Shown here in pieces: positions 1 to 64,000 of a stretch of 64,000 nucleotides of DNA (position 1 is the first letter of the stretch; every line of letters starts with the position of its first letter). Position numbers and translations under genes: made by a program. The notes under the pieces were generated by a model. That model searched no databases and had not been told where the DNA came from. It saw only the letters and a program-made list of their open reading frames with translations. The stretch is taken from assembly GCF_004362055.1 (NCBI RefSeq), contig NZ_SNXB01000014.1:1-64000 (forward strand). The letters are read 5' to 3'. Source of the DNA: Flavobacterium sp. 245 (GTDB lineage Bacteria > Bacteroidota > Bacteroidia > Flavobacteriales > Flavobacteriaceae).

Positions 1-885
1 CTAATTCTGATTCCGTTTTGCGATGCTGTATAAGTAACATTGTCAATCCACTTATAAGATTCTCCTGCACAGATTGATTTGTTTGTCACAATATCAGAAG
101 GTTTAGTTCCAACAGTCAGGTTCAAAACCTGATCCGCAGTACATCCGTCATTATTTATTCTAAGTCCCGTTTGTGAAGCAGAATATGAAATGCCGTTTGC
201 AGGCCATGTATAATTCTCTCCTGAGCAGATTGATTTTGTTGTTATAATATCAGCTGGTTTCGGAGTAACGGTAAGGTTCAATATCTGATCGGCAGTACAT
301 TCGTCATTGTTGATTCTAAGCCCCATTTGTGATGTAGTATACACAATGCCATTTGCAGGCCATTTGTAATTCTGTCCAGAACATATTGTTTGGGTTGTAA
401 TAATATCAGCTGGTTTAGGAGTAACAGTCAGGTTTAATACCTGATCCGCTGTACATCCGTCATTGCTGATTCTGACTCCATTTTGAGATGTTGTGTAGGT
501 AACATTATCAATCCACTTATAAGATTCTCCTGCACAGATTGACTCCGTAATTACAACATCCGAAGGCTTGCTTCCAACAGTCAGGTTCAAAACCTGATCG
601 GCAGTACATCCGTCATTATTTATTCTAAGTCCCGTTTGTGAAGCAGAATATGAAATGCCGTTTGCAGGCCATGTATAATTCTCTCCTGAGCATATTGATT
701 TTGTTGTTATAATATCAGCTGGTTTCGGAGTAACGGTAAGGTTCAATACCTGATCAGCCGTACATCCATCATTATTTATTCTAAGTCCCGTTTGTGAAGC
801 AGAATATGAAATGCCGTTTGCAGGCCATGTATAATTCTCTCCTGAGCAGATTGATTTTGTTGTTATAATATCAGCTGGTTTCGGG
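1..885 (-). repeat. Tandem 153/156-bp coding repeats, C-terminal block
   Basis: Five complete copies plus one partial copy at the window edge. Aligning on the base after TCCGTCA, copies sit at 151, 307, 463, 616 and 772, giving steps of 156, 156, 153 and 156 bp. Two sequence types occur: a WPANG type (52 codons) and a shorter WIDN type (51 codons). The stretch near 1-275 is almost repeated 465 bp further on, so a three-unit block was duplicated. Confidence 0.95.
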
Positions 886-3800
886 TTTACTTTGATTTGA
901 CCTATTGCATTTTGAATACCGCAATCTTCGGTTAATAAAGGAATGCTATACCATAAATTGTTTGCTTCAGTTATTGTACCATTAATTTGGACTGTATTAT
1001 CCAACGGTGACCAAAAAGCAGTAAGGCCGGTTGGCAAGTTTAATGGTGTTCCTATATCTGTTACTGTTCCTGAAGTTACTCTGTTGATTACGAAATTGTT
1101 AAACGAACTTCCAATACATTCTTGAAATGCAATTTGGGTAACAATAAGATTTTGTCTAACGGTCAGGTTCAATACCTGATCAGCGGTACAACCGTCATTG
1201 TTGATTCTAAGCCCTGTTTGTGAAGTAGAATATGAAATGCCGTTGGCGGGCCATGTATAATTCTCTCCTGAGCAGATTGTTTGATTTGTGATGATATCAG
1301 CTGGTTTTGGTATCACGGTTATTAATCCGCTAATTGATCCATCAGGACATACGCCTGTATTTTTCCATTTATAAGTTATATTGGTTGATCCAGCCTTTAC
1401 TCCAGTTACTAAACCTGATGATATTGTAGCTATAGAGTTGTCTGAAGAAATTAATATGTTTCCATCGGTTGGAGGCACAATTAAAATTGTTTCTCCAACA
1501 CAAATAGTATCTGGAAATCCTATAGCTTGACTAATTGGCACATCAATTGTTAGGTTCAGTACCTGATCGGCAGTACATCCGTCATTGGTGATTCTAAGTC
1601 CTGTCTGAGATGCAGAATATGTAATACCATTTGCAGGCCATGTGTAAGTTTGTCCTGAACATATTGTTTGGGTCGTAATACTATCAGCTGGTTTTGGAGT
1701 AACTGTAAGGTTCAGTACCTGATCGGCAGTACATCCGTCATTGGTGATTCTAAGTCCTGTCTGAGATGCAGAATATGTAATGCCATTTGCAGGCCATGTG
1801 TAAGTTTGTCCTGAACATATTGTTTGGGTCGTAATACTATCAGCTGGTTTTGGAGTAACTGTAAGGTTCAGTACCTGATCGACAGTACATCCGTCATTGT
1901 TGATTCTAAGCCCCGTTTGTGACGTAGTATACACAATGCCATTTGCAGGCCATGTGTAAGTCTGTCCTGAGCATATTGTTTGGGTTGTGATACTATCAGC
2001 CGGTTTTGGAGTTACAGTCAAATTTAAAACCTGATCTGCGGTGCATCCGTCATTGCTGATTCTAAGTCCTGTCTGTGATGTAGTATATACAATTCCGTTT
2101 GCTGGCCATATGTAAGTCTGTCCTGAACATATTGTTTGCGTTGTGATACTATCAGCCGGTTTAGGAGTTACAGTCAGATTCAAAACCTGATCTGCCATAC
2201 ATCCGTTATTGCTAATTCTAAGTCCTGCCTGTGATGTAGTGTATACAATTCCGTTTGCAGGCCATGTGTAAGTCTGTCCAGAACATATTGATGATGTTGT
2301 GATTATATCATTGGCCTTTGTTGTAACGGTTATTTTTCCTGTTGCTGTATTATTTCCACATTCACCAATTATAGGAATGATGTAATTAAAAATACCTGAT
2401 TGAGTTGGTATTCCACTAATTGTAATTAAATTCGATGCCCAAGTCGCGGTTACTCCAGAAGGTAAACCTGTTGGTGTCCCTATGCCTGTTGAATTTACAG
2501 TAGTGTGTGTAATAGAAACTAAGTCGGTATTGATACAGGCAGTTGGTGATGACGAGGCTGGTCCAGCATTGGCGTCTTCTTTTATAGTAAAAGACACAGG
2601 AAATCTTGGTGCGTTTGTTTCATCGCCAACATAATAAATAGTAGAACCTGGGGTATTTGTATTTACTAAACCAGAGTTCGTTACTCCAACTGGATTAAAA
2701 CTTGGCCCCCAGCCAATAGGCGTACCACCAGAAGCTGATGTATACCAATAATTTAAAGGAGTCAGTGTAAACTGACCTCCCGGTGGGGGAGTAACTGTCC
2801 AGGAATAATCTCCAGAATAAACCCCTATATCATTGTAAGCCCAAAGTGTTGAAATCAGTGTGTATTTAACTCCACTTTGTAAATAAACGGTCAATCTGGG
2901 TTCTGTAAAACGACCGTCAAAATCATCATCTCCTATTATCCATGTACCTCCTGCATTACATTTTCCAGGTACAAAATTACCTGAATAAATGTATGCCAAG
3001 CCATCATAATCATTACTATCGGTCATTTTAAGTACATAGATCCCAGATCGAGTGACAGAAAATTCAGTTGCTGTATAATTTCTTGAAGCATTTGTGGAGA
3101 AAGAACAGTTTGCAGAATTAACTAAAAAACCATTAACTAAATCATTCGGTATAAAAGCTTTAGGGTCTGTTTGAGAATTCCAATGACCAGAAAAGGAAGT
3201 TGTCGTTCTGGGGGCAGAAGGTTCTATTACTAGCGAACCGGTACCTCCAGGACATATGTTAACTCCTGTAATTTTAATGGAATTATATGTGATAGTGGCA
3301 ACAGTTGATGTTTTACCGTAAGTATCATTAAAAGTATAATTTATTTGTACAGGTCCTTCAATTGTATTATTTAAAGGAATAAATGTGACTTTTCCTGTCA
3401 CTGAATCATAGATAAATGTTCCTTTTCCTATAACTGTGATAGAATTTTGTATACCTATTGAATCCAAGTCCAGGTCTACTGATGTTCTGTCTAAAGTCGC
3501 AGGTGCGTTTATTGTTCCATTATCATTGGCGGTTATATCTGCAGAAGTTGCGGACACGCCCACAATTCCTGAAAAAGAATCGGGGTTTGCAATGGGTTGA
3601 TATAAAGAGGAAACATTTAAATTACGTATTTCATGAAAATTGGTATATAATCCCGTTGAAGCTGTAATGGCAAATCTTAAATTTGTTGGAGCTACTGTTG
3701 TATAAGCATAATTATCAATTATTAAACTTTTAGTATTCCCATGAGTTAGATAAACTGATACAAAAAAACCTCCTCCAGATCGCGGTTTTAAAAGTATATC

Positions 3801-4490
3801 AATTTTTCTGAAGCCTGCTTTGCTAGGGTCAGTGGCTGTTCTGTCATTTCCGGCTATATCAAAATAAAAAGGTGATGATTGTGTTTTTGCACCTGTTAAA
3901 TAGGGATAGCCTGAAGTTCCAGAACCCTTACCTCTTAATACAATAGCACTTTCCATGCTTCCAGGACCTCCTGTTCTACCTTCGGCATTAGATGAAAAAT
4001 TACCATATTCATCAATTCCAATACCTAAATATCCATTTGTAAAACCATTTTGTCCATTGGCTTGTGCATATCCTAAAGAACCACCAAATTCTCCCGGTAA
4101 AGGCGTAGGTGTATTTTCATCAAATAAAATAAAAGCGATTCCATCACCGCCATTTCCGCTGTGTATATAATATTCAAATGATGCACTAATTTCTTTTGCT
4201 GAAGAAAAAGGTATCGTTGACCATACAATTCCTTTTTGTGTGGTATTTACATTAGTCAATCGTAGATAACCGTTTCCATTGACATCACTATATCCATCTC
4301 TTGTTCCAAAACCTCCAGTTAAAAAAGCTGAAGGAGTTCCGTTCATATGAAGTGAAGATGGAACACTATTGTATTTAAAACTTTCAGTAAAATTTTGAGC
4401 ATTTATCTTTGTAAATGGAAAAAATAAAAATAAAAGGGAAATAAGATTATAAGAAAAAAACTTTTTAAGAGTAAAATTTGGCATAGACAT
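1..4490 (-). CDS. Large secreted lectin/Ig-like repeat protein (adhesin-like), 3' end beyond the window
   Basis: Reading from an ATG at 4490 the frame stays open to base 1, giving at least 1496 codons. A signal peptide (about residues 1-31, ending INA-Q) is followed by a legume-lectin-like beta-sandwich (about 33-275, with GGDGIAFILFDE and GYLGIGIDEYGN). Next come a cadherin/CshA-fibril type module (about 297-397), an unassigned beta-rich domain (about 407-570) and an Ig-like module (about 640-720). The rest is a Cys-containing repeat of 51-52 residues (consensus ICSGQTYTWPANGI...DGCTADQVLNLTVTPKP), interrupted by a Big_2-like domain (about 1310-1550, minus strand) and a second copy of the Ig-like module (about 883-1160). 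Such proteins in Flavobacteriia are usually surface-exposed and exported by the type IX system through a C-terminal sorting domain; that part lies off the window, so secretion route is inference. An adhesin role is inferred from architecture. Confidence 0.85.
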   Translation of the reverse strand, partial: MSMPNFTLKKFFSYNLISLLFLFFPFTKINAQNFTESFKYNSVPSSLHMNGTPSAFLTGGFGTRDGYSDVNGNGYLRLTNVNTTQKGIVWSTIPFSSAKEISASFEYYIHSGNGGDGIAFILFDENTPTPLPGEFGGSLGYAQANGQNGFTNGYLGIGIDEYGNFSSNAEGRTGGPGSMESAIVLRGKGSGTSGYPYLTGAKTQSSPFYFDIAGNDRTATDPSKAGFRKIDILLKPRSGGGFFVSVYLTHGNTKSLIIDNYAYTTVAPTNLRFAITASTGLYTNFHEIRNLNVSSLYQPIANPDSFSGIVGVSATSADITANDNGTINAPATLDRTSVDLDLDSIGIQNSITVIGKGTFIYDSVTGKVTFIPLNNTIEGPVQINYTFNDTYGKTSTVATITYNSIKITGVNICPGGTGSLVIEPSAPRTTTSFSGHWNSQTDPKAFIPNDLVNGFLVNSANCSFSTNASRNYTATEFSVTRSGIYVLKMTDSNDYDGLAYIYSGNFVPGKCNAGGTWIIGDDDFDGRFTEPRLTVYLQSGVKYTLISTLWAYNDIGVYSGDYSWTVTPPPGGQFTLTPLNYWYTSASGGTPIGWGPSFNPVGVTNSGLVNTNTPGSTIYYVGDETNAPRFPVSFTIKEDANAGPASSSPTACINTDLVSITHTTVNSTGIGTPTGLPSGVTATWASNLITISGIPTQSGIFNYIIPIIGECGNNTATGKITVTTKANDIITTSSICSGQTYTWPANGIVYTTSQAGLRISNNGCMADQVLNLTVTPKPADSITTQTICSGQTYIWPANGIVYTTSQTGLRISNDGCTADQVLNLTVTPKPADSITTQTICSGQTYTWPANGIVYTTSQTGLRINNDGCTVDQVLNLTVTPKPADSITTQTICSGQTYTWPANGITYSASQTGLRITNDGCTADQVLNLTVTPKPADSITTQTICSGQTYTWPANGITYSASQTGLRITNDGCTADQVLNLTIDVPISQAIGFPDTICVGETILIVPPTDGNILISSDNSIATISSGLVTGVKAGSTNITYKWKNTGVCPDGSISGLITVIPKPADIITNQTICSGENYTWPANGISYSTSQTGLRINNDGCTADQVLNLTVRQNLIVTQIAFQECIGSSFNNFVINRVTSGTVTDIGTPLNLPTGLTAFWSPLDNTVQINGTITEANNLWYSIPLLTEDCGIQNAIGQIKVNPKPADIITTKSICSGENYTWPANGISYSASQTGLRINNDGCTADQVLNLTVTPKPADIITTKSICSGENYTWPANGISYSASQTGLRINNDGCTADQVLNLTVGSKPSDVVITESICAGESYKWIDNVTYTTSQNGVRISNDGCTADQVLNLTVTPKPADIITTQTICSGQNYKWPANGIVYTTSQMGLRINNDECTADQILNLTVTPKPADIITTKSICSGENYTWPANGISYSASQTGLRINNDGCTADQVLNLTVGTKPSDIVTNKSICAGESYKWIDNVTYTASQNGIRI
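1158..1312 (-). repeat. Isolated copy of the 156-bp coding repeat
   Basis: One copy (anchor base 1198) lies between the Ig-like module (883-1160) and the Big_2-like module (about 1310-1550) of the same protein. It keeps both cysteines and the GCTADQVLNLTV core. Confidence 0.9.
1550..2326 (-). repeat. Tandem 156-bp coding repeats, N-terminal block
   Basis: Five copies with anchor bases 1585, 1741, 1897, 2053 and 2209, exactly 156 bp apart. The two copies at 1585 and 1741 are nearly identical over their full length, which points to recent duplication or gene conversion. Confidence 0.95.
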
Positions 4491-4923
4491 TTAATTTATT
4501 GGCAGTGAAATTTTTGTTGCAACGAAAACATATTGCGTATATCAAAATGTTAATTTGTTTATATGAGAAATATGTTTTTAAATAATTGTGAATCGAAAAG
4601 TGTTTTTTCTTTTCTATTTTGTAAAACATAAAATTCTAATTATTAGCAAACTAAATCTGTAGTTGGAAAGTTTTCAATTAAAAATAATTGATTCGCAAAA
4701 GTCAGCTGTAATTCAACTTTTGGCCGGACATATACGACGAAATGGTAATAGAATAAGACAAATTTGAAGTGACCAGAAAAAGCTTTTGTTTAAAAAACAA
4801 CATCAATGTTTATTTAACAAGCATTTAGTTTTAATGCATAAAAGCAAACTAAAAAAAATACTATCTTTACCGATTAAACGTTTATGAACTTAAGTTGCTT
4901 TTTGCAACACTACATATATAATT
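4491..4923. other. Divergent intergenic region, AT-rich
   Basis: 433 bases between the divergently transcribed adhesin-like gene and ricT. No ORF, tRNA or clear terminator is visible. A TATCTTTA at 4862-4869 resembles the TAnnTTTG -7 box with its last base changed and could drive ricT. I see no convincing -33 partner and no other structure. Confidence 0.5.
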
Positions 4924-6264
4924 ATGGCATGTACAAGTTGTTCAACCTCAGATGGTGGCGCACCAAAGGGTTGTAAAAATAATGGGACTTGCGGCACCGA
5001 TAGCTGCAATAAATTGACTGTTTTTGACTGGCTTTCGAACATGAGTCCGTCTAATGGCGAGGCGATTTTTGATTGTGTTGAGGTTCGTTTTAAAAACGGA
5101 CGTAAGGAATTTTTTAGAAATTCAGAGAAATTAACTTTAAGTATTGGCGATATTGTAGCGACTGTTGCTTCGCCAGGACATGATATTGGAATTGTTACTT
5201 TAACAGGCGAATTGGTTAAAATTCAAATGAAGAAAAAAGGAGTAAATCCGGACAGTAATGAAGTTCCAAAAATTTACAGAAAAGCATCTCAAAAAGATAT
5301 TGATATTTGGTCTGTAGCCCGTGATCGTGAAGAACCTATGAAGGTTCGTGCGAGAGAATTGGCGATTCAGCATAAATTGGAAATGAAAATTTCGGATATC
5401 GAATTTCAAGGAGATGGATCAAAAGCGACGTTTTATTATACCGCTAACGATCGTGTCGATTTTAGAATGCTGATTAAAGATTTCGCAAAAGAATTTAGTA
5501 CAAGAGTTGAAATGAAACAAGTAGGTTTCCGTCAGGAAGCGGCTCGTTTAGGCGGAATTGGTTCTTGCGGACGAGAACTTTGCTGTTCGACTTGGCTGAC
5601 AGATTTTAGAAGTGTCAATACATCGGCGGCACGTTATCAACAATTATCATTGAATCCACAAAAATTGGCGGGACAATGCGGAAAGCTTAAATGTTGTCTA
5701 AACTATGAGTTAGATACTTACATGGATGCTTTAAAAGAATTTCCAGATTATGATACAAAATTAGTAACCGAAAAAGGAGACGCTGTTTGTCAAAAACAAG
5801 ATATTTTTAAAGGATTAATGTGGTTTGCATACACTAATAATTTTGCAAACTGGCATGTTTTGAAAATTGATCAGGTTAAAGAAATTATTGCCGAAAATAA
5901 ACAGAAAAACAAAGTTTCTTCATTGGAAGATTTTGCAATCGAAGTAATTTCTGAACCAGAAAAAGACTTTAATAATGCAATGGGTCAAGAGAGTTTAACT
6001 CGTTTTGATCAGCCAAAAAGAAAGAAAAAACCAAACCGCAAACGCAAACCAAATGCTGAAAATGCGGTGGTGGCAGCACCGGCACCAAACAAACCACAGC
6101 AAGGAAATAATAATAACAATAAACCAGCTGGCGGAAATCCGAATAAATCGAACAAAGGCCATAACAAGCAAAATCATCCGAATAAATCAAATAAAACGAA
6201 TGAAAATAAGCCTGGTGAGCCTAGAAAACCAATAATTATTACTAAAAATGAGAATAAAAAATAG
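4924..6264 (+). CDS. ricT: PSP1-domain protein RicT
   Basis: 446 residues. The N-terminus is Cys-rich (CTSCSTSDGG..GCKNNGTCGTDSC). The PSP1 core follows and carries two Cys clusters, GSCGRELCCSTW and GQCGKLKCC, which in the RicT family ligate iron-sulfur clusters. The last 90 or so residues are a low-complexity Asn/Lys/Pro tail, probably disordered. In Bacillus, RicT works with RicA and RicF in RNA maturation by RNase Y. Bacteroidetes lack that exact complex as far as I know, so the function here is inferred only at family level. Its 3' end overlaps gldH by 17 bases, which implies coupled expression. Confidence 0.9.
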   Translation: MACTSCSTSDGGAPKGCKNNGTCGTDSCNKLTVFDWLSNMSPSNGEAIFDCVEVRFKNGRKEFFRNSEKLTLSIGDIVATVASPGHDIGIVTLTGELVKIQMKKKGVNPDSNEVPKIYRKASQKDIDIWSVARDREEPMKVRARELAIQHKLEMKISDIEFQGDGSKATFYYTANDRVDFRMLIKDFAKEFSTRVEMKQVGFRQEAARLGGIGSCGRELCCSTWLTDFRSVNTSAARYQQLSLNPQKLAGQCGKLKCCLNYELDTYMDALKEFPDYDTKLVTEKGDAVCQKQDIFKGLMWFAYTNNFANWHVLKIDQVKEIIAENKQKNKVSSLEDFAIEVISEPEKDFNNAMGQESLTRFDQPKRKKKPNRKRKPNAENAVVAAPAPNKPQQGNNNNNKPAGGNPNKSNKGHNKQNHPNKSNKTNENKPGEPRKPIIITKNENKK

Positions 6265-6727
6265 CGGAATTCTTCTTTTGGTCGCAATACTCCTTTTTTC
6301 GTGTGATAAAAAAAGAGTATTTGATGAATACAAATCGGTTGGAAGCGCCTGGCATAAAGATAGTGTTGTAACTTTTGATCTGCCAGTTTTAGATTCTACC
6401 AAAAAGTACAATTTATTTGTAAATTTGAGAGACAACAACAATTATCCGTTTAATAACCTGTTTCTAATTGTAGCTATTGAAACGCCAAGTGGTTTCACAA
6501 AAGTAGATACTTTAGAATATCAAATGGCAAATCCAGACGGAACATTGTTAGGAAACGGTTTTACTGATATTAAAGAGAGTAAATTGTTTTACAAAGAAGA
6601 TGTAAAGTTTAAAGGAAAATATAGGGTTCATATTAAACAAGCTGTTAGAGAATCAGGTAAAATCCCTGGTGTTCAGGCTTTAGAAGGTATTACAGACGTT
6701 GGTTTTAGAATAGAACAAAAAGATTAG
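6248..6727 (+). CDS. gldH: Gliding motility lipoprotein GldH
   Basis: 159 residues with an SpII lipoprotein signal (LLLVAILLFSC, lipidated Cys near residue 19). The body matches GldH: YKSVGSAWHKDSVVTF, FVNLRDNNNYPFNNLF and a C-terminal GVQALEGITDVGFRIE. GldH is one of the lipoproteins needed for gliding motility in Flavobacterium johnsoniae and is confined to Bacteroidetes. The start overlaps the end of ricT by 17 bases, and the PBP gene begins 9 bases after the stop, so the three form an operon. This gene is the best taxonomic marker in the window. Confidence 0.93.
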   Translation: MRIKNSGILLLVAILLFSCDKKRVFDEYKSVGSAWHKDSVVTFDLPVLDSTKKYNLFVNLRDNNNYPFNNLFLIVAIETPSGFTKVDTLEYQMANPDGTLLGNGFTDIKESKLFYKEDVKFKGKYRVHIKQAVRESGKIPGVQALEGITDVGFRIEQKD

Positions 6728-6736
6728 AAAATAGTT

Positions 6737-9043
6737 ATGGCTGCTAAGAAAAACAATCAATCAAATAGCGTTAAAGATATTAATTACTATAAAAAGAAGT
6801 TCTGGCGAGTTTTTGCATATACATTGCTGGGTATTCTAGCTTTCTTTTTATTTGCCTCTTGGGGATTATTTGGCTCTATGCCTTCGTTTGAAGATCTAGA
6901 AAACCCGGATTCAAATTTAGCTACTGAAATTATTTCTTCGGATGGAGTAGTAATTGGTAAATACTTTAAAACCAATAGATCACAACTTAAATATTCTGAT
7001 TTGCCAAAAAGTTTAGTTGAAGCTTTAGTGGCGACGGAAGATGCTCGTTTTTACGAACATTCAGGAATTGACGGACGCGGTACTTTAAGAGCCGTTTTCA
7101 CTTTAGGAACAAATGGTGGAGCGAGTACATTAACTCAACAATTAGCAAAACAATTATTTCACGGAGAAGGTTCTAAATTCCTGCCGTTTAGAATTGTGCA
7201 GAAAATAAAAGAATGGATTATTGCCATTCGTCTGGAAAGACAATATACCAAAAATGAAATTCTTGCAATGTACTGCAATGTTTATGATTTTGGAAATTAT
7301 TCTGTTGGAGTGAGTTCTGCGGCGCAGACTTATTTTTCGAAAGACCCAAAAGATTTAACGATGGACGAATCAGCAATTTTAGTTGGAATGTTCAAAAATT
7401 CAGGATTATACAATCCAGTTCGTAATCCACAAGGAGTTAAAAATCGCCGTAATGTTGTGCTTTCTCAAATGGAAAAAGCAAAAATGATTACTACAGCAGA
7501 AAAATTGAGATTGCAAGCCTTGCCAATTACTTTAAAATTCAAATTAGAAAGTCACCGCGAGGGTATGGCAACATACTTCAGAGAATATCTTCGTGATTAC
7601 ATGAAAAAATGGGTTGCTGAAAACAAAAAGCCTGACGGTTCTGATTATGATATTTATAAAGATGGTCTGAAAATTTATACGACTATTGATTCAAGAATGC
7701 AGCAATATGCTGAAGAAGCGGTTTCAGAGCATATGAAAAACTTGCAACAGCAGTTTTTTATTGAAATGAAAACCAATAAAAATGCTCCTTTCGTAAACAT
7801 TACCCAAGCTGAAACAGAGAGAATCATGATGCAAGCGATGAAAAATTCTACGCGCTGGGCCATTATGAAAGATATGGATAAGAGCGAGGACGATATTATT
7901 GCTTCATTCAAAGTAAAAACACAAATGCGAATATTTACTTGGAAAGGAGAACGTGATACGATTATGACGCCTTTAGATTCAATTCGCTATTACAAACACT
8001 TTTTGCAGTCTGGTTTAATGGCAATGGAACCTCAAACCGGAAATATCAAAGCGTGGGTTGGCGGTATCAATTATAAATATTTCCAATACGATCACGTTGG
8101 TCAGGGAGCAAGACAAGTTGGTTCGACTTTTAAACCTTTTGTTTATGCAACGGCAATTGAACAGTTGAATATGTCTCCATGCGATTCAATTTTAGATGGA
8201 CCATTTATGATTCATAAAGGACGTCACCACGTAACGGAAGACTGGGAACCAAGAAACTCAGATAACAGATACCGTGGAATGGTAACATTGAAACAAGGTT
8301 TGGCAAATTCTATCAATACAGTTTCGGCTAAATTAATTGACAGAACCGGTCCGGAAGCTGTTGTAGAATTAACTAAAAAATTAGGTGTAAAAACAGAAAT
8401 TCCTGTGCAGCCATCAATTGCATTAGGAGCTGTAGATATTACGGTTGAAGATATGGTAGCGGCATACAGCACATTCGCAAATCAGGGGGTTTATGTAAAA
8501 CCTCAATTTTTAAGCCGAATTGAAAATAAAAGTGGTGAGGTCATTTATGAACCAATTCCAGAATCTCATGACGTTTTAAATAAAGATATTGCTTTTGCAG
8601 TAATCAAATTATTAGAAGGAGTTACTGAAACTGGTTCTGGTGCACGTTTACGTACAGAAGGCGGAGGAAGTGGTGATAACCGTTGGACAGGATATCCATA
8701 TATGTTTAGAAACCCAATTGCGGGTAAAACGGGAACAACACAAAACCAGTCTGATGGTTGGTTTATGGGGATGGTTCCAAATTTAGTAACTGGTGTTTGG
8801 GTGGGATGCGAAGATCGTTCAGCACGTTTCAAAAGTTTGACGTACGGACAGGGAGCTACTGCTGCACTTCCGGTTTGGGCATATTTTATGAAGCTTTGTT
8901 ATAAAGATGAAAACCTTCAGATCTCAAAATCAGAATTTGAGCGTCCGGCTAATCTTTCTATAAAAGTAGATTGTTACCAAAGACCAGCTGTTGTAAAAGA
9001 CACAACACAAACAGAACAAAACACAGACGAATTTGAGTTGTAA
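6737..9043 (+). CDS. mrcA: Penicillin-binding protein 1A (transglycosylase/transpeptidase)
   Basis: 768 residues. One N-terminal membrane segment (about 25-48) anchors the protein in the inner membrane, with the rest periplasmic. The GT51 glycosyltransferase domain has the catalytic motif EDARFYEH at 101-108 and GGASTLTQQLAKQL. The transpeptidase domain carries S463-TFK (SxxK), S525-IN (SxN) and K664-TGT, so all catalytic motifs are intact. It polymerises and cross-links peptidoglycan. It is the third gene of the ricT-gldH operon, an arrangement typical of flavobacteria. The C-terminal tail after the transpeptidase is short and rich in Thr/Gln/Glu. Confidence 0.95.
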   Translation: MAAKKNNQSNSVKDINYYKKKFWRVFAYTLLGILAFFLFASWGLFGSMPSFEDLENPDSNLATEIISSDGVVIGKYFKTNRSQLKYSDLPKSLVEALVATEDARFYEHSGIDGRGTLRAVFTLGTNGGASTLTQQLAKQLFHGEGSKFLPFRIVQKIKEWIIAIRLERQYTKNEILAMYCNVYDFGNYSVGVSSAAQTYFSKDPKDLTMDESAILVGMFKNSGLYNPVRNPQGVKNRRNVVLSQMEKAKMITTAEKLRLQALPITLKFKLESHREGMATYFREYLRDYMKKWVAENKKPDGSDYDIYKDGLKIYTTIDSRMQQYAEEAVSEHMKNLQQQFFIEMKTNKNAPFVNITQAETERIMMQAMKNSTRWAIMKDMDKSEDDIIASFKVKTQMRIFTWKGERDTIMTPLDSIRYYKHFLQSGLMAMEPQTGNIKAWVGGINYKYFQYDHVGQGARQVGSTFKPFVYATAIEQLNMSPCDSILDGPFMIHKGRHHVTEDWEPRNSDNRYRGMVTLKQGLANSINTVSAKLIDRTGPEAVVELTKKLGVKTEIPVQPSIALGAVDITVEDMVAAYSTFANQGVYVKPQFLSRIENKSGEVIYEPIPESHDVLNKDIAFAVIKLLEGVTETGSGARLRTEGGGSGDNRWTGYPYMFRNPIAGKTGTTQNQSDGWFMGMVPNLVTGVWVGCEDRSARFKSLTYGQGATAALPVWAYFMKLCYKDENLQISKSEFERPANLSIKVDCYQRPAVVKDTTQTEQNTDEFEL

Positions 9044-9130
9044 ACTTAAATGCAGTTTTTAAATAATAAATCCTTTTGTGATCTTCTAAATTTGGAAGAA
9101 AACAAGAGGATTTTTTTGATCACTAGCTTT

Positions 9131-9316
9131 TGTATATATACTCCGCTAGGAGTTAAATATTGGTAGAAAACATTGAATGATAAGATTTCGAAGATGTCCC
9201 GTAGGGACTACATCTTTTAAGATTTTTAATGAATTTCACATTTAGTCCCGATGGGACAAAATAGCATTGACAATAAATTTTCTACCAATATTTAATCTCT
9301 ACGAGATATATTTATA
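9131..9316. repeat. REPIN-like palindromic element without a transposase
   Basis: Lies in the 397-base gap between the PBP gene and scoA. The ends carry an 18-bp perfect inverted repeat (TTAAATATTGGTAGAAAA at 9153-9170, complement at 9278-9295). Four short hairpins are arranged symmetrically: ACTCC-GCTA-GGAGT (9140-9153), GTCCC-GTA-GGGAC (9196-9208), GTCCC-GAT-GGGAC (9245-9257) and ATCTC-TAC-GAGAT (9295-9307). The remaining bases of the gap show no ORF. The design matches a non-autonomous REP-type element; mobility is inference. Confidence 0.7.
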
Positions 9317-9440
9317 TTGGATTGAATATTTATAATTAAACCGGTGAAAATAAATTCATCAAAATCATTACGAAATCGTTATAATTTAATCTAAAAATCT
9401 TATTTTTATCAAAAATATACGGTAATAAAGACAGTTTGTT

Positions 9441-10139
9441 ATGATAACAAAAAAAGTTAATAATGTTCAGGAAGCGATTGCAGGTATTGAAACCGGAATG
9501 ACAATTATGTTTGGTGGTTTTGGTTTATGCGGAATTCCTGAAAATACGATTGCAGCACTGGTAAAAACATCAATTTCAGATTTAACTTGTATTTCAAATA
9601 ATGCAGGAGTTGATGATTTTGGCCTGGGATTGCTTTTGCAGAAAAAACAAATCAAAAAAATGATTTCGTCATATGTTGGTGAAAATGCTGAGTTTGAACG
9701 CCAAATGCTTTCTGGAGAATTAGAAGTGGAATTAACGCCACAAGGAACTCTCGCAGAAAGATGCCGAGCCGCTCAAGCCGGAATTCCTGCTTTTTTCACT
9801 CCAGCTGGTTATGGAACCGAAGTTGCTGAAGGAAAAGAAGTACGTGAATTCAAAGGTAAAATGCATATCATGGAAAAAGCTTTTGAAGCTGATTTTGCAA
9901 TTGTAAAAGCATGGAAAGGTGATGAAGCAGGAAATCTAATTTTTAAAGGAACTGCCAGAAACTTTAACGCATGCATGGCCGGTGCCGGAAAAATCACAAT
10001 CGCTGAAGTTGAAGAACTGGTTCCGGTTGGGAGTTTAGATCCAAATCAAATTCACATTCCGGGAATTATGGTACAGCGTATTTTTCAAGGTGAAAAGTTT
10101 GAGAAACGTATTGAGCAAAGAACGGTAAGAATTAGATAA
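9441..10139 (+). CDS. scoA: Succinyl-CoA:3-ketoacid CoA-transferase, subunit A
   Basis: 232 residues, the normal length for subunit A of a class I CoA-transferase. It begins with the family pattern [24 protein letters not shown], which includes the coenzyme A-transferase 1 signature. With subunit B it moves CoA from succinyl-CoA to acetoacetate or other 3-oxo acids, linking ketone or branched amino-acid breakdown to the TCA cycle. Subunit B follows after 101 bases on the same strand. That spacer is filled by degenerate repeats rather than a terminator, so the pair is probably co-transcribed. Confidence 0.92.
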
Positions 10140-10144
10140 TTAGG

Positions 10145-10235
10145 AAATGCGATAATTAGAAAATGCTTTGCGTAATCTAAATAATTATCAAATTATCAAA
10201 TTGACTAATTGGCACATTAAAAAATTGACACATTA
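10145..10235 (+). repeat. Quasi-periodic spacer sequence (ATTATCAAATT / GGCACATTA words)
   Basis: The gap between scoA and scoB is built from echoes of itself: AAATGC-GATAATTAG..AAATGCTTTGCG, then ATTATCAAATTATCAAATTG, then TTGGCACATTA and TTGACACATTA. No ORF or stable hairpin is present. It belongs to the family of word-like spacers seen throughout this window. Confidence 0.6.
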
Positions 10236-10240
10236 GAAAT

Positions 10241-10894
10241 ATGCTTAGTAAAGAAGATATAGCGAAAAGAATCGCAAAAGAAGTAAAAGACAGATACTTT
10301 GTAAACCTTGGAATCGGGATTCCGACTTTGGTTGCGAATTATGTTAGAGAAGATATTGCGGTTGAATTTCAAAGTGAGAATGGAGTTTTAGGAATGGGCC
10401 CTTTTCCATTTGCAGGTGAAGAAGATGCTGATATAATCAACGCAGGAAAACAAACTATTACAACACTTCCGGGCGCGAGTTTTTTTGATTCGGCATTTAG
10501 TTTCGGGATGATCCGCAGTCAAAAAGTCGATTTAACGATTTTAGGAGCAATGGAAGTTTCTGAAAACGGAGATATCGCCAATTGGAAAATTCCAGGTAAA
10601 ATGGTGAAAGGAATGGGAGGCGCAATGGATTTGGTGGCTTCCGCCGAAAATATCATCGTTGCTATGATGCACGTGAACAAAGCAGGCGAATCTAAAATCT
10701 TAAAAAAATGCACTTTGCCATTAACAGGCGTAGGATGCGTCAAAAAGGTTGTAACCGAGCTTGCGGTTCTCGAAGTTACTGAAAATGGTTTTAAGCTCTT
10801 AGAACGAGCGCCAGGTGTTTCTGTCGAGCACATTATCGCCTCAACTGAAGCCGATCTGATTATTGAAGGTGAAATTCCTGAAATGTCGATTTGA
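10241..10894 (+). CDS. scoB: Succinyl-CoA:3-ketoacid CoA-transferase, subunit B
   Basis: 217 residues. The catalytic glutamate sits at E46 in the class I signature SENGVLGMGP, where it forms the enzyme-CoA thioester. GNLGIGIPTLVANYV-type sequence near the N-terminus and the GGAMDL motif are also typical. It is the partner of the gene just upstream, forming the alpha2-beta2 enzyme. A rho-independent terminator follows about 50 bases after the stop. Confidence 0.93.
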   Translation: MLSKEDIAKRIAKEVKDRYFVNLGIGIPTLVANYVREDIAVEFQSENGVLGMGPFPFAGEEDADIINAGKQTITTLPGASFFDSAFSFGMIRSQKVDLTILGAMEVSENGDIANWKIPGKMVKGMGGAMDLVASAENIIVAMMHVNKAGESKILKKCTLPLTGVGCVKKVVTELAVLEVTENGFKLLERAPGVSVEHIIASTEADLIIEGEIPEMSI

Positions 10895-10945
10895 TTTTTA
10901 GGTTCAAAGACTCAGAGGCACAAAGCAGCAAAGAGTGATTTAGAT

Positions 10946-10988
10946 AAAGAGAACTTTCTTGAATGAAGGTTCTCTTTTTTATTTTTTT
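10946..10988 (+). terminator. Terminator after scoB
   Basis: AAAGAGAAC and GTTCTCTTT can pair around a short loop and are followed by a run of T (TCTCTTTTTTATTTTTTT). It closes the scoAB unit. Confidence 0.75.
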
Positions 10989-11047
10989 AGATTAAATTAC
11001 AAAGTAATCTTTTATTTACATTTGCTGTAATTAAAAAACACACACAT

Positions 11048-11494
11048 TTGGAAAAGTTTGAAATAGATATTAAATGGGGAAGTTATTTCTTCATTATAAA
11101 TACGGCAACTTCGATTTTTATAACATTATTAATGTCTTTGATAGATATTCGGAGTTTATTATATCTGTCTAATGTTCTTATACCAATTTTTATAATTCAA
11201 TTGCTTTATTTTACTATTAAAGCTTTCAAAGAAAATAATGAAAATGGTTTATGTAAAGGTTTTCGAAAATTCTTTGTTTTGATTAGGCTTTTGGTATTTT
11301 ATTTCTTCCTTATTTCGTTTTTAAACCAAACTTCAAGTTCAGATATTCAGTACAATTCCTTAATGTTTTCTTATAGAAAAAGAGATCTTTCAGAATTTTT
11401 AATTGATGAGAATTCAAATGAAGATTATGTTGCCACATTCAATGATTTTCTTTTTTTCTTAAAAAGAAAACTTAGACTAGTAGCAGAAATTTAG
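11048..11494 (+). CDS. Hypothetical membrane protein
   Basis: 148 residues, starting at a TTG because no ATG lies near the 5' end of the open frame; the start is therefore uncertain. Three hydrophobic segments are visible at about 13-31, 37-57 and 76-95. A charged tail (YRKRDLSEFLIDENSNEDY...RKLRLVAEI) follows. I do not recognise a family. The gene stands alone between two terminators, so it is expressed independently. Base composition is like its neighbours. Confidence 0.6.
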   Translation: MEKFEIDIKWGSYFFIINTATSIFITLLMSLIDIRSLLYLSNVLIPIFIIQLLYFTIKAFKENNENGLCKGFRKFFVLIRLLVFYFFLISFLNQTSSSDIQYNSLMFSYRKRDLSEFLIDENSNEDYVATFNDFLFFLKRKLRLVAEI

Positions 11495-11504
11495 ACATAA
11501 AACA

Positions 11505-11535
11505 CAAAAACCGCCATAAGGCGGTTTTTCTTTTT
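11505..11535. terminator. Bidirectional terminator
   Basis: AAAACCGCC-ATAA-GGCGGTTTTT stem-loop between convergent genes ending at 11494 and 11593, with A and T tracts on both sides. Confidence 0.85.
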
Positions 11536-11540
11536 AAAAA

Positions 11541-11585
11541 CTTTGTCCCTTTGAGCCTTTGTGACTTTGAGCCTTTGGAACTTAA
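11541..11585. repeat. Quasi-periodic spacer sequence (CTTTGAGC words)
   Basis: CTTTGTCCCTTTGAGCCTTTG is followed by TGACTTTGAGCCTTTGGAAC, so an 8- to 10-base word recurs four times next to the terminator. It is non-coding. Confidence 0.6.
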
Positions 11586-11592
11586 AAGTTTA

Positions 11593-12120
11593 TTATAAAT
11601 TAAATGAAGCTCCTAAACTGAAAGTTGCTTGATTGTTTAAATGATCAAAAACATCATTGTTGTCGCTGTATTTTGCTATTGGGAAACCAATTTCTGTGAA
11701 AACACCAAATCCTTCAGTAAAGAAATAACGTCCTCCAACATGTCCTCCAAAATTTTTCAAACCTAAGCTTAAACCTGGGTAAATATCTAATTGTTCGATT
11801 CCAATAACACTGCTTAAATTAGCATTGATTCTTGCTTTTGCATCAAAACGATCTTTGAATTCTGGTTTGTAATCATTGTATGGAGTTGGATTACCACCGT
11901 AAATACCATTGAAATTATTTACACCAAGTAAATAATTTGAAACGAAACCAAAAGAGAAATTTTCTCCTAAACCAAAATCAACAGAACCTTGAATTCCAGA
12001 ACCACCATCCTGAATGTTAGCACCAACATTTACTTTGATATCGCCTTTGCCTTTAAAAGCTTGTTGCGCATTAATAAATCCGAATGATACTAAAAACAAG
12101 AATGTAATAACTTTTTTCAT
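11593..12120 (-). CDS. Outer-membrane beta-barrel-like protein
   Basis: 175 residues with a clear Sec signal peptide (MKKVITFLFLVSFGFINA-Q). The mature part alternates hydrophobic and polar residues and is rich in Gly and aromatics (GSVDFGLGENFSFGFVSNYL, GLSLGLKNFGGHVGGRYFF), ending in a C-terminal LGASFNL with terminal aromatic and leucine. This pattern is typical of small outer-membrane barrels. It resembles a flavobacterial family of unknown function. The substrate or role cannot be told from sequence. Confidence 0.75.
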   Translation of the reverse strand: MKKVITFLFLVSFGFINAQQAFKGKGDIKVNVGANIQDGGSGIQGSVDFGLGENFSFGFVSNYLLGVNNFNGIYGGNPTPYNDYKPEFKDRFDAKARINANLSSVIGIEQLDIYPGLSLGLKNFGGHVGGRYFFTEGFGVFTEIGFPIAKYSDNNDVFDHLNNQATFSLGASFNL

Positions 12121-12168
12121 AAACTTTAATATTAATAATTTTGAGATGCAAAAATAGTTTTTTGGAAA

Positions 12169-12903
12169 TCAATTCCTACCTTTTTCGTCAGGATATAATT
12201 CATTTAATGGTTCACTTTGCCAAAATTCCTTAGTATCTACGTTCATAATCGTTAAAGGACCTTTAAAGGCAGCGCCAGTATCAACATTCCAAACGCAGGC
12301 TTTGTTTACAGGTACAGTTTCTCCAATTCTGGTAACAGGTGTGTGGCCAATGTAGATTTCTTTGTAAACCGTAAATCGTTTAGGGTAATATAAATCATCG
12401 GGCTTTAAGTTTGGGTCTAGAGCAAGTGCCGACTCCCAAAGTGTTCTGTCCCAATAAAATAATTTCGGAAAGTATTCCCAGACTACGCCATTTAAATTTG
12501 TAAATCCGGCGTGAACAAAAAGTCGGTTTGCATCATCAAGATAATAATCTTTCAGTGATTCTAAAAATACAATATGCGTTTTCTTTTTTTCTTCAGAGAG
12601 TTTAGAATATCCTTCAACTGTAGCTTTTCCGCCATGTTTGTACCACATTTCTTCATCAAAATCTTCATGTCTGTTTTCAAGCCAGTCCAGAGCCAGCTGA
12701 TCATGATTTCCTCTAATGCAAATGCATTTTTGCTTGGTTTTAAGATCAATTAAAAAATCGATTACTTCGGCAGATTGACTCCATCCATCAACGTAATCGC
12801 CTAAAAGTATAAGAGTATCTTCTGTAGTAACTTTGGCTCTGTCCAACACTTGCTCAAGTGCGCGTAATCCTCCGTGTATATCGCCTATAACAAATGTTCG
12901 CAT
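12169..12903 (-). CDS. Metallophosphoesterase (serine/threonine phosphatase-like)
   Basis: 244 residues carrying the calcineurin-like phosphoesterase motifs in order: GDIHG (residues 7-11), GDYVDG (about 35-40) and GNHD (about 66-69), then histidines in HAGF and GHTPV. These bind the two metal ions. Bacterial relatives are PrpA-type protein phosphatases or diadenosine tetraphosphatases; the sequence alone does not decide the substrate. The protein is cytosolic, with no signal peptide. It lies 48 bases upstream of the beta-barrel gene on the same strand, so read-through is possible. Confidence 0.88.
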   Translation of the reverse strand: MRTFVIGDIHGGLRALEQVLDRAKVTTEDTLILLGDYVDGWSQSAEVIDFLIDLKTKQKCICIRGNHDQLALDWLENRHEDFDEEMWYKHGGKATVEGYSKLSEEKKKTHIVFLESLKDYYLDDANRLFVHAGFTNLNGVVWEYFPKLFYWDRTLWESALALDPNLKPDDLYYPKRFTVYKEIYIGHTPVTRIGETVPVNKACVWNVDTGAAFKGPLTIMNVDTKEFWQSEPLNELYPDEKGRN

Positions 12904-13049
12904 TTTTAAATATTTCGAATAAGGATTACAAAAATAGAGAAAATGATTTGTTTGGAATCATTTAGTTGTTAATCTTTGCGAACCTGATAAATTTATGCTT
13001 TAATTTTTCAGCCAAAAAACAAATAACTAACATAACCTAAAAACAATTT

Positions 13050-13592
13050 ATGAAAAGAAACTTGACTGTTTTATTTTTAATGCTTGCTTTTGCAGGATAT
13101 TCACAAGGTAAGCTTACTTACGGAAGTGGCGGTAGTGTTTATAATTCGGAAAACCAAAAAGTAAATACAAACTTAGTTCGAGCTCTGATGGATACGAATC
13201 CTGAAGCTTTGAAACTTTATAATTCTGGAAGAAGTAAAAAAACTTGGGGAAATGTTCTTTTTTATGGAGGTATAGGACTTGTGGCCACAAACCTGATTGT
13301 TGCAATGAATAGTGATAATAATTATACATCGACTTCAAAAACTATTTATAACAATAATGGTACCCCGATTGTGACTGTTGTATCGGTAAGTTCTGAACGT
13401 TCAAATATGGCATTGGCCGTGATTGGCGGAGCAATGCTTGTCGCTTCAATTCCGATTAAGATTGGGTATCCAAAAAAAATAAAAGCAGCTCTTGAGAAAT
13501 ATAATAACGGTTTGGCTGAGACTTATAAACCAGAACCAAAAACGACTTTAATTGCCAGTACAAACCAAATTGGCTTAAGAATAGAGTTTTAA
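13050..13592 (+). CDS. Secreted or membrane protein of unknown function
   Basis: 180 residues. A signal peptide (MKRNLTVLFLMLAFAGYSQG) is followed by two hydrophobic stretches (about 66-86 and 121-138). Between them is an Asn/Ser/Thr-rich loop. The YxSGRSKKTWGNVLFYGGIGL region recalls small Bacteroidetes membrane proteins, but I recognise no named family. The gene is followed by its own terminator. Confidence 0.7.
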   Translation: MKRNLTVLFLMLAFAGYSQGKLTYGSGGSVYNSENQKVNTNLVRALMDTNPEALKLYNSGRSKKTWGNVLFYGGIGLVATNLIVAMNSDNNYTSTSKTIYNNNGTPIVTVVSVSSERSNMALAVIGGAMLVASIPIKIGYPKKIKAALEKYNNGLAETYKPEPKTTLIASTNQIGLRIEF

Positions 13593-13615
13593 GGATTTTA
13601 TTTAGAAGAAAATAT

Positions 13616-13649
13616 AAAGCTATAGTTGCAAAAAACTCTAGCTTTTTTT
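13616..13649 (+). terminator. Terminator after the 13050 gene
   Basis: AAAGCTAtAG and CTcTAGCTTT pair around TTGCAAAAAA, followed by a T-run. Confidence 0.7.
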
Positions 13650-13684
13650 ATGATTTTTAGTGTCATTTTTCAGCGTTTACTATT

Positions 13685-13692
13685 TAAATTTG
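13685..13692 (+). promoter_or_regulatory. Putative -7 box for dinB
   Basis: TAAATTTG is an exact match to TAnnTTTG and ends only four bases before the dinB ATG at 13697. If used, the transcript would be essentially leaderless. Confidence 0.45.
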
Positions 13693-13696
13693 TAAC

Positions 13697-14779
13697 ATGT
13701 CTGAAACACCTGCATACCGAAAAATTATCCATATTGATATGGATGCTTTTTATGCCTCAGTAGAGCAGATGGATAATCCGTTGTTGCGCGGAAAACCAGT
13801 GGCAGTTGGCGGTTCAGAAAACAGGGGAGTGGTTTCGGCAGCAAGTTATGAAGCTAGAAAATTTGGTGTACGAAGTGCGATAAGTGGGGTTTTGGCCAAA
13901 AAATACTGCCCAGAAATTATTTTTGTCCGACCGAGATTTGACCGATACAAAGAGATTTCTTCGAAAATCCATAAAATTTTTCACGACTATACAGATTTAG
14001 TTGAACCACTTTCGTTAGATGAAGCTTATCTTGATGTAACCCAAAATAAAAAAGGAAATCCGAGTGCGAGTTTGCTTGCACAGGAAATCAGGATGCGAAT
14101 TTTGAACGAAGTTGGGCTTACGGCTTCGGCAGGAATTTCAGTCAATAAATTTGTGGCAAAAATTGCTAGCGACATCAACAAACCTAACGGGCAAAAAACC
14201 GTTAATCCTGATGAGGTTTTAGCTTTTTTAGAAGAATTGCCAATCAGGAAATTTTATGGCGTTGGGAAAGTAACAACTGAAAAAATGTATCAGCTTGGTA
14301 TTTTTACTGGAGCCGATTTAAAAAGCAAAACAATAGAATTTCTGGAAAAACATTTCGGAAAATCTGGAGGGTTTTATTATAAAGTTGTTCGCGGTATTCA
14401 TAACAGTGAAGTAAAATCGGACCGTATTACAAAATCGGTTGCAGCCGAACATACTTTTGATGTCAATTTATCCTCTGAAATTTTTATGCTAGAACAGCTT
14501 GAAAAAATTGCTACATCATTAGAAAGACGTTTGAAAAAACATAAAATTTCGGGCAAAACGGTTACACTGAAAATCAAATACAGTGATTTTACGCAGCAAA
14601 CCCGAAGTAAAACACTTCCGTATTTTATTTCAGATAAAAGTCTGATTTTAGAAACAGTAGAAGAATTATTGTACCAAGAGCGAATGAAAGACTCTGTCAG
14701 ATTGCTTGGGATTTCGCTAAACAACTTAAATACAGAGGAAAAGAAAGCCGTTGTTGTACAGTTAAAATTTTCATTTTGA
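13697..14779 (+). CDS. dinB: DNA polymerase IV (Y-family)
   Basis: 360 residues, the usual DinB length. The catalytic acidic residues are in IDMDAFYASVEQ (D14 and D16) and SLDEAYLDV (D108, E109). The thumb has the helix-hairpin-helix region RKFYGVGKVTTEKM. The extreme C-terminus QLKFSF fits a beta-clamp-binding peptide. The enzyme performs error-prone translesion synthesis. A perfect -7 promoter box lies directly before the start codon. I see no obvious LexA-type operator in the leader. Confidence 0.95.
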   Translation: MSETPAYRKIIHIDMDAFYASVEQMDNPLLRGKPVAVGGSENRGVVSAASYEARKFGVRSAISGVLAKKYCPEIIFVRPRFDRYKEISSKIHKIFHDYTDLVEPLSLDEAYLDVTQNKKGNPSASLLAQEIRMRILNEVGLTASAGISVNKFVAKIASDINKPNGQKTVNPDEVLAFLEELPIRKFYGVGKVTTEKMYQLGIFTGADLKSKTIEFLEKHFGKSGGFYYKVVRGIHNSEVKSDRITKSVAAEHTFDVNLSSEIFMLEQLEKIATSLERRLKKHKISGKTVTLKIKYSDFTQQTRSKTLPYFISDKSLILETVEELLYQERMKDSVRLLGISLNNLNTEEKKAVVVQLKFSF

Positions 14780-14835
14780 TTTGTTATAATATTTAAAAAT
14801 ACGGTTTCCCGTAAAAAGCATTGAAGTTTTAGCTT

Positions 14836-14843
14836 TATCTTTG
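14836..14843 (+). promoter_or_regulatory. Putative -7 box for the PAS gene
   Basis: TATCTTTG matches TAnnTTTG exactly, 33 bases before the ATG at 14876. An upstream TTG is present but at a poor distance. Confidence 0.4.
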
Positions 14844-14875
14844 AGAGAAAAGATATCTCATTAAAATTGCTCCAA

Positions 14876-15376
14876 ATGAAAAACTCTGACCTTGAAGATG
14901 CTTCCTATCGTTATTCGGTTCCAATTTTGGCTTGGGATTTTCATTATGAATATGTAAATGAATTGAAAGCTATAGTTGCCGATTTGAAAAAACTTCATGA
15001 TATTTCAACTCAATATTCATGGAACGAAAAGGAACTTGAAATAGAAGAACGCATCAAGAATGAAGTTGTTGTGATTACAGATTTGAACTTAAAAATTGTT
15101 TTTGTATCCAGTAAAATTAAAAGAATGACCGGTTATACTGAAGCAGAAGTTTTAGGAAACACGCCCAAAATGTTTCAAGGCCCGGAAACTTGCCAAACTG
15201 CACTGAAAGAAATCAGAGAAGCAATTCACTTAAAAACCTCGTTTGAGAAGACGATTGAAAATTATAAAAAAAATGGAAAAGTGTATAGCTGTCGTATCAG
15301 TGGCTTTCCTGTTTACAACTCTAAAGGCGAAGTTTCGCATTTTATAGCATTTGAGAAAAATGCACTTAGTGCTTAG
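14876..15376 (+). CDS. PAS domain protein
   Basis: 166 residues from the ATG at 14876; a TTG nine bases earlier is in frame but less likely. An N-terminal helical part with acidic and aromatic residues is followed by a PAS domain (about 60-160): VVVITDLNLKIVFVSSKIKRMTGYTEAEVLGNTPKMFQGPET, then SFEKTIENYKKNGKVYSCRISGFPVYN. The GNTPKMFQGP stretch resembles the flavin-binding site of LOV domains (GRNCRFLQG), but the reactive Cys is replaced by Thr/Pro, so photochemistry of the LOV type is unlikely. No output domain is present, so it would act by protein interaction. Confidence 0.85.
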   Translation: MKNSDLEDASYRYSVPILAWDFHYEYVNELKAIVADLKKLHDISTQYSWNEKELEIEERIKNEVVVITDLNLKIVFVSSKIKRMTGYTEAEVLGNTPKMFQGPETCQTALKEIREAIHLKTSFEKTIENYKKNGKVYSCRISGFPVYNSKGEVSHFIAFEKNALSA

Positions 15377-15435
15377 TTTTTTTAACCGCAAAGTACGCTA
15401 AGATTTTTGCATGGTTCGCAAGATTTATAAAAAAC

Positions 15436-15462
15436 AAAACCGCCCAGAAGGCGGTTTTTATA
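15436..15462. terminator. Bidirectional terminator
   Basis: AAAACCGCC-CAGAA-GGCGGTTTT between convergent PAS and fumarase genes. It shares its core with the hairpin at 11505. Confidence 0.85.
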
Positions 15463-15472
15463 TTAAGAAAGA

Positions 15473-15514
15473 AAACCTTAGAATCTCAGTATCTTAGAAC
15501 CTTAGTCCCTTAGA
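15473..15514. repeat. Quasi-periodic spacer sequence (CTTAGAAnC words)
   Basis: AACCTTAGAATCTCAGTATC is followed by TTAGAACCTTAGTCCCTTAG, a word of about 8-10 bases recurring five times directly before the fumarase stop codon. Confidence 0.6.
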
Positions 15515-17119
15515 TTATAAATTCTCAAAGAAATCATTTCCTTTATCATCTGTAATAATAAAAGCAGGGAAATCTTTCACAGTAATTTTACGAACAGCTT
15601 CCATCCCTAATTCTTCAAAATCAACAACTTCTACTTTTAAAATATTGTCTTGAGCCAAAATAGCTGCAGGACCGCCAATAGAACCTAAATAGAATCCGCC
15701 ATATTTGTTGCAGGCATCAGTAACTTGTTTAGTACGATTCCCTTTTGCAAGCATCACCATACTACCGCCATGTTTCTGGAATTCATCTACATAAACATCC
15801 ATACGCCCAGCAGTTGTTGGTCCAAAACTTCCTGAAGCCATTCCTTCTGGAGTTTTTGCTGGTCCGGCGTAATACACAGGGTGATTTTTAAAGTATTCCG
15901 GCATTGGTTTTCCGGCGTCTAGCAATTCTTTGATTTTTGCATGAGCAATATCACGGGCAACAATTACAGTTCCGTTTAGCTTTAAACGTGTTTTAATTGG
16001 ATATTGAGATAATTTTGCCAAAATATCGGTCATTGGTTGATCTAAATCAATTTCAACTGGAGCTTCTAAATGCGGTGCAGTTTCTGGTAAAAATTGTTTC
16101 GGATTTACTTCTAACTGTTCAACGAAGATTCCGTCTTTCGTAATTTTTCCCTTAATATTTCTGTCAGCAGAACATGAAACTCCTAATCCAACTGGACAAG
16201 AAGCTGCGTGACGAGGCAAACGAACGACGCGAACATCATGCGTAAAGTATTTTCCTCCAAATTGAGCTCCAATTTCACTTTCCTGACAGATTTTTTGAAC
16301 ACGTTCTTCCCATTCTAAATCACGGAAAGCTTGACCAGCCATGTTTCCTGATGTTGGAAGATGGTCATAATACCCCGCAGATGCTTTTTTAACGGCGCCT
16401 AAATTCGCTTCCGCAGAAGTTCCACCAATTACTAAAGCCAAGTGATAGGGAGGACAAGCCGAAGTCCCTAAATCTTTGATTTTTGCACGAATGAATGCAT
16501 CTAAAGATTTATCGTTCAATAACGATTTAGTCTGCTGGTATAGATATGTTTTATTTGCCGATCCACCTCCTTTTGCCATAAATAAGAATTCATAAGAATT
16601 TCCTTTTTTAGCATAAATATCAATTTGAGCAGGAAGATTTGATCCTGAATTTTTTTCCTCAAACATCGTAATTGGAACGATTTGAGAATAACGCAAATTG
16701 CGTTTTTGGTAGGTATTGAAAATTCCTCGGCTTAGCCATTCTGCGTCATCAACACCAGTAAAAATGCTTTCACCTTTTTTGGCCATTACGATTGCCGTTC
16801 CTGTATCTTGACAGCTTGGCAATTGACCTTCGGCAGCAACAGAAGCATTTTGAAGTAAATTATATGCCACAAAACGATCATTGTCTGTCGCTTCTGGATC
16901 GTCAAGAATATTTCTTAGTTTTTGTAAATGTGTCGTTCTCAACATGAACGAAACATCTGTTAAAGCTTCTTCAGCTAATAATTCTAAACCTTTTGGATCA
17001 ACAGTTAAAACTTCGCGTTCTCCAAATTTTTCTGTTTTTACAAAATCAGAAGTGATTTTGCGGTATTGTGTCTCATCCTTTAAAATTGGATAAGGATCTT
17101 GGTATATAAAATCAATCAT
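15515..17119 (-). CDS. Fumarate hydratase, class I
   Basis: 534 residues, the length of single-chain iron-sulfur fumarases (alpha and beta regions fused). The cluster cysteines are visible in PSC103QDTGTA, SAC222PPYH and ASC308PVGLGVSC. The C-terminal beta domain has [20 protein letters not shown] and GGPAAILA. It interconverts fumarate and malate in the TCA cycle and is oxygen-sensitive. The class I assignment follows from these motifs; class II enzymes share none of them. A perfect -7 box lies just before the start. Confidence 0.95.
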
Positions 17120-17134
17120 TGTTTTGTTTTTTTA

Positions 17135-17142
17135 CAAAGTTA
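17135..17142 (-). promoter_or_regulatory. Putative -7 box for fumarase
   Basis: The minus strand reads TAACTTTG, an exact TAnnTTTG match 16 bases before the ATG at 17119. Confidence 0.45.
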
Positions 17143-17228
17143 GAAATTATTTACCTAAGAAAGAATTTGAATTAGGGGCGTTTGTGCGTATTAATTTATT
17201 ATGAAAAATTAAAAAACGTATTATATCT

Positions 17229-17332
17229 AAACTGGACTGAAGTCCAGCCCTACAATATATTTAGAGCCGATGGCTCTTTTAAAAGTTCCGGAGGAACTAT
17301 CTATTTTGTAGAGCTGGACTTCAGTCCAGTTT
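17229..17332 (+). repeat. Left REP doublet (REPIN)
   Basis: Four hairpins: CTGGACT-GA-AGTCCAG (17232-17247), AGAGCC-GAT-GGCTCT, AGTTCC-GGA-GGAACT and CTGGACT-TC-AGTCCAG (17314-17329). The outer 26 bases at each end are inverted copies of each other with one mismatch. GTAG precedes the outer hairpins at 17308-17311 (plus) and 17250-17253 (minus strand). Confidence 0.9.
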
Positions 17333-17405
17333 TAATTAAAGATTGGGATTATTTAAAATTGTAGGATAATTTGTATTTTTGCGCCTGATTTTTAATTTAG
17401 AAAAA

Positions 17406-17867
17406 ATGTCCAACACCTATCACCAAGTTTATATTCAGGCAGTTTTTGCAGTGAAGAATAGAGGGGCACTAATTAGTGATGACTGTAAAGCTCAAATATT
17501 AAGCGTGATTGGAAATTCTATAAATGAAACAGGATGCAAAACCATTATAGTAAACGGAACTGAAGATCATGTTCATTGTCTTTTAGGTCTCAAACCAACA
17601 ATTTCTATTTCAGAATTAATGAGAATAGTTAAAGGAAAATCGTCAAGATTTATTAATGACAAACAATTGACGAAGCATAAATTTGAATGGCAGGAAGGAT
17701 ACGGTGTTTTTTCATACAGTAAATCACACATTGATGCCGTATATAAATACATCGTCAATCAAGAAGAACATCACAAAAAACAAAATTTCAAAAACGAATA
17801 TTTATTCCTGTTAGACAAATACAATTTCAAATATGACGAAAGATATGTTTTTGAAAATTTAATATAA
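17406..17867 (+). CDS. REP-associated tyrosine transposase (IS200/Y1 family)
   Basis: 153 residues from the ATG at 17406; an in-frame TTG at 17379 would add nine residues that do not look like family sequence. The Y1 single-strand endonuclease motifs are complete: the HUH pair H55-V-H57 in TEDHVHCLL and the catalytic tyrosine Y115 in YIVNQEEHH. RAYT proteins nick single-stranded REP hairpins next to a GTAG tetranucleotide. Here four such sites flank the gene. The stop is only 10 bases from the right repeat. A TATTTTTG -7 box (17374-17381) lies upstream. It appears intact. Confidence 0.92.
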   Translation: MSNTYHQVYIQAVFAVKNRGALISDDCKAQILSVIGNSINETGCKTIIVNGTEDHVHCLLGLKPTISISELMRIVKGKSSRFINDKQLTKHKFEWQEGYGVFSYSKSHIDAVYKYIVNQEEHHKKQNFKNEYLFLLDKYNFKYDERYVFENLI

Positions 17868-17877
17868 TCCTATTTTA

Positions 17878-17981
17878 AGCTGGACCGAAGTCCAGCTCTA
17901 CAAAATAGATAGTTCCTCGGGAACTTTTAAAAGAGCCATCGGCTCTAAATATATTGTAGGGCTGGACTTCAGTCCAGCTTA
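17878..17981 (-). repeat. Right REP doublet (REPIN), inverted copy
   Basis: Reverse complement of 17229-17332 with four mismatches. GTAG lies at 17957-17960 (plus) and as CTAC at 17899-17902 (minus). Some mismatches break stem pairs, e.g. CTGGACC-GA-AGTCCAG at 17881. Confidence 0.9.
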
Positions 17982-18003
17982 TGCAACGAATAAATTTGTT
18001 TTT

Positions 18004-19443
18004 TTAAAAAAACCAAGTCGCCACAAAAATCGCTGTAATTACACAAATTAAATCCACCAAAAGCATTGTGCCTAGGGCATAACGAGTATTTTTAATATTA
18101 ACTGAACCAAAGTAAACGGCAATTACATAAAAAGTACTCTCGGCACTACATTGAAAAATACTGCTCAATCTTCCTGTTAGAGAATCAGCACCAAACGTAT
18201 TCATCGAATCAATCAAGAAACCTCTTGATCCAGCAGAACTAAAAGGGCGTAACATGGCTACAGGCAATGCATTCGTGATTTCTTGGCTTACACCTAAATT
18301 CGAAAATACAAATGCAATTCCGTCACTTATGATTTCAAATAAACCGCTGTTTCTAAACAAAGAAATGGCAACTAGCATTCCTAAAACATAAGGAAAAATG
18401 GTTACTCCCGTTTTAACTCCGTTGTTCGCGCCGACTACAAAAGTGTCAAAAACAGTTGTGTCAGCTTCTTTAAATTTTTTCTCATTAACAAAAGAAAAAA
18501 TCAACGTAAAAGCAATAATCGCAATTAATATTAATCCTGAAAGGTTAGAAGTAAAATAGTTTTTCCCAATTAAATCCAAATGATTCACGTACATCAGTAA
18601 GCCGACAATTGCAGCAATTAAAGTCATTAAACCAATAAGAAGGGATGCACTTTTAAAATTGATTTTTTGTTTGATTCCGACAATTAAGAAAGCCGCAATT
18701 GTACCAATAAATGAAGTTATAATACACGGCAGCATAACATCGGCTGGATTTGTTGCATTTGCAGCCGCGCGATATCCAATAATAGAAGTTGCAATTAAGG
18801 TTAAACCAGAAGCATGAAGGCACATAAACATAATCTGTGCATCACTTGCTTTGTCTTTATCGGGATTTATTTCCTGTAAACTTTCCATAGCTTTCAGTCC
18901 AAAAGGCGTTGCAGCCGAATCTAATCCTAAGAAATTAGCAGCAAAGTTTAGGGTCATATAGGATATTGAAGGGTGATTTTTTGGGATACTTGGAAATACT
19001 TTTACGAATACGGGACTCAAAACTTTAGCTAATTTTCCAGAAGCTCCAGAAACAATTAAAAGTTCCATTAAACCGCAGAAGAAAGCCAAGTAAGCAATAA
19101 GAGGCAGAATTATATCCAGTAAAGTAGTTTTACAAGTTGGCAATAAACCATCAGATTTTTGCAGACCACTGTAAATTTTTACCGTTTTGTTTTTGTAAAC
19201 ATAAGTTGTATCAGCATTTAGCGTATCGCGATTAATAATCATGGTTTGATCCTTCGCCGATTTAATGCTGTCTTTGATAAAAGCAGGAAGCTGTTCGATG
19301 TATTTTTCAGAAACTAAAATTGGGTCATCTTTTTTCCCATTCAATACAGAATCAATCGTGTATGTATTGGCAGTAAATAAACTGACTACAATGAAGAGAA
19401 TCGAAGAAATAAAAATCGCTAACCAAAATCTGCTTAAAACCAT
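18004..19443 (-). CDS. Nucleoside-recognition/Gate-domain membrane protein (SpmA-SpmB fusion)
   Basis: 479 residues with about ten hydrophobic segments. The N-terminal half has the SpmA-like region (LPLIAYLAFFCGLMELLIVSGASGKLAKVLSPVF, NFAANFLGLDSAATPFGLKAM). The C-terminal half has the SpmB-like region (VGANNGVKTGVTIFPYVLGMLVAISLFRNSG, LRPFSSAGSRGFLIDSM). In Bacillus these are two proteins of spore maturation; here they are one chain in a non-sporulating organism, so the sporulation name should not be carried over. Gate-domain proteins are membrane transporters or channels of mostly unknown substrate. A periplasmic loop of about 60 residues follows the first membrane helix. Confidence 0.85.
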   Translation of the reverse strand: MVLSRFWLAIFISSILFIVVSLFTANTYTIDSVLNGKKDDPILVSEKYIEQLPAFIKDSIKSAKDQTMIINRDTLNADTTYVYKNKTVKIYSGLQKSDGLLPTCKTTLLDIILPLIAYLAFFCGLMELLIVSGASGKLAKVLSPVFVKVFPSIPKNHPSISYMTLNFAANFLGLDSAATPFGLKAMESLQEINPDKDKASDAQIMFMCLHASGLTLIATSIIGYRAAANATNPADVMLPCIITSFIGTIAAFLIVGIKQKINFKSASLLIGLMTLIAAIVGLLMYVNHLDLIGKNYFTSNLSGLILIAIIAFTLIFSFVNEKKFKEADTTVFDTFVVGANNGVKTGVTIFPYVLGMLVAISLFRNSGLFEIISDGIAFVFSNLGVSQEITNALPVAMLRPFSSAGSRGFLIDSMNTFGADSLTGRLSSIFQCSAESTFYVIAVYFGSVNIKNTRYALGTMLLVDLICVITAIFVATWFF

Positions 19444-19552
19444 AATTATATTTTTTGTAAATGTAATTATTTAGCAATAAATCGCACAAAGATTTTAATA
19501 ATGAAAGCAGAAGTATTTATGTAAAAAGATAATCTTTCAGTAAAAATTCGAT

Positions 19553-20632
19553 TTATTCAATAATAATTTTGGTTTCGAGATATTGTTCAAAAGCTTTGAT
19601 GCCTTCAAACAGAATCGCTTTTTTATGATTTTCGGTTTCATTAAAAAATTGTGTTTCTATTTTGGCGTGGTCTTTTGCGATGGTTCTTTTCCAAGTTCCG
19701 ATGACTTTGCTGTTTTCAAGAATAACAGGTTTAAAAATGCCATTATTGGTAAACGCTTTCGATTGATGTTCAAGTAAAATAGAAGCTTCTCGAGTTTTAT
19801 ACGAAATCAAAATCTCATCAAATGCAGGGAGAAAATGCACGCTTTCGCGGAAGTGATTTTCAGTAGAAGAATCAGTTTTAAACCAATAAATTTGATTGTC
19901 AATTTCAATAGAATTCAATTGCAACTCAATTGCATTAATAGCTTTTTGGCAAATTGTTGGAGGAAAACCAGACCACCACGAAAAGTCAAGAAGTGAGGCA
20001 GGTCCGTGACTTACGAAATATTTGAGGGCTAATTTTGCGAGACCTTCTTCTTTGGTTAATTTTGTTTTTGGATTTGCAACTCGCTCTTCAAGTAAAGCAT
20101 ATGTGATTTGTTTTCCTTTCATTCTACCATTACAAACCAAACCATCCAATTCGGCATTCATCATAATGGCCGCACTTAAAAAATCGGCAGATGAAGTTTT
20201 TTTGATGCCGAGTTCCTGCATAATTTCATCGCGCGTCAAATGGTTATTTCCAGAAAGTAGTTTTTCGATTTTAAAATTTGTCTGATCGAGTTTTTTTGCA
20301 TCATAACCATATTTTTTGCCAGCTGAAGCTGTAAATCTTTTTACCTGAGGAGCCGATAGATCCAACATCCAATAAATATCATCAGCAGAAACAAAATGCC
20401 AGGTTGGTCGGAGAATATGAGTTCGGATGATTTGTGCAGCATTTATAGCTTCTTCAATGGTTGCCTCAGTAGCATAACATCGCGAACCAATTGCCCATTT
20501 GGCCATCGAATAGTCCTGGGCCTGCATGGCACCTAAATGCTTTACAATTTCCTGAGGGGAAATTGGACTTGTTTTATATAACTTTTGCGAAACAAGACGG
20601 TGATGAGAGATTTCAGAATAAATCATTTTCAA
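19553..20632 (-). CDS. AlkZ-like winged-helix DNA-binding protein
   Basis: 359 residues of the winged-helix family PF06224 (AlkZ/YcaQ-like). The N-terminus has LGAMQAQDYSMAKWAIGSR, which contains the conserved Q-x-Q/D pair that in AlkZ carries the catalytic glutamines, and then RTHILRPTWHFVSADDIYWML. Known members are DNA glycosylases that unhook interstrand crosslinks or act on alkylated bases. A repair role is inferred from the family. It stands in the same stretch as an exonuclease and the alkyltransferase Ogt, all on the minus strand, but with separate spacers. Confidence 0.85.
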   Translation of the reverse strand: MKMIYSEISHHRLVSQKLYKTSPISPQEIVKHLGAMQAQDYSMAKWAIGSRCYATEATIEEAINAAQIIRTHILRPTWHFVSADDIYWMLDLSAPQVKRFTASAGKKYGYDAKKLDQTNFKIEKLLSGNNHLTRDEIMQELGIKKTSSADFLSAAIMMNAELDGLVCNGRMKGKQITYALLEERVANPKTKLTKEEGLAKLALKYFVSHGPASLLDFSWWSGFPPTICQKAINAIELQLNSIEIDNQIYWFKTDSSTENHFRESVHFLPAFDEILISYKTREASILLEHQSKAFTNNGIFKPVILENSKVIGTWKRTIAKDHAKIETQFFNETENHKKAILFEGIKAFEQYLETKIIIE

Positions 20633-20667
20633 AACTTTTTATTAAACCAAATAAGTGATATTATGCC

Positions 20668-20720
20668 CATGACAAGGAACCTTAGCATCTTAGCAACTCA
20701 GAACCTTAGGATCTTAAAAA
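20668..20720. repeat. Quasi-periodic spacer sequence (CTTAGCATC words)
   Basis: AACCTTAGCATCTTAGCAAC is followed by TCAGAACCTTAGGATCTTA, recurring four to five times between two minus-strand genes. Confidence 0.6.
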
Positions 20721-20723
20721 GAA

Positions 20724-21437
20724 CTATACATGACTAATCTCTTCCTCAATCAACAAATCTTCTCTTCTTAAACGCAGAAAAATTTGTGCTACAGCAATCG
20801 TATCTTTTTCACAATACGTTACAATTCGGTCAATATCTTTTTCGACATAAAAAACATGCGCTACCTGACTTCCGTCGATATCTCCTTTTGGAGAAGGAAC
20901 TCCCAGAATTTTAGTTAGTAATTTTAAAGAGGTGAAATGCTTATAATCGCCAAATTTCCATAATTCTAAAGTATCTAAATGCGGAATTTCCCAAGGTTTT
21001 TTTCCGAATAAATTCAGTTTGTCCGGAATGGCAATTTGATTGATGATCATGCGTCGCGCAATAAACGGGATATCAAATTCTTTTGCATTATGTCCACATA
21101 AAAGATGCTGTGGCTGATTGAAATGATTATTCAAAAGATTATTAAAGTCTTTTAGAATCTTTTTTTCTTCTCCAAAGAAAGAAGTTACTCTAAAATTCCG
21201 AATATCGCCCTTGATCGTAAAATACCCAACAGAAATACAAATAATCTTTCCAAATTCAGCCCAAATTCCCGCACGATCATAAAATTCTTCCGGAGTAAAA
21301 TCATCTTTTCGCTGATATTGCGTTTTATGATCCCAAAGCGATTGCATTTCCGGGTCAAGCGAATTGAAGTTTTCTTCTTCTGGAACAGTTTCTATATCAA
21401 GAAAGAGAATGTTGTTGAGGTTTATTTTTTCAATCAT
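20724..21437 (-). CDS. 3'-5' exonuclease (DEDDy, PolB-exonuclease-like)
   Basis: 237 residues of RNase H-like exonuclease fold. ExoI is LFLDIETVPEE (D14 and E16), ExoII is CGHNAKEFDIPFIARRM, and ExoIII is VTYCEKDTIAVAQI, with the Y-x3-D spacing of the DEDDy class. The family is found as a stand-alone proofreading-type exonuclease in many bacteria. The cellular substrate is not known from sequence. Near the start the sequence is normal, and the stop is preceded by a word-like spacer. Confidence 0.88.
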   Translation of the reverse strand: MIEKINLNNILFLDIETVPEEENFNSLDPEMQSLWDHKTQYQRKDDFTPEEFYDRAGIWAEFGKIICISVGYFTIKGDIRNFRVTSFFGEEKKILKDFNNLLNNHFNQPQHLLCGHNAKEFDIPFIARRMIINQIAIPDKLNLFGKKPWEIPHLDTLELWKFGDYKHFTSLKLLTKILGVPSPKGDIDGSQVAHVFYVEKDIDRIVTYCEKDTIAVAQIFLRLRREDLLIEEEISHV

Positions 21438-21529
21438 TATTTAGACATCTTAGATGTTAGATTTTTAGACTTTTTTGAATTATAAAAGTACAAAAATTGA
21501 TTTTATATAAGAATTAACTTATTTTTATT

Positions 21530-22006
21530 TTAGAATAAACGCTGCTGTGTACTTGGGTTTTCATGTTCAAGTAACCATTTCTTGCGAGACAAACCTCCAG
21601 CGTAACCAGTTAAAGATCCATTTGTGCCAATAACCCGATGACAAGGAACAACAATCCAGAGTGGATTTTTCCCATTGGCAGATGCAACTGCGCGAATCGC
21701 TTTTACATCGCCAAGCTTTTTGGTTTGATCCATGTAGCTAATAGTTTTTCCGTACGGAATTTCTAATAAAGCTTTCCATACTTTTTGCTGAAATTCTGTG
21801 CCTTGTGGATTTAGTTTTAAATCAAAATCAGTTCGTTTTCCTTCGAAATATTCTTCAAGTTGTGAAACCGCCTCTTTTAAAACTGCCGGAATTTCTGTAG
21901 AAACTTCATTTGTACCAACATCAGAAACGGAAATTATTGCAATACCATTTTCGTCTCCAACTATTTTGGTGATTCCTAAAGGTGAATTAACGTAAACTGT
22001 TTCCAT
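21530..22006 (-). CDS. Methylated-DNA-protein-cysteine methyltransferase (Ogt/MGMT)
   Basis: 158 residues from the ATG at 22006 (METVYVNSPLG), which matches the usual Ogt N-terminus. An upstream in-frame TTG would lie beyond a good -7 box, so it is rejected. The active-site motif is IVVPCHRVIG, with the alkyl-accepting cysteine, preceded by the helix-turn-helix region KALLEIPYGKTISY and ASANGKNP. The protein removes O6-alkyl groups from guanine by suicidal transfer to the cysteine. Confidence 0.93.
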   Translation of the reverse strand: METVYVNSPLGITKIVGDENGIAIISVSDVGTNEVSTEIPAVLKEAVSQLEEYFEGKRTDFDLKLNPQGTEFQQKVWKALLEIPYGKTISYMDQTKKLGDVKAIRAVASANGKNPLWIVVPCHRVIGTNGSLTGYAGGLSRKKWLLEHENPSTQQRLF

Positions 22007-22025
22007 AGCTTTTTTGAATGAATCA

Positions 22026-22033
22026 CAAAGATA
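22026..22033 (-). promoter_or_regulatory. Putative -7 box for the alkyltransferase gene
   Basis: Minus strand TATCTTTG, an exact TAnnTTTG match 20 bases before the chosen start at 22006. It supports that start. Confidence 0.45.
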
Positions 22034-22105
22034 GTATGGTTTTGCAATCCCGATGGTTATTGGTCGCAAAGTTTGTTATAAATGATTTGAGTTTTGGCAT
22101 TGCTT

Positions 22106-23992
22106 CTACCAGCCACCTCCGCCACCTCCGCCACTGCCTCCGCCAGAACTACCTCCGCCAGAACTTGCACTCGAGCTTGTTGTGGATGTGGTATACGTAC
22201 GGTTGAAGTGAACTAATGTTTGATATGAAAAACCTGGTGAGCCGTCACCAGTTTTAATCCAATTGCTGGTGTAGTTTAAATTTTTTAAAGCGTCTATAAA
22301 TTTTAGATTCCATTCGTTATCAATGTCTAAAGCAAAAGCGTAGGGAAGATTTTCTTCGTAAACACTTATAGTATCGGCATTTTGTTGGACAGGATAATCT
22401 AATAGTTGTTGCTTGAATTTTTTAGTTTGAGATTTTGTTTTAATACCCAGTTTAGTGTATGCAGTAATTAAATTTAAATAAATTGTAAAACCAAAAATGA
22501 TCGCAAACAACACTAATGCATTTAAAGCGGAATAACTTCTATCCGTCGTATTGCCAAAGAGAAGGGTGTAACTTATAATTAGAGGAAAAATTAATATAAG
22601 TAGACAAGGAAATGCTATTGAAAATTGGAACTTTATAAATGCTTTAATAATTACTTTGATTAAAAATATGGAAAGTATTAAAAATGTAAAACCAAATATA
22701 GCTCCCCAAAAAATCATCCCTTTTGCAAAATAGCAATAGCCAAGCATGGTTGAGATTGTAATTACAAAACCAAGCAGAATTTGTTTTGTATTGATTCGGA
22801 AATAATCTTTAATGTTGTATTGGCTTACAAGAGATTTTTCGAGCTCTGTTTCTGCGTCACTAAAAATTTTGTATGTTTCTTTATCAATTGCTAAAGTGTC
22901 GTTTGCCTCAAATAAAAATTCGAAAACGGCATTTTCCTCAGGGCTTAAACGACTTGTATTTGTTCCTTTTTTTAGGAAATATTGAAAATCATCAGCCCAA
23001 TTTTGTTTTCCGTTGCCAGTAATCTCTATTGCGCCTTTAACGGAAAGGCTAATTATAGAAACGAGAAGCGTTTTTGTGTTCGAATATCTTTCTTTGATAT
23101 ATCTTAAAGAGGAAGCTGAATAAAGGTTTTTTAAATTTACTGACTCATTACTTTCAATTGAAGGCAATGGATCTTTCCCATATTTTTTCCAGGTGAAATA
23201 ATAGAATACAAAGCAAATGAATATCGCAGACAGTGCCAATGCAATTTTTTCGAAAGATAAAAATTCTTCTAATTTGTAATGAGGCTGAAAAAATGGCTGA
23301 TGAACAATTCCTTTTGGAAATCCAACTGCAACTGTAAATCCTTCTTCAGTTTTTAAATCTTTTGAAGTAAAATAAACTGAATTACCATTGATCTTTGCAT
23401 TGCAATCACTTTTTTTCGACCCTAAAGGTCCTGTATAACAATGACTTTGAAGGACTGTTGCTCCTTTTGGCAAAGTAACTTTTGCTGAAATATTGTCAAT
23501 GTCAAAAAGCCAATAATTACCGGTAACATTCCAATACACTTCATCAAGATTGGGATAAGAATGTATTTGGGCTTCAATTTCATACGTTAATCTATAAGTA
23601 TAGGTGCCTTCTGGTAAATACAAATCTTTATGGCCTATAAAAATAGTGAAGTTTTCAAGATTTGATTTGACATGAAATGGCTCTTTTACTCCATTTTTTG
23701 AAACATCTAAGACCGTATAAAAATTATTAAAAGACACTTTCGATGAATTATTCGTCAACGGAAGTTCTCTAAAAATGCCATGCTCTATTTCTAAACCTGC
23801 AGCATAAACTTTAATTGTTTCGGTAACAACAATATTCCCATTTTCTTTAACAACAATATCAGAATGAAATTGTTTTATCTTTTCAGTTCGTTCCTGTTCG
23901 GCCGCATGAATGGAGTCAGTTTGAGCGTTACCTTGAAAAAAAGAAAGCAGGAAAATACTAGTGTAAAATAGAAACTTTATTTGTTTTGTCAT
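22106..23992 (-). CDS. DUF2207-family membrane protein
   Basis: 628 residues. A signal peptide (ending GNA-Q) precedes an extracytoplasmic DUF2207 domain (about 40-210: DIVVKENGNIVVTETIKVYAAGLEIEHGIFRELP, TYTYRLTYEIEAQI, VYWNVTGNYW). A membrane helix (about 236-258) and a cluster of helices (about 405-510) surround a cytoplasmic part. The tail is a Gly/Ser run ending GGGGGGGW, encoded by a CCACCTCCG-type repeat at 22106-22160, a common ending in this family. Function is unknown. Confidence 0.88.
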   Translation of the reverse strand: MTKQIKFLFYTSIFLLSFFQGNAQTDSIHAAEQERTEKIKQFHSDIVVKENGNIVVTETIKVYAAGLEIEHGIFRELPLTNNSSKVSFNNFYTVLDVSKNGVKEPFHVKSNLENFTIFIGHKDLYLPEGTYTYRLTYEIEAQIHSYPNLDEVYWNVTGNYWLFDIDNISAKVTLPKGATVLQSHCYTGPLGSKKSDCNAKINGNSVYFTSKDLKTEEGFTVAVGFPKGIVHQPFFQPHYKLEEFLSFEKIALALSAIFICFVFYYFTWKKYGKDPLPSIESNESVNLKNLYSASSLRYIKERYSNTKTLLVSIISLSVKGAIEITGNGKQNWADDFQYFLKKGTNTSRLSPEENAVFEFLFEANDTLAIDKETYKIFSDAETELEKSLVSQYNIKDYFRINTKQILLGFVITISTMLGYCYFAKGMIFWGAIFGFTFLILSIFLIKVIIKAFIKFQFSIAFPCLLILIFPLIISYTLLFGNTTDRSYSALNALVLFAIIFGFTIYLNLITAYTKLGIKTKSQTKKFKQQLLDYPVQQNADTISVYEENLPYAFALDIDNEWNLKFIDALKNLNYTSNWIKTGDGSPGFSYQTLVHFNRTYTTSTTSSSASSGGGSSGGGSGGGGGGGW

Positions 23993-24113
23993 AAAACCTA
24001 CTGTTTTTGGGAACTGAAAAGTAGTGATTTTTTATTTTAACCACAATTAGTTTAAGTTTTAAACTTAACCAAAAAACAAGCTGATTTATTTGATGTAATA
24101 GTACTTATTTGCT

Positions 24114-24947
24114 TTAATAATTCGATAATTCAAATTCATAATTTAAAACATTCTCAATTTTTCCGCTCGAAATAATCTTTTTAATATTCGATTTTTGAGA
24201 ATTGAATTTAGGCAAAACTAGATTTTGTTCTTTTGCTTTTTGAGTATAATAATCTTCTCTTGATGGATGAAAAGGTGCAACGGCATTGAAAACTTCATTC
24301 CATTTTGATTGATTAATGATTTCTTCAATGATTCCAATACAATCATTTTGATGAATTAAATTAATTGGCGCATTAGGATTTTCGAGGTTTTCTTTTCCTG
24401 CCAAAAATTTGACAGGATGACGATCTTCACCAATCAATCCGCCAAAACGCAGAATTGTAGTTTCGAAGTTTTGGTTTTTCTGTAGAATTGATTCTGCTAA
24501 AAGCAATTGTTTACCGCTTTCCGTTTCCGGATTTGGGTTCGTTTCTTCTGTAATTAAATCATTTTGATCTCCATAAACAGAAGTTGAACTCACAAAAAGC
24601 ACTTTTTTGATAGTTGATTTTTCTATAAACGGAATTAGATTTTCGATTTTCTCCACGAAGACTTTTCGGGATGTATCTGTATTTGCTCGTAATTTAGGCG
24701 GAATATCAATAATTAGAATTTCACTTTCGGCTAAAAAATCATTTATGGTTTCAGAAACACTTTCACTTTCAAGCGTGTCTTCGACTCTGCTAAGAATGAC
24801 AAGAAATGGATTTATTCCGTTGTCTTTCAAAATAGAAAGTTTATTTTCAGAAGTTGTAGATCCGTTGACCGAATTCCCTTTTTCGATTAATTTTTTCGCC
24901 AAAGGCAAACCCAGCCAGCCACAGCCTAAAATACTTATTTTTTTCAT
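24114..24947 (-). CDS. NAD(P)-binding epimerase/dehydrogenase-like protein (YeeZ type)
   Basis: 277 residues with an N-terminal Rossmann motif GCGWLGLPLAKKL (residues 8-20), and the SDR-like Ser/Tyr site in VSSTSVYGDQND. LRFGGLIGEDRHPVKFLAGK and INLIHQNDCIGIIEEII match the extended SDR family close to YeeZ. A redox or epimerase role on an unknown substrate is inferred. Confidence 0.82.
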   Translation of the reverse strand: MKKISILGCGWLGLPLAKKLIEKGNSVNGSTTSENKLSILKDNGINPFLVILSRVEDTLESESVSETINDFLAESEILIIDIPPKLRANTDTSRKVFVEKIENLIPFIEKSTIKKVLFVSSTSVYGDQNDLITEETNPNPETESGKQLLLAESILQKNQNFETTILRFGGLIGEDRHPVKFLAGKENLENPNAPINLIHQNDCIGIIEEIINQSKWNEVFNAVAPFHPSREDYYTQKAKEQNLVLPKFNSQKSNIKKIISSGKIENVLNYEFELSNY

Positions 24948-24956
24948 TGTTTTTTA

Positions 24957-25080
24957 ATAGGTGCAAAGGTTCAGAGGCTCAAAGGTACAAAGGTTTTACT
25001 ATGCTAAAGTCTTAAAATAAAAACTTAATAAAGCTTTTTCTTTGCGACTCTGCGACTTTGCGAGAGCTAAATTGCTTTTT
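24957..25080. repeat. Quasi-periodic spacer sequence (CAAAGGTTC / CTTTGCGACTCTGCG words)
   Basis: Starts with GCAAAGGTTCAGAGGCTC and AAAGGTACAAAGG, and ends with CTTTGCGACTCTGCGACTTT before the GNAT stop. No stable terminator and no convincing ORF are present. Confidence 0.55.
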
Positions 25081-25090
25081 CTTAAATAGC

Positions 25091-25540
25091 TTACAAATCC
25101 AGAAAAAAGCAAATTTTGTCTTTTCCTTTTGCGCCAATTCGGTTGTAGAATTTTATGGCTCTTTCGTTGAATTGAGGTGTTCGCCACTGCATGTTGACGC
25201 AGTTTTTGGCTTTTCCGATTTCTTTTAATTGGTTGATTAAAACTTCTCCAATGCCATAATTTCTGGCTTCTTCTTCCAAAAACAAACAATCCATATAAAT
25301 AAAATCGCCGGCACTCCAGGTGGAGTAATTGAAATTATAAGAAGCGTAACCTACAATGTCATTTTCAGTGGCAACAACCAAACAAAATAATTTCGGATTT
25401 TCACTGAATAAGGCGTCTTTTAAACCTTCTTCTTTTCCCGTCTGATCATAATCGGCTTTTTCAAATTCGGTATGTTTTTGGCATAAAATGACCAATTTTG
25501 GTAAATCGGCTATTTCGCAGTTTCTTATTGTATATTCCAT
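25091..25540 (-). CDS. GNAT-family N-acetyltransferase
   Basis: 149 residues from the ATG at 25540 (MEYTIRNCEIADLPKL), a standard GNAT start; a longer open frame upstream overlaps the LysR gene and looks unlike the family. The acetyl-CoA region is DCLFLEEEARNYGIGEVLINQL (V/I-x-x-x-x-R-x-x-G-I-G pattern), followed by WRTPQFNERAIKFYNRIGA, close to diamine acetyltransferase-like members. It overlaps the end of the regulator gene by 16 bases, so the two are probably translated together. Confidence 0.88.
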   Translation of the reverse strand: MEYTIRNCEIADLPKLVILCQKHTEFEKADYDQTGKEEGLKDALFSENPKLFCLVVATENDIVGYASYNFNYSTWSAGDFIYMDCLFLEEEARNYGIGEVLINQLKEIGKAKNCVNMQWRTPQFNERAIKFYNRIGAKGKDKICFFLDL

Positions 25541-26427
25541 TGCAGGTTGATTTCGGTTTGTAAAAAGGTTATAAAATGATGAAAATAGGCGGGATATTCC
25601 TGATTGTCTCTTATGGCGATAAAATGCTTTCTTTTTAAGCCGTTTTTTCCAATTTTGATGGCTTTGATCGGATTGTTCTTTAAATGGGGTAATAAAGCCC
25701 ATTTTGCCATCGACATGACGCCCATATCAGCTTTTACCATTTCGAGGGAAGCTTCGGTCAAAGGCAAAGCTGTAATCTTCTTCGGAGTCACTTTGGCTGG
25801 TGCCAAAATAAACTGATGAATCGTAACGGTTTCCATCGGAAGGGAATGAATCAAAAGATGTTCGTTGATAAAATCTTCCGCAACAACGTACTTTTTATTC
25901 GCCCAGACATGGTTTTCAGAAACCGCCATGACAACCTCATCCTGAAAAAGTTCCAGATATTTAATGTTATTGTCATTGATCTGATCACTAATAATCGCAA
26001 TATCGATTGTGTTGTCTAATAATTTTTGAAGAGGAATATGCGTGGCTTCGGTTACAATTTTCAAATCTACATTCGGATAAAGTAAATGAAATTGTTTCAT
26101 TACCGATGGAAGCCAGTGATAACTTGAGAAACACTCTGTGCTAATTCGGATTTCGCCATATTCTCCGAAAACCATTTGCTTGATTTGCGTTTGGGTCTGC
26201 GAAAGTTTATCCAGAATTTCATTAGCAAGCTCGTAGATTTTCTCTCCGGCTTTTGTCAAAACTAATTTTTTGTTTGTTCTCAGAAAAATGGCAGTTCCCA
26301 ATTGATACTCAGCTTCCTTAAGCTGATGACTCAAGGCCGATTGTGTCAGATGAAGTTTGTCTATCGCTTTCGTGATGCTTCCTTCTTCGACAATTGCTTT
26401 TATCAATCTTAAGTGACGTATTTCCAT
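25525..26427 (-). CDS. LysR-type regulator, MetR-like
   Basis: 300 residues from the ATG at 26427 (MEIRHLRLIKAIVEEGSITKA), the family's usual start; an in-frame ATG at 26478 would add 17 residues. The winged helix-turn-helix contains LTQSALSHQLKEAEYQLG, and the effector domain has STECFSSYHWLPSVMKQF, close to MetR of E. coli, which senses homocysteine. MetR identity is inferred from resemblance by eye. Divergent from the rhodanese gene at 26573 and overlapping the GNAT gene, it may control both. Confidence 0.85.
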   Translation of the reverse strand: MEIRHLRLIKAIVEEGSITKAIDKLHLTQSALSHQLKEAEYQLGTAIFLRTNKKLVLTKAGEKIYELANEILDKLSQTQTQIKQMVFGEYGEIRISTECFSSYHWLPSVMKQFHLLYPNVDLKIVTEATHIPLQKLLDNTIDIAIISDQINDNNIKYLELFQDEVVMAVSENHVWANKKYVVAEDFINEHLLIHSLPMETVTIHQFILAPAKVTPKKITALPLTEASLEMVKADMGVMSMAKWALLPHLKNNPIKAIKIGKNGLKRKHFIAIRDNQEYPAYFHHFITFLQTEINLQWNIQ

Positions 26428-26536
26428 TTTTTTTGAGAATTTATACAAAGAAACAAAATTTTCGAACGGCTTTTTCATGAAAAAAAGTAATCAACTTGAT
26501 GAATTCTTTTCGTTTTTATGGTATATAATGTTCTTC

Positions 26537-26544
26537 TACTTTTG
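26537..26544 (+). promoter_or_regulatory. Putative -7 box for the rhodanese gene
   Basis: TACTTTTG, an exact TAnnTTTG match, 28 bases before the ATG at 26573 in the LysR/rhodanese divergent region. Confidence 0.45.
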
Positions 26545-26572
26545 AAAAAACAAAATCATAAAAACTAAAAAA

Positions 26573-26968
26573 ATGGAAGCACAAATTAAACATTATGAAA
26601 ACAAATTGGCCTTTGAAATGGATCCTTCCGATTTGTTTGATGCCTTGAATAAAGGAGAAAAAGTTGTTGTTGTCGACGCACGAAAAGCTTTTGGATTTGA
26701 AGCAGAACATATTCCGACCGCCATTAATATTCCGCATCGCGAAATGACGGCTGAAAGTACACAACATTTAGATAAAGACGTTTTGTACGTGACGTATTGC
26801 GACGGAATTGGTTGCAACGCTTCGACAAGAGGCGCTTTGAATATGGCAAAACTAGGCTTTAAAGTAAAAGAATTAATTGGCGGAATAGAGTGGTGGAAGT
26901 TTGACGGATATGCCACCGAAGGTACAAACGGTATAAAAGCAGGACTGAAAATAGAATGTGCCTGCTAA
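26573..26968 (+). CDS. Rhodanese-like domain protein
   Basis: 131 residues, one rhodanese domain. VVVVDARKAFGFEAEHIPTAINIPH is the conserved N-terminal part, and the active-site loop is TYCDGIGCNAST with two cysteines. It may transfer sulfane sulfur. The divergent MetR-like regulator suggests a link to sulfur amino-acid metabolism (inference). A strong terminator follows. Confidence 0.9.
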   Translation: MEAQIKHYENKLAFEMDPSDLFDALNKGEKVVVVDARKAFGFEAEHIPTAINIPHREMTAESTQHLDKDVLYVTYCDGIGCNASTRGALNMAKLGFKVKELIGGIEWWKFDGYATEGTNGIKAGLKIECAC

Positions 26969-26971
26969 AAG

Positions 26972-27004
26972 ACAAAGGCCAACTTTACTAAAGTTGGCCT
27001 TTGT
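26972..27004. terminator. Bidirectional terminator
   Basis: A perfect 15-bp inverted repeat with a 3-base loop (ACAAAGGCCAACTTT-ACT-complement) between the rhodanese and M28 peptidase genes, which converge. Confidence 0.92.
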
Positions 27005-27014
27005 TTTATTTTAT

Positions 27015-29408
27015 TTACTCTGGTTTAACAACCGCCGGTGCTAAACTATCTTTTACAACAGCCAAACTATCTTTTACTGGTGCAGTTTGGATTGCCGGCA
27101 GTGGCGCTGTGTATCTTTTTATTTTTTGCTGAATTAAAACGGCATCATTTAATACAAATGGAGTTGGCATCATCCAGTCGCTTCTTGGTTTTACTTTAAG
27201 CAATGGATTTGTCATTAAATCGAAAGAACTTTCAATTAAATCCATATCAAAAATAGATGATTTATTGATGTAAAACTCCATTTCAAGAGGTTCGTTGCCA
27301 ACAACATAGTAACATAAGATTTTTGCGCCTTCACGTTCAAGTCGATTTGTTCTTGCACCCGATTCTGTAACGCCGTTTGCCTTGAAGTTGTAAAAAGTCA
27401 TTTTTGGATTTGCAAAAATGTCATAACGGTTTACTTTACGGTTTGGCGTTATTCTAATTTTTAAATATCGTTTATTTCCTATTACACTGTCTCGTAAAAA
27501 AGAAATTGTAGGCTTTGGAACATCAACAACAGGCGCGATTGCGCTATAAGTAAAACCAGAATTGTATTTGCTGGCAAGCGGAAGACTGTTTAAGCCAACA
27601 GCTTTTTGATTTGTTTCTCCTAAATACGATTTTGTCCATTCGTCTAAGTTAACATCGTATGTTGTCCAAACTGCAGAATTGGTATTCGCATTGTAAACAT
27701 ATAATAAACTGTTCGATTTTGCTTTTCCGTGTTCGTATCCAGAATGATAGCCGGCATAGATGAAAAAGCCAATTGAAACCGCAAAAAATAACATTGTCCA
27801 AATCCCTTTTTTGATAAAAGCTCCAAAAATTGGAAGCAATAATCCGAAAGCTAAAACGGTTAGAATGGCACTTCCAAAAAGAATTTTTAAACCTAAACCA
27901 ATTGGGAACATTACAATAAATGGCGCAATGATTATTAAAGCCGGTATAGAGAATAGTAAATTTACGCCTAAAATGTTATGTCCTGTGAGAACGTAAATTC
28001 CAAATAAAATTATTCCGAAATAAACTGGAACGATCAAGAATCCGGCTCCAACTAAACTATTTGCGATAAAGGCATTTATAATAATCCAAAGAAGCAATGC
28101 AGTCACAAAATGATTCATTGTTGATTTTGGATCAGAAAAATGGTGATAGAATGCAAAGCAAATGGCAATGCTCAGGGTTACAAACGCGCCAATATAAGCG
28201 TGACCGTTATAAGTGAATCCATTGAGCATATCTGAATACTGCGGATATATTTCCAGAACAATTTTCCAACCTAAAAAAGTTACTAATCCAGCAATAATTA
28301 CCGCTCCTAAAAGTGGCACAAAACCTTTGAAAATCTCTCTGAAATTGATGATGTGTTTTGCTTTTCCGATAAAAATAAAAAGAATAAGTAATCCTAAAGC
28401 AATTATTGTCATTGGTGTTACCCAAGAAAACGGATAATTGATAAAAGAAAACGGAACGCTAAAATAAACATCGTCTTCGGCAGCATCTGTGGCATTCAAA
28501 TCAGCATTTGATAAATATTTCAACAAAGGCATCAAATACGATCCCTGATGTGCCAATGTTGTTTTGTTTAAATGTTGTACATCATCTTGTTGCGTATGAT
28601 AATTGTAATGTCCATCGATAAAAGCAAAATTAAAGCCTTGAATTTTGCCTTGCTCTCTAAAAACAGTTAAATCAGTGTCATTTGGAAGCATTTTATAAAT
28701 GCTGTACATCAATGAATTTGAAACCGGATATGCTGCTTTTGCATTCGAAAACTCTTTTACAAGGGCTTTGTTTCCTTTGTTGGTTTCCATCAGCATATAA
28801 CTTGGTCCAGATGATCCTCTTGCTTCAAAATTAAGGACTAGTCCAACATCTTTTGCCCAAGGATGTTTGTTTACAAAAAGTGAAGCTCCGTTTAGACCTA
28901 ATTCCTCAGCATCAGAAAATAGAATTATAATATCATTTTTATGAGGTTGTTTTGCATATAAAAAAGCACGAATACCTTCAAGAATAGTGGCAACTCCAGA
29001 AGCATCATCACTTGCGCCTTTTGAAAAAGAATGTGGTGCACTGTCGTAATGTGAAAGAAGCAAAAGTGCTTTTGAGTTGTCAGTTCCCTTTATGCGAGCC
29101 AGAATATTTTTAGATTTTACTAAAAGCCCTCTGTCGTTAAGTGTAAAACCTTCTTGAGTTGAGGTTTCTAGACCTATTCTGTTTAGTTCAAGTTTTAAAT
29201 AATTTGCTACTAATTCATGATTGGTTGACCCTACATAATGCGGTTTTTGCGCAATTATTTCTACCTGATTCAAGGCTCTTTCTGTCGAGAATTCTGCCAA
29301 AGCTTCCTCTTCCCGCGAGATAAATTGTGGCATCATTGTGGCATAAATAATGCCCAAAATGCCTAATACACAAAGAAATCCAAGAATTGAGGTGGGGTTT
29401 TTTTTCAT
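27015..29408 (-). CDS. M28-family metallopeptidase with C-terminal membrane domain
   Basis: 797 residues. One N-terminal membrane segment (about 8-26) is followed by an M28 aminopeptidase domain (about 40-310) with zinc ligands in SH120YD, GASDD (134-135) and DAEE (168-169). Then come about nine transmembrane segments (about 320-580) and a C-terminal extracytoplasmic domain. This layout is that of ER metallopeptidase 1-like bacterial proteins. The last residues are a repeated VKDSLA motif. It lies 11 bases downstream of the small zinc-ribbon gene, so the two are probably co-transcribed. Confidence 0.9.
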   Translation of the reverse strand: MKKNPTSILGFLCVLGILGIIYATMMPQFISREEEALAEFSTERALNQVEIIAQKPHYVGSTNHELVANYLKLELNRIGLETSTQEGFTLNDRGLLVKSKNILARIKGTDNSKALLLLSHYDSAPHSFSKGASDDASGVATILEGIRAFLYAKQPHKNDIIILFSDAEELGLNGASLFVNKHPWAKDVGLVLNFEARGSSGPSYMLMETNKGNKALVKEFSNAKAAYPVSNSLMYSIYKMLPNDTDLTVFREQGKIQGFNFAFIDGHYNYHTQQDDVQHLNKTTLAHQGSYLMPLLKYLSNADLNATDAAEDDVYFSVPFSFINYPFSWVTPMTIIALGLLILFIFIGKAKHIINFREIFKGFVPLLGAVIIAGLVTFLGWKIVLEIYPQYSDMLNGFTYNGHAYIGAFVTLSIAICFAFYHHFSDPKSTMNHFVTALLLWIIINAFIANSLVGAGFLIVPVYFGIILFGIYVLTGHNILGVNLLFSIPALIIIAPFIVMFPIGLGLKILFGSAILTVLAFGLLLPIFGAFIKKGIWTMLFFAVSIGFFIYAGYHSGYEHGKAKSNSLLYVYNANTNSAVWTTYDVNLDEWTKSYLGETNQKAVGLNSLPLASKYNSGFTYSAIAPVVDVPKPTISFLRDSVIGNKRYLKIRITPNRKVNRYDIFANPKMTFYNFKANGVTESGARTNRLEREGAKILCYYVVGNEPLEMEFYINKSSIFDMDLIESSFDLMTNPLLKVKPRSDWMMPTPFVLNDAVLIQQKIKRYTAPLPAIQTAPVKDSLAVVKDSLAPAVVKPE

Positions 29409-29419
29409 GATGAATCGTA

Positions 29420-29767
29420 CTATATTTCTTTTTTAACTAGCATAAAATAATCGTTGTCCAAGGAACGGTATCCTTGGTCGTACAGGAAATAGTAGGTATT
29501 CCCTGTTTTGGTCTGCAAGATATTGGTAAAGAAATCAAAATCAAAACCTTTATTTATCATTTTTTCCCGCGTTGCTTTCGATTTTCCTTCTGAATTTAAT
29601 TCAGCCAAAATACGGTAATTTTTGCGTAATTTATTGTTTACATTCCGCATAAAATTGGTGGTATCTTTATTTATTTTATTGTTGTAGGTATTTCGGCAGC
29701 TGTCTGAACAGAATTTTTTGTCTTCACGGCCAACAATTTTTTCGGAACATTCGAGGCAAGTCTTCAT
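29420..29767 (-). CDS. Small zinc-ribbon protein
   Basis: 115 residues. The N-terminus MKTCLECSEKIVGREDKKFCSDSCRNTYNN has two CxxC-like pairs (C4/C7 and C20/C24) that form a treble-clef or ribbon zinc site. The rest is Lys/Asn-rich and helical, then YYFLYDQGYRSLDNDYFMLV. Conserved in flavobacteria but of unknown function as far as I can tell. Its ATG overlaps the stop of the upstream GNAT-nitrilase gene by 4 bases (ATGA), which points to translational coupling. Confidence 0.82.
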   Translation of the reverse strand: MKTCLECSEKIVGREDKKFCSDSCRNTYNNKINKDTTNFMRNVNNKLRKNYRILAELNSEGKSKATREKMINKGFDFDFFTNILQTKTGNTYYFLYDQGYRSLDNDYFMLVKKEI

Positions 29768-31293
29768 GAATTAAGTTTTTTAATTTCGTATAAATCTGTT
29801 CTTCTGTCTTTTAAAGTATGAACACTTCCGTGTTCGTGAAGCTCTTTTAGCAAATTTAAATCAACATCAACAATTAACGTCATTTCTGTATTTGGGGTTG
29901 CTTCGGCTTTGATTCCGTTGCTTGGAAAAGCAAAATCGGATGGCGTAAATACCGATGCTTGTGCATATTGAATATCCATATTATTCACTTTCGGAAGATT
30001 TCCAACACATCCTGCAATTGCGACATAACATTCGTTTTCAATTGCACGTGCCTGTGAACAGTGTTTTACACGAGTATATCCGTTTTGAGTATCGGTTAAA
30101 AATGGCACAAATAAAATATTCATTCCTTCATCTGCCAAAAGCCTTGAAAGCTCAGGAAACTCGACATCATAACAAATTAAAATCCCAATTTTACCACAAT
30201 CAGTATCAAAGGTTCTAAATTCTGAGCCGCCTTTCATTCCCCAATGCACTACTTCGTTTGGCGTGATATGAATTTTAGTGTACATTTCTGAAGTTCCATC
30301 TCTTTTACATAAAAAACCAACATTGTATAAATTCCCATTTTCCAGATACGGCATACTTCCCGTTATAATATTGATGTTGTATGAAATGGAAAGTTCTTGG
30401 AAACGTTTTCTGACCGGTTCAGTATGGCGCGCCAGCTCTCTAATAGCTTCTGCTTCAGATAAGTGATTGTAATCGGCCATTAATGGCGCGATGAAAAGTT
30501 CTGGAAATAAAGCAAAGTCGCTTCCATAACCAGAAACCACATCAATAAAAAATTCAGCTTGCTCAAAAAATTCTTCCAGATTATTAAGGGGGCGCATTTG
30601 CCATTGAATTAACCCAAGCCGAATAACGCTTTTTTCAAGATTGATCAGTTTTGGACTTTCGTCGTAATAAATGTTGTTCCATTCCAGCAAAACAGCAAAT
30701 TCTTTTGATTCTTCGTCGCCTTCTAAATAATTTTTGATGATTCTTATAACGTGAAAATCGTTGCTGAGCTGAAAAGAGAGAACCGGATCATATAATTCTT
30801 TGTGTTTTACCTTTTCGATGTAATTTTTTGGACTCAGTTTTTTGGAATGCTGTGCGTAATTCGGAATTCTTCCTGCAAAAACAATTGCTTTTAAATTCAA
30901 TTGTTCGCAAAGTTCTTTACGTGCATCATATAATCTGCGGCCTAATCGCAGTCCGCGGTAATTTGGATGAATAAAAACATCAATTCCGTATAAAATTTCT
31001 CCATTGGAATTATGTGTTGAGAAAGTGTAGTCGCCAAGAATCTGACTATAATTATGCTTTTTGTCAACGAGTTTTTCATCAACAATAAGCGATAATGCTG
31101 ATCCTACCACTATGCCGTCTACCAAGATCACTAGTTGTCCTTCTGGAAAAATAGCCAATAATTTTTCAATATCTTCAGATTGCCAATATGAATTCGCCAT
31201 TTCAGGATAAGACTGAATCATCGAATTTTTTAGCTGTTTGTAGTCTTCGATTTCCAAGTTACGAAGTTCAACTTTATTAATTTTTGTTTGCAT
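29764..31293 (-). CDS. GNAT acetyltransferase-carbon-nitrogen hydrolase fusion
   Basis: 509 residues in two domains. Residues about 1-210 are a GNAT domain (GIDVFIHPNYRGLRLGRRLYDARKELC holds the acetyl-CoA loop). Residues about 220-505 are a nitrilase-superfamily domain whose Glu-Lys-Cys triad is seen in FALFPELFIAP, KIHITPNE and LICYDVEFPE. The fusion is known in many bacteria and is usually annotated as a bifunctional protein of unknown substrate. The start at 31293 gives MQTKINKVELRNLEIEDY, a normal GNAT beginning. Confidence 0.92.
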   Translation of the reverse strand: MQTKINKVELRNLEIEDYKQLKNSMIQSYPEMANSYWQSEDIEKLLAIFPEGQLVILVDGIVVGSALSLIVDEKLVDKKHNYSQILGDYTFSTHNSNGEILYGIDVFIHPNYRGLRLGRRLYDARKELCEQLNLKAIVFAGRIPNYAQHSKKLSPKNYIEKVKHKELYDPVLSFQLSNDFHVIRIIKNYLEGDEESKEFAVLLEWNNIYYDESPKLINLEKSVIRLGLIQWQMRPLNNLEEFFEQAEFFIDVVSGYGSDFALFPELFIAPLMADYNHLSEAEAIRELARHTEPVRKRFQELSISYNINIITGSMPYLENGNLYNVGFLCKRDGTSEMYTKIHITPNEVVHWGMKGGSEFRTFDTDCGKIGILICYDVEFPELSRLLADEGMNILFVPFLTDTQNGYTRVKHCSQARAIENECYVAIAGCVGNLPKVNNMDIQYAQASVFTPSDFAFPSNGIKAEATPNTEMTLIVDVDLNLLKELHEHGSVHTLKDRRTDLYEIKKLNS

Positions 31294-31342
31294 ATCGTAG
31301 GATTTATCTCAAATATACAAAAATATTTCCATTTGCAAACGC

Positions 31343-31384
31343 TTACAAATAGTTACAATCGAAAGTAAATAGTTTACAACCGAA
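31343..31384. promoter_or_regulatory. Phased TTACAA direct repeats, putative operator
   Basis: TTACAA occurs at 31343, 31353 and 31374, i.e. 10 and 21 bases apart. The last two lie in a longer direct repeat: AAATAGTTACAATCGAA (31347-31363) and AAATAGTTTACAACCGAA (31367-31384). The site is between the divergent GNAT-nitrilase and ssb genes. A regulator binding one face of the helix is inferred. Confidence 0.45.
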
Positions 31385-31465
31385 TATTTTAGCAATGGCG
31401 TCACAACTTTGCATTGTTGAATTTGATCAACGAATTTTTATAAGAACATTTAAAAAGTATACGCC

Positions 31466-31798
31466 ATGAATGCAATGAAAAACAGAGTACAATTAATTGG
31501 TAACGTAGGTAACGATCCAGAAATTAAAACATTAGAAAGCGGTAAAAAGCTTGCGCACTTAACTATCGCAACAAACGAAATTTACAGAAATGACAAAGGT
31601 GAAAAAGTAACACAGACGGAATGGCATCGCGTTACGGCTTGGGGGAAAACAGCTGAAATTATCGAAAAATTTGTTGTCAAGGGAAAAGAAGTGGCTTTAG
31701 AAGGAAAGCTGACCCACAAAAGTTATGATGACAAAAACGGAGAAAAAAAGTACATTACCGAAGTTGTTGTAAACGAAATTTTATTGCTTAGTAAATAA
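31466..31798 (+). CDS. ssb: Single-stranded DNA-binding protein, short form
   Basis: 110 residues covering the OB fold only: NRVQLIGNVGNDPEIKTLESGKKLAHLTIATNE, TEWHRVTAWGKTAEIIEKFV, GKEVALEGKLTHKSYDDKNGEKKYITEVV. It ends directly after the fold at LLLSK and lacks the flexible linker and acidic DDxxPF tip that recruits repair and replication proteins in full-length SSB. It is probably an accessory SSB. Flavobacteria usually also encode a longer copy elsewhere. Confidence 0.92.
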   Translation: MNAMKNRVQLIGNVGNDPEIKTLESGKKLAHLTIATNEIYRNDKGEKVTQTEWHRVTAWGKTAEIIEKFVVKGKEVALEGKLTHKSYDDKNGEKKYITEVVVNEILLLSK

Positions 31799-31817
31799 TC
31801 TTTGATTGAATGAAGCA

Positions 31818-31850
31818 AAACCCGACAGGTTTTTGAAACCTGTCGGGTTT
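31818..31850. terminator. Terminator / palindrome AAACCCGACAGGTTT
   Basis: A perfect 15-bp inverted repeat with loop TTG between convergent ssb and DUF2461 genes. The same AACCTGTCGGGTT-type palindrome is, from memory, widely scattered in flavobacterial genomes, so it may be a dispersed element used as a terminator. Confidence 0.88.
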
Positions 31851-31871
31851 AATTGTGTCGCCTAAAAATAG

Positions 31872-32564
31872 TTATAGAACCGAAGCCCCATTTATATCAG
31901 TAGTAAGCACTTCGCTCATATAATCAAAAAAGGGTCTCATGTTTTTAAATGCATCTAAAGCTTGCTCAAGAAAAAGTGGACTTAATACTTCTTCATCTGA
32001 AAAACGTTTTATAACCAAAAATTGTTTGAAACGAAGTAAATCAATTGCTGGATGATCCACTTCGAAGCCTTTTGGTTTTGTTTTCAGCTGCTCACCTTGT
32101 AAAGTTCCGAAGTTGCTGATGAAAGATTTTGCATTCAATATTTCCTGAAAAGTTTCAGGATCTCTTGCGAATTCTGCTCTTATTCGCTTTAAATCTTCGG
32201 CATTTGGTCCCCAAAATCCTCCAGCGAAAAAACTATTTCCTTTTTCTAAATGAAAATAATAACCGCCGCGTCTGGCAGCAGTTGCACGCGTAAAACTGCC
32301 TCCCCAAAATGTTTTAAAAGGAGTTTTATCTTTGGAAAAACGAATATCGCGATAAATTCTGTAGACGCTTTTTTTGCCAGAACTAGTTTCAAGAACATCA
32401 GTTTTAGAAAGCTCATGAAGAAGGGCGCCTGCAAAAGTTTCAATATGATTTAATTCGATTAAATATTCTGGTTTATGTGCATCAAACCAAGGTTTGTTAT
32501 TGTTTTCTTTCAGCTGACATAAAAATTCCAGACTGGATTTTGGAATTATGATTTGGTTTTCCAT
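31872..32564 (-). CDS. DUF2461 domain protein
   Basis: 230 residues of the DUF2461 family: FLCQLKENNNKPWFDAHKPEY near the N-terminus, YRIYRDIRFSKDKTPFKTFWGGSF and YYFHLEKGNSFFAGGFWGP in the centre. This is a single-domain cytosolic protein of unknown function. It is flanked by terminators on both sides and is therefore a single-gene unit. Confidence 0.9.
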   Translation of the reverse strand: MENQIIIPKSSLEFLCQLKENNNKPWFDAHKPEYLIELNHIETFAGALLHELSKTDVLETSSGKKSVYRIYRDIRFSKDKTPFKTFWGGSFTRATAARRGGYYFHLEKGNSFFAGGFWGPNAEDLKRIRAEFARDPETFQEILNAKSFISNFGTLQGEQLKTKPKGFEVDHPAIDLLRFKQFLVIKRFSDEEVLSPLFLEQALDAFKNMRPFFDYMSEVLTTDINGASVL

Positions 32565-32612
32565 ATAAATTTAGAGTCTTTTAAATTGCAACAAGTCTGC
32601 AATTTAAAACTA

Positions 32613-32645
32613 AAAAACCCACTAGAAAAATCTGGTGGGTTTTTG
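32613..32645 (-). terminator. Terminator after the small Cys/Lys-rich gene
   Basis: AAAAACCCACTAG and CTGGTGGGTTTTT pair around AAAAAT. It lies 10 bases beyond the stop of the 61-residue gene, which supports that gene being real. Confidence 0.8.
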
Positions 32646-32654
32646 TATATTTTG

Positions 32655-32840
32655 TTAAGCAGTTTTTTTGAATAAATCAAACATCGGACAACGTGAACAA
32701 CGTTTCTTCTCACTTTTTTTGTATTTCTCACAACAAGAAGATTTACAGTTTTCCAACTTCTTAATGTTCTCAAGGATAGCTTTATTCTTTTTTTTCTTTT
32801 TATCCTTTTTCTTGTCCTTGTCTTTTTCTTTCTTGCCCAA
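32655..32840 (-). CDS. Small Lys-rich, Cys-containing protein
   Basis: 61 residues. The first 20 are almost only Lys, Asp and Glu, and the rest holds five cysteines (C32, C36, C37, C48, C51) as CKSSCC and CSRC, a plausible metal or Fe-S site. An exact -7 box TATATTTG precedes the ATG by 27 bases, and a rho-independent terminator follows the stop, so expression is likely. Ferritin lies just upstream on the same strand. I do not recognise a named family; a link to iron is speculation. Confidence 0.65.
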   Translation of the reverse strand: MGKKEKDKDKKKDKKKKKNKAILENIKKLENCKSSCCEKYKKSEKKRCSRCPMFDLFKKTA

Positions 32841-32867
32841 TTTTCCTCTGTATTATAAAAACAGTGG

Positions 32868-32875
32868 CAAATATA
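32868..32875 (-). promoter_or_regulatory. Putative -7 box for the small Cys/Lys-rich gene
   Basis: Minus strand TATATTTG, an exact TAnnTTTG match 27 bases before the ATG at 32840. Confidence 0.45.
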
Positions 32876-32879
32876 TATC

Positions 32880-32923
32880 AAAAAAGTTATTTTTAAGTAT
32901 TCTAAATAAACTTTAACTTTTTT
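32880..32923 (-). terminator. AT-only hairpin at the ferritin stop
   Basis: AAAAAAGTTA (32880-32889) and TAACTTTTTT (32914-32923) are perfect complements. The stem is almost all A/T, so termination may be partial. Confidence 0.45.
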
Positions 32924-33440
32924 ATTTTGGGTTGATAGCAATCGAGCTGGTAACTGTTAATTGCTGAATATCACGGTCGAATAAATAAAGTCCGCCTTTA
33001 TCTTCACCAATCAAGTTGATTTTATCCAAAATTGATTTAGCTGTAGCTTCTTCTTCGATTTGTTCAGAAACGTACCATTGCAAGAAATTATGTGTTGCAT
33101 AGTCTTTTTCTTCAAAAGTTATGTGCACTAATTCATTGATAGATTTTGAAACAAAAAGTTCATGATTGTAAAGCTCTTCAAACATTTCTTTAAAAGTAGA
33201 ATATGTTATTTTAGGGGCTTTTAGATCTGTAATTAGAGCGTGTCCTCCGCGTTCATTTACGTACTTAATTAATTTAAGCATGTGTGCACGCTCTTCATCT
33301 GACTGTGTGTACATGAATTGAGCAATTCCCTCTAATCCGTGTACTTCAGCCCAACAAGCCATAGAAAGATAAGTTTGCGAAGATTCTGCTTCTATGCGAA
33401 TTTGCTTGTTTAAAGCTGTTTCAATATTTTTTGATAGCAT
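32922..33440 (-). CDS. Ferritin
   Basis: 172 residues, the length of bacterial FtnA. The ferroxidase ligands are all present: E17, E50, H53, E94, Q127 and E130, with Y24 nearby. It lacks the haem-binding methionine pattern of bacterioferritin. It stores iron as a 24-mer in the cytosol. An exact -7 box lies 25 bases before the start. No Fur box was recognised. Confidence 0.95.
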   Translation of the reverse strand: MLSKNIETALNKQIRIEAESSQTYLSMACWAEVHGLEGIAQFMYTQSDEERAHMLKLIKYVNERGGHALITDLKAPKITYSTFKEMFEELYNHELFVSKSINELVHITFEEKDYATHNFLQWYVSEQIEEEATAKSILDKINLIGEDKGGLYLFDRDIQQLTVTSSIAINPK

Positions 33441-33465
33441 AATGATGTCTTTTTTGTAAAATTAA

Positions 33466-33473
33466 CAAAAATA
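33466..33473 (-). promoter_or_regulatory. Putative -7 box for ferritin
   Basis: Minus strand TATTTTTG, an exact TAnnTTTG match 25 bases before the ATG at 33440. Confidence 0.45.
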
Positions 33474-33534
33474 ATCCATTCCGCTTTTTAGAAATGGCTA
33501 AAACATCAGACATTTGGATTGATTCTCAATAAAT

Positions 33535-34971
33535 TTAATTTCTGTTCAATGGAAGAGATTTTGAAAATATTGCTTTGTTAATAATTGGATTTCCAGCACT
33601 TTGATCCATAAAGCCATCGGTGAATTTGCGCATGATGTAGCTTTTTGAAACAGTGTCATAATATCCTAAAATGTAAAAATCGGTTACTTTTAGAATACTG
33701 ATCATCGCAATGTTTTTGCTGGTACTCATAAAATAATTTAGATTATCAATTGCCAAAGGTTCAATTTGACTATCCTTTACAAACTCAAAATCAGAATTTA
33801 TTGCTGTGTCAAAGAACACCATTTTGCTTGCATTTTGTACATTATTAAAACCGTCGCCATAATTTACACTCAGAGATTGATAGGAAGCAAATCCACCAAA
33901 AGTTACAAAAGTATATTGCCTGTTTTTGAAAGCCGAAAGTGTTGCATTTACAGTTGATAATTGTTTTAGGAATTTGGCTGTTGTTTTTAATTTCTGAGGT
34001 TTTTCGCCGTTTACCTGTAAAAACATTGGTGAGTTTTTAAAACTGATCGTGTCGTTTTTTGAAACCGAAATATTTTTTATGCTTTTACCCGAATCAAAAT
34101 CTTTCAGACTGAACAGAAGCTGTTCGCTGTTTGCACTAATTTGATAGAGCTTATTTTCAAGATAAAATGAGTTTGTAGTTTTTGGTCCTGTTTGCGTGTC
34201 GGGCGTGTCAAAAATTTTCTCCATGACCTCATTAGTTTGCATATTTAGACTAAAAACCTGAGTATGTTTTGTGTTGTAATCAAATGTTAGAATAATTCGT
34301 TCGTCCAGAACATACATTTTGCTTTTCTTTTCGGTTTTGTCCAAAGCAGAAAAATCGTCGGTTTCCATTTTTTCAATCGGGTAGTGGTATTGAACAAGTG
34401 CGCTGAAAGAAACAGCCTGACCTCTTTCATTTTGAAAAGAAAACGGTGTGAAATTGAACATTTTTATTTCGCATTTATCATTTTTAAATTGAAATAAAAG
34501 CAGATGCTCCTGATCTTTTTCTTTGGAAAGAACATAAAATGTATTGTTTTTCTGGAAAGAAGTAATAATGTTTCCTGTATTTGCTGGAAAATCAAAACTT
34601 AAAGCATTTGATGTTTTTGTTTCCAGATTGTATTTTATTATGCGGATATTTTTGTGATTATCAGACCCCCAATAAAGTGTTGGGTTTCCATCTTCGCCAA
34701 AGCTATAACCCATCATCACTCTCTTTTGTTCAGCTCTAAGAGTATCTTTAAACTGATTTGATAGAAACAGAGATTTATTATATTTTAAAATATTGATTGT
34801 TTTATTGTCAGAAGCAAAAACAAATACTTCATGAGTTTTGATGTTTTCGGCATTTATAAGCTGGCCATTCTCTGAAGGTTTATTTAAATTTAGAACAGAA
34901 GAATTTAATATAGTCTGGCTGAACAATATTGATTGCGAAAGCAGAAGAAGGAAAAGCAGTATTTTTTTCAT
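33535..34971 (-). CDS. Secreted protein of unknown function, paralogue A
   Basis: 478 residues with a signal peptide (MKKILLFLLLLSQSILFS-Q). The mature part is beta-rich with short repeated strands, suggesting a propeller-like or beta-sandwich fold. It is clearly paralogous to the 460-residue protein at 36390: shared blocks include EVFVFA, GYSFxEDGNPTLYW, KNDTIxFKNSP, FLKQLS and LGYYDxxxKxYxxRKFTDG. No named family is recognised. An exact -7 box TAATTTTG lies 23 bases upstream. The OmpA gene lies between the two paralogues. Confidence 0.75.
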   Translation of the reverse strand: MKKILLFLLLLSQSILFSQTILNSSVLNLNKPSENGQLINAENIKTHEVFVFASDNKTINILKYNKSLFLSNQFKDTLRAEQKRVMMGYSFGEDGNPTLYWGSDNHKNIRIIKYNLETKTSNALSFDFPANTGNIITSFQKNNTFYVLSKEKDQEHLLLFQFKNDKCEIKMFNFTPFSFQNERGQAVSFSALVQYHYPIEKMETDDFSALDKTEKKSKMYVLDERIILTFDYNTKHTQVFSLNMQTNEVMEKIFDTPDTQTGPKTTNSFYLENKLYQISANSEQLLFSLKDFDSGKSIKNISVSKNDTISFKNSPMFLQVNGEKPQKLKTTAKFLKQLSTVNATLSAFKNRQYTFVTFGGFASYQSLSVNYGDGFNNVQNASKMVFFDTAINSDFEFVKDSQIEPLAIDNLNYFMSTSKNIAMISILKVTDFYILGYYDTVSKSYIMRKFTDGFMDQSAGNPIINKAIFSKSLPLNRN

Positions 34972-34994
34972 TAGGATTTGGTCGGATATATTTT

Positions 34995-35002
34995 CAAAAT
35001 TA
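34995..35002 (-). promoter_or_regulatory. Putative -7 box for paralogue A
   Basis: Minus strand TAATTTTG, an exact TAnnTTTG match before the ATG at 34971. Confidence 0.4.
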
Positions 35003-35079
35003 ATGAAATAAAATGATTTTTTGCAAAAGGAAAAATTTAGTAGCTACTTGAACAATTTTCTATTTTCCGAATTATAAAA

Positions 35080-35107
35080 AAGCCCCAAAGAAATTTCTTT
35101 GAGGCTT
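35080..35107 (-). terminator. Terminator after the OmpA gene
   Basis: AAGCCCCAAAGAAATTTCTTTGAGGCTT folds as a stem with one mismatch directly beyond the OmpA stop, followed on the minus strand by a T-run. Confidence 0.75.
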
Positions 35108-35129
35108 CAGTTTTGAAATAGGAAAGAGA

Positions 35130-36266
35130 TTATTTTACTCTGAAAGTAACTCTTCTCGCTAATCTTCTTGCTTCTTCTGATTCTTTTTGGATTGAATTAT
35201 CAGCTCCTTCAGAGATAACATTTAATCTTGATGATGCAATGCCAGCTTTTTCTAAAATGGTTTTAACATTTGTTGCTCTTGTATTAGCTAACTTATTGTT
35301 GTAATCAGAACTTCCTACTTGATCTGCGTGACCAACAATATCAATTGATGCAGATGGATTTTTTCTTAAGTAAGATAAAATAACATCAATCGCCGATGTT
35401 GACGCTTCAATTGGAGTTGATTTGTTGAAATCAAAATAAACACTGTAATATTTATCGTTGATCATCTCTTTAACAACATCTTTGTCGGCTAGAACGGTGT
35501 TTGTCACCGGTTTTTCTACAATTACTTGTTTTTCTGGAGCTTTTTTGATTTGCTCTTCAAGGCCTGCTACTTTGTTTTCTAACGCTGCAATATAAGCATT
35601 GTCTGATGTTACAACCCAGTCAGCATGTTTTGTATTTTTTCCTAAGTAAACTTGTAAACCAACTGTTCCGTTAAAAAGCAAACCTGAAAATCCTCTGCTA
35701 CCAGTTGCTGCAGCTCCGTCAAAAGTGTGATCTTGATAGGCATTTAAAATTGTACTCATGTCAGCTGTCAAAGCGACTCTATCAGTTAATCTCACTTGTC
35801 CTGTCAAACCAGCAATTGCATTTCCAATTCTGTCTCTAACATGATAGTCTTTGTTTTCTAATTGAGCAACTCCAAAACCTGCGTGCGCTAATAAACCAAA
35901 TGTATTGGTCCAAGTTTCAAAATTCATGATGCGACCTAAGTTTGCTACAGCCTGTAAGTCAACTCTATAATACTTAGAGTCAAAAGGCATTGAACTGTCT
36001 TTTTGTTCGGTTAAACTATTGTATCCAAAATCAGCTTTCAAACCAAACTTGTTGTTAAGCATATACCTTACTCCCAAGTCAGCCGTGAAAGGACTGATTC
36101 TTGAGCTGTAATAATTACTTGATGTGAATGGACGTTGCGCTTTGTTAAAACCGCCGTCAAGTTCTACAGACCATTTATTAAAATTATCTGCCGACTTAGT
36201 TTCTGTTTGTGCACTTACACGCATGATGCTTAGAGCAAAAGCCAAGGTAATTACAATTTTTTTCAT
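35130..36266 (-). CDS. OmpA-family outer-membrane protein
   Basis: 378 residues from the ATG at 36266 (MKKIVITLAFALSIMRVSAQ), which gives a clean signal peptide; an upstream in-frame ATG at 36323 does not. The N-terminal half is an eight-stranded-type barrel (LDGGFNKAQRPF...LGVRYMLNNKFGLKADFGYNSL). A short coiled linker (LENKVAGLEEQIKKAPEKQ) leads to the C-terminal OmpA peptidoglycan-binding domain, YSVYFDFNKSTPIEAS, DIVGHADQVGSSDYNNKLANTRATNVK. It tethers the outer membrane to the wall. Confidence 0.93.
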   Translation of the reverse strand: MKKIVITLAFALSIMRVSAQTETKSADNFNKWSVELDGGFNKAQRPFTSSNYYSSRISPFTADLGVRYMLNNKFGLKADFGYNSLTEQKDSSMPFDSKYYRVDLQAVANLGRIMNFETWTNTFGLLAHAGFGVAQLENKDYHVRDRIGNAIAGLTGQVRLTDRVALTADMSTILNAYQDHTFDGAAATGSRGFSGLLFNGTVGLQVYLGKNTKHADWVVTSDNAYIAALENKVAGLEEQIKKAPEKQVIVEKPVTNTVLADKDVVKEMINDKYYSVYFDFNKSTPIEASTSAIDVILSYLRKNPSASIDIVGHADQVGSSDYNNKLANTRATNVKTILEKAGIASSRLNVISEGADNSIQKESEEARRLARRVTFRVK

Positions 36267-36389
36267 TGTTATTTGAGATTTTAAATTCGCGTCAAAAAAA
36301 CAATGTATTGTAGGAATAATCATCCATTAAAAGATATGATTATATCAGAATAGGGTAAGTTATTTTTTCTTTTAGTACAAAAAGGCATA

Positions 36390-37772
36390 TTAGTTATATC
36401 CATCTGTAAATTTGCGAAGGACGTAGTGTTTCGTTTTTAAATCATAATAGCCTAAAACACAATAATCTTTAAATTTTAGAATACTTTGCATTCTGATTTT
36501 TTGGTTTTTATCTATAAAATAGTAGATTTTGTCTGTTGCAAGCGGTTCTTGTTCGCTAGTGGTTATGTTAAAATTTTTATCCCAAATGCTTTCAAAATAT
36601 ACAGATGTTTCGTAAAAACTACTCGGGTTATTTCCATAAAAAACATTTTCTGGATTAGAAATTTCATAAGAATCAAAAATGAGTTTTTTAGTAATACCTG
36701 CGACGGTTATAAAGATATTTTGCTGATTGGTAAAAACGGATAAACCTATTGTGCCATTTGATAATTGTTTTAAAAAAGCAGCAGTATTTTTTAACTGTCT
36801 AGGTTTACTATTGTTTTTTTGAAACTGAAATGGTGAATTTTTGAAACGTATAGTATCATTTTTGGCAACATCAAAATGCTTCATGACTTGATCGGAATTA
36901 TAATCTCTTATTTCGAATAAAAGTTGCTCTTCATTCGTATTAATTTGAAATAATTTATTGTCACGAAAAAAAGAATTAGATGTTTTAGGTGCTTTTTTGC
37001 CTAGAGGCTGAGGGAAATATTTTTCTTTTATTTCAAGAGTGCTTAAGTCTATATCAAATAATTGTGTGTTTTTAATAGTGTTATCCAAGGTTAAAATGAT
37101 TCTATCCTTGAAAGGATATACTTTTACTTTTGAACTCGCTTTATATATTGAATTGTATTCATTCGGTTCCATTTTTTCTATTGGATTTTCTTTCAAAATC
37201 TGGCGAAAATTTAGATTTGTAGCATTGTTGTTTTGGAAATTAAATCTGCTGAAATCAAGTTCTTTTTGTTCTACTAATCCGTTTTTAAAAATATATAAAA
37301 TAAGTTTTGACTGTGATTTGCTTTCAGCAAGCATGTAGAAAGAATTGTTGTTTTCATATTCTGCCCGAAGAGTTTGTGTTTTGGCAGGGAATAAAAACTG
37401 AAGGGCTTTTGATCTTTTGTCTTCAAAATAATATTTAATTATTGTGATAATGCTGCCATCTCCAGAACTCCAATATAAAGTGGGATTTCCATCGTCGCTA
37501 AAGCTGTAGCCAATTAAAAGTGCGTCCTCGGTGTATTGAGGTGAAAAAGTAAATTTATCTTTTAAAAATAAGGCGCTATTGTACTTTAAAATTGTAAGTT
37601 CCTTGTCTGTTCGTGCAAAAACAAATACTTCATTTGTTGCATTATTTGCTGCAGTCAAGATCTGAGCAGATTTTAGTTCTTTATCGAAATTTAAAGGATA
37701 AGAAGTTAATACCGTTTGACTTAATAAAACGGTATTATAAAATACAGCTAATAAAAGGTAGATTTGTTTCAT
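36390..37772 (-). CDS. Secreted protein of unknown function, paralogue B
   Basis: 460 residues with a signal peptide (MKQIYLLLAVFYNTVLLS-Q). It is the paralogue of the protein at 33535, sharing EVFVFART, GYSFSDDGNPTLYWS, KNDTIRFKNSPF, FLKQLSNG and LGYYDLKTKHYVLRKFTDGYN. The stop follows the last shared block directly, so the other copy has a longer C-terminal tail of about 23 residues. Function unknown. The pair brackets the OmpA gene on the same strand. Confidence 0.75.
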   Translation of the reverse strand: MKQIYLLLAVFYNTVLLSQTVLTSYPLNFDKELKSAQILTAANNATNEVFVFARTDKELTILKYNSALFLKDKFTFSPQYTEDALLIGYSFSDDGNPTLYWSSGDGSIITIIKYYFEDKRSKALQFLFPAKTQTLRAEYENNNSFYMLAESKSQSKLILYIFKNGLVEQKELDFSRFNFQNNNATNLNFRQILKENPIEKMEPNEYNSIYKASSKVKVYPFKDRIILTLDNTIKNTQLFDIDLSTLEIKEKYFPQPLGKKAPKTSNSFFRDNKLFQINTNEEQLLFEIRDYNSDQVMKHFDVAKNDTIRFKNSPFQFQKNNSKPRQLKNTAAFLKQLSNGTIGLSVFTNQQNIFITVAGITKKLIFDSYEISNPENVFYGNNPSSFYETSVYFESIWDKNFNITTSEQEPLATDKIYYFIDKNQKIRMQSILKFKDYCVLGYYDLKTKHYVLRKFTDGYN

Positions 37773-37809
37773 GTGTTTTTACGCACAAAAAGTATTCCAG
37801 TTTTATTCT

Positions 37810-38439
37810 CTAACCATTCATCAATTCTTGAAAATTATCTACAAATTTACCCAAATGTAATCCATCCATTAATCCATGATGAACATATACGGCCATTGAG
37901 ATTGTTCTTTTGCCTGTTTCAGAAACCATCATTTTGCCAAAAGAAACTTTTGGACAGCTATCTGGAAACGTAAAACTTCGGGCGTGAGTAAGCGAGGTAA
38001 AGTTTAACCATGGGATGGCTGAAAAATGAATCAAATTATCATCATTAAATTCCCTGGTGAAAAGTCCGGATGTCTTTTGAATGCGTTCAATTTCGGCTAA
38101 AGCATTTTGTTTGAAGATTTCAAAATCTGAATTATATTCGATTAAAGAAAACCCGAAAGTTCCGTCTTCACGCCCAATCGTTGCCGATGCATCAATACGA
38201 TCATTGATGTATATTTTATCTTCTAAAATTCGGTATTTAAAATTTTCAACCGAATTTACAGCTACTAATGTTTTATGCAGGTAATAAATAAAAAAAGAAA
38301 CATTCAGTTCTTTGGCGGTTTGATACGCTTTAGTGCAATCAATCTCGACTGTTGCGCCAAAAAAAGGTTCTTCCATTTTGCTGAAATGGGCAAAATGTTC
38401 TTTTCTGTTCCAGTTTTCTAGGTCTAAAAGTGTTTTCAT
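37810..38439 (-). CDS. Chloramphenicol acetyltransferase-like protein
   Basis: 209 residues of the CAT fold. The catalytic histidine lies in VHHGLMDGLHLGKF (HHxxxDG), and IPWLNFTSLTHA matches the CAT core. The start overlaps the stop of the HAD gene by one base (TAATG). The gene is a chromosomal member with normal composition, next to a HAD phosphatase. Its natural acyl acceptor is unknown, so drug resistance should not be assumed. Confidence 0.88.
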   Translation of the reverse strand: MKTLLDLENWNRKEHFAHFSKMEEPFFGATVEIDCTKAYQTAKELNVSFFIYYLHKTLVAVNSVENFKYRILEDKIYINDRIDASATIGREDGTFGFSLIEYNSDFEIFKQNALAEIERIQKTSGLFTREFNDDNLIHFSAIPWLNFTSLTHARSFTFPDSCPKVSFGKMMVSETGKRTISMAVYVHHGLMDGLHLGKFVDNFQELMNG

Positions 38440-39146
38440 TATATTAAATTTGGAACGACTTCGGTAATATTTTCAAATGAACTAAAATGTTCGTGTTCTA
38501 CTTTGTGATTGATTTTTTCGTGTTCCCAAGTGGTATGAAACGGAATATGAACTGCATACCCGCCAATTCCTAATACTGGAAGAACATCTGATTTAAGCGA
38601 ATTTCCAATCATCAAAAACTCATGCGCTTTAATGTCTAAACGGCCTAAAAGTTTTTCATAATCAACTTCTTGCTTGTCTGACATTACTTCGATATGGTGA
38701 AAATAGTGTCCTAAACCAGAACGATGCAGTTTGCTGTGCTGATCTTTTAGATCGCCTTTTGTAGCGACAACGAGTTTGTATTTTCCGTGAAGTGCTTGTA
38801 AAGTTTCTTCGATTCCATCCAGAAGTTCGATTGGTTTTTCCAGAAGTTCTTTTCCGTATTGAATGATTTTTTCGATGACTTCCATCGGAATCGTGTTATT
38901 AGAAATATTCATGGCAGCTTCAATCATTGAAAGAATATAACCTTTTATTCCGTAACCGTATAAAGGCAGATTTGCAATTTCAATTTTGAATAATTCCTGC
39001 GAAATTCCTTGATGCGAAAGATAATCTTCCATTAAAGCACAAAATTTATTTTCGGTTTCCTGAAAATAAGGTTCGTTTACAAATAAAGTATCATCGGCAT
39101 CAAATGCGATCACTTTTAAATTTGGTATTTTGTTTTTATGTAACAT
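38439..39146 (-). CDS. HAD-family hydrolase
   Basis: 235 residues with the HAD motifs: I is IAFDADDTLF (D16, D18), II is VVATKGD, III is the Lys in KLHRSGLGHYF region, and IV is MIGNSLKSDVLP. A cap region with helices lies between I and II. It is probably a small-molecule phosphatase of the phosphoglycolate type. The one-base overlap with the CAT-like gene implies translational coupling. Confidence 0.9.
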   Translation of the reverse strand: MLHKNKIPNLKVIAFDADDTLFVNEPYFQETENKFCALMEDYLSHQGISQELFKIEIANLPLYGYGIKGYILSMIEAAMNISNNTIPMEVIEKIIQYGKELLEKPIELLDGIEETLQALHGKYKLVVATKGDLKDQHSKLHRSGLGHYFHHIEVMSDKQEVDYEKLLGRLDIKAHEFLMIGNSLKSDVLPVLGIGGYAVHIPFHTTWEHEKINHKVEHEHFSSFENITEVVPNLI

Positions 39147-39164
39147 AATGTTTTTGTTTCAAGT

Positions 39165-39342
39165 TTTTGTTTTGTTTCAAGTTTCAGGTTTTTCGCCACA
39201 GATTAAAATGATTTTAAATGTTTTTTAAAAATATCTGCGCCAATCTGCTTTAATCTGCAAAATCTGCGTGAAATTTTACGGTACTAATTAAAAAATAAAT
39301 CTGCGTAAATCCGCCAGAATCCGTGCCATCCGCGTGCCATTC
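39165..39342. repeat. Quasi-periodic spacer sequence (AATCTGCGTGAA words)
   Basis: Begins with TTTTGTTTCAAGTTT echoes, continues as TCTGCGCCAATCTGCTTTAA, AATCTGCAAAATCTGCGTGAA, and ends AATCTGCGTAAATCCGCC, AGAATCCGTGCCATCCGCGTG. No ORF is present. It fills the gap between the DMT transporter and HAD genes. Confidence 0.6.
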
Positions 39343-40230
39343 TCAATCCTCAGAAAACAGTCTTTTTAATGAAATTGTCTTATCGTAAAACGTAATTCGA
39401 ATTCCGAAAAGCAGAATGATACCGCCAAAAACCATCTGTAAAGTTATTTTTTCTTCTAAAAACAACCAAGCCAAAATGGATGTAATTACTGCCTGACTCA
39501 ATAAACTCAGTGAAACTCTCGTAGCGCGCATATGTTGCGTCGCATAACTGATCGAAAGCCAAGCGCATAATTGACAAATGACAGCCTGCAAAACCAATAC
39601 AAACCAGCCTATATTTGAAAATCCTGTAAAAGGTTCGTTTAAAGCGTAACAAAGAATTCCTAAGTAAATACTCGAAGCTAATAAACTGATCGTCATAAAG
39701 GATAAAACATCAACTTCTGAAAGTACATTTTTGCTGACCAAAAGATAAATGGAATACAAGATTCCTGATAAAACAGCAAACAGAAAGGCTTGATCAAAAT
39801 TCAAATCAATAAAAAATTCAAATCCAACCAACGTTATCATTCCGAACAAGGAAACAATGGTTCCGATCCAGAAATTGGTTGCTGGTTTCGATTTTAAAAA
39901 TAAAAAAGTACCAATTCCAACCCAAACCGGAGACAAATTAGTTAACAGCGATGCCTGCGTTGCGCTGGAATCCTGAATTGCAATATTCCAAACGGCAACA
40001 TCAGAAGAAAATAATACACCGCAAAGCATTGCCAAAAGCGTAAATTTTAAACTTGGGAGTTTAAAGTTTTTACTCAAAAGTGTATACGGCAAAAGCAAAA
40101 CAACAGCAAAGAACATTCGGTAAAATGCCGAAATTAATCCTGGTGTTAATCGTAATTTGACCAATATCGGAAAAATTGAAATGCAGAGTATACCGCAGAT
40201 TAATGCTAATCTTGGTTTAGTGAGTTTCAT
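39343..40230 (-). CDS. DMT-family (EamA) transporter
   Basis: 295 residues from the ATG at 40230 (MKLTKPRLALICGILCISIF), which places the first membrane helix at the N-terminus as usual. Ten transmembrane segments in two EamA repeats are visible, for example LICGILCISIFPILVKL, WIGTIVSLFGMITLVGF and MVFGGIILLFGI. It is an inner-membrane exporter of metabolites or drugs; the substrate is unknown. A hairpin separates it from metG upstream. Confidence 0.88.
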   Translation of the reverse strand: MKLTKPRLALICGILCISIFPILVKLRLTPGLISAFYRMFFAVVLLLPYTLLSKNFKLPSLKFTLLAMLCGVLFSSDVAVWNIAIQDSSATQASLLTNLSPVWVGIGTFLFLKSKPATNFWIGTIVSLFGMITLVGFEFFIDLNFDQAFLFAVLSGILYSIYLLVSKNVLSEVDVLSFMTISLLASSIYLGILCYALNEPFTGFSNIGWFVLVLQAVICQLCAWLSISYATQHMRATRVSLSLLSQAVITSILAWLFLEEKITLQMVFGGIILLFGIRITFYDKTISLKRLFSED

Positions 40231-40264
40231 ATTATCTAATTTTTTAGGCTTGTAGGTAAAAAGA

Positions 40265-40306
40265 AAATTGCGTGAATCAATTAAGAATAATCGACTCACG
40301 CAATTT
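40265..40306 (-). terminator. Hairpin between metG and the DMT transporter
   Basis: AAATTGCGTGA and TCACGCAATTT are perfect 11-bp arms (40265-40275, 40296-40306) beyond the metG stop. Confidence 0.75.
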
Positions 40307-40327
40307 ATATAACTATATAAATCTAAT

Positions 40328-42463
40328 TTAGTTTACAGTCGATCCGTTTGGAGCATCAGCATCTGGATTTACAAAAACCAATTTTCCTTCAGCATTTGTT
40401 GTCATTAAGATCATTCCTTGACTTTCAACACCACGAAGCGCTCTTGGCGCTAAGTTTGCTAAAACAGAAACACGTTTCCCAATGATTTCTTCTGGAGAAA
40501 AACTTTCTGCAATTCCCGAAACAATGGTACGAACGTCAATTCCAGTATCTACTTTAAGAACCAAAAGTTTATTTGCTTTTGGCATTTTTTCAGCTTCCAA
40601 AATTGTTCCAATACGGATATCCATTTTCGCAAAATCCTCAAACTGAATTAAATCTTTTTGCGGTTCTGGCTGTTTGCTTTCAGCTAAATTAGCTGTTTTT
40701 GTTGCTTCCAATTTATCTATTTGTTTTTGTATTTCTTCGTCTTCGATTTTAGCAAAAAGCAATTCTGCTTCGCCAATTTTGTGTCCAGCCGGAATTAAAT
40801 CTGAATTTTCAGCAATATCATTCCATCCTAATGTTTTATCAAGAATGATGTCTTTTGCATCATGATCTTTCTCTTTCAAAAACTTGCTGAAACCAGCAAA
40901 ATGTTCTTTAAGATCACCTAAATTCAAGATTTTAGAAAGTTTCGCCGATGTAAAAGGTAAAAACGGTTCAGCTAAAACGCTCAACGCCGCAGCAATTTGC
41001 AATGCCACATACATTTGCGTTTTTACACGCTCTGGATTGTCTTTCATTACTTTCCAAGGCTCTTCGTCAGCAAGATATTTGTTTCCTAAACGAGCAACAT
41101 TCATCAACTCACCTAAAGCTTCACGGAATCTGTAACGCTCAACCGAACTTGAAATCACAGCCGGATACGCTTTTAATTCGGCTAACGTTTGTTCGTCAAC
41201 TTCAGAAAATTCATTTGGCGTCGGAATAACTCCTTCGTAATATTTGTTGGTTAAAACTACAACACGATTAATGAAATTCCCGAAAATCGCCACTAATTCG
41301 TTGTTGTTTCTCGCCTGAAAATCTTTCCAAGTAAAATCATTATCTTTTGTTTCCGGCGCGTTTGATGTTAAGGCATAACGCAAAACATCCTGCTTGTCTG
41401 GAAACTCTTCTAAATATTCATGCAACCAAACCGCCCAGTTTTTAGAAGTCGAAAGTTTGTTTCCTTCTAAATTCAAGAACTCATTTGCCGGAACATTGTC
41501 TGGTAAAATGTAGCTTCCTTCGGCTTTAAGCATCGCAGGGAAAATGATGCAGTGAAAAACAATATTGTCTTTCCCAATAAAGTGAACCAGCTTCGTGTCT
41601 TCATCTTTCCAATATGGTTCCCAATCTTTTCCTTCGCGCGCTGCCCATTCTTTCGTAGACGAAATATATCCGATAGGCGCATCAAACCAAACATATAATT
41701 TTTTTCCTTCGGCACCTTCAACCGGAACATCAATTCCCCAATCTAAGTCGCGCGTTACCGCACGAGGTTCTAATCCGCCGTCAATCCAAGATTTTACTTG
41801 ACCGTAAACATTAGGTTTCCAGTCGTTTTTATGTCCTTCTAAAATCCATTTCGTTAAAAAATCAGAATATCGGTCTAAAGGTAAAAACCAGTGTTTCGTT
41901 TCTTTTAAAATAGGAGTTTCTCCAGTGATAGTTGATTTTGGGTTGATCAAATCAGTAGCATTCAAAGTCGATCCGCATTTTTCGCACTGATCTCCGTATG
42001 CTTCTGGATTATCACATTTTGGACAAGTTCCAACAACAAAACGGTCTGCTAAAAACTGATTTGCTTTTGCATCGTATAATTGCTCGGTAACTTCTTCAAT
42101 AAAATCGCCTTTGTCATATAAAGTCCTAAAGAATTCTGAAGCCGTATCGTGATGAATTTTTGCCGAAGTTCTTGAATAATTGTTGAAAGAAATTCCGAAA
42201 TCTGAGAATGATTTGCGGATAATTCCGTCATATTTATCGATAACTTCTTGTGGTGTAATTCCTTCTTTTTTAGCTTTCATTGAAATTGCAACACCATGTT
42301 CATCGCTTCCGCATATAAATGCAACGTCTTTTCCTTGCAAACGCAAGTATCTCGAATATATATCTGCAGGCACGTAAACCCCCGCCAAATGGCCAATATG
42401 GATTGGTCCATTAGTATAAGGCAATGCTGCTGTAATAGTATATCTTTTTGGATTCTGTATCAT
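40328..42463 (-). CDS. metG: Methionyl-tRNA synthetase
   Basis: 711 residues. HIGH is at 22-25 (PIHIGHLAG), and the KMSKS equivalent is KLSTSKNW. The zinc knuckle [18 protein letters not shown] marks the class with two pairs of cysteines. The C-terminal about 110 residues are a tRNA-binding OB domain ([31 protein letters not shown]), as in the dimeric E. coli type enzyme. It charges tRNA-Met and initiator tRNA. A palindromic leader and a -7 box lie before the start. Confidence 0.97.
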
Positions 42464-42464
42464 A

Positions 42465-42490
42465 ACTCAATTTTATTGAGTGCAAAAATA
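42465..42490 (-). promoter_or_regulatory. metG promoter box and leader hairpin
   Basis: Minus strand TATTTTTG at 42490-42483 matches TAnnTTTG. The palindrome ACTCAAT-TTT-ATTGAGT (42465-42481) sits between it and the ATG at 42463, so it may overlap the transcript start. Confidence 0.4.
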
Positions 42491-42587
42491 AGCAATAGAA
42501 TTGAGAATTTGTTAGTACGTGGAGATTCGCTGAAGTTTTTGCTACGTTTTAATCTCGCAAAGTCGCAGAGACGCAAAGTTTTTTACG

Positions 42588-42701
42588 CAATCTTGTCATT
42601 TCGAGGCGCGAGAAATCCTAGCAAGTAGCTCGACAAAGATTGGTAAATTTCCATGCGGAGTTTCTTGCGAGGATTTCTCGCGCCTCGAAATGACAAGATT
42701 G
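42588..42701. repeat. 114-bp palindromic dispersed element (TGTCATTTCGAGGCGCGAGA)
   Basis: Perfect 32-bp inverted arms at 42588-42619 and 42670-42701, extended five bases inward after one mismatch (AGCAAG and CTTGCG). A 50-base centre has no ORF. The arm is GC-richer than its surroundings. The TGTCATTTCGA..GAGAAATC core resembles a repeat I recall as common in Flavobacterium genomes. It lies in the 341-base gap between metG and the CDGSH gene; the rest of the gap shows a CGCAAAGTCGCAGAGACGCAAAG word spacer. Confidence 0.8.
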
Positions 42702-42804
42702 GGTGAATTGGTTTGTAAAATAGAACCAGTTTAAACTACGATTACTACTTATAAATAAAGATATATTTTGCAACCTTTGCCGAAGAAAAAACAAAAACAA
42801 TCTT

Positions 42805-43032
42805 ATGAGCAAGACAAAACTTATCATCAATAAAAACGGATCAATAAAAATCGAAGGTGATTTTGAAATCATGGATCCAGAAGGAGCACTTTACGGTTTG
42901 CAAGGAAGATCAGCATTAGGACTTTGCCGTTGCGGATTATCTGCAAACAAACCATTTTGTGATGGCGGACACAGAAACAACTTTGAACATGATTCTGTTG
43001 CGTTTGATTTACCTCCGATGAAAACAAACTAA
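42805..43032 (+). CDS. CDGSH iron-sulfur domain protein
   Basis: 75 residues. The 2Fe-2S ligands are C41, C43, C52 and H56 in LCRCGLSANKPFCDGGH, the full CDGSH signature with three Cys and one His. This is the short bacterial form with one domain and no membrane anchor. It probably acts in electron or cluster transfer. A terminator follows 20 bases after the stop. Confidence 0.94.
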   Translation: MSKTKLIINKNGSIKIEGDFEIMDPEGALYGLQGRSALGLCRCGLSANKPFCDGGHRNNFEHDSVAFDLPPMKTN

Positions 43033-43053
43033 ACTTTCTTAGTTTTTAAATAC

Positions 43054-43085
43054 AAAAAAGCTGCATTATTTAATGCAGCTTTTTT
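43054..43085. terminator. Bidirectional terminator
   Basis: A perfect 15-bp inverted repeat AAAAAAGCTGCATTA-TT-complement between the CDGSH gene and the convergent gene at 43093. Confidence 0.92.
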
Positions 43086-43092
43086 TATCTAT

Positions 43093-43824
43093 TTATTTTA
43101 CTTGTGATATTCCTTTTGGCAATCGATATAAAACAGTTTGAGTATGCACCGTACCTGTTTGAGTGTCTTTTGAAACAGATATAGTTTCAGGTGCCTCAAA
43201 AATAAAATCTGACTCTAGTTTGAAAAATTCTTTATGGATAATCTTATCAACGGAGAGTTTTGTAGCAGTAGTATCTTGTGTATTATTTATACTTCTCACT
43301 TCCTGATCTGCGTAATCTACAGTTCCTTCAATATAAGAATTCAAATTGTCTACGTTATAAACCCATTTTCCGTTGTCTAGTATGTTTATTGTTTTTTTCT
43401 TTCCATTAATGCTTATTTCGTTTTCGCCTAAGGGAGTGTCGATCACAATAAAATCATTTGGAGCAACGGTTTTAGTTGTTGAAGCTATTGTGACTTCTAC
43501 TGGAACAGCGTTTCCATTGTCAATATAAAGTGAAGTTCTAAAACTAGAATATACTAGAAAAAATGCGATTACAGCTCCTAGTGGTAGGAAAAAATAACTT
43601 GATTTTTCTAACTGAAGAGGCATCCCTTCTTCGTCCTCGTTATCAGCAATAAATTGTTTTCTGCTTTTATAAACGTAATACAAAGCGCCAATTACTAAAA
43701 TTACATTTATGGGGGCACTTATGAAATCTGGGATTTGATTAAATGTACTGTATAATAAATAATTAAGTACATAAAATAGAAAAATTGCGACAGCAAGTCT
43801 AATAAGAATTACGATTCTATCCAT
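43093..43824 (-). CDS. Membrane protein of unknown function
   Basis: 243 residues. Three hydrophobic segments are seen at about 5-25, 36-52 and 77-95, separated by a charged loop. The remaining C-terminal domain (about 96-243) is beta-rich with no recognised motif: YIDNGNAVPVEVTIASTTKTVAPNDFIVIDTPLGENEISING. It is a likely inner-membrane protein with an extracytoplasmic or cytosolic domain. No family is recognised. Confidence 0.7.
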   Translation of the reverse strand: MDRIVILIRLAVAIFLFYVLNYLLYSTFNQIPDFISAPINVILVIGALYYVYKSRKQFIADNEDEEGMPLQLEKSSYFFLPLGAVIAFFLVYSSFRTSLYIDNGNAVPVEVTIASTTKTVAPNDFIVIDTPLGENEISINGKKKTINILDNGKWVYNVDNLNSYIEGTVDYADQEVRSINNTQDTTATKLSVDKIIHKEFFKLESDFIFEAPETISVSKDTQTGTVHTQTVLYRLPKGISQVK

Positions 43825-43945
43825 TTTAATAGTTGTTAAAAGTAGATTATGGGTTAAGTATTAAATGAGCCCAAATATATCATTATTTTTCATCTTTTAA
43901 CAATTACTGTTTTAATTCTGCATCAAATAGTGTAAATATTTTCTG

Positions 43946-44848
43946 TTAAATATAAAGTTCGCCTTTCATAGTAATAATCGAAGAACCGCCAACTAAAATA
44001 TCTTCTTCACGATTCATAACTTCAATCAACGATGCCTGTTTTAATTTTACGCCTTGAAGAATTTTGTATTCCTTTTCAGATTTAGTGAATTTCTTTTGTG
44101 TTAAAAAACCAATTAAAGGACCTGCAGCGGTGCCTGTCGCTGGATCTTCATTTATCCCAATTATGGGATTAAAAAATCTTGTTTCAACTATATGTTCTTG
44201 ATCGCCATTGGCAATTGTGAAACAATAAAACCCTTCAAAATTATATTCTTTTGAGATTTCGATTAAGAGTTGGTTGTCTGGAATGCAGCTGTTAAGTAAT
44301 TGACTGTTTTTTATGGGCACCATTGTGTGGGCGACTTCAGTTTTAACGATTGTTGGGACAAAAGCATTCACATCTAAATCTTCAATTTTTAAGCCGAGAG
44401 CCACCGCAATTCTATACGTTGGGATTTCCTGTTTGATAACAGCCGATTTTTGATGCATTTGAACAACAGGATAAAAAGTAACCGGATCAAAGCTTACCGT
44501 TACAGGTATTGCTGAATGTTTCATGATTACAAAAGGCTCACTTTCGTTTTGGTCCTCAAAAATTGGGATTCCTTTTAACAGAGCGCCACAGACTGCGCCT
44601 AACAAATTGTGTCCTGCGCCGTCGATTTCGATTCCGGTTGGAGTAAATGAACGAACCATCAGTGCTTTTTCTCTGGCAGAGTAATAGACAAAAGAAGTTT
44701 CGGAATAGCCAAATTCTTTAGAAATATCTTTATAGGTTTCTAGTTTTAGATTTCCATCAGTAAAAACCACCGAAAGCGGATTTCCTTTGTAGCTTTCGTT
44801 TGAAAACACATCCAAAACGTAATATTCTAATGCTTTTCTTCCTTCCAT
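43946..44848 (-). CDS. PhzF-family isomerase-like protein
   Basis: 300 residues of the diaminopimelate-epimerase fold. The N-terminal part YYVLDVFSNESYKGNPLSVV has the conserved GNP, and EFGYSETSFVYY carries the acidic residue used by PhzF. The second half has GINEDPATGTAAGPLIGFL. No phenazine genes are nearby, so the substrate is unknown. Confidence 0.92.
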   Translation of the reverse strand: MEGRKALEYYVLDVFSNESYKGNPLSVVFTDGNLKLETYKDISKEFGYSETSFVYYSAREKALMVRSFTPTGIEIDGAGHNLLGAVCGALLKGIPIFEDQNESEPFVIMKHSAIPVTVSFDPVTFYPVVQMHQKSAVIKQEIPTYRIAVALGLKIEDLDVNAFVPTIVKTEVAHTMVPIKNSQLLNSCIPDNQLLIEISKEYNFEGFYCFTIANGDQEHIVETRFFNPIIGINEDPATGTAAGPLIGFLTQKKFTKSEKEYKILQGVKLKQASLIEVMNREEDILVGGSSIITMKGELYI

Positions 44849-44921
44849 TCCTTTTTCTTTTTAGCTGAAACTTTTTAGACGGAATAAAGTTACTGTTTAT
44901 ACTATACTAAAGCAATAGGCA

Positions 44922-45479
44922 TTACAACATTCGTTTTCCCTCGGCGCTAAATTTTATTGCTTTCTCTAATCTCGCAAGTCTGGTTTTTTCTTGCTTGGCG
45001 CTCATAATTACGTGAATGATTACTTTTTTGTACGATGGAGCCTGATTATTGAAATATTCCCACGCTGTTTTATGAGCTTTAAATTGTTTTTCAAACTCAG
45101 GATCGAGAACATACGCTTCGTTTTCATGCGAATAAATTTTGGATCTTTCTTCAGATCTGAATTCGAAAGCTTTAATTCCGGCTTCTTTCATGAGTCCGGC
45201 TTTTGTAAGCTGTTCTATTTTCTTGATGTTGATTGCACTCCAAATACTTGATTTTTTTCTTGGCGTAAATCGGATAGTGTAACTTTCATCATCAATAGTT
45301 TTTCGAATGCCGTCAATCCAGCCAAAACAAAGTGCTTGATCAACCGATTCTGACCAGGTCATACACGGTTTTTTACTTTTCACTTTGTAGAAACCTACTA
45401 AAAGTTCCGTTTCATTTTGATAATGCTTTTCTAGCCATTCTCTGAATTTTTCTTGAGTGGAGAAGAAGGTTGGTGCCAT
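44922..45479 (-). CDS. YdeI/OmpD-associated family protein
   Basis: 185 residues: EKHYQNETELLVGFYKVKSKKPCMTWSESVDQALCFGWIDGIRKTIDDESYTIRFTPRKKSSIWSAINIKKIEQL is the conserved N-terminal two thirds, and the C-terminal region is rich in Lys and helical. The family is annotated as YdeI or bacteriocin-protection like. It is a cytosolic protein, with function uncertain. Confidence 0.88.
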   Translation of the reverse strand: MAPTFFSTQEKFREWLEKHYQNETELLVGFYKVKSKKPCMTWSESVDQALCFGWIDGIRKTIDDESYTIRFTPRKKSSIWSAINIKKIEQLTKAGLMKEAGIKAFEFRSEERSKIYSHENEAYVLDPEFEKQFKAHKTAWEYFNNQAPSYKKVIIHVIMSAKQEKTRLARLEKAIKFSAEGKRML

Positions 45480-45536
45480 TTTATTCGAATGTTATTATCT
45501 GTAAAAATATTATAAATAACAGAGAATAAAATTGAT

Positions 45537-45986
45537 TTATTTAAAAACAACGGTTTTGTTCGATTTTGCAATCTTGACAATATGAAAAGGCTGTGTAATT
45601 ACAGAGGTAAAACCGCCTTTTTTTAATTGTTCAACTTTAACTGTTATCTGGCTGTTTGATTGTGTAATGTTGGTAATGTCGATAGAATAGCCGCCAGAAT
45701 GACGCACTTCGTCAAAAACAGCAATGACCTGATATTTTGTAAAATCAACATTTGTGTCTGGTGATTCGTATAAAGCTTGCGTAATGATATTTAATTGTGA
45801 CAATAAAGCATTCCATTCGGTCTCGTTTGTAATGACCCTATTTGATTTAGGAATAGTTCCATCTTTGGGGCCATAAATGTCATTTTGCAAAATTGTTGTA
45901 AACGAAACATTTGATCTTTCTGAATCATCATTACTGCAACTTGCTAATGTTAATACAAGGCTTAGAAATAAAATAATCTGTTTCAT
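45537..45986 (-). CDS. PrcB_C-domain lipoprotein
   Basis: 149 residues from the ATG at 45986 (MKQIILFLSLVLTLASC), which gives a proper SpII signal with the lipidated Cys at residue 17. The open frame extends upstream, but that part looks non-coding and overlaps the GC-rich RNA element. The C-terminal part, VITNETEWNALLSQLN, TKYQVIAVFDEVRHSGGYSIDITNI, PFHIVKIAKSNKTV, matches the PrcB C-terminal domain of protease-complex proteins. No partner protease is nearby. Confidence 0.82.
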   Translation of the reverse strand: MKQIILFLSLVLTLASCSNDDSERSNVSFTTILQNDIYGPKDGTIPKSNRVITNETEWNALLSQLNIITQALYESPDTNVDFTKYQVIAVFDEVRHSGGYSIDITNITQSNSQITVKVEQLKKGGFTSVITQPFHIVKIAKSNKTVVFK

Positions 45987-46120
45987 GTTTTTGGTTTTAA
46001 GTTGAAATATAGATTGTAATGTTTTGCTAATTAAAGAGATAGCGTTTTTGTTAAATGGTTGCGTTTCAATTTTATTTTTTTTTAAAGAAACTTGGAAAAA
46101 TGATTTTTTCTTATGCAACC

Positions 46121-46216
46121 TTGATTGCGTTAGGGATAGTAGCGGAAAGCCCACAGCCTGACGAAGGAAGTGCGAGGACTTGAAGCGGATAGCCCGGCCC
46201 GGAGGGAAACGCCCAA
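46121..46216 (+). ncRNA. GC-rich, probably structured RNA element
   Basis: About 90 bases clearly richer in G+C than the surrounding AT-rich gap, without a matching ORF. GCGTT (about 46127) and AACGC (about 46207) could form a closing stem. Inside are GGG..AGCGGAAAGCCC, an apex hairpin AAGT-GCGAGG-ACTT and CCC-GGA-GGG, with the word AGCGGAnAGCCC appearing twice. It resembles an element I recall as frequent in Flavobacteriia (GTTAGGGATnGnAGCGG...GCCCGGCCC...GGGAACGCCC). It might correspond to Rfam Flavo-1; I could not check. Strand is inferred from pairing and the gene at 46284. Confidence 0.55.
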
Positions 46217-46283
46217 AAAAATATTGGTGTTTGTATTATTATTTCCACGAAATTTGCAAATGAAAACCTGAAGGATAGAAATC

Positions 46284-47018
46284 ATGGGGAAGGGACCAGA
46301 AAAAAATACCAAAAATAAGGCTTTGCACACTAAGTTGCTCAACAGGAAAAAGGCTAAACTTAGAGAAGAAAAGGAAGCTCAGGCCAAACGGTTGAAGGCT
46401 TTGGCAACTAAAATAAATGAAAAAACGAACGGCGAAGATTTAGATCTTAGCATAAACAATTCAAAACAAGATACAATGGAGGAATTTGGCAGAATAATAG
46501 TTTCAGAAACGGCAATGAAAAGTGAAAATCCGCAGGATGTTGTACATTCTAATATTTCGGTAATCAACTTAATGCGCGAAGAAGGTGTCGATGACGAATT
46601 GATTCATGAAGATGCAATTACGAGTTATTACCTTGATTATTACTATTCGCAATATGCAGAAGGAAATTTTGCGCAGTTTGTGCACAATTCTGGATGGAAC
46701 AAAGAATTAAACGAATTGATCGAAGAAGGTCTGGCTTTAATTGGTGCCGAAAAACACTTGGAATTGTTTTTGGAACAAAGCAAAAAAGTTAGAATTACGA
46801 GTAATATTAAATTGGATAAGTTTTTAAAAGGAAAATTAGAAGGCGCAAATCCAGTTCGTGATGCTTTGAACAACGATAAATTTTTTGAATTAGAAGAAAA
46901 TCTTGCAGAGCTAAATGCTAATTTCTTGAAGAATCACCCGGATTTTGAAGTGCTTTCGGTAGACGAGATGTTTGCGGCTTTAGAGGAATTTGTGGGGCAT
47001 GAAATTAAAAGAGCTTAA
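46284..47018 (+). CDS. DMP19/DUF4375-like protein
   Basis: 244 residues. The first 60 are a Lys/Glu/Arg-rich, probably coiled or disordered N-terminus. A helical domain follows (about 100-240), with the family pattern AITSYYLDYYYSQYAEGNFAQFVHNSGW and LIEEGLALIGAEKH. No catalytic site is apparent. The gene begins about 70 bases after the GC-rich element. Confidence 0.75.
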   Translation: MGKGPEKNTKNKALHTKLLNRKKAKLREEKEAQAKRLKALATKINEKTNGEDLDLSINNSKQDTMEEFGRIIVSETAMKSENPQDVVHSNISVINLMREEGVDDELIHEDAITSYYLDYYYSQYAEGNFAQFVHNSGWNKELNELIEEGLALIGAEKHLELFLEQSKKVRITSNIKLDKFLKGKLEGANPVRDALNNDKFFELEENLAELNANFLKNHPDFEVLSVDEMFAALEEFVGHEIKRA

Positions 47019-47125
47019 TATTTTTAACCGCAAGGTTAAGCTGAATTAGTAAAATTATATTCACAAACGCTTGTTTTTGAATTAATTGAGTTAATTTTAG
47101 TTCTGTATAAATATTGTTTTTATTT

Positions 47126-47692
47126 ATGGAAGAACTAACGCACATCAAGTCGATTATCGGGATTATTCTCGGGTTGAGTTTGACACATCTGATAAAAGGA
47201 TCGGTTATTTTTATTCAGCATCCGGGACGAAAGAAAATTTATTTTGTGCATTCGCTTTGGGTGTTTTATGTTTTTTTGCTGATTATCCATTTTTGGTGGT
47301 GGGAGTTTAATCTGAAATTGATAACCGAATGGTATTTCATAGATTACTTTTTTATAATCTGTTATATACTGATTTATTATCTGCTCTGCGCGATTTTATA
47401 TCCAGACGATTTAGTGGATTATACGGGTTATGAAGATTATTTTTATTCTCGTAAAAATTGGTTTTTTTCTATATTGGCGATTAGTTTTATAGCTGATATT
47501 GTTGACACGGCGATAAAAGGCGGTGATTATTTTTTATACAATCAAACCGAATATTTTGTTCGGATTATAGGTCATATTATTTTGTGTTTTGTGGCAATAA
47601 AAGTCAATAATAAAATGTTTCATACTATTTTGGTTTTGCTGTTTATTGTTTACGAACTCTCTTATATACTGAGACTGTTTAATACAGAGTGA
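47126..47692 (+). CDS. Membrane protein of unknown function
   Basis: 188 residues from the ATG at 47126; an in-frame TTG at 47114 is less likely. Five or six hydrophobic helices span most of the length, rich in Phe, Tyr and Trp (FLLIIHFWWWEFNL, FFIICYILIYYLLCAILYP). No recognised family. A word-type spacer follows. Confidence 0.65.
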   Translation: MEELTHIKSIIGIILGLSLTHLIKGSVIFIQHPGRKKIYFVHSLWVFYVFLLIIHFWWWEFNLKLITEWYFIDYFFIICYILIYYLLCAILYPDDLVDYTGYEDYFYSRKNWFFSILAISFIADIVDTAIKGGDYFLYNQTEYFVRIIGHIILCFVAIKVNNKMFHTILVLLFIVYELSYILRLFNTE

Positions 47693-47696
47693 GTTT

Positions 47697-47775
47697 TTTT
47701 GTTTAAATCTCGCAAAGCCGGGAAGTCGCAGAGAAAACAAAACTTTGCGACTTCGCGACTTTGCGAGAGTAATTG
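47697..47775. repeat. Imperfect palindromic spacer (CTCGCAAAG..CTTTGCGAG)
   Basis: CTCGCAAAGCCGGGAAGTCGCA and TGCGACTTCGCGACTTTGCGAG are inverted with two mismatches over 22 bases. It could act as a hairpin after the membrane protein gene. The words match the spacer at 25040 and 42550. Confidence 0.6.
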
Positions 47776-47851
47776 CCATTTCTTTAAAACATTCTTAGCG
47801 AATTTTTGCAGACTTCGCTTGGAGTGATTTATCTATTTTAAAACAACCAAA

Positions 47852-49402
47852 ATGAGATTTAAGTACTGCCCAATTTTGCTCGTTATTTTTGCTCAAACAG
47901 CAATTTCTCAAAACAAAATAAATCTATTTTCAGAAATCAATTATAGCTCGATTCCTGAAGTTTCACTTGCTGATTATAAATCGGTTCAGGAAAGAGATTC
48001 AAAATTTCAAAACCCTAATATTGCTTTGGGAGTTGGGATTTCTGGTGGAGGTTCGAGAGCGCAGTTTTTTAGCATGGGCGTTCTTTTGGGTTTAGAAGAA
48101 ATTCAGGAAAATGACTCGAAACGCAATTTTTTGAATGAAGTTGATTATTTTTCGACTGTTTCTGGAGGCTGTTACTCGGCGGGATATTATTTGACGGTTT
48201 TGAAAAATAAACTGCAATATGATAATTGCTCTTTCAATGAATTTTATTTTTCTAAAGCCGATGCTTATAAATCGGATGTAAATAAATCAGCGACACTATT
48301 ATCTCTTCTTAACAATAGCCGAAACGAAAAGGGCGAAAAAGTCTCAATGGCGCAAAGATTAGATTTTGAAGTTTTGCAATATGATAGTGCAAATCCTGAA
48401 AACGAGAATAAGTTTAAAACTCAAATGCTTTTGGCTGACTTTTTTGTTCCGAAAGACAGTAAACTAAGTCCGAAATTACCAATAATGGTCGCTAACGGAA
48501 CGGCATATAATAACGGAGAACGTTTTCCGTTCATGCCGCATATTATTCGTGCTTTGAAAATTAATGCTTCTTTGGCTCCCAATAAAGCGCCAATTCCACT
48601 TGACGGAAATCAAATAAATAATGGTTATGATTTTCCGTTGACATATGCTATTACAGCGAGTTCGGCGTTTCCTGGTGTTCTTCCAAAAACAAAATTCGGA
48701 ATCAAAAACCAGGACAAAATTTTATGTGTAATTGATGGCGGAGCATCAGACAACACGGGCTATGAAACGCTTATTGAATTACTTCACAGCGATACTAAAG
48801 TTAAAGACAAAAATAAAAAAGCACTTTTTATTGATTGTTTGGGACCCGGAAAAAAAGCGCCATTTATAAACGACGAGAAAATTAGATTGCTTTCGCTTTT
48901 AGAAACAGCTTCTTTATATACGGTTCAAACGCGTTATATTACTTTTGAAAAAGATGTTGAAAATGTTCTAGATAAATACAAAATACCGACTTCAAATTAC
49001 CAGATTATCGGTTTTAGTACTTTGCGAAATTATTTGTCAAGTTTAAAAAAAGATCAGGCTTATGAAGATTTGGTCACACAATTAAAAAATACCGATGATG
49101 GAGTTGCAAGCTGGCTAAAACTTCATGATGATTTTAGAACACAGTTGATTGCAAAATTCGGTGCGGAGCACTTTAAAAAAGATAAAAATGGCGAGCTTGT
49201 ACTTTCAAGTTTAAATCAAGACACGTTTAAAAATTTTAGTGCCGGCGAACTTTTGATGCTATATGAATATGCATCTCACGTTGAAACTAAACTAAAAATA
49301 TCTCCACAAGAAAAAGAAATGTTATTGCTCGCTGGGCGCTATGCCGTTTATATAAAAACGGATGAACTAAAAGCGTTGCTGGCAGAAAATAAAGGATTGT
49401 AA
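47852..49402 (+). CDS. Patatin-like phospholipase
   Basis: 516 residues with a signal peptide (MRFKYCPILLVIFAQTAIS-Q). GVGISGGGSRAQFFSMGVLLGLEEI provides the Gly-rich oxyanion hole, STVSGGCYSAGYYL holds the presumed catalytic serine, and VIDGGASDNTGYETL holds the catalytic aspartate (DGG). The serine sits in VSGG rather than a perfect GxSxG. The long C-terminal region after about residue 320 is unassigned. The enzyme would hydrolyse lipids outside the cytosol. Confidence 0.88.
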   Translation: MRFKYCPILLVIFAQTAISQNKINLFSEINYSSIPEVSLADYKSVQERDSKFQNPNIALGVGISGGGSRAQFFSMGVLLGLEEIQENDSKRNFLNEVDYFSTVSGGCYSAGYYLTVLKNKLQYDNCSFNEFYFSKADAYKSDVNKSATLLSLLNNSRNEKGEKVSMAQRLDFEVLQYDSANPENENKFKTQMLLADFFVPKDSKLSPKLPIMVANGTAYNNGERFPFMPHIIRALKINASLAPNKAPIPLDGNQINNGYDFPLTYAITASSAFPGVLPKTKFGIKNQDKILCVIDGGASDNTGYETLIELLHSDTKVKDKNKKALFIDCLGPGKKAPFINDEKIRLLSLLETASLYTVQTRYITFEKDVENVLDKYKIPTSNYQIIGFSTLRNYLSSLKKDQAYEDLVTQLKNTDDGVASWLKLHDDFRTQLIAKFGAEHFKKDKNGELVLSSLNQDTFKNFSAGELLMLYEYASHVETKLKISPQEKEMLLLAGRYAVYIKTDELKALLAENKGL

Positions 49403-49446
49403 AAGGAAATTAACTTAGGTAAATGGGACAATGCCCAACTAAGATC

Positions 49447-49929
49447 TTATCTTAATTGAGCATTATTAGAATTTGCATATTCAACCTGAATTTGTTTAAT
49501 AGTTTCGTCAAGCGCTACTATCTCACTAAAAGCTCCTTGAAGCATAGTCGCTGCTTTAGCTTCGTTGTCTTTAGTGGTTAAAATGTCTATGTTTATTTCA
49601 AAACCGTCCATAGAAGTTATGCTTGTAGAAAACATTTCAAGCATCGTTTTTCTTAAACCTTGGTCGGAGTTTAATGGCGCTAAAAGCTCAATTGGCTTTT
49701 GTGCTTCTATTAATTTGTTTCTGGTCGTTTTAATCAGTGCCAGAAATTCTTTTTTTGATTCTGGTTTCCCAATAAAATTCAAACTTCCTTTTAGGAATTC
49801 CTCATTAGCTTGGAAAAGCTTTGTGTGAGCCTCGACGATTTGGTTGTTGTAGCTCTCTGTAGTTCTTTCATTACAGCTGATAGATAGTGATGAAATAATT
49901 AGTAAGAGCACTAGAGTAATTTTTTTCAT
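49447..49929 (-). CDS. Lipoprotein of unknown function, paralogue 1
   Basis: 160 residues with an SpII signal (LLLIISSLSISC). The mature part is all-helical: SYNNQIVEAHTKLFQANEEFLKGSL, LIEAQKPIELLAPL, GLRKTMLEMFSTS, ALDETIKQIQVEYANSNNAQLR. It is a paralogue of the lipoprotein at 50627 in length, layout and these blocks. An outer-membrane or periplasmic four-helix protein is likely; function unknown. Confidence 0.75.
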   Translation of the reverse strand: MKKITLVLLLIISSLSISCNERTTESYNNQIVEAHTKLFQANEEFLKGSLNFIGKPESKKEFLALIKTTRNKLIEAQKPIELLAPLNSDQGLRKTMLEMFSTSITSMDGFEINIDILTTKDNEAKAATMLQGAFSEIVALDETIKQIQVEYANSNNAQLR

Positions 49930-50042
49930 AGGTTAAAACTTTGTAAATTATTGTTAAACAAATATATCAGAATTATTTGAGTTTTATGATTCTACACTGT
50001 TTTTTAGGTTTTTTATGAATAAACTTACGAAATTGTAATAAT

Positions 50043-50081
50043 TATGTAAATCATCGGGAAATTTATGTAACACATCGAGAA
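50043..50081. promoter_or_regulatory. Direct repeats at 21-bp period, putative operator
   Basis: TATGTAAATCATCGGGAA (50043-50060) and TATGTAACACATCGAGAA (50064-50081) match at 15 of 18 positions and start exactly 21 bases apart, two helical turns. They end three bases before the -33 box of the gene at 50127, a classic activator position. Confidence 0.5.
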
Positions 50082-50084
50082 GGC

Positions 50085-50114
50085 TTTGAAATTAATTTAG
50101 CAGTATTAATTTTA
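50085..50114 (+). promoter_or_regulatory. Promoter of the 50127 gene
   Basis: TTTG (50085-50088), 18-base spacer, TAATTTTA (50107-50114), matching the Bacteroidetes TTTG/TAnnTTTG pair except for the last base. The start codon lies 13 bases downstream. Confidence 0.5.
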
Positions 50115-50126
50115 AAGAAATCAAAC

Positions 50127-50546
50127 ATGAAAACTAGAAGCTTATTACTCGCCTTAATACTTAGTATTGGATTATTTTCAACATCTTGCAGCAATGATGA
50201 TAATGAAGGGGAAACACTAATTCCGTTAGAAGGAAAATGGGATCTTAGCAAAACGGGAACTGTCATTAATGGAACAGAAACATTGATTGATGCGCCAGAA
50301 AATCAAAGTGGATGCAACAAAGATTATCTAGAGTTAAAATTGGATAATACAGTAAATATTGGTGATTATAGTTCAGCTGTAAGTGCTTGTGCACTAACAG
50401 TTCAATCAGGAATTTATTCAAGATCACACAATAATATAACTACTGTTGTTAATGGTGTGACTAAAACCCAGGATATCGTAAATCTAACACTTAAAGAATT
50501 AAAGGTGAAAGACGCAGCTGGTATAATCACGGTTTATACTAGATAA
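50127..50546 (+). CDS. Lipocalin-like lipoprotein
   Basis: 139 residues with an SpII signal (LLALILSIGLFSTSC). The rest is beta-rich and begins LIPLEGKWDLSKTGTVI, a pattern of the flavobacterial lipocalin-like family, with two further cysteines (SGCNKDYLEL and SACALTVQ) that may form a disulfide. Regulated by the repeat site upstream (inference). It lies between the two helical lipoprotein paralogues but on the opposite strand. Confidence 0.72.
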   Translation: MKTRSLLLALILSIGLFSTSCSNDDNEGETLIPLEGKWDLSKTGTVINGTETLIDAPENQSGCNKDYLELKLDNTVNIGDYSSAVSACALTVQSGIYSRSHNNITTVVNGVTKTQDIVNLTLKELKVKDAAGIITVYTR

Positions 50547-50585
50547 TGAGTAAAAAATAAATCCTTAATTGTAGGATTTATCACG

Positions 50586-50620
50586 AAACGGAAATAACTT
50601 TTTTAAAGTTGTTTCCGTTT
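50586..50620. terminator. Bidirectional terminator
   Basis: AAACGGAAAtAACTTT and AAAGTTgTTTCCGTTT pair around TTT between convergent genes ending at 50546 and 50627, with a smaller AAATCCT..AGGATTT hairpin just before. Confidence 0.9.
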
Positions 50621-50626
50621 TTTATT

Positions 50627-51106
50627 TTATCTCAATTTTCCATTGTTGTAATACGCATATTGAACCTGAAGATCTTTTATCAGCTGGTCTAATTCTGTAA
50701 ATTTTGAAATATTTTCCCTAAATAGTTTTGCTGTTTTTTCTTCGTTGCCTTTTTCTGTAATCAAATCGACATTTACAGCATAAAGATCCATCGCATCTTC
50801 GGTGCTGGAATACATTTCTAAAATAGTCCTTCTTAAACCATGATCAGTAAAAGGAACTAAAGCTTCGACTGGCTTTTTTCCTTCATTAATTTTTATTTTG
50901 GTTTCTTTAATCAAATTAATCAACAAATCTTTAGATTCAGGGTTTCCTGCATGAGATGCCGCTTCTTTGTAAAAATTATCATTGATGTTAAGCAATTCTT
51001 TATGAGCTAAAACAATAGTATTATTATAGCTTTCAAGAGTTTGCTGATTACAGCTTGTAATTGTTGCAGCAACAATTGCTAAAAATAAAAGTATTGTTTT
51101 CTTCAT
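50627..51106 (-). CDS. Lipoprotein of unknown function, paralogue 2
   Basis: 159 residues with an SpII signal (LFLAIVAATITSC). It parallels the lipoprotein at 49447: ESYNNTIVLAHKELLNINDNF, INEGKKPVEALVPF, GLRRTILEMYSS, ELDQLIKDLQVQYAYYNNGKLR. The mature protein is helical. The function is unknown. Confidence 0.75.
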   Translation of the reverse strand: MKKTILLFLAIVAATITSCNQQTLESYNNTIVLAHKELLNINDNFYKEAASHAGNPESKDLLINLIKETKIKINEGKKPVEALVPFTDHGLRRTILEMYSSTEDAMDLYAVNVDLITEKGNEEKTAKLFRENISKFTELDQLIKDLQVQYAYYNNGKLR

Positions 51107-51288
51107 TGGTTGATTTTGTTAACTACAAATATATAGAAATTGGAGTATGCGATCAATAAAGAAGTATTTTCTGATTTAAAGAAAATTTTATTAGTGAAAA
51201 TAAAAAATAAATATTTAAAGCGATTTTACTAAAAAGATAAAAAAAAACCAAACAATCAACTTTGTAGTATTCTTAGGAAACATTTCCT

Positions 51289-51296
51289 TAAATTTG
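51289..51296 (+). promoter_or_regulatory. Putative -7 box for serS
   Basis: TAAATTTG, an exact TAnnTTTG match 41 bases before the ATG at 51338, with TTTG at 51261-51264 (24-base spacer, one longer than usual). A palindrome AGGAAA-CA-TTTCCT lies in the spacer. Confidence 0.45.
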
Positions 51297-51337
51297 CTTC
51301 CATTATAAAAAAATACAATAGTTACAAAAATCAAGCT

Positions 51338-52609
51338 ATGTTACAAATCGCATTTATTAGAGAAAATCAAGAGAAAGTAATCAAGGCTTTAGCAAAACGA
51401 AATATCGATGCTAAAAGCGTTGTTGAAGAGGTGGTGCAATTAGATGAAAACCGTCGTGCTGCGCAGGCAGAATTAGACAATGTTTTATCTGAATCTAATA
51501 AATTATCCAAAGATATTGGCGAGTTAATGAAGGCTGGTGAGAAATCAAAAGCGGCTATTTTAAAAGAAAAAACAGTTTCTTTAAAAGAAAAAAGCAAAGA
51601 ACTTGGAGAAAAAGCCGAAGCTCTTGCTGTTGAATTGACAAACAAATTATATACTTTGCCAAATCTTCCTGCCGATATTGTTCCAGAAGGAAAAACGCCA
51701 GACGATAACGTAAATGTTTTTGAAGAAGGAGAAGTTCCAGTTTTGCATGAAGGTGCACAACCACATTGGGAATTGGTGAAAAAATATGATATTATTGATT
51801 TTGAGCTTGGTGTAAAAATTACTGGTGCCGGTTTTCCTGTTTACAAAGGAAAAGGTGCTCGTTTACAGCGCGCTTTAATCAATTATTTTTTAGATAAGAA
51901 TACTGCATCAGGATATAATGAAGTTCAGGTGCCGCATTTGGTAAACGAAGCTTCAGGATTTGGAACAGGACAATTGCCAGACAAAGAAGGGCAAATGTAT
52001 CATTCAACAATTGATGATTTATATTTGATTCCAACGGCTGAGGTTCCAGTTACAAATTTATTCCGCGATGTTATTTTGAACGAAAGCGATTTGCCAGTTT
52101 TGCACACGGCTTACACACCATGTTTTCGTCGCGAAGCAGGTTCTTATGGAGCTCACGTGCGCGGATTAAATCGTTTGCATCAATTTGATAAAGTTGAAAT
52201 CGTACGTATCGAACATCCAGAAAAATCATACGAAGCTTTAGACGGAATGGTTGAACACGTAAAAAATATTCTTCAGGAATTGAAATTGCCATACAGAATT
52301 TTACGTCTTTGCGGAGGCGATATGGGTTTCACATCGGCTTTGACTTATGATTTTGAAGTGTTTTCTACAGCGCAGGATCGTTGGTTAGAAATCAGTTCTG
52401 TTTCTAACTTCGAAACTTTTCAGGCAAACCGTTTGAAATTACGTTTCAAAGACAAAGATGGTAAAAACCAATTGGCACATACTTTGAACGGAAGTTCATT
52501 GGCGTTGCCTAGAGTTTTGGCCGGAATTTTAGAAAATTACCAAACACCGGAAGGGATTGTAATACCAGAAGTTTTACGTCCTTACTGTGGATTTGATATT
52601 ATAAATTAA
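51338..52609 (+). CDS. serS: Seryl-tRNA synthetase
   Basis: 423 residues. The N-terminal antiparallel coiled coil (about 25-100) is followed by the class II core: motif 2 FRREAGSYGAHVRGLNRLHQFDKVE and motif 3 NGSSLALPRVLAGILENYQ. It charges tRNA-Ser and tRNA-Sec. The stop is followed by a word-type spacer before lgt, with no strong terminator, so read-through into lgt is possible. Confidence 0.97.
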   Translation: MLQIAFIRENQEKVIKALAKRNIDAKSVVEEVVQLDENRRAAQAELDNVLSESNKLSKDIGELMKAGEKSKAAILKEKTVSLKEKSKELGEKAEALAVELTNKLYTLPNLPADIVPEGKTPDDNVNVFEEGEVPVLHEGAQPHWELVKKYDIIDFELGVKITGAGFPVYKGKGARLQRALINYFLDKNTASGYNEVQVPHLVNEASGFGTGQLPDKEGQMYHSTIDDLYLIPTAEVPVTNLFRDVILNESDLPVLHTAYTPCFRREAGSYGAHVRGLNRLHQFDKVEIVRIEHPEKSYEALDGMVEHVKNILQELKLPYRILRLCGGDMGFTSALTYDFEVFSTAQDRWLEISSVSNFETFQANRLKLRFKDKDGKNQLAHTLNGSSLALPRVLAGILENYQTPEGIVIPEVLRPYCGFDIIN

Positions 52610-52685
52610 TTTAGTTTACAGTTTACAGTCGCAGTTTACAGTTTTGTACTGCGACTGAAAACTGCGACTGAAAACTGAAAACCGG
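52610..52685. repeat. Quasi-periodic spacer sequence (AGTTTACAGTCGC / ACTGCGACTGAAA words)
   Basis: Begins AGTTTACAGTTTACAGTCGC, repeats AGTTTACAGT, and then has ACTGCGACTGAAA twice followed by ACTGAAA. The second half is partly complementary to the first (CAGTCGCAGT and ACTGCGACTG), so it can fold as a hairpin. Confidence 0.65.
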
Positions 52686-52689
52686 GATT

Positions 52690-53514
52690 ATGAAGAACGG
52701 AGTTTTAAATTGGAATGTAGATCCTGTAATAGTAATGATTACAGACAGTTTTCCGTTAAAATATTACGGAGCTCTTTTTGCTATCGGACTTTTATTAGGT
52801 TATTATATTGTTAGAAATATTTATAAAAAGGAAAACATTTCTATAGAAAATCTTGACAGTTTATTGGTTTACGTAATTGTGGGAACAATTTTGGGCGCCC
52901 GATTAGGACATTGTTTTTTTTATGAGGCTGACTATTTTTTGCAGCATCCGATAGAAATACTTTTGCCAATTCAAAAAATTGGAGGAGTTTATAAATTTGT
53001 TGGTTTTCAAGGATTGGCAAGTCATGGAGGAACAATAGGCGTTTTAATTGCGATGATTTTATATTGTAGAAAGTACAAAGTGAAGTTTTTGTGGTTGCTG
53101 GATAGAATGGCAATTGGTGTTCCGGTTACAGGCGCTTTTATCAGATTTGGAAATTTTATGAATTCGGAAATTTACGGAAAACCTACTAACGGAAATTGGG
53201 GTGTTGTTTTTCAAAGAGATGATTTAATTCCAAGACACCCAACACAATTGTATGAAGCATTTTCGTATTTGTTGATTTTTGGAATTTTATTTTGGATGTA
53301 TAAATCAGACAAAATAAAGAATACCAGCGGATTACTATTCGGAACTTTTTTGACTCTATTGTTTTTAGCTAGGTTTATAATTGAATTTTTCAAGGAAAAT
53401 CAGGAAATTTTTGAAAATAATATGATCATAAATATGGGACAAATTTTAAGTATTCCCTTTATTTTAATTGGATTAACTTTGATTATCTGGAAATCAAAAC
53501 TTGAAATGAAGTAG
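52690..53514 (+). CDS. lgt: Prolipoprotein diacylglyceryl transferase
   Basis: 274 residues with about seven transmembrane segments. Lgt signatures are FQGLASHGGTIGVLIAMILY, the invariant GAFIRFGNFMNSEIYG and RHPTQLYEAFSYL. It attaches the diacylglyceryl group to the lipobox Cys of prolipoproteins such as GldH and the other lipoproteins in this window. It lies downstream of serS. Confidence 0.96.
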   Translation: MKNGVLNWNVDPVIVMITDSFPLKYYGALFAIGLLLGYYIVRNIYKKENISIENLDSLLVYVIVGTILGARLGHCFFYEADYFLQHPIEILLPIQKIGGVYKFVGFQGLASHGGTIGVLIAMILYCRKYKVKFLWLLDRMAIGVPVTGAFIRFGNFMNSEIYGKPTNGNWGVVFQRDDLIPRHPTQLYEAFSYLLIFGILFWMYKSDKIKNTSGLLFGTFLTLLFLARFIIEFFKENQEIFENNMIINMGQILSIPFILIGLTLIIWKSKLEMK

Positions 53515-53585
53515 AGTTTTAAAACTGATTTTAACTCCGAGACTGAATACTGCGCTAATAAGATGCCACATTAAAAAACTGAAGT

Positions 53586-55367
53586 ATGAAAAACATCTTT
53601 ATCTATATTGTTTTACTGTGGTCAAGTCTTATATTTTCTCAAAATGAGCAATTGGCTCAATATTACTTCGATAAAGGCGATTTCGAGAAAGCAAAAGTCA
53701 GCTATGAAGAGCTTTTGACAAGTGCGCCGTCTAATACGCAATATTTTTTAAGAACGATTGACTGTTATCAGCAATTGCAGCAATATGCAGTGGCCGAAAA
53801 AGCGCTTCAGGATCGTTACAGTAAATACAAGCAAGGCGTTTTTTTGGTAGAATTGGGCTATAATTACCAATTGCAGAAAAATGAATCTAAAGCAAGAAGC
53901 TATTACGATCAGGCAATCGAAAAAATCAAAGCAAACCCGAATGATGTTTACGGAATTGGAAACTCATTTGAGAAAAAAGTGTTGCTCGAATATGCTTTAA
54001 AAGCCTATCAGACCGCAATGCAGATTCAACCAAATTACAACTTTAACTTCCAGATTGGAATGTTATATGGTCAATTGGGCAGAACAGATGAAATGATTGA
54101 CCTTTTGCTGGCAGAATCCTATAAAAATCCGCAGAATGCTAATTTAATTCAGACACAATTATCGCGTTTCATGAATGGTGAAACAGATAATACTGCTTTT
54201 AAAGATGCCATGCGAAAAGCCTTGATTTTAAAAACACAAAAAGATCAGGATGTTTTCTGGAATCATTATTTGAGCTGGTTTTATGTGCAGCAAAAAGAGT
54301 TTGGAAAAGCTTTTATTCAGGAAAAAGCAATTTATAAGCGTGAACCGGAATCACTTTCGAGTATTGTCAATTTGAGTCAGTTTGCATTGAATGAAGACGA
54401 TACTGAAACAGCTGCAGAGATTCTGAATTTCATTCTTTTAAATACTAAAAATTTAGATTTGTTGATTGAGACAAATTACTATTTGATGGAAATCAAAATA
54501 GAAAAAGCACAGGAAAAAGATTATCCTGCAATTGATGCTGAACTACAACAATTGCTGACAACTTACGAAATAACTCCTTTTACCTTATCTTTGCAATTAG
54601 TTAGAGCACATTTTACTGCTTTTAACTTAAAAAATCCCGAAGAAGGGATCGCAATTGTCAAGCACGCATTAGAGTTTAATTTAAATGATTACCAGGAAGC
54701 CGATGCTAAAATGGAATTGGGTGATATTTTGCTTTTGCAGGAAAAATTCAATCAGGCGCTTATTTACTATTCGCAGATTCAATTGGATTTAAAGAATGAT
54801 GTAATGTCGCACGAAGCAAGTTTAAAAGCCGCTAAAACAAGTTATTATAAAACCGATTTTGAGTGGGCTTTAAAGCAGTTTAAAGAATTGAAATCGGCAA
54901 GCACACAATTAATCGCAAACGATGCGCTAGAGTATTTTTTGTTAATTAATGATAATACGGTTGCTGATTCGACACAAACAGCTTTAAAACAATTTGCCAA
55001 AGGTGATTTTTTAATTTATCAAAATAAAAAGCAAGAGGCAATTACACAGTTTCAGAACATCCTGAAAGCCTATAAAGGCCAAGAAATAGAAGCTGTTACA
55101 ATGTTGCGTTTAGGTAAAATATATGAAAGCCTAAAAGATTTTAATTCGGCGTTAAGCCAATACCAGCAAATAATTGACAATCATAGTGACGGAATTTATG
55201 TCGATGAAGCGCTGTTCTTTTCGGCAGAAATTTATAACGATGAGCTAAAAGATATTGAAAAAGCAAAACCTTTGTACGAAAAGGTGATTTTTAACCATCA
55301 GGACAGTATTTACTTTGTCGATGCGAGAAAAAAATACCGAGAGTTAAGAGGAGATAAGAATTTATAG
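53586..55367 (+). CDS. TPR-repeat protein, secreted
   Basis: 593 residues with an N-terminal signal (MKNIFIYIVLLWSSLIFS-Q). Multiple helical tetratricopeptide-like repeats cover the rest: QYYFDKGDFEKAKVSYEELLTSAP, LRLGKIYESLKDFNSALSQYQQIIDNHSDGIYVDEALFFSAEIYNDELKDIEKAKPLYEKVI. It is probably a periplasmic scaffold protein. It follows lgt on the same strand after 71 bases. Confidence 0.88.
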   Translation: MKNIFIYIVLLWSSLIFSQNEQLAQYYFDKGDFEKAKVSYEELLTSAPSNTQYFLRTIDCYQQLQQYAVAEKALQDRYSKYKQGVFLVELGYNYQLQKNESKARSYYDQAIEKIKANPNDVYGIGNSFEKKVLLEYALKAYQTAMQIQPNYNFNFQIGMLYGQLGRTDEMIDLLLAESYKNPQNANLIQTQLSRFMNGETDNTAFKDAMRKALILKTQKDQDVFWNHYLSWFYVQQKEFGKAFIQEKAIYKREPESLSSIVNLSQFALNEDDTETAAEILNFILLNTKNLDLLIETNYYLMEIKIEKAQEKDYPAIDAELQQLLTTYEITPFTLSLQLVRAHFTAFNLKNPEEGIAIVKHALEFNLNDYQEADAKMELGDILLLQEKFNQALIYYSQIQLDLKNDVMSHEASLKAAKTSYYKTDFEWALKQFKELKSASTQLIANDALEYFLLINDNTVADSTQTALKQFAKGDFLIYQNKKQEAITQFQNILKAYKGQEIEAVTMLRLGKIYESLKDFNSALSQYQQIIDNHSDGIYVDEALFFSAEIYNDELKDIEKAKPLYEKVIFNHQDSIYFVDARKKYRELRGDKNL

Positions 55368-55369
55368 TT

Positions 55370-55515
55370 TGGTTTAATCGGTTAATCGTTTAACTGTTTA
55401 ATCGAATAAAAGATTTTAAAAAAAAGAATTAGTAATATGAAGATTTGCGTAAGATTTTAAGAATCAAAAAGTAAAAAACTTAGTCTCTTAGAACCTTAGA
55501 ATCTCAGAACCTTTA
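55370..55515. repeat. Quasi-periodic spacer sequence (GGTTAATCGTTTAAC and CTTAGAACC words)
   Basis: AATCGGTTAATCGTTTAACTG and TTTAATCG, then AACTTAGTCTCTTAGAACCT and TAGAATCTCAGAACC. Two different word families occur in one gap. No ORF is seen. Confidence 0.6.
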
Positions 55516-55520
55516 AAAAA

Positions 55521-55832
55521 ATGATAATTTACAATATAACTACCAATATACACGAAAGCGTTCATGACCAATGGTTAAAATGGATGCAGGAGAAACATAT
55601 ACCAGAAATTCTGGCGACAGAAAAATTTTCTTCAGCACGAATTGTGAAAGTTTTAGTTGAAGAAGAAATGGGAGGGATCACCTATTCTGTTCAATATACA
55701 ACAGACAGTAAAGATACTCTTGAGAAGTATTATCTTGAAGATCAGCCAAAATTTGACAGAGAAGCATTAGAATTATTTGCAGATAAAATGCTTTCTTTTA
55801 GAACAGAATTAGAAGTTATTTCAGATCATTAA
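55521..55832 (+). CDS. DUF4286 family protein
   Basis: 103 residues: MIIYNITTNIHESVHDQWLKWMQEKHIPEILATEKFSSARI with a ferredoxin-like dimeric-barrel pattern, GGITYSVQYTTDSKDTLEKYYLEDQP. It matches the DUF4286 family. No catalytic residue is known. The rsmA start is about 186 bases downstream. Confidence 0.88.
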   Translation: MIIYNITTNIHESVHDQWLKWMQEKHIPEILATEKFSSARIVKVLVEEEMGGITYSVQYTTDSKDTLEKYYLEDQPKFDREALELFADKMLSFRTELEVISDH

Positions 55833-56018
55833 AAGAGATTGTTAGATTTTTGGACTTCTTAGATTTTCTGAAAATTGTAGAAATTCGAGTCTTTGTGGCA
55901 GGATAAAAAAATAAAGCTTTGTTACTTTGAGCCTTTGAGGCAAAAAAAGTGAAATAAGCTTTGACCCGTAGCATCAAAAAGAATACTTTTGCGCCCTCGT
56001 GGCAAAACAAGTAAGAAA

Positions 56019-56804
56019 ATGGAAAAAGTAAAAGCCAAAAAGCATTTAGGACAGCATTTCCTTAAAGACGAAAGCATCGCAAAAGCAATTGCTGATACTT
56101 TAAGTTTAAAGGGATACGATGAGGTGTTAGAAATAGGACCAGGGATGGGTGTGCTTACTAAATATTTACTTGACAAGCCTGTACATACAAGAGTAATCGA
56201 AATTGATACAGAATCTGTTGCGTATCTGGATGCGAATTATTCAAAACTAAAAGGTAATATCATTTCAGAAGATTTTCTGAAATACAATATAAATCAGGTT
56301 TACGAAAACAAACAGTTTGCTATAATTGGCAATTTCCCGTATAATATTTCAACTCAAATTGTTTTTAGAACGCTTGAGTTTAGAGATCAGATTCCTGAAT
56401 TTTCAGGAATGTTTCAAAAGGAAGTTGCAGAGCGAATCTGCGAGAAAAAAGGCTCAAAAGCCTACGGAATCTTGTCTGTGCTGGCACAGGCTTTCTATGA
56501 TACTGAGTATTTGTTTACTGTAAGCGAAAATGTTTTTATTCCTCCGCCCAAGGTCAAGTCGGGTGTGATGAAAATGACCCGAAAGGAAGATTACAGTCTT
56601 CCTTGTGGTGAAAAGTTATTTTTTACGGTTGTAAAAACGGCTTTTCAGCAAAGACGAAAAACATTACGTAACAGTTTGAAAACATTAAATTTATCAGATA
56701 ATTTGCGAGAAGACACTATCTTTGATAAACGTCCCGAGCAGCTTAGCGTTGACGAATTTATTGTTTTGACTCAAAAAATAGAAGCCGATGGAGTTCAAAG
56801 TTAG
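56019..56804 (+). CDS. rsmA: 16S rRNA (A1518/A1519) dimethyltransferase
   Basis: 261 residues from the ATG at 56019 ([17 protein letters not shown]), the standard KsgA start; a TTG at 55989 is in frame but rejected. The SAM motif is [15 protein letters not shown], and the catalytic motif is GNFPYNIS. It dimethylates two adenines in helix 45 of 16S rRNA. The 3' end overlaps mgtE by 17 bases. Confidence 0.96.
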
Positions 56805-58137
56805 CAAAGAATTTATCCAACAACTAGAGGAGCATATCGTTAAGAAAAATGACAACGAACTTGAAATTTTACTTAATGATCTTCACCATGCCGATATCGC
56901 CGAAATTCTTGACGAATTAGATTTTGACGAAGCAACCTACATTTTTAAGGTTTTAGATAGTGATAAAACAGCTGAAATTCTTCTTGAATTAGAAGATGAT
57001 CTACGTGAGAATATCTTAAGCCGACTTTCACCTAAAGAAATTGCTGAAGAGCTCGATGAGCTTGAAACAAATGATGCGGCCGATATTATCGCTGAGCTTT
57101 CGCAGGAAATTAAGGCAGAAGTTATCTCGGAGCTGCTCGATGTTGAGCACGCAAAAGATATTGTCGAATTATTGCGCTATGATGAAAACACGGCGGGTGG
57201 TTTGATGGGAAAGGAGCTTGTGAAAGTCAACGAAAACTGGAACGTATTGACTTGTGTAAAAGAAATGCGAATTCAGGCAGAAAATGTTTCACGAGTACAT
57301 TCGATCTATGTTGTTGATGATGAAAACCGTTTAAAAGGCAGATTGTCTCTTAAAGATTTGCTGACCACTTCTACCAAAACGCAAATTGGAGATATTTATA
57401 TCCGAAAACTAAATTTTGTAAACGTCGATACTGAAGATGTTGAGGTAGCGCGTATCATGCAGAAATACGATTTGGAAGCTATTCCGGTTGTAGATGAACT
57501 TGGACGATTAGTAGGGAGAATTACAATTGATGATATCGTAGACGTTATTAAAGATGAAGCAGATAAGGATTACCAATTAGCAGCGGGTATTACGCAGGAC
57601 ATTGAAAGTAATGACAGTGTTCTTGAATTAACGAAAGCGCGTTTGCCTTGGCTTTTAATTGGAATGGTGATCGAGATTGTTGCTTCCTTTGTTTTGAAAG
57701 ATAATGAAAGTGCTTTTCAAAAATATTCCACCTTAATTATTTTTGTGCCTTTGCTATCAGCAACTGCCGGAAATATTGGTGTTCAGGCTTCGGCAATCGT
57801 TGTTCAAGGTTTGGCAAATGGAACTCTTAAGGAATTCAGCCGTAGTTATTTTAGTAAAGAACTTACCGTTTCAATGATTTCAGGAAGTATTATTTCATTT
57901 CTTTTGCTTGGATATCATTCTCTTATGTATGGACAATATTTAGTAGGTGTGGCTATTTCAATTTCAATGATTGTTGTGATTTTGTTCGCTGCAACTTTAG
58001 GAACTCTCGTACCGCTTTTTCTTCATAAAAATAAAATTGATCCTGCCATTGCAACGGGTCCGTTTATTACGACAACTAATGATGTGTTTGGAATTATGCT
58101 TTATTTTGGAGTCGCTAAAATGATTCTAGGGTTTTAG
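56788..58137 (+). CDS. mgtE: Magnesium transporter MgtE
   Basis: 449 residues. The N domain (about 1-125) is a superhelix of acidic repeats ([26 protein letters not shown]). Two CBS domains follow (about 130-255: [53 protein letters not shown]). Then come five transmembrane helices (about 285-449), with [16 protein letters not shown]-type pore sequence ([20 protein letters not shown]). It imports Mg2+. The overlap with rsmA indicates coupling. Confidence 0.95.
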
Positions 58138-58250
58138 ATTTTTGGCACAAATTAATAGATTACAGTGATTTAAAATCTTTAAATTCTATGTAATTTGCAA
58201 TCTGAAGAATTAGGTGTTAATCTGCCAGAAATAAATTAAAACCAAGCAAA
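58138..58250. repeat. Quasi-periodic spacer sequence (AATCTGAAG/ATTACAGTGA words)
   Basis: Weak echoes: AATAGATTACAGTGATTTA, AAATCTTTAAATTC, TTTGCAATCTGAAG, TGTTAATCTGCCAG. No ORF is seen. It is similar in style to the spacer at 39165. Confidence 0.4.
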
Positions 58251-59036
58251 ATGAAAGTACACATTATTGGAGGAGGAAACCTTGGCGTTTCTATTGCCTT
58301 GGGAATTGCTAAATTTTCGAAAAACAACCAAGTTACTGTTACACGAAGAAACATTGCCAGTATTCAATATTTGACTGAATACGGAATTACAGTGTCTAAC
58401 GATAATAAACACAATATTCAGGAAGCTGATGTTGTGATTTTGACTATAAAACCTTATCAGGTTGATACGGTTTTAGATGAAATTTTGCCTGTAATCAAAG
58501 ACAAAACGATCGCTTCGGCGGTAAGTGGATTGTCTTTGGATATGCTTCAGTCAAAAACAATGAACGAATATCCTGTTGTGCGTATCATGCCAAATATTGC
58601 GGCACAGTTTGGAGAATCGGCAACTTGTATTTCTTTTCCTGAAACAGATCGTGAAGAAGCGATGCCAATTGTAGATTTGTTTCAAGATTTGGGAACTGCT
58701 CCGATTATCGATGAAAAATTAATGGATGCAGCAACTGTTTTAGGCGCTTGCGGAACAGCTTACGCATTGCGTTATATTCGTGCTTCTATGCAGGCCGGAA
58801 TTGAAATTGGATTTGATTCCAATACAGCTTTGGCAATAGCCGCACAAACAGCAAAAGGAGCCGCAAAAATGTTATTAGAGGAAAAAGTGCACCCAGAACA
58901 ATTAATCGACCGTGTAACAACACCTCAAGGCTGTACAATTGTTGGTTTGAATGAAATGGAACATAACGGTTTCAGTTCGTCATTAATAAAAGGAATCAAA
59001 ACTTCTTTGAAGCAGATTAAAGGTTTATTGAAGTAA
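58251..59036 (+). CDS. proC: Pyrroline-5-carboxylate reductase
   Basis: 261 residues: Rossmann GGGNLGVSIALGIAKF, VRIMPNIAAQFGESATC, and the ProC signature in AAQTAKGAAKMLLEEKVHPEQLIDRVTTPQGCTIVGLNEME. It makes proline from P5C using NAD(P)H. Confidence 0.95.
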   Translation: MKVHIIGGGNLGVSIALGIAKFSKNNQVTVTRRNIASIQYLTEYGITVSNDNKHNIQEADVVILTIKPYQVDTVLDEILPVIKDKTIASAVSGLSLDMLQSKTMNEYPVVRIMPNIAAQFGESATCISFPETDREEAMPIVDLFQDLGTAPIIDEKLMDAATVLGACGTAYALRYIRASMQAGIEIGFDSNTALAIAAQTAKGAAKMLLEEKVHPEQLIDRVTTPQGCTIVGLNEMEHNGFSSSLIKGIKTSLKQIKGLLK

Positions 59037-59049
59037 AATTATAAATCAT

Positions 59050-59094
59050 AAAATTCCAAATTCCAATTTTCATAGTTGGAGTTTGGAATTTTTG
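59050..59094. terminator. Bidirectional terminator
   Basis: AAAATTCCAAATTCCAA and TTGGAGTTTGGAATTTT pair with two mismatches between convergent proC and cytochrome genes. Confidence 0.8.
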
Positions 59095-59106
59095 TTTTTT
59101 AGTAAT

Positions 59107-59508
59107 TTATTCGGCGTGGCAATAATCAATTAAATCATTGACATCTTTTGTAGATAGTGTTTTAGAAAACAGTGTTTTATGATAGTCTATAGCTAGAGCT
59201 TCAACTTTTGTGCTATCAATTTTATGCTTTTTATTGGTAAGCCAATTAATAAATATAATTGAGTCAATTTTATGAAGTGCCGGCCCGGTTGATTTAGAAT
59301 CTTTTTTGTGGCAGGCAGCACAATTTGAATCAAATAGTATTTTTCCCTTTTTTTGATTGGCAGTTAAATTGTTTTTTTTAAACTGTTTTTGACTTTGCGT
59401 TGCACAGCCAGGATTTTCGCAGTTGCTAAATCTCGAATAAATAATTGTTCCTGCTATGAGGAGGATAATTATTAGGGAGGAAAGATATAAAAGCCTGGAT
59501 TTTTTCAT
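59107..59508 (-). CDS. Membrane-anchored c-type cytochrome
   Basis: 133 residues. One N-terminal membrane helix (about 5-25) is followed by a cytochrome c domain with CAACH (haem ligand) and GPALHKI. The distal ligand is probably a Met or His further on, but I cannot assign it surely. A pair of Cys (NCENPGC) near residue 32 may form a disulfide. It resembles small periplasmic electron carriers. Confidence 0.85.
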   Translation of the reverse strand: MKKSRLLYLSSLIIILLIAGTIIYSRFSNCENPGCATQSQKQFKKNNLTANQKKGKILFDSNCAACHKKDSKSTGPALHKIDSIIFINWLTNKKHKIDSTKVEALAIDYHKTLFSKTLSTKDVNDLIDYCHAE

Positions 59509-59523
59509 TATTATATCTTTTGA

Positions 59524-59823
59524 TTACGCAAAAACTTCAAAATGTTCAACATTCTCTTCAAATTCTAAAAGAAACTGCTCATCTTCTGGGTAATACTTTG
59601 CTTTTTCAAAATCTTCCCCAGCAAAATTTTTAATGACTTCTAGGTTTTCCCAATACGTTATAAGTGTAAAATGTCCTTCGTTATTTTTGATATTTCTCAA
59701 AAAGGAAAGTTTCACAAATCCTGTTGTTTTTTCATAATCGGGAATAGCAGTTTTGATCATAAACTCGGTGTAAACCTCATAATCGTCAACTTTTGTTTTT
59801 CCGTGCCAGATTCTTGCGATCAT
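59524..59823 (-). CDS. Antibiotic biosynthesis monooxygenase-like protein
   Basis: 99 residues: MIARIWHGKTKVDDYEVYTEFMIKTAIPDYEKTTGFVKLSFLRN and HFTLITYWENLEVIKNFAGEDFEKAKYYPEDEQFLL, the ABM dimeric alpha/beta-barrel family. Its substrate is unknown. It lies 10 bases downstream of nhaA and 15 bases upstream of the cytochrome gene, so the three probably share a transcript. Confidence 0.88.
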   Translation of the reverse strand: MIARIWHGKTKVDDYEVYTEFMIKTAIPDYEKTTGFVKLSFLRNIKNNEGHFTLITYWENLEVIKNFAGEDFEKAKYYPEDEQFLLEFEENVEHFEVFA

Positions 59824-59833
59824 GATTTTAAAT

Positions 59834-60970
59834 TTATTTTTTATTCAACGTATATTTTAAAAAGACGAATCCAAAAAATCCTGAAAGTAACGACGCAATT
59901 AAAATAGCAATTTTAGAAAAAACAATTGTTTCAGGATCTTTAAACGCTAAAATGGTAATAAAAATAGACATTGTAAAACCAATTCCGCCTAGCATTCCAG
60001 CGCCCAAAAGATGTGACCATTTTAAACTTTTTGGCAACGCACATAATCCCGCAGTAACGCCAATCGAAGAAAAAAGAACAATTCCGAGCGGTTTTCCAAT
60101 TACTAAGCCAAGTATAATTCCAAAAGTGTTAGGATGGTTCAAGCCTTCGTGCCAATCGTTTGTTATGGCAATACAGGTATTTGCAATGGCGAACAACGGT
60201 AATATGATAAAAGCAACAGGTTTGTGTAAAAAATGCTGCAGTTTGTACGAAGCTGAATTTTTGCTGCCATCTCCAAACGGAATTACAAACGCCAGTATAA
60301 CGCCTGTAATAGTAGCATGAACGCCAGAATTCAGCATAAAATACCACATAATAATACCGCCAATCAAGTACGGAATGATATTGTGTATTTTCATTCTGTT
60401 GAGAATAAAAAGAAAACCCCAAATTCCTAAAGCTATTGCGAGATTCACAAAAGCAATTGAGGTTGTATAAAAAATAGCGATAACAATTATAGCACCTAAA
60501 TCGTCAATTACGGCAAGAGCGGTTAAAAATACTTTTAGTGACGGTGAAACTTTTTTTCCTAGCAGGGACAAAATCCCAATTGCAAAAGCAATATCAGTTG
60601 CCATTGGAATTCCTGCTCCATTTTGGGTTGGGGTGCCAAAATTTAAGGCCAGAAAAATCGCAGCTGGAACCAGCATACCGCCAAGAGCAGCCATAATTGG
60701 TAATGAAGCATTTTTTATGTTTGATAATTCTCCGTGATAAATTTCACGTTCTAATTCTAAGCCAATTAAAAGAAAAAAAATGGTCATTAAACCGTCGTTA
60801 ATCCAATGTGTGATAGAATGCCCGCCGAAATCTTTTTCCCAAAAAGCGACATATGCTTCAGAATAAGCGGAATTTGCTAAATACAAAGAGCATATTGTTA
60901 CAAATAATAAGAGAAGGCCTCCAGATTTTTCGTTATTAAAGAAAGATTTAAAAGTTACAGTTAATTTCAT
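59834..60970 (-). CDS. nhaA: Na+/H+ antiporter NhaA
   Basis: 378 residues with about 11-12 transmembrane segments. The two essential aspartates lie in ALAVIDDLGAIIVIA, and MATDIAFAIGILSLLG is also diagnostic. It exports Na+ in exchange for protons. An exact -7 box lies 58 bases before the start. Confidence 0.96.
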   Translation of the reverse strand: MKLTVTFKSFFNNEKSGGLLLLFVTICSLYLANSAYSEAYVAFWEKDFGGHSITHWINDGLMTIFFLLIGLELEREIYHGELSNIKNASLPIMAALGGMLVPAAIFLALNFGTPTQNGAGIPMATDIAFAIGILSLLGKKVSPSLKVFLTALAVIDDLGAIIVIAIFYTTSIAFVNLAIALGIWGFLFILNRMKIHNIIPYLIGGIIMWYFMLNSGVHATITGVILAFVIPFGDGSKNSASYKLQHFLHKPVAFIILPLFAIANTCIAITNDWHEGLNHPNTFGIILGLVIGKPLGIVLFSSIGVTAGLCALPKSLKWSHLLGAGMLGGIGFTMSIFITILAFKDPETIVFSKIAILIASLLSGFFGFVFLKYTLNKK

Positions 60971-61028
60971 TTGCGAAAAGGTTTTGAAGATTTAAAAAGG
61001 AAGGAATTTCTTCGAAGGCTTGTATTTT

Positions 61029-61036
61029 CAAAGTTA
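61029..61036 (-). promoter_or_regulatory. Putative -7 box for nhaA
   Basis: Minus strand TAACTTTG, an exact TAnnTTTG match. It drives the nhaA-monooxygenase-cytochrome group if used. Confidence 0.4.
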
Positions 61037-61122
61037 AAGAAAATCTGAACAATAAAAAAGTTTCGCCACAAAGTCGAAGCGATATAGCGGTTTTTAATAG
61101 GGATGGAATATTAAATTAACTG

Positions 61123-61130
61123 TATTTTTG
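61123..61130 (+). promoter_or_regulatory. Putative -7 box for the dehydrogenase gene
   Basis: TATTTTTG, an exact TAnnTTTG match 22 bases before the ATG at 61153. Confidence 0.45.
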
Positions 61131-61152
61131 TACTTATAAAATTCAAAATATA

Positions 61153-62115
61153 ATGAGTGTAAAAATTCTTCACATAGACAGTAATAATCCTATTTTATGG
61201 AATCAATTAGAAGAAGCGGGTTTTGAGAATCATACCGATTTTAAATCTTCGAAAGAAGAAATCGAAGCTAAAATTAAAGATTATAACGGAATTGTAATTC
61301 GAAGCCGTTTCAAGATCGATAAGACTTTTTTAGATAGTGCAACTAACTTGCAATTTATAGCAAGAGTAGGAGCAGGTTTGGAAAGTATCGATTGTGATTA
61401 TGCGGAAACAAAAGGAATTCACTTAATCGCGGCTCCAGAAGGAAACAGAAATGCTGTTGCAGAACATTCTCTAGGCGTAATATTATCGCTTTTTAATAAT
61501 TTAAATCAGGCCAATGCCGAGATTAAAGCCGGGCAGTGGAACCGTGAAAGCAATCGCGGTCATGAATTAGACGGAAAAACGGTTGGAATTATTGGTTACG
61601 GAAATATGGGAAAAGCTTTTGCTAAAAAACTACGCGGTTTTGATACGGAGGTTTTGTTTTATGATATTTTAGAAAATATTGGTGATGAAAATGCCAAACA
61701 AGTTTCATTGCAGGAGCTGCAAAAAAAAGCTGATGTTTTGAGTCTTCATTTGCCTTGGACGCCAGAAACGGATAAAATGGTCGATGCAACTTTTATAAAC
61801 GCATTTTCGAAGCCATTTTGGGTCATAAACACTTCACGCGGTAAAAATATCGTTACGGCAGATTTAGTTGAAGCTATGAAGTCTAAAAAGGTTTTAGGCG
61901 CAGGTTTGGACGTTTTGGAGTATGAAAAATTATCTTTCGAAACATTATTTCAAGATAAAAACACGCCAGAAGCATTTCAATATTTGCTGGAAGCTAAAAA
62001 TGTTTTACTCACGCCTCATATTGCAGGATGGACTTTTGAAAGTCATGAACGTTTGGCTCAGGTAATTGTCGATAAAATCAAAGAGATTTATTCAAATGGA
62101 GCTTTCAAAGCATAA
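61153..62115 (+). CDS. D-2-hydroxyacid dehydrogenase (phosphoglycerate dehydrogenase-like)
   Basis: 320 residues of the D-isomer 2-hydroxyacid dehydrogenase family. NAD-binding VGIIGYGNMGKAFAKKL, catalytic Arg in INTSRGKNIV, Glu in DVLEYE and His in LTPHIAGWT are all present. It has the short form without the ACT regulatory domain, so it is not a typical SerA. It may oxidise 3-phosphoglycerate or another hydroxyacid; no serine genes are adjacent. Confidence 0.9.
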   Translation: MSVKILHIDSNNPILWNQLEEAGFENHTDFKSSKEEIEAKIKDYNGIVIRSRFKIDKTFLDSATNLQFIARVGAGLESIDCDYAETKGIHLIAAPEGNRNAVAEHSLGVILSLFNNLNQANAEIKAGQWNRESNRGHELDGKTVGIIGYGNMGKAFAKKLRGFDTEVLFYDILENIGDENAKQVSLQELQKKADVLSLHLPWTPETDKMVDATFINAFSKPFWVINTSRGKNIVTADLVEAMKSKKVLGAGLDVLEYEKLSFETLFQDKNTPEAFQYLLEAKNVLLTPHIAGWTFESHERLAQVIVDKIKEIYSNGAFKA

Positions 62116-62306
62116 TTTTAACCGCTTTTTGCTTTATTATAGCTTTTAAGCGAATTTAATAATAAGTATTTTCTGTAAGTTTGATGGATGAGATTAGTTT
62201 TTAAAGTTATTTTTTTTTAATATTGTTATCAGATTTTTAACAATATTTTCGAAAAGGAGCGGCCGAAAATCCTTAAAAGAGTAGGATTTAATTAATCTAA
62301 TAAAAA

Positions 62307-62582
62307 ATGGAAAATACAAAGTATGAGGCTTGGAATACCCCATCGAGGCCAAGAGAAGAAAATAAAAAAATTTCAGCAGGAATTCTGGCTATTTTAGTTG
62401 GTGTTTTTGGGATTCATAAATTTTATTTAGGTTATACAAAAGAAGGAATTATTCATTTACTTTTGGGCTTAATGTGCGGTGTTGGTGGTGTGATTGGTAT
62501 AATTGAAGGAATTTTGTATTTGACAAAAACAGACGAAGAGTTTTATCAGACTTATCAAGTAGGTTATCGAGGCTGGTTTTAA
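62307..62582 (+). CDS. TM2-domain protein
   Basis: 91 residues. KISAGILAILVGVFGIHKFYLGYTKEGIIHLLLGLMCGVGGVIGIIEGILYLTKT forms two transmembrane helices with the TM2 motif. It is a small membrane protein of unknown role. The leader holds an AAATCCT..AGGATTT inverted repeat at 62268-62291. Confidence 0.9.
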   Translation: MENTKYEAWNTPSRPREENKKISAGILAILVGVFGIHKFYLGYTKEGIIHLLLGLMCGVGGVIGIIEGILYLTKTDEEFYQTYQVGYRGWF

Positions 62583-62600
62583 TTAACTTATAAATATGTA

Positions 62601-62640
62601 AAAATCCCATCTGTTTTCACGGATGGGATTTTTTTTATAG
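62601..62640. terminator. Bidirectional terminator
   Basis: AAAATCCCATC and GATGGGATTTT pair around TGTTTTCACG, followed by a T-run, between convergent genes. Confidence 0.88.
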
Positions 62641-62650
62641 CAATTGCAAT

Positions 62651-64000
62651 TTAATCTTCTTTTTCAGAGAGCTTTTTCTCTAATTCAATTTGAAACTCTT
62701 CAATTACTGGTTTCATCGTGCTTTCAGGAATATCAGCAATTCTGATGTACATTAAGCCATCAACGGCATTATTGAATAACGGATCGACATTGAAAGCAAC
62801 AACTCTCGCGTTTTGTTTGATGTACTTTTTGATTAAAACCGGCAAACGTAAATTTCCTGGTTCTAATTCGTCAATTATCTTATCAAATTTGTTCAAATCA
62901 GATTCGGCTTCATCAAAAATAAAGTCTTTATCAGCATCTTTCAGTTTTACTTTATAAGCTTTCTTCGGATGAATATATTGTGCAATGTAAGGATCGTAGT
63001 AATTCGACTTCATAAATTCAATCATCAATGATTTAGAGAAATCAGAGAATTGATTGCTGATACTTACGCCTCCTAACAAATATTTATGCTCTGGATGACG
63101 TAAAGTGGTGTGAATGATTCCTTTCCAAAGCAAGAATAATGGCATTGGTTTTTGCTGATATTCGCGAATGATGAAGGCACGTCCCATTTCAATAGATTTG
63201 TGCATCATATCGTGAAGTTCCTGCTCAAATCTAAAAAGATCTGTTAGGTAAAAACCTTCAATTCCATATTTCGGATAAATCTCAGAGCCTAATCCCATTC
63301 GGTAAGCTCCGGCGATTTTCTTAGTGTCATCATCCCATAAAAACATGTGGTGATAATATTGATCGTATTGATCTAAATCGATCGATTCGTTTGTTCCTTC
63401 GCCAACTTCGCGGAAAGTGATTTCACGCAAACGGCCAATTTCATGTAGAATATTAGGAATTGATTTTGCTCTGGCAAAAAATACTTCGTAGTTTTTACTT
63501 TGTAATAAACGGCAATCACTATTTCTTAAAGCATCAACTTCAGCTATCATTTTTGATTCGTTAGCTGGAGTAGCGATTTTTTTAGGTGCTTTTGAAATTT
63601 TTAAGCTTGCTGTGTCAATAAGTTTGGTATCCTTTTCAAAAGGATTAGCAAGCATATAGGTTTTCTTTCTTAAAAATTCTGAGTATTCTTCAAACGATTC
63701 AATTTCGTTTTGTTCGTTAACTGAAATTGGTTTTCCAATACGAACTTTGATTACACGGTCTTTCTGCGTAAGCAATTCTGACGGAAGTTTTGCTGTACGC
63801 AAAGTGTCATCAATTTTTGAAAGCCAATAGAATAATTTGCTGTTTTTAGCGTGAAAATAAATAGGCACAACAGGAACTTTTGCTTTTCTGATTAACTTCA
63901 AAGCGCCTTCTTCCCAAGGCTTATCAACCATTAATTTTCCGTCTTTGTACGTTGAAACTTCTCCGGCAGGAAAAATTCCTAAAGGCTTTCCATCGCTTAA
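62651..64000 (-). CDS. PlsC-OlsB type two-domain acyltransferase, 5' end beyond the window
   Basis: At least 449 residues; the frame is open through base 64000. The visible N-terminal part is the end of a lysophospholipid acyltransferase (PlsC) domain, with motif III GIFPAGEVS followed by VPVVPIYFHAKNSK. The second part (about 150-400 of the visible residues) is an OlsB/GlsB-like N-acyltransferase (LREITFREVGEGTNESIDLDQYDQYYHHMFLWDDDTKKIAGAYRM, LFRFEQELHDMMHKSIEMGRAFI). This fusion makes ornithine or glycine lipids in Bacteroidetes (OlsF/GlsF). Lipid type cannot be told here. Confidence 0.82.
   Translation of the reverse strand, partial: LSDGKPLGIFPAGEVSTYKDGKLMVDKPWEEGALKLIRKAKVPVVPIYFHAKNSKLFYWLSKIDDTLRTAKLPSELLTQKDRVIKVRIGKPISVNEQNEIESFEEYSEFLRKKTYMLANPFEKDTKLIDTASLKISKAPKKIATPANESKMIAEVDALRNSDCRLLQSKNYEVFFARAKSIPNILHEIGRLREITFREVGEGTNESIDLDQYDQYYHHMFLWDDDTKKIAGAYRMGLGSEIYPKYGIEGFYLTDLFRFEQELHDMMHKSIEMGRAFIIREYQQKPMPLFLLWKGIIHTTLRHPEHKYLLGGVSISNQFSDFSKSLMIEFMKSNYYDPYIAQYIHPKKAYKVKLKDADKDFIFDEAESDLNKFDKIIDELEPGNLRLPVLIKKYIKQNARVVAFNVDPLFNNAVDGLMYIRIADIPESTMKPVIEEFQIELEKKLSEKED

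Follow-up and report, generated by a model that had tools for sequence, protein, structure and literature searches.

When a small Y1 transposase gene lies between inverted hairpins with GTAG at their feet, is it a RAYT accompanied by its REPs, or can an enzyme of another lineage be paired with such repeats? The question is raised by a locus of Flavobacterium sp. 245 (contig NZ_SNXB01000014.1; genome of 5.29 Mb), located in a stretch of 64,000 nt that was analysed as a whole and is called the window here. A preliminary description presented this locus as a complete unit of REPINs and a RAYT gene. The reading that we consider likely is a REPtron-like REP–transposase pair, in which a low-copy, vertically kept enzyme of subclass 1.2 goes together with a composite four-hairpin REPIN.

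Anatomy of the locus

The transposase gene, tnpA, is flanked by two 104-bp units that are identical at 100 of 104 positions when compared as inverted copies (105 of 111 for the extended arms). This layout and its coordinates were given correctly in the preliminary description, as were the intact HUH and tyrosine residues of the enzyme (D54-H55-V-H57 and Y115). The features of the locus, in window positions, are:

17406..17867, plus strand: tnpA, a 153-aa Y1 HUH transposase assigned to subclass 1.2 from profiles, alignment and fold (DHVH, WQ, YIVNQEEHH)
17229..17332, unstranded: left four-hairpin REPIN unit, 104 bp, an inverted copy of the right unit that recurs in the genome
17877..17980, unstranded: right four-hairpin REPIN unit, 104 bp, an inverted copy of the left unit that recurs in the genome
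17230..17253, minus strand: long hairpin with GTAG foot, GTAG-GG-CTGGACT-TC-AGTCCAG-TT, with homologous hairpins in relatives
17308..17331, plus strand: long hairpin with GTAG foot, read from the sequence, with homologues in relatives
17878..17901, minus strand: long hairpin with GTAG foot and one altered base beside the loop, read by eye
17956..17979, plus strand: long hairpin with GTAG foot, read from the sequence
17264..17276, unstranded: short hairpin GAGCC-GAT-GGCTC, spaced 10 nt from the left long hairpin's GTAG (sequence and genome pattern search)
17285..17297, unstranded: short hairpin GTTCC-GGA-GGAAC, spaced 10 nt from the GTAG that follows (sequence and genome pattern search)
17912..17924, unstranded: short hairpin GTTCC-TCG-GGAAC (sequence and genome pattern search)
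17933..17945, unstranded: short hairpin GAGCC-ATC-GGCTC (sequence and genome pattern search)

Each unit thus runs from a long hairpin through a 10-nt linker, a short hairpin, a few bases, a second short hairpin and another 10-nt linker to a second long hairpin, and its two short hairpins are of the types GAGCC-nnn-GGCTC and GTTCC-nnn-GGAAC. All four long hairpins carry GTAG, as first reported, 2 nt from a perfect 7-bp stem; if GG/AG pair with TT/CT, the stem grows to 9 bp and GTAG lies directly at its foot. The four feet point inward. The stem CTGGACT-nn-AGTCCAG, originally ascribed to both members of each doublet, is found in three of the four, the fourth being CTGGACC-GA-AGTCCAG, with one base changed. 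Folding of the 111-nt unit gave z-scores of -11.3 and -13.3 on the two strands, and a single long hairpin reaches about -4. For positions 17225-17335 in single-stranded form, there is also an alternative fold, on either strand, with one long hairpin that holds both short hairpins at its tip.

Conservation beside the gene and dispersal in the genome

Relatives of the gene were fetched by protein similarity alone, and the best 80 of 579 (60–92% identity), from Flavobacterium and other Bacteroidota, were compared. A perfect hairpin tagged with GTA[AG] lies within 400 nt of the gene in 70 of these best 80 of 579 relatives, on both sides of it at 38 of the 80 loci, versus 3 of 80 for a control stretch at 1,200–1,600 nt (available at full length for 68 of the 80). 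In numbers of tagged hairpins, the best 80 of 579 contain 194 in 63,252 nt near the gene versus 4 in 59,326 nt of control; 10 of the 80 have none within 400 nt by the criteria used. We also collected hairpins with foot and loop bases left free, asking for a perfect stem of at least 7 bp, a 2-nt loop and a distance of at most 400 nt. In 173 of the 211 hairpins of this set (best 80 of 579 relatives), one strand has GTAG or GTAA precisely where the 9-bp frame has its foot; base composition predicts about 0.02 per place. These 173 feet comprise 119 GTAG and 54 GTAA, and the loop is TT or TC in 167 of them.

The stems co-vary. Among 199 long hairpins for which foot, loop and the three apical pairs were required, pairs 4–9 are formed in 1,115 of 1,194 cells. 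In 200 shuffles this number averaged 855 and never exceeded 892; the contrast is no probability, because much of the co-variation comes from a small number of stem flavours in related rows. For 134 of these 199 long hairpins, a short hairpin is found no more than 40 nt from the foot on its 5′ side, the distance being exactly 10 nt in 122 of the 134; the inner hairpins of the preliminary description are therefore conserved in the relatives (best 80 of 579) as well as present in the window. ATATT precedes the foot, and past the long hairpin conservation stops after TTTA (145 contexts of one flavour); the first 20 nt on the 3′ side of the long hairpin contain no conserved CT that could mark a candidate cleavage site.

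From these elements we define a half-module: a short hairpin (5 bp, 3-nt loop) is followed by a 10-nt linker ending in ATATT, then by GTA[AG] as the foot of a 9-bp long hairpin whose loop is T-T-[TC]-A; two inverted half-modules make up the unit of about 104 bp, the REPIN. Counted over 900 nt on each side of the gene, the best 80 of 579 relatives have 260 half-modules, at 73 of the 80 loci, and 51 complete units, at 32 of the 80. The two long arms of a complete unit differ at no fewer than 3 of 9 positions in 28 of the 51 units and at 4 or more in 21. We accordingly rejected a cruciform of the whole unit as the conserved structure and consider the local hairpins to be what is conserved.

Half-modules and complete units are both absent from 20 loci of a sister clade, all of which have hairpins of at least 5 bp with 2–4-nt loops within 400 nt of the gene (by a near-gene count alone). 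This combination of short hairpins with no long-hairpin module would suit a mosaic origin, in which the short hairpins are the REPs of a second subclass 1.2 TnpA, of the kind encoded at C4:414718-415176 in the source genome, captured between the REPs of the window TnpA. We regard such a capture as unlikely, since the best 80 of 579 relatives have 350 short 5-bp/3-nt hairpins near the window-type gene, at 75 of 80 loci, versus 11 in the control, at 8 of 80, and since the fixed 10-nt spacing from short to long hairpin suggests either a single substrate that has co-evolved or a common ancestral end.

Further copies of the repeat, on which the preliminary description had made its reading depend, are present in the source genome: the 16-base core CTGGACTNNAGTCCAG occurs 21 times (reversed control, 0), and a BLAST search with the 111-bp arm gave 38 matches on both strands, which by our own count represent 20 distinct places, including the two window units. 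There are 38 occurrences of the apical pattern GGAYTTYARTCC versus 4 of its control, and 18 and 16 of the two short hairpins (controls, 2 and 0). The copies include complete units and half units with one long and one short hairpin. None of 17 inspected copies, out of the 20, overlaps an ORF of at least 100 aa by more than 10 nt, and 7 of the 17 lie within 30 nt of one. Two inverted REPs thus disperse as a unit outside genes, with partial units among the 20 places, and the REPIN-like layout proposed at the outset holds. A point against our reading is the modest copy number, given that REPs are put at more than 100 per genome in the available text of PMC2817692. C8:194523-195092 (L018, L020, L021) carries a tandem array of three units, spaced 233 bp apart and separated by terminator-like sequence.

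Inheritance of the gene and association across the genus

The gene shares a neighbourhood at 40 of the best 80 of 579 loci: the same fumarase gene is found at most 3 kb from tnpA, and in 39 of those 40 the same spore-maturation-like gene is as well. TnpA identity at this locus falls to 62%, with neighbours that are 82–98% identical. In the window (17406-17867) and in L051 (3001-3459), tnpA is inverted relative to its neighbours, unlike in the other 39 relatives with the same locus; the inverted flanking units could have served as the recombination substrate for this inversion.

The fixed locus bears on the possibility of an ordinary IS200/IS605 element that moves as a unit and whose terminal hairpins are left behind as solo or MITE-like copies. 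PATE-like is the name for MITE-like copies of this kind. Such an element would agree with the lineage and fold of the enzyme and with hairpins on both sides of the gene. It is very unlikely nonetheless, as the source genome has a single window-type gene, the gene keeps its place in those 40 of the best 80 of 579 loci while TnpA diverges more than its neighbours, and the window flanks are near-identical complete units rather than distinct ends; moreover, the available text of PMC6006769 describes subclass 1.2 as low in copy number and devoid of IS properties. A canonical IS200 with imperfect left and right ends, named in the preliminary description as the finding that would overturn it, was rejected on the same grounds: the element is not multicopy, its locus is unchanged in 40 of the best 80 of 579 relatives, and its flanking units are near-identical.

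In favour of our preferred reading, of a resident enzyme and its repeats, TnpA is under purifying selection. Among 23 genes (window and 22 relatives, each of 153 aa), the median dN/dS is 0.081 (range 0.026–0.177) over the 218 of 253 pairs with dS below 1.5. Both gene and repeats can also be absent from orthologous sites. The spore-maturation-like gene is present in 18 of 22 genomes that lack window-type TnpA, and the 18 stretches, taken to 1.5 kb past this gene, contain no tnpA match; the fumarase gene is also seen in 11 of them, with gaps of 87 to 1,121 nt versus 887 in the window. For the repeat copy at C5:42415, orthologous flanks in 20 relatives enclose repeat cores in 6 and none in 12, with 2 unresolved; the 12 coreless sites comprise 3 short ones (75–84 nt) and 9 with 589–734 nt of other sequence. 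The flanks of C3:309199, again in 20 relatives, enclose a full unit in 1, a half unit in 1 and none in 7, with 11 unresolved. The comparison of empty sites suggested in the preliminary description thus yielded units present or absent at orthologous sites, and the filled and empty sites are not base-exact. In L182 and L166 (G396), a TCCCGAnGCCTCGGGA-type palindrome was seen by eye once inside a REP hairpin and once inside a terminator-like hairpin, which looks as if another element targets hairpin tips.

Across 398 Flavobacterium genomes, window-type TnpA (best E up to 1e-55) is found in 62, one of which, G279, has a partial TnpA with a stop. The pattern GTARRGCYGGAYTTYARTCCRG, drawn from the stem flavour of the window itself, occurs in 49 of these 62 genomes versus 30 of the 336 others (Fisher p 7.7e-30, uncorrected for shared descent), and its reversed control in none of the 398. 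Mean copy numbers are 9.9 with window-type TnpA, 0.81 in 129 genomes with other TnpA matches only and 0.11 in 207 with none. A second flavour, GTAR-CAACGG, is found in 9 of the 13 TnpA genomes that lack GTARRGCYGGAYTTYARTCCRG versus 1 of 13 genomes with no TnpA match, and also in 5 of 6 genomes reached via L098, L103, L104, L107, L124 and L130. Two observations count against our reading. By exact pattern, neither flavour occurs in 4 of the 62 genomes with window-type TnpA. Eight genomes (G075, G108, G121, G183, G217, G338, G375 and G393) keep at least 5 repeats (5 to 26) without an intact window-type TnpA, which means that repeats can persist after the enzyme is lost or depend on a different one. 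G183 has 26 repeats and an 87-nt gap at the usual gene site. Three repeat cores remain at that site in G375.

These eight genomes, together with the intergenic position of the 17 inspected copies and the 7 within 30 nt of an ORF, are what could be expected if the hairpins were host RNA features, such as terminators or mRNA stabilisers, beside which the transposase has inserted or is inactive. We find this explanation hardly credible in view of the repeat number that follows window-type TnpA, the conserved 10-nt linker with its ATATT-GTAG end, the orthologous sites with and without repeats and the purifying selection on TnpA.

Enzyme class, proposed mechanism and known systems

The product of tnpA scores 93.5 bits against Pfam Y1_Tnp and 72.4 bits against the NCBIfam IS200/IS605 equivalog, above its cut-off of 55. 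With the RAYT model (NCBIfam REP_Tyr_transpos), it scores 27.2 bits, below the cut-off of 80; two class 2 genes of the same genome reach 110.3 and 60.2 bits, the second also falling below. An alignment of 27 sequences has D54, H55, H57, W95, Q96, Y115, N118, Q119, H122 and H123 invariant, and the tyrosine motif is YIVNQEEHH (Y---Q--HH) rather than the Y---NP of class 2. A sequence search against solved structures matched IS200-type transposases, and the E. coli RAYT 4er8 was not among the matches at E up to 1. For an AlphaFold2 model built from the 27-sequence alignment (mean pLDDT 87.1), the highest Z-scores belong to ISDra2, IS608 and other IS200-type TnpA (11.3–12.4), followed by 4er8 (9.9), whereas the query-normalised TM-score from Foldseek is 0.60 for 4er8 and 0.54–0.59 for IS200-type chains; as Z favours the IS200 side and the TM-score does not, fold alone does not decide the class.

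A canonical class 2 RAYT/TnpAREP REPtron, with membership and mechanism as in E. coli or Stenotrophomonas, is the least probable of all explanations, because the GTAG-tagged paired hairpins that flank the gene and recur in the genome, and the clear fold match to 4er8, with a TM-score as high as for IS200-type chains, are opposed by the profiles (one of the two class 2 genes passing the RAYT cut-off), the motif, the IS200-type matches of the structure search and the top Z-scores of IS200/IS605 TnpA; by profile and motif, we regard canonical RAYT membership as refuted.

As judged from profile and motif, the enzyme of our REP–transposase pair is on the IS200 side, within subclass 1.2, and is not a RAYT in the strict sense. 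Of the earlier label, the REP-like layout of gene and repeats survives, and the class does not, given the RAYT score and the subclass 1.2 motifs. The subclass 1.2 TnpAY1 of Quentin et al (2018; PMC6006769, available text), which occur in Bacteroidetes and also have cyanobacterial members, are proteins of about 150 aa with DH[IV]H, WQ and YIxNQxEHH, and the window enzyme shares the IS200-side profile, these motifs and the length. Low copy number is likewise found, the source genome having one window-type gene and two lesser matches. The REP column of Table 1 in PMC6006769 reads 'no' for this subclass; here, 70 of the best 80 of 579 loci have tagged hairpins. The REP association amends the description of subclass 1.2, not the membership of the enzyme in it. 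The locus also displays a class 2 trait, dispersed flanking REPs tagged with GT[AG]G, with 54 of 173 feet being GTAA in the relatives (best 80 of 579). Since the enzyme is IS200-sided, the likeness to E. coli and Stenotrophomonas REPs remarked on earlier crosses a family boundary, and the resemblance is the more interesting for an enzyme outside the RAYT class. WQ was dropped as a marker of GTAG reading, the published subclass table giving no clean split: subclass 2.6 has WQ without GTAG, and GTAG REPs occur in 2.2 and 2.8, whose residues are WE and W[YH] (PMC6006769, available text).

The source genome has four more Y1 genes, at C4:414718-415176, C20:20072-20350, C4:293088-293336 and C2:236963-237151 (L046, L048, L049 and L050), two of which are class 2 by motif. 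Three of the four adjoin hairpins of their own, of the types GTCCC-nnn-GGGAC, CCGTGGTT/CCTGCGGTT and CGGATT-nnn-AATCCG, and the fourth seems, by eye, to hold a GTAG-tagged hairpin within its reading frame.

Anatomy, conservation, co-varying stems, repeat–gene association, dispersal, presence or absence at orthologous sites and selection on the enzyme are observed; cleavage and mobilisation by TnpA we infer by analogy with TnpAREP and IS608 (PMC8266576, available text). The unit would become single-stranded, for instance on the lagging-strand template, a TnpA dimer would bind its long hairpins with the GTAR foot as a guide, and Tyr115 would cut and re-join the DNA; the unit would then spread in trans, with the gene itself staying put. 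Given its fixed 10-nt spacing, the short hairpin probably offers TnpA a further point of contact. A wider proposal, plausible though short of probable, is that REP pairing extends beyond RAYTs, with subclass 1.2 running its own Bacteroidota REPs and one TnpA reading two unlike hairpins at a 10-nt spacing. The short hairpin, resembling those of the sister clade, may be an ancestral IS end, in which case the group may preserve a route from IS to REP that is independent of the RAYT route.

The unsettled question of how an IS transposase becomes a resident enzyme that serves short repeats is discussed mainly on the evidence of RAYTs. If our reading is true, a second, IS200-side lineage makes it testable by comparison within one well-sampled genus, which offers gene–repeat pairs, losses and orphan repeat populations, and provides small enzymes suited to biochemical work. 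A published negative, the 'no' for REPs in subclass 1.2, is amended as well. Y1 enzymes, REPs and REPINs are already known, and the pairing with subclass 1.2 and the composite four-hairpin unit appear to be new, neither having been found in print in the open-licence literature searched. In their available portions, PMC12306157 tabulates two Flavobacterium genomes and has no word beginning 'transposase' or 'RAYT', and PMC11194056 names RayT genes in Chryseobacterium and has no word beginning 'palindrom'.

Among known systems, subclass 1.2 as published (PMC6006769, available text) agrees in motifs, length, copy number and host phylum and differs in its 'no' for REPs, against the tagged hairpins at 70 of the best 80 of 579 loci and the dispersed repeats found here. 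The E. coli REPtron (class 2.2, 4er8) likewise combines an HUH-Y1 enzyme with inverted pairs of GTAG hairpins around the gene and intergenic copies, and its enzyme is of a class other than that of the Flavobacterium TnpA. We know of no short companion hairpin at a fixed distance in E. coli REPs. A bulge is required in the stem of E. coli REPs (PMC8266576, available text). IS608 and ISDra2 (subclass 1.1) provide the folds with the highest Z and recognise hairpins with a tetranucleotide guide 5′ of the hairpin (PMC8266576, available text), but they are insertion sequences with left and right ends, whereas here the gene is fixed in 40 of the best 80 of 579 loci and the repeats disperse. The nearest published parallel on the substrate side is the REP of the Marinomonas REPtron Mb (group 3 TnpAREP), where 2 nt separate GTAG from a perfect stem and the loop is T-T-T-A, in which the outer T and A are thought to pair, compared with T-T-[TC]-A here; it differs in its class 2 enzyme and 5-bp stem, and a four-hairpin unit is not described for it in the available text (PMC8266576).
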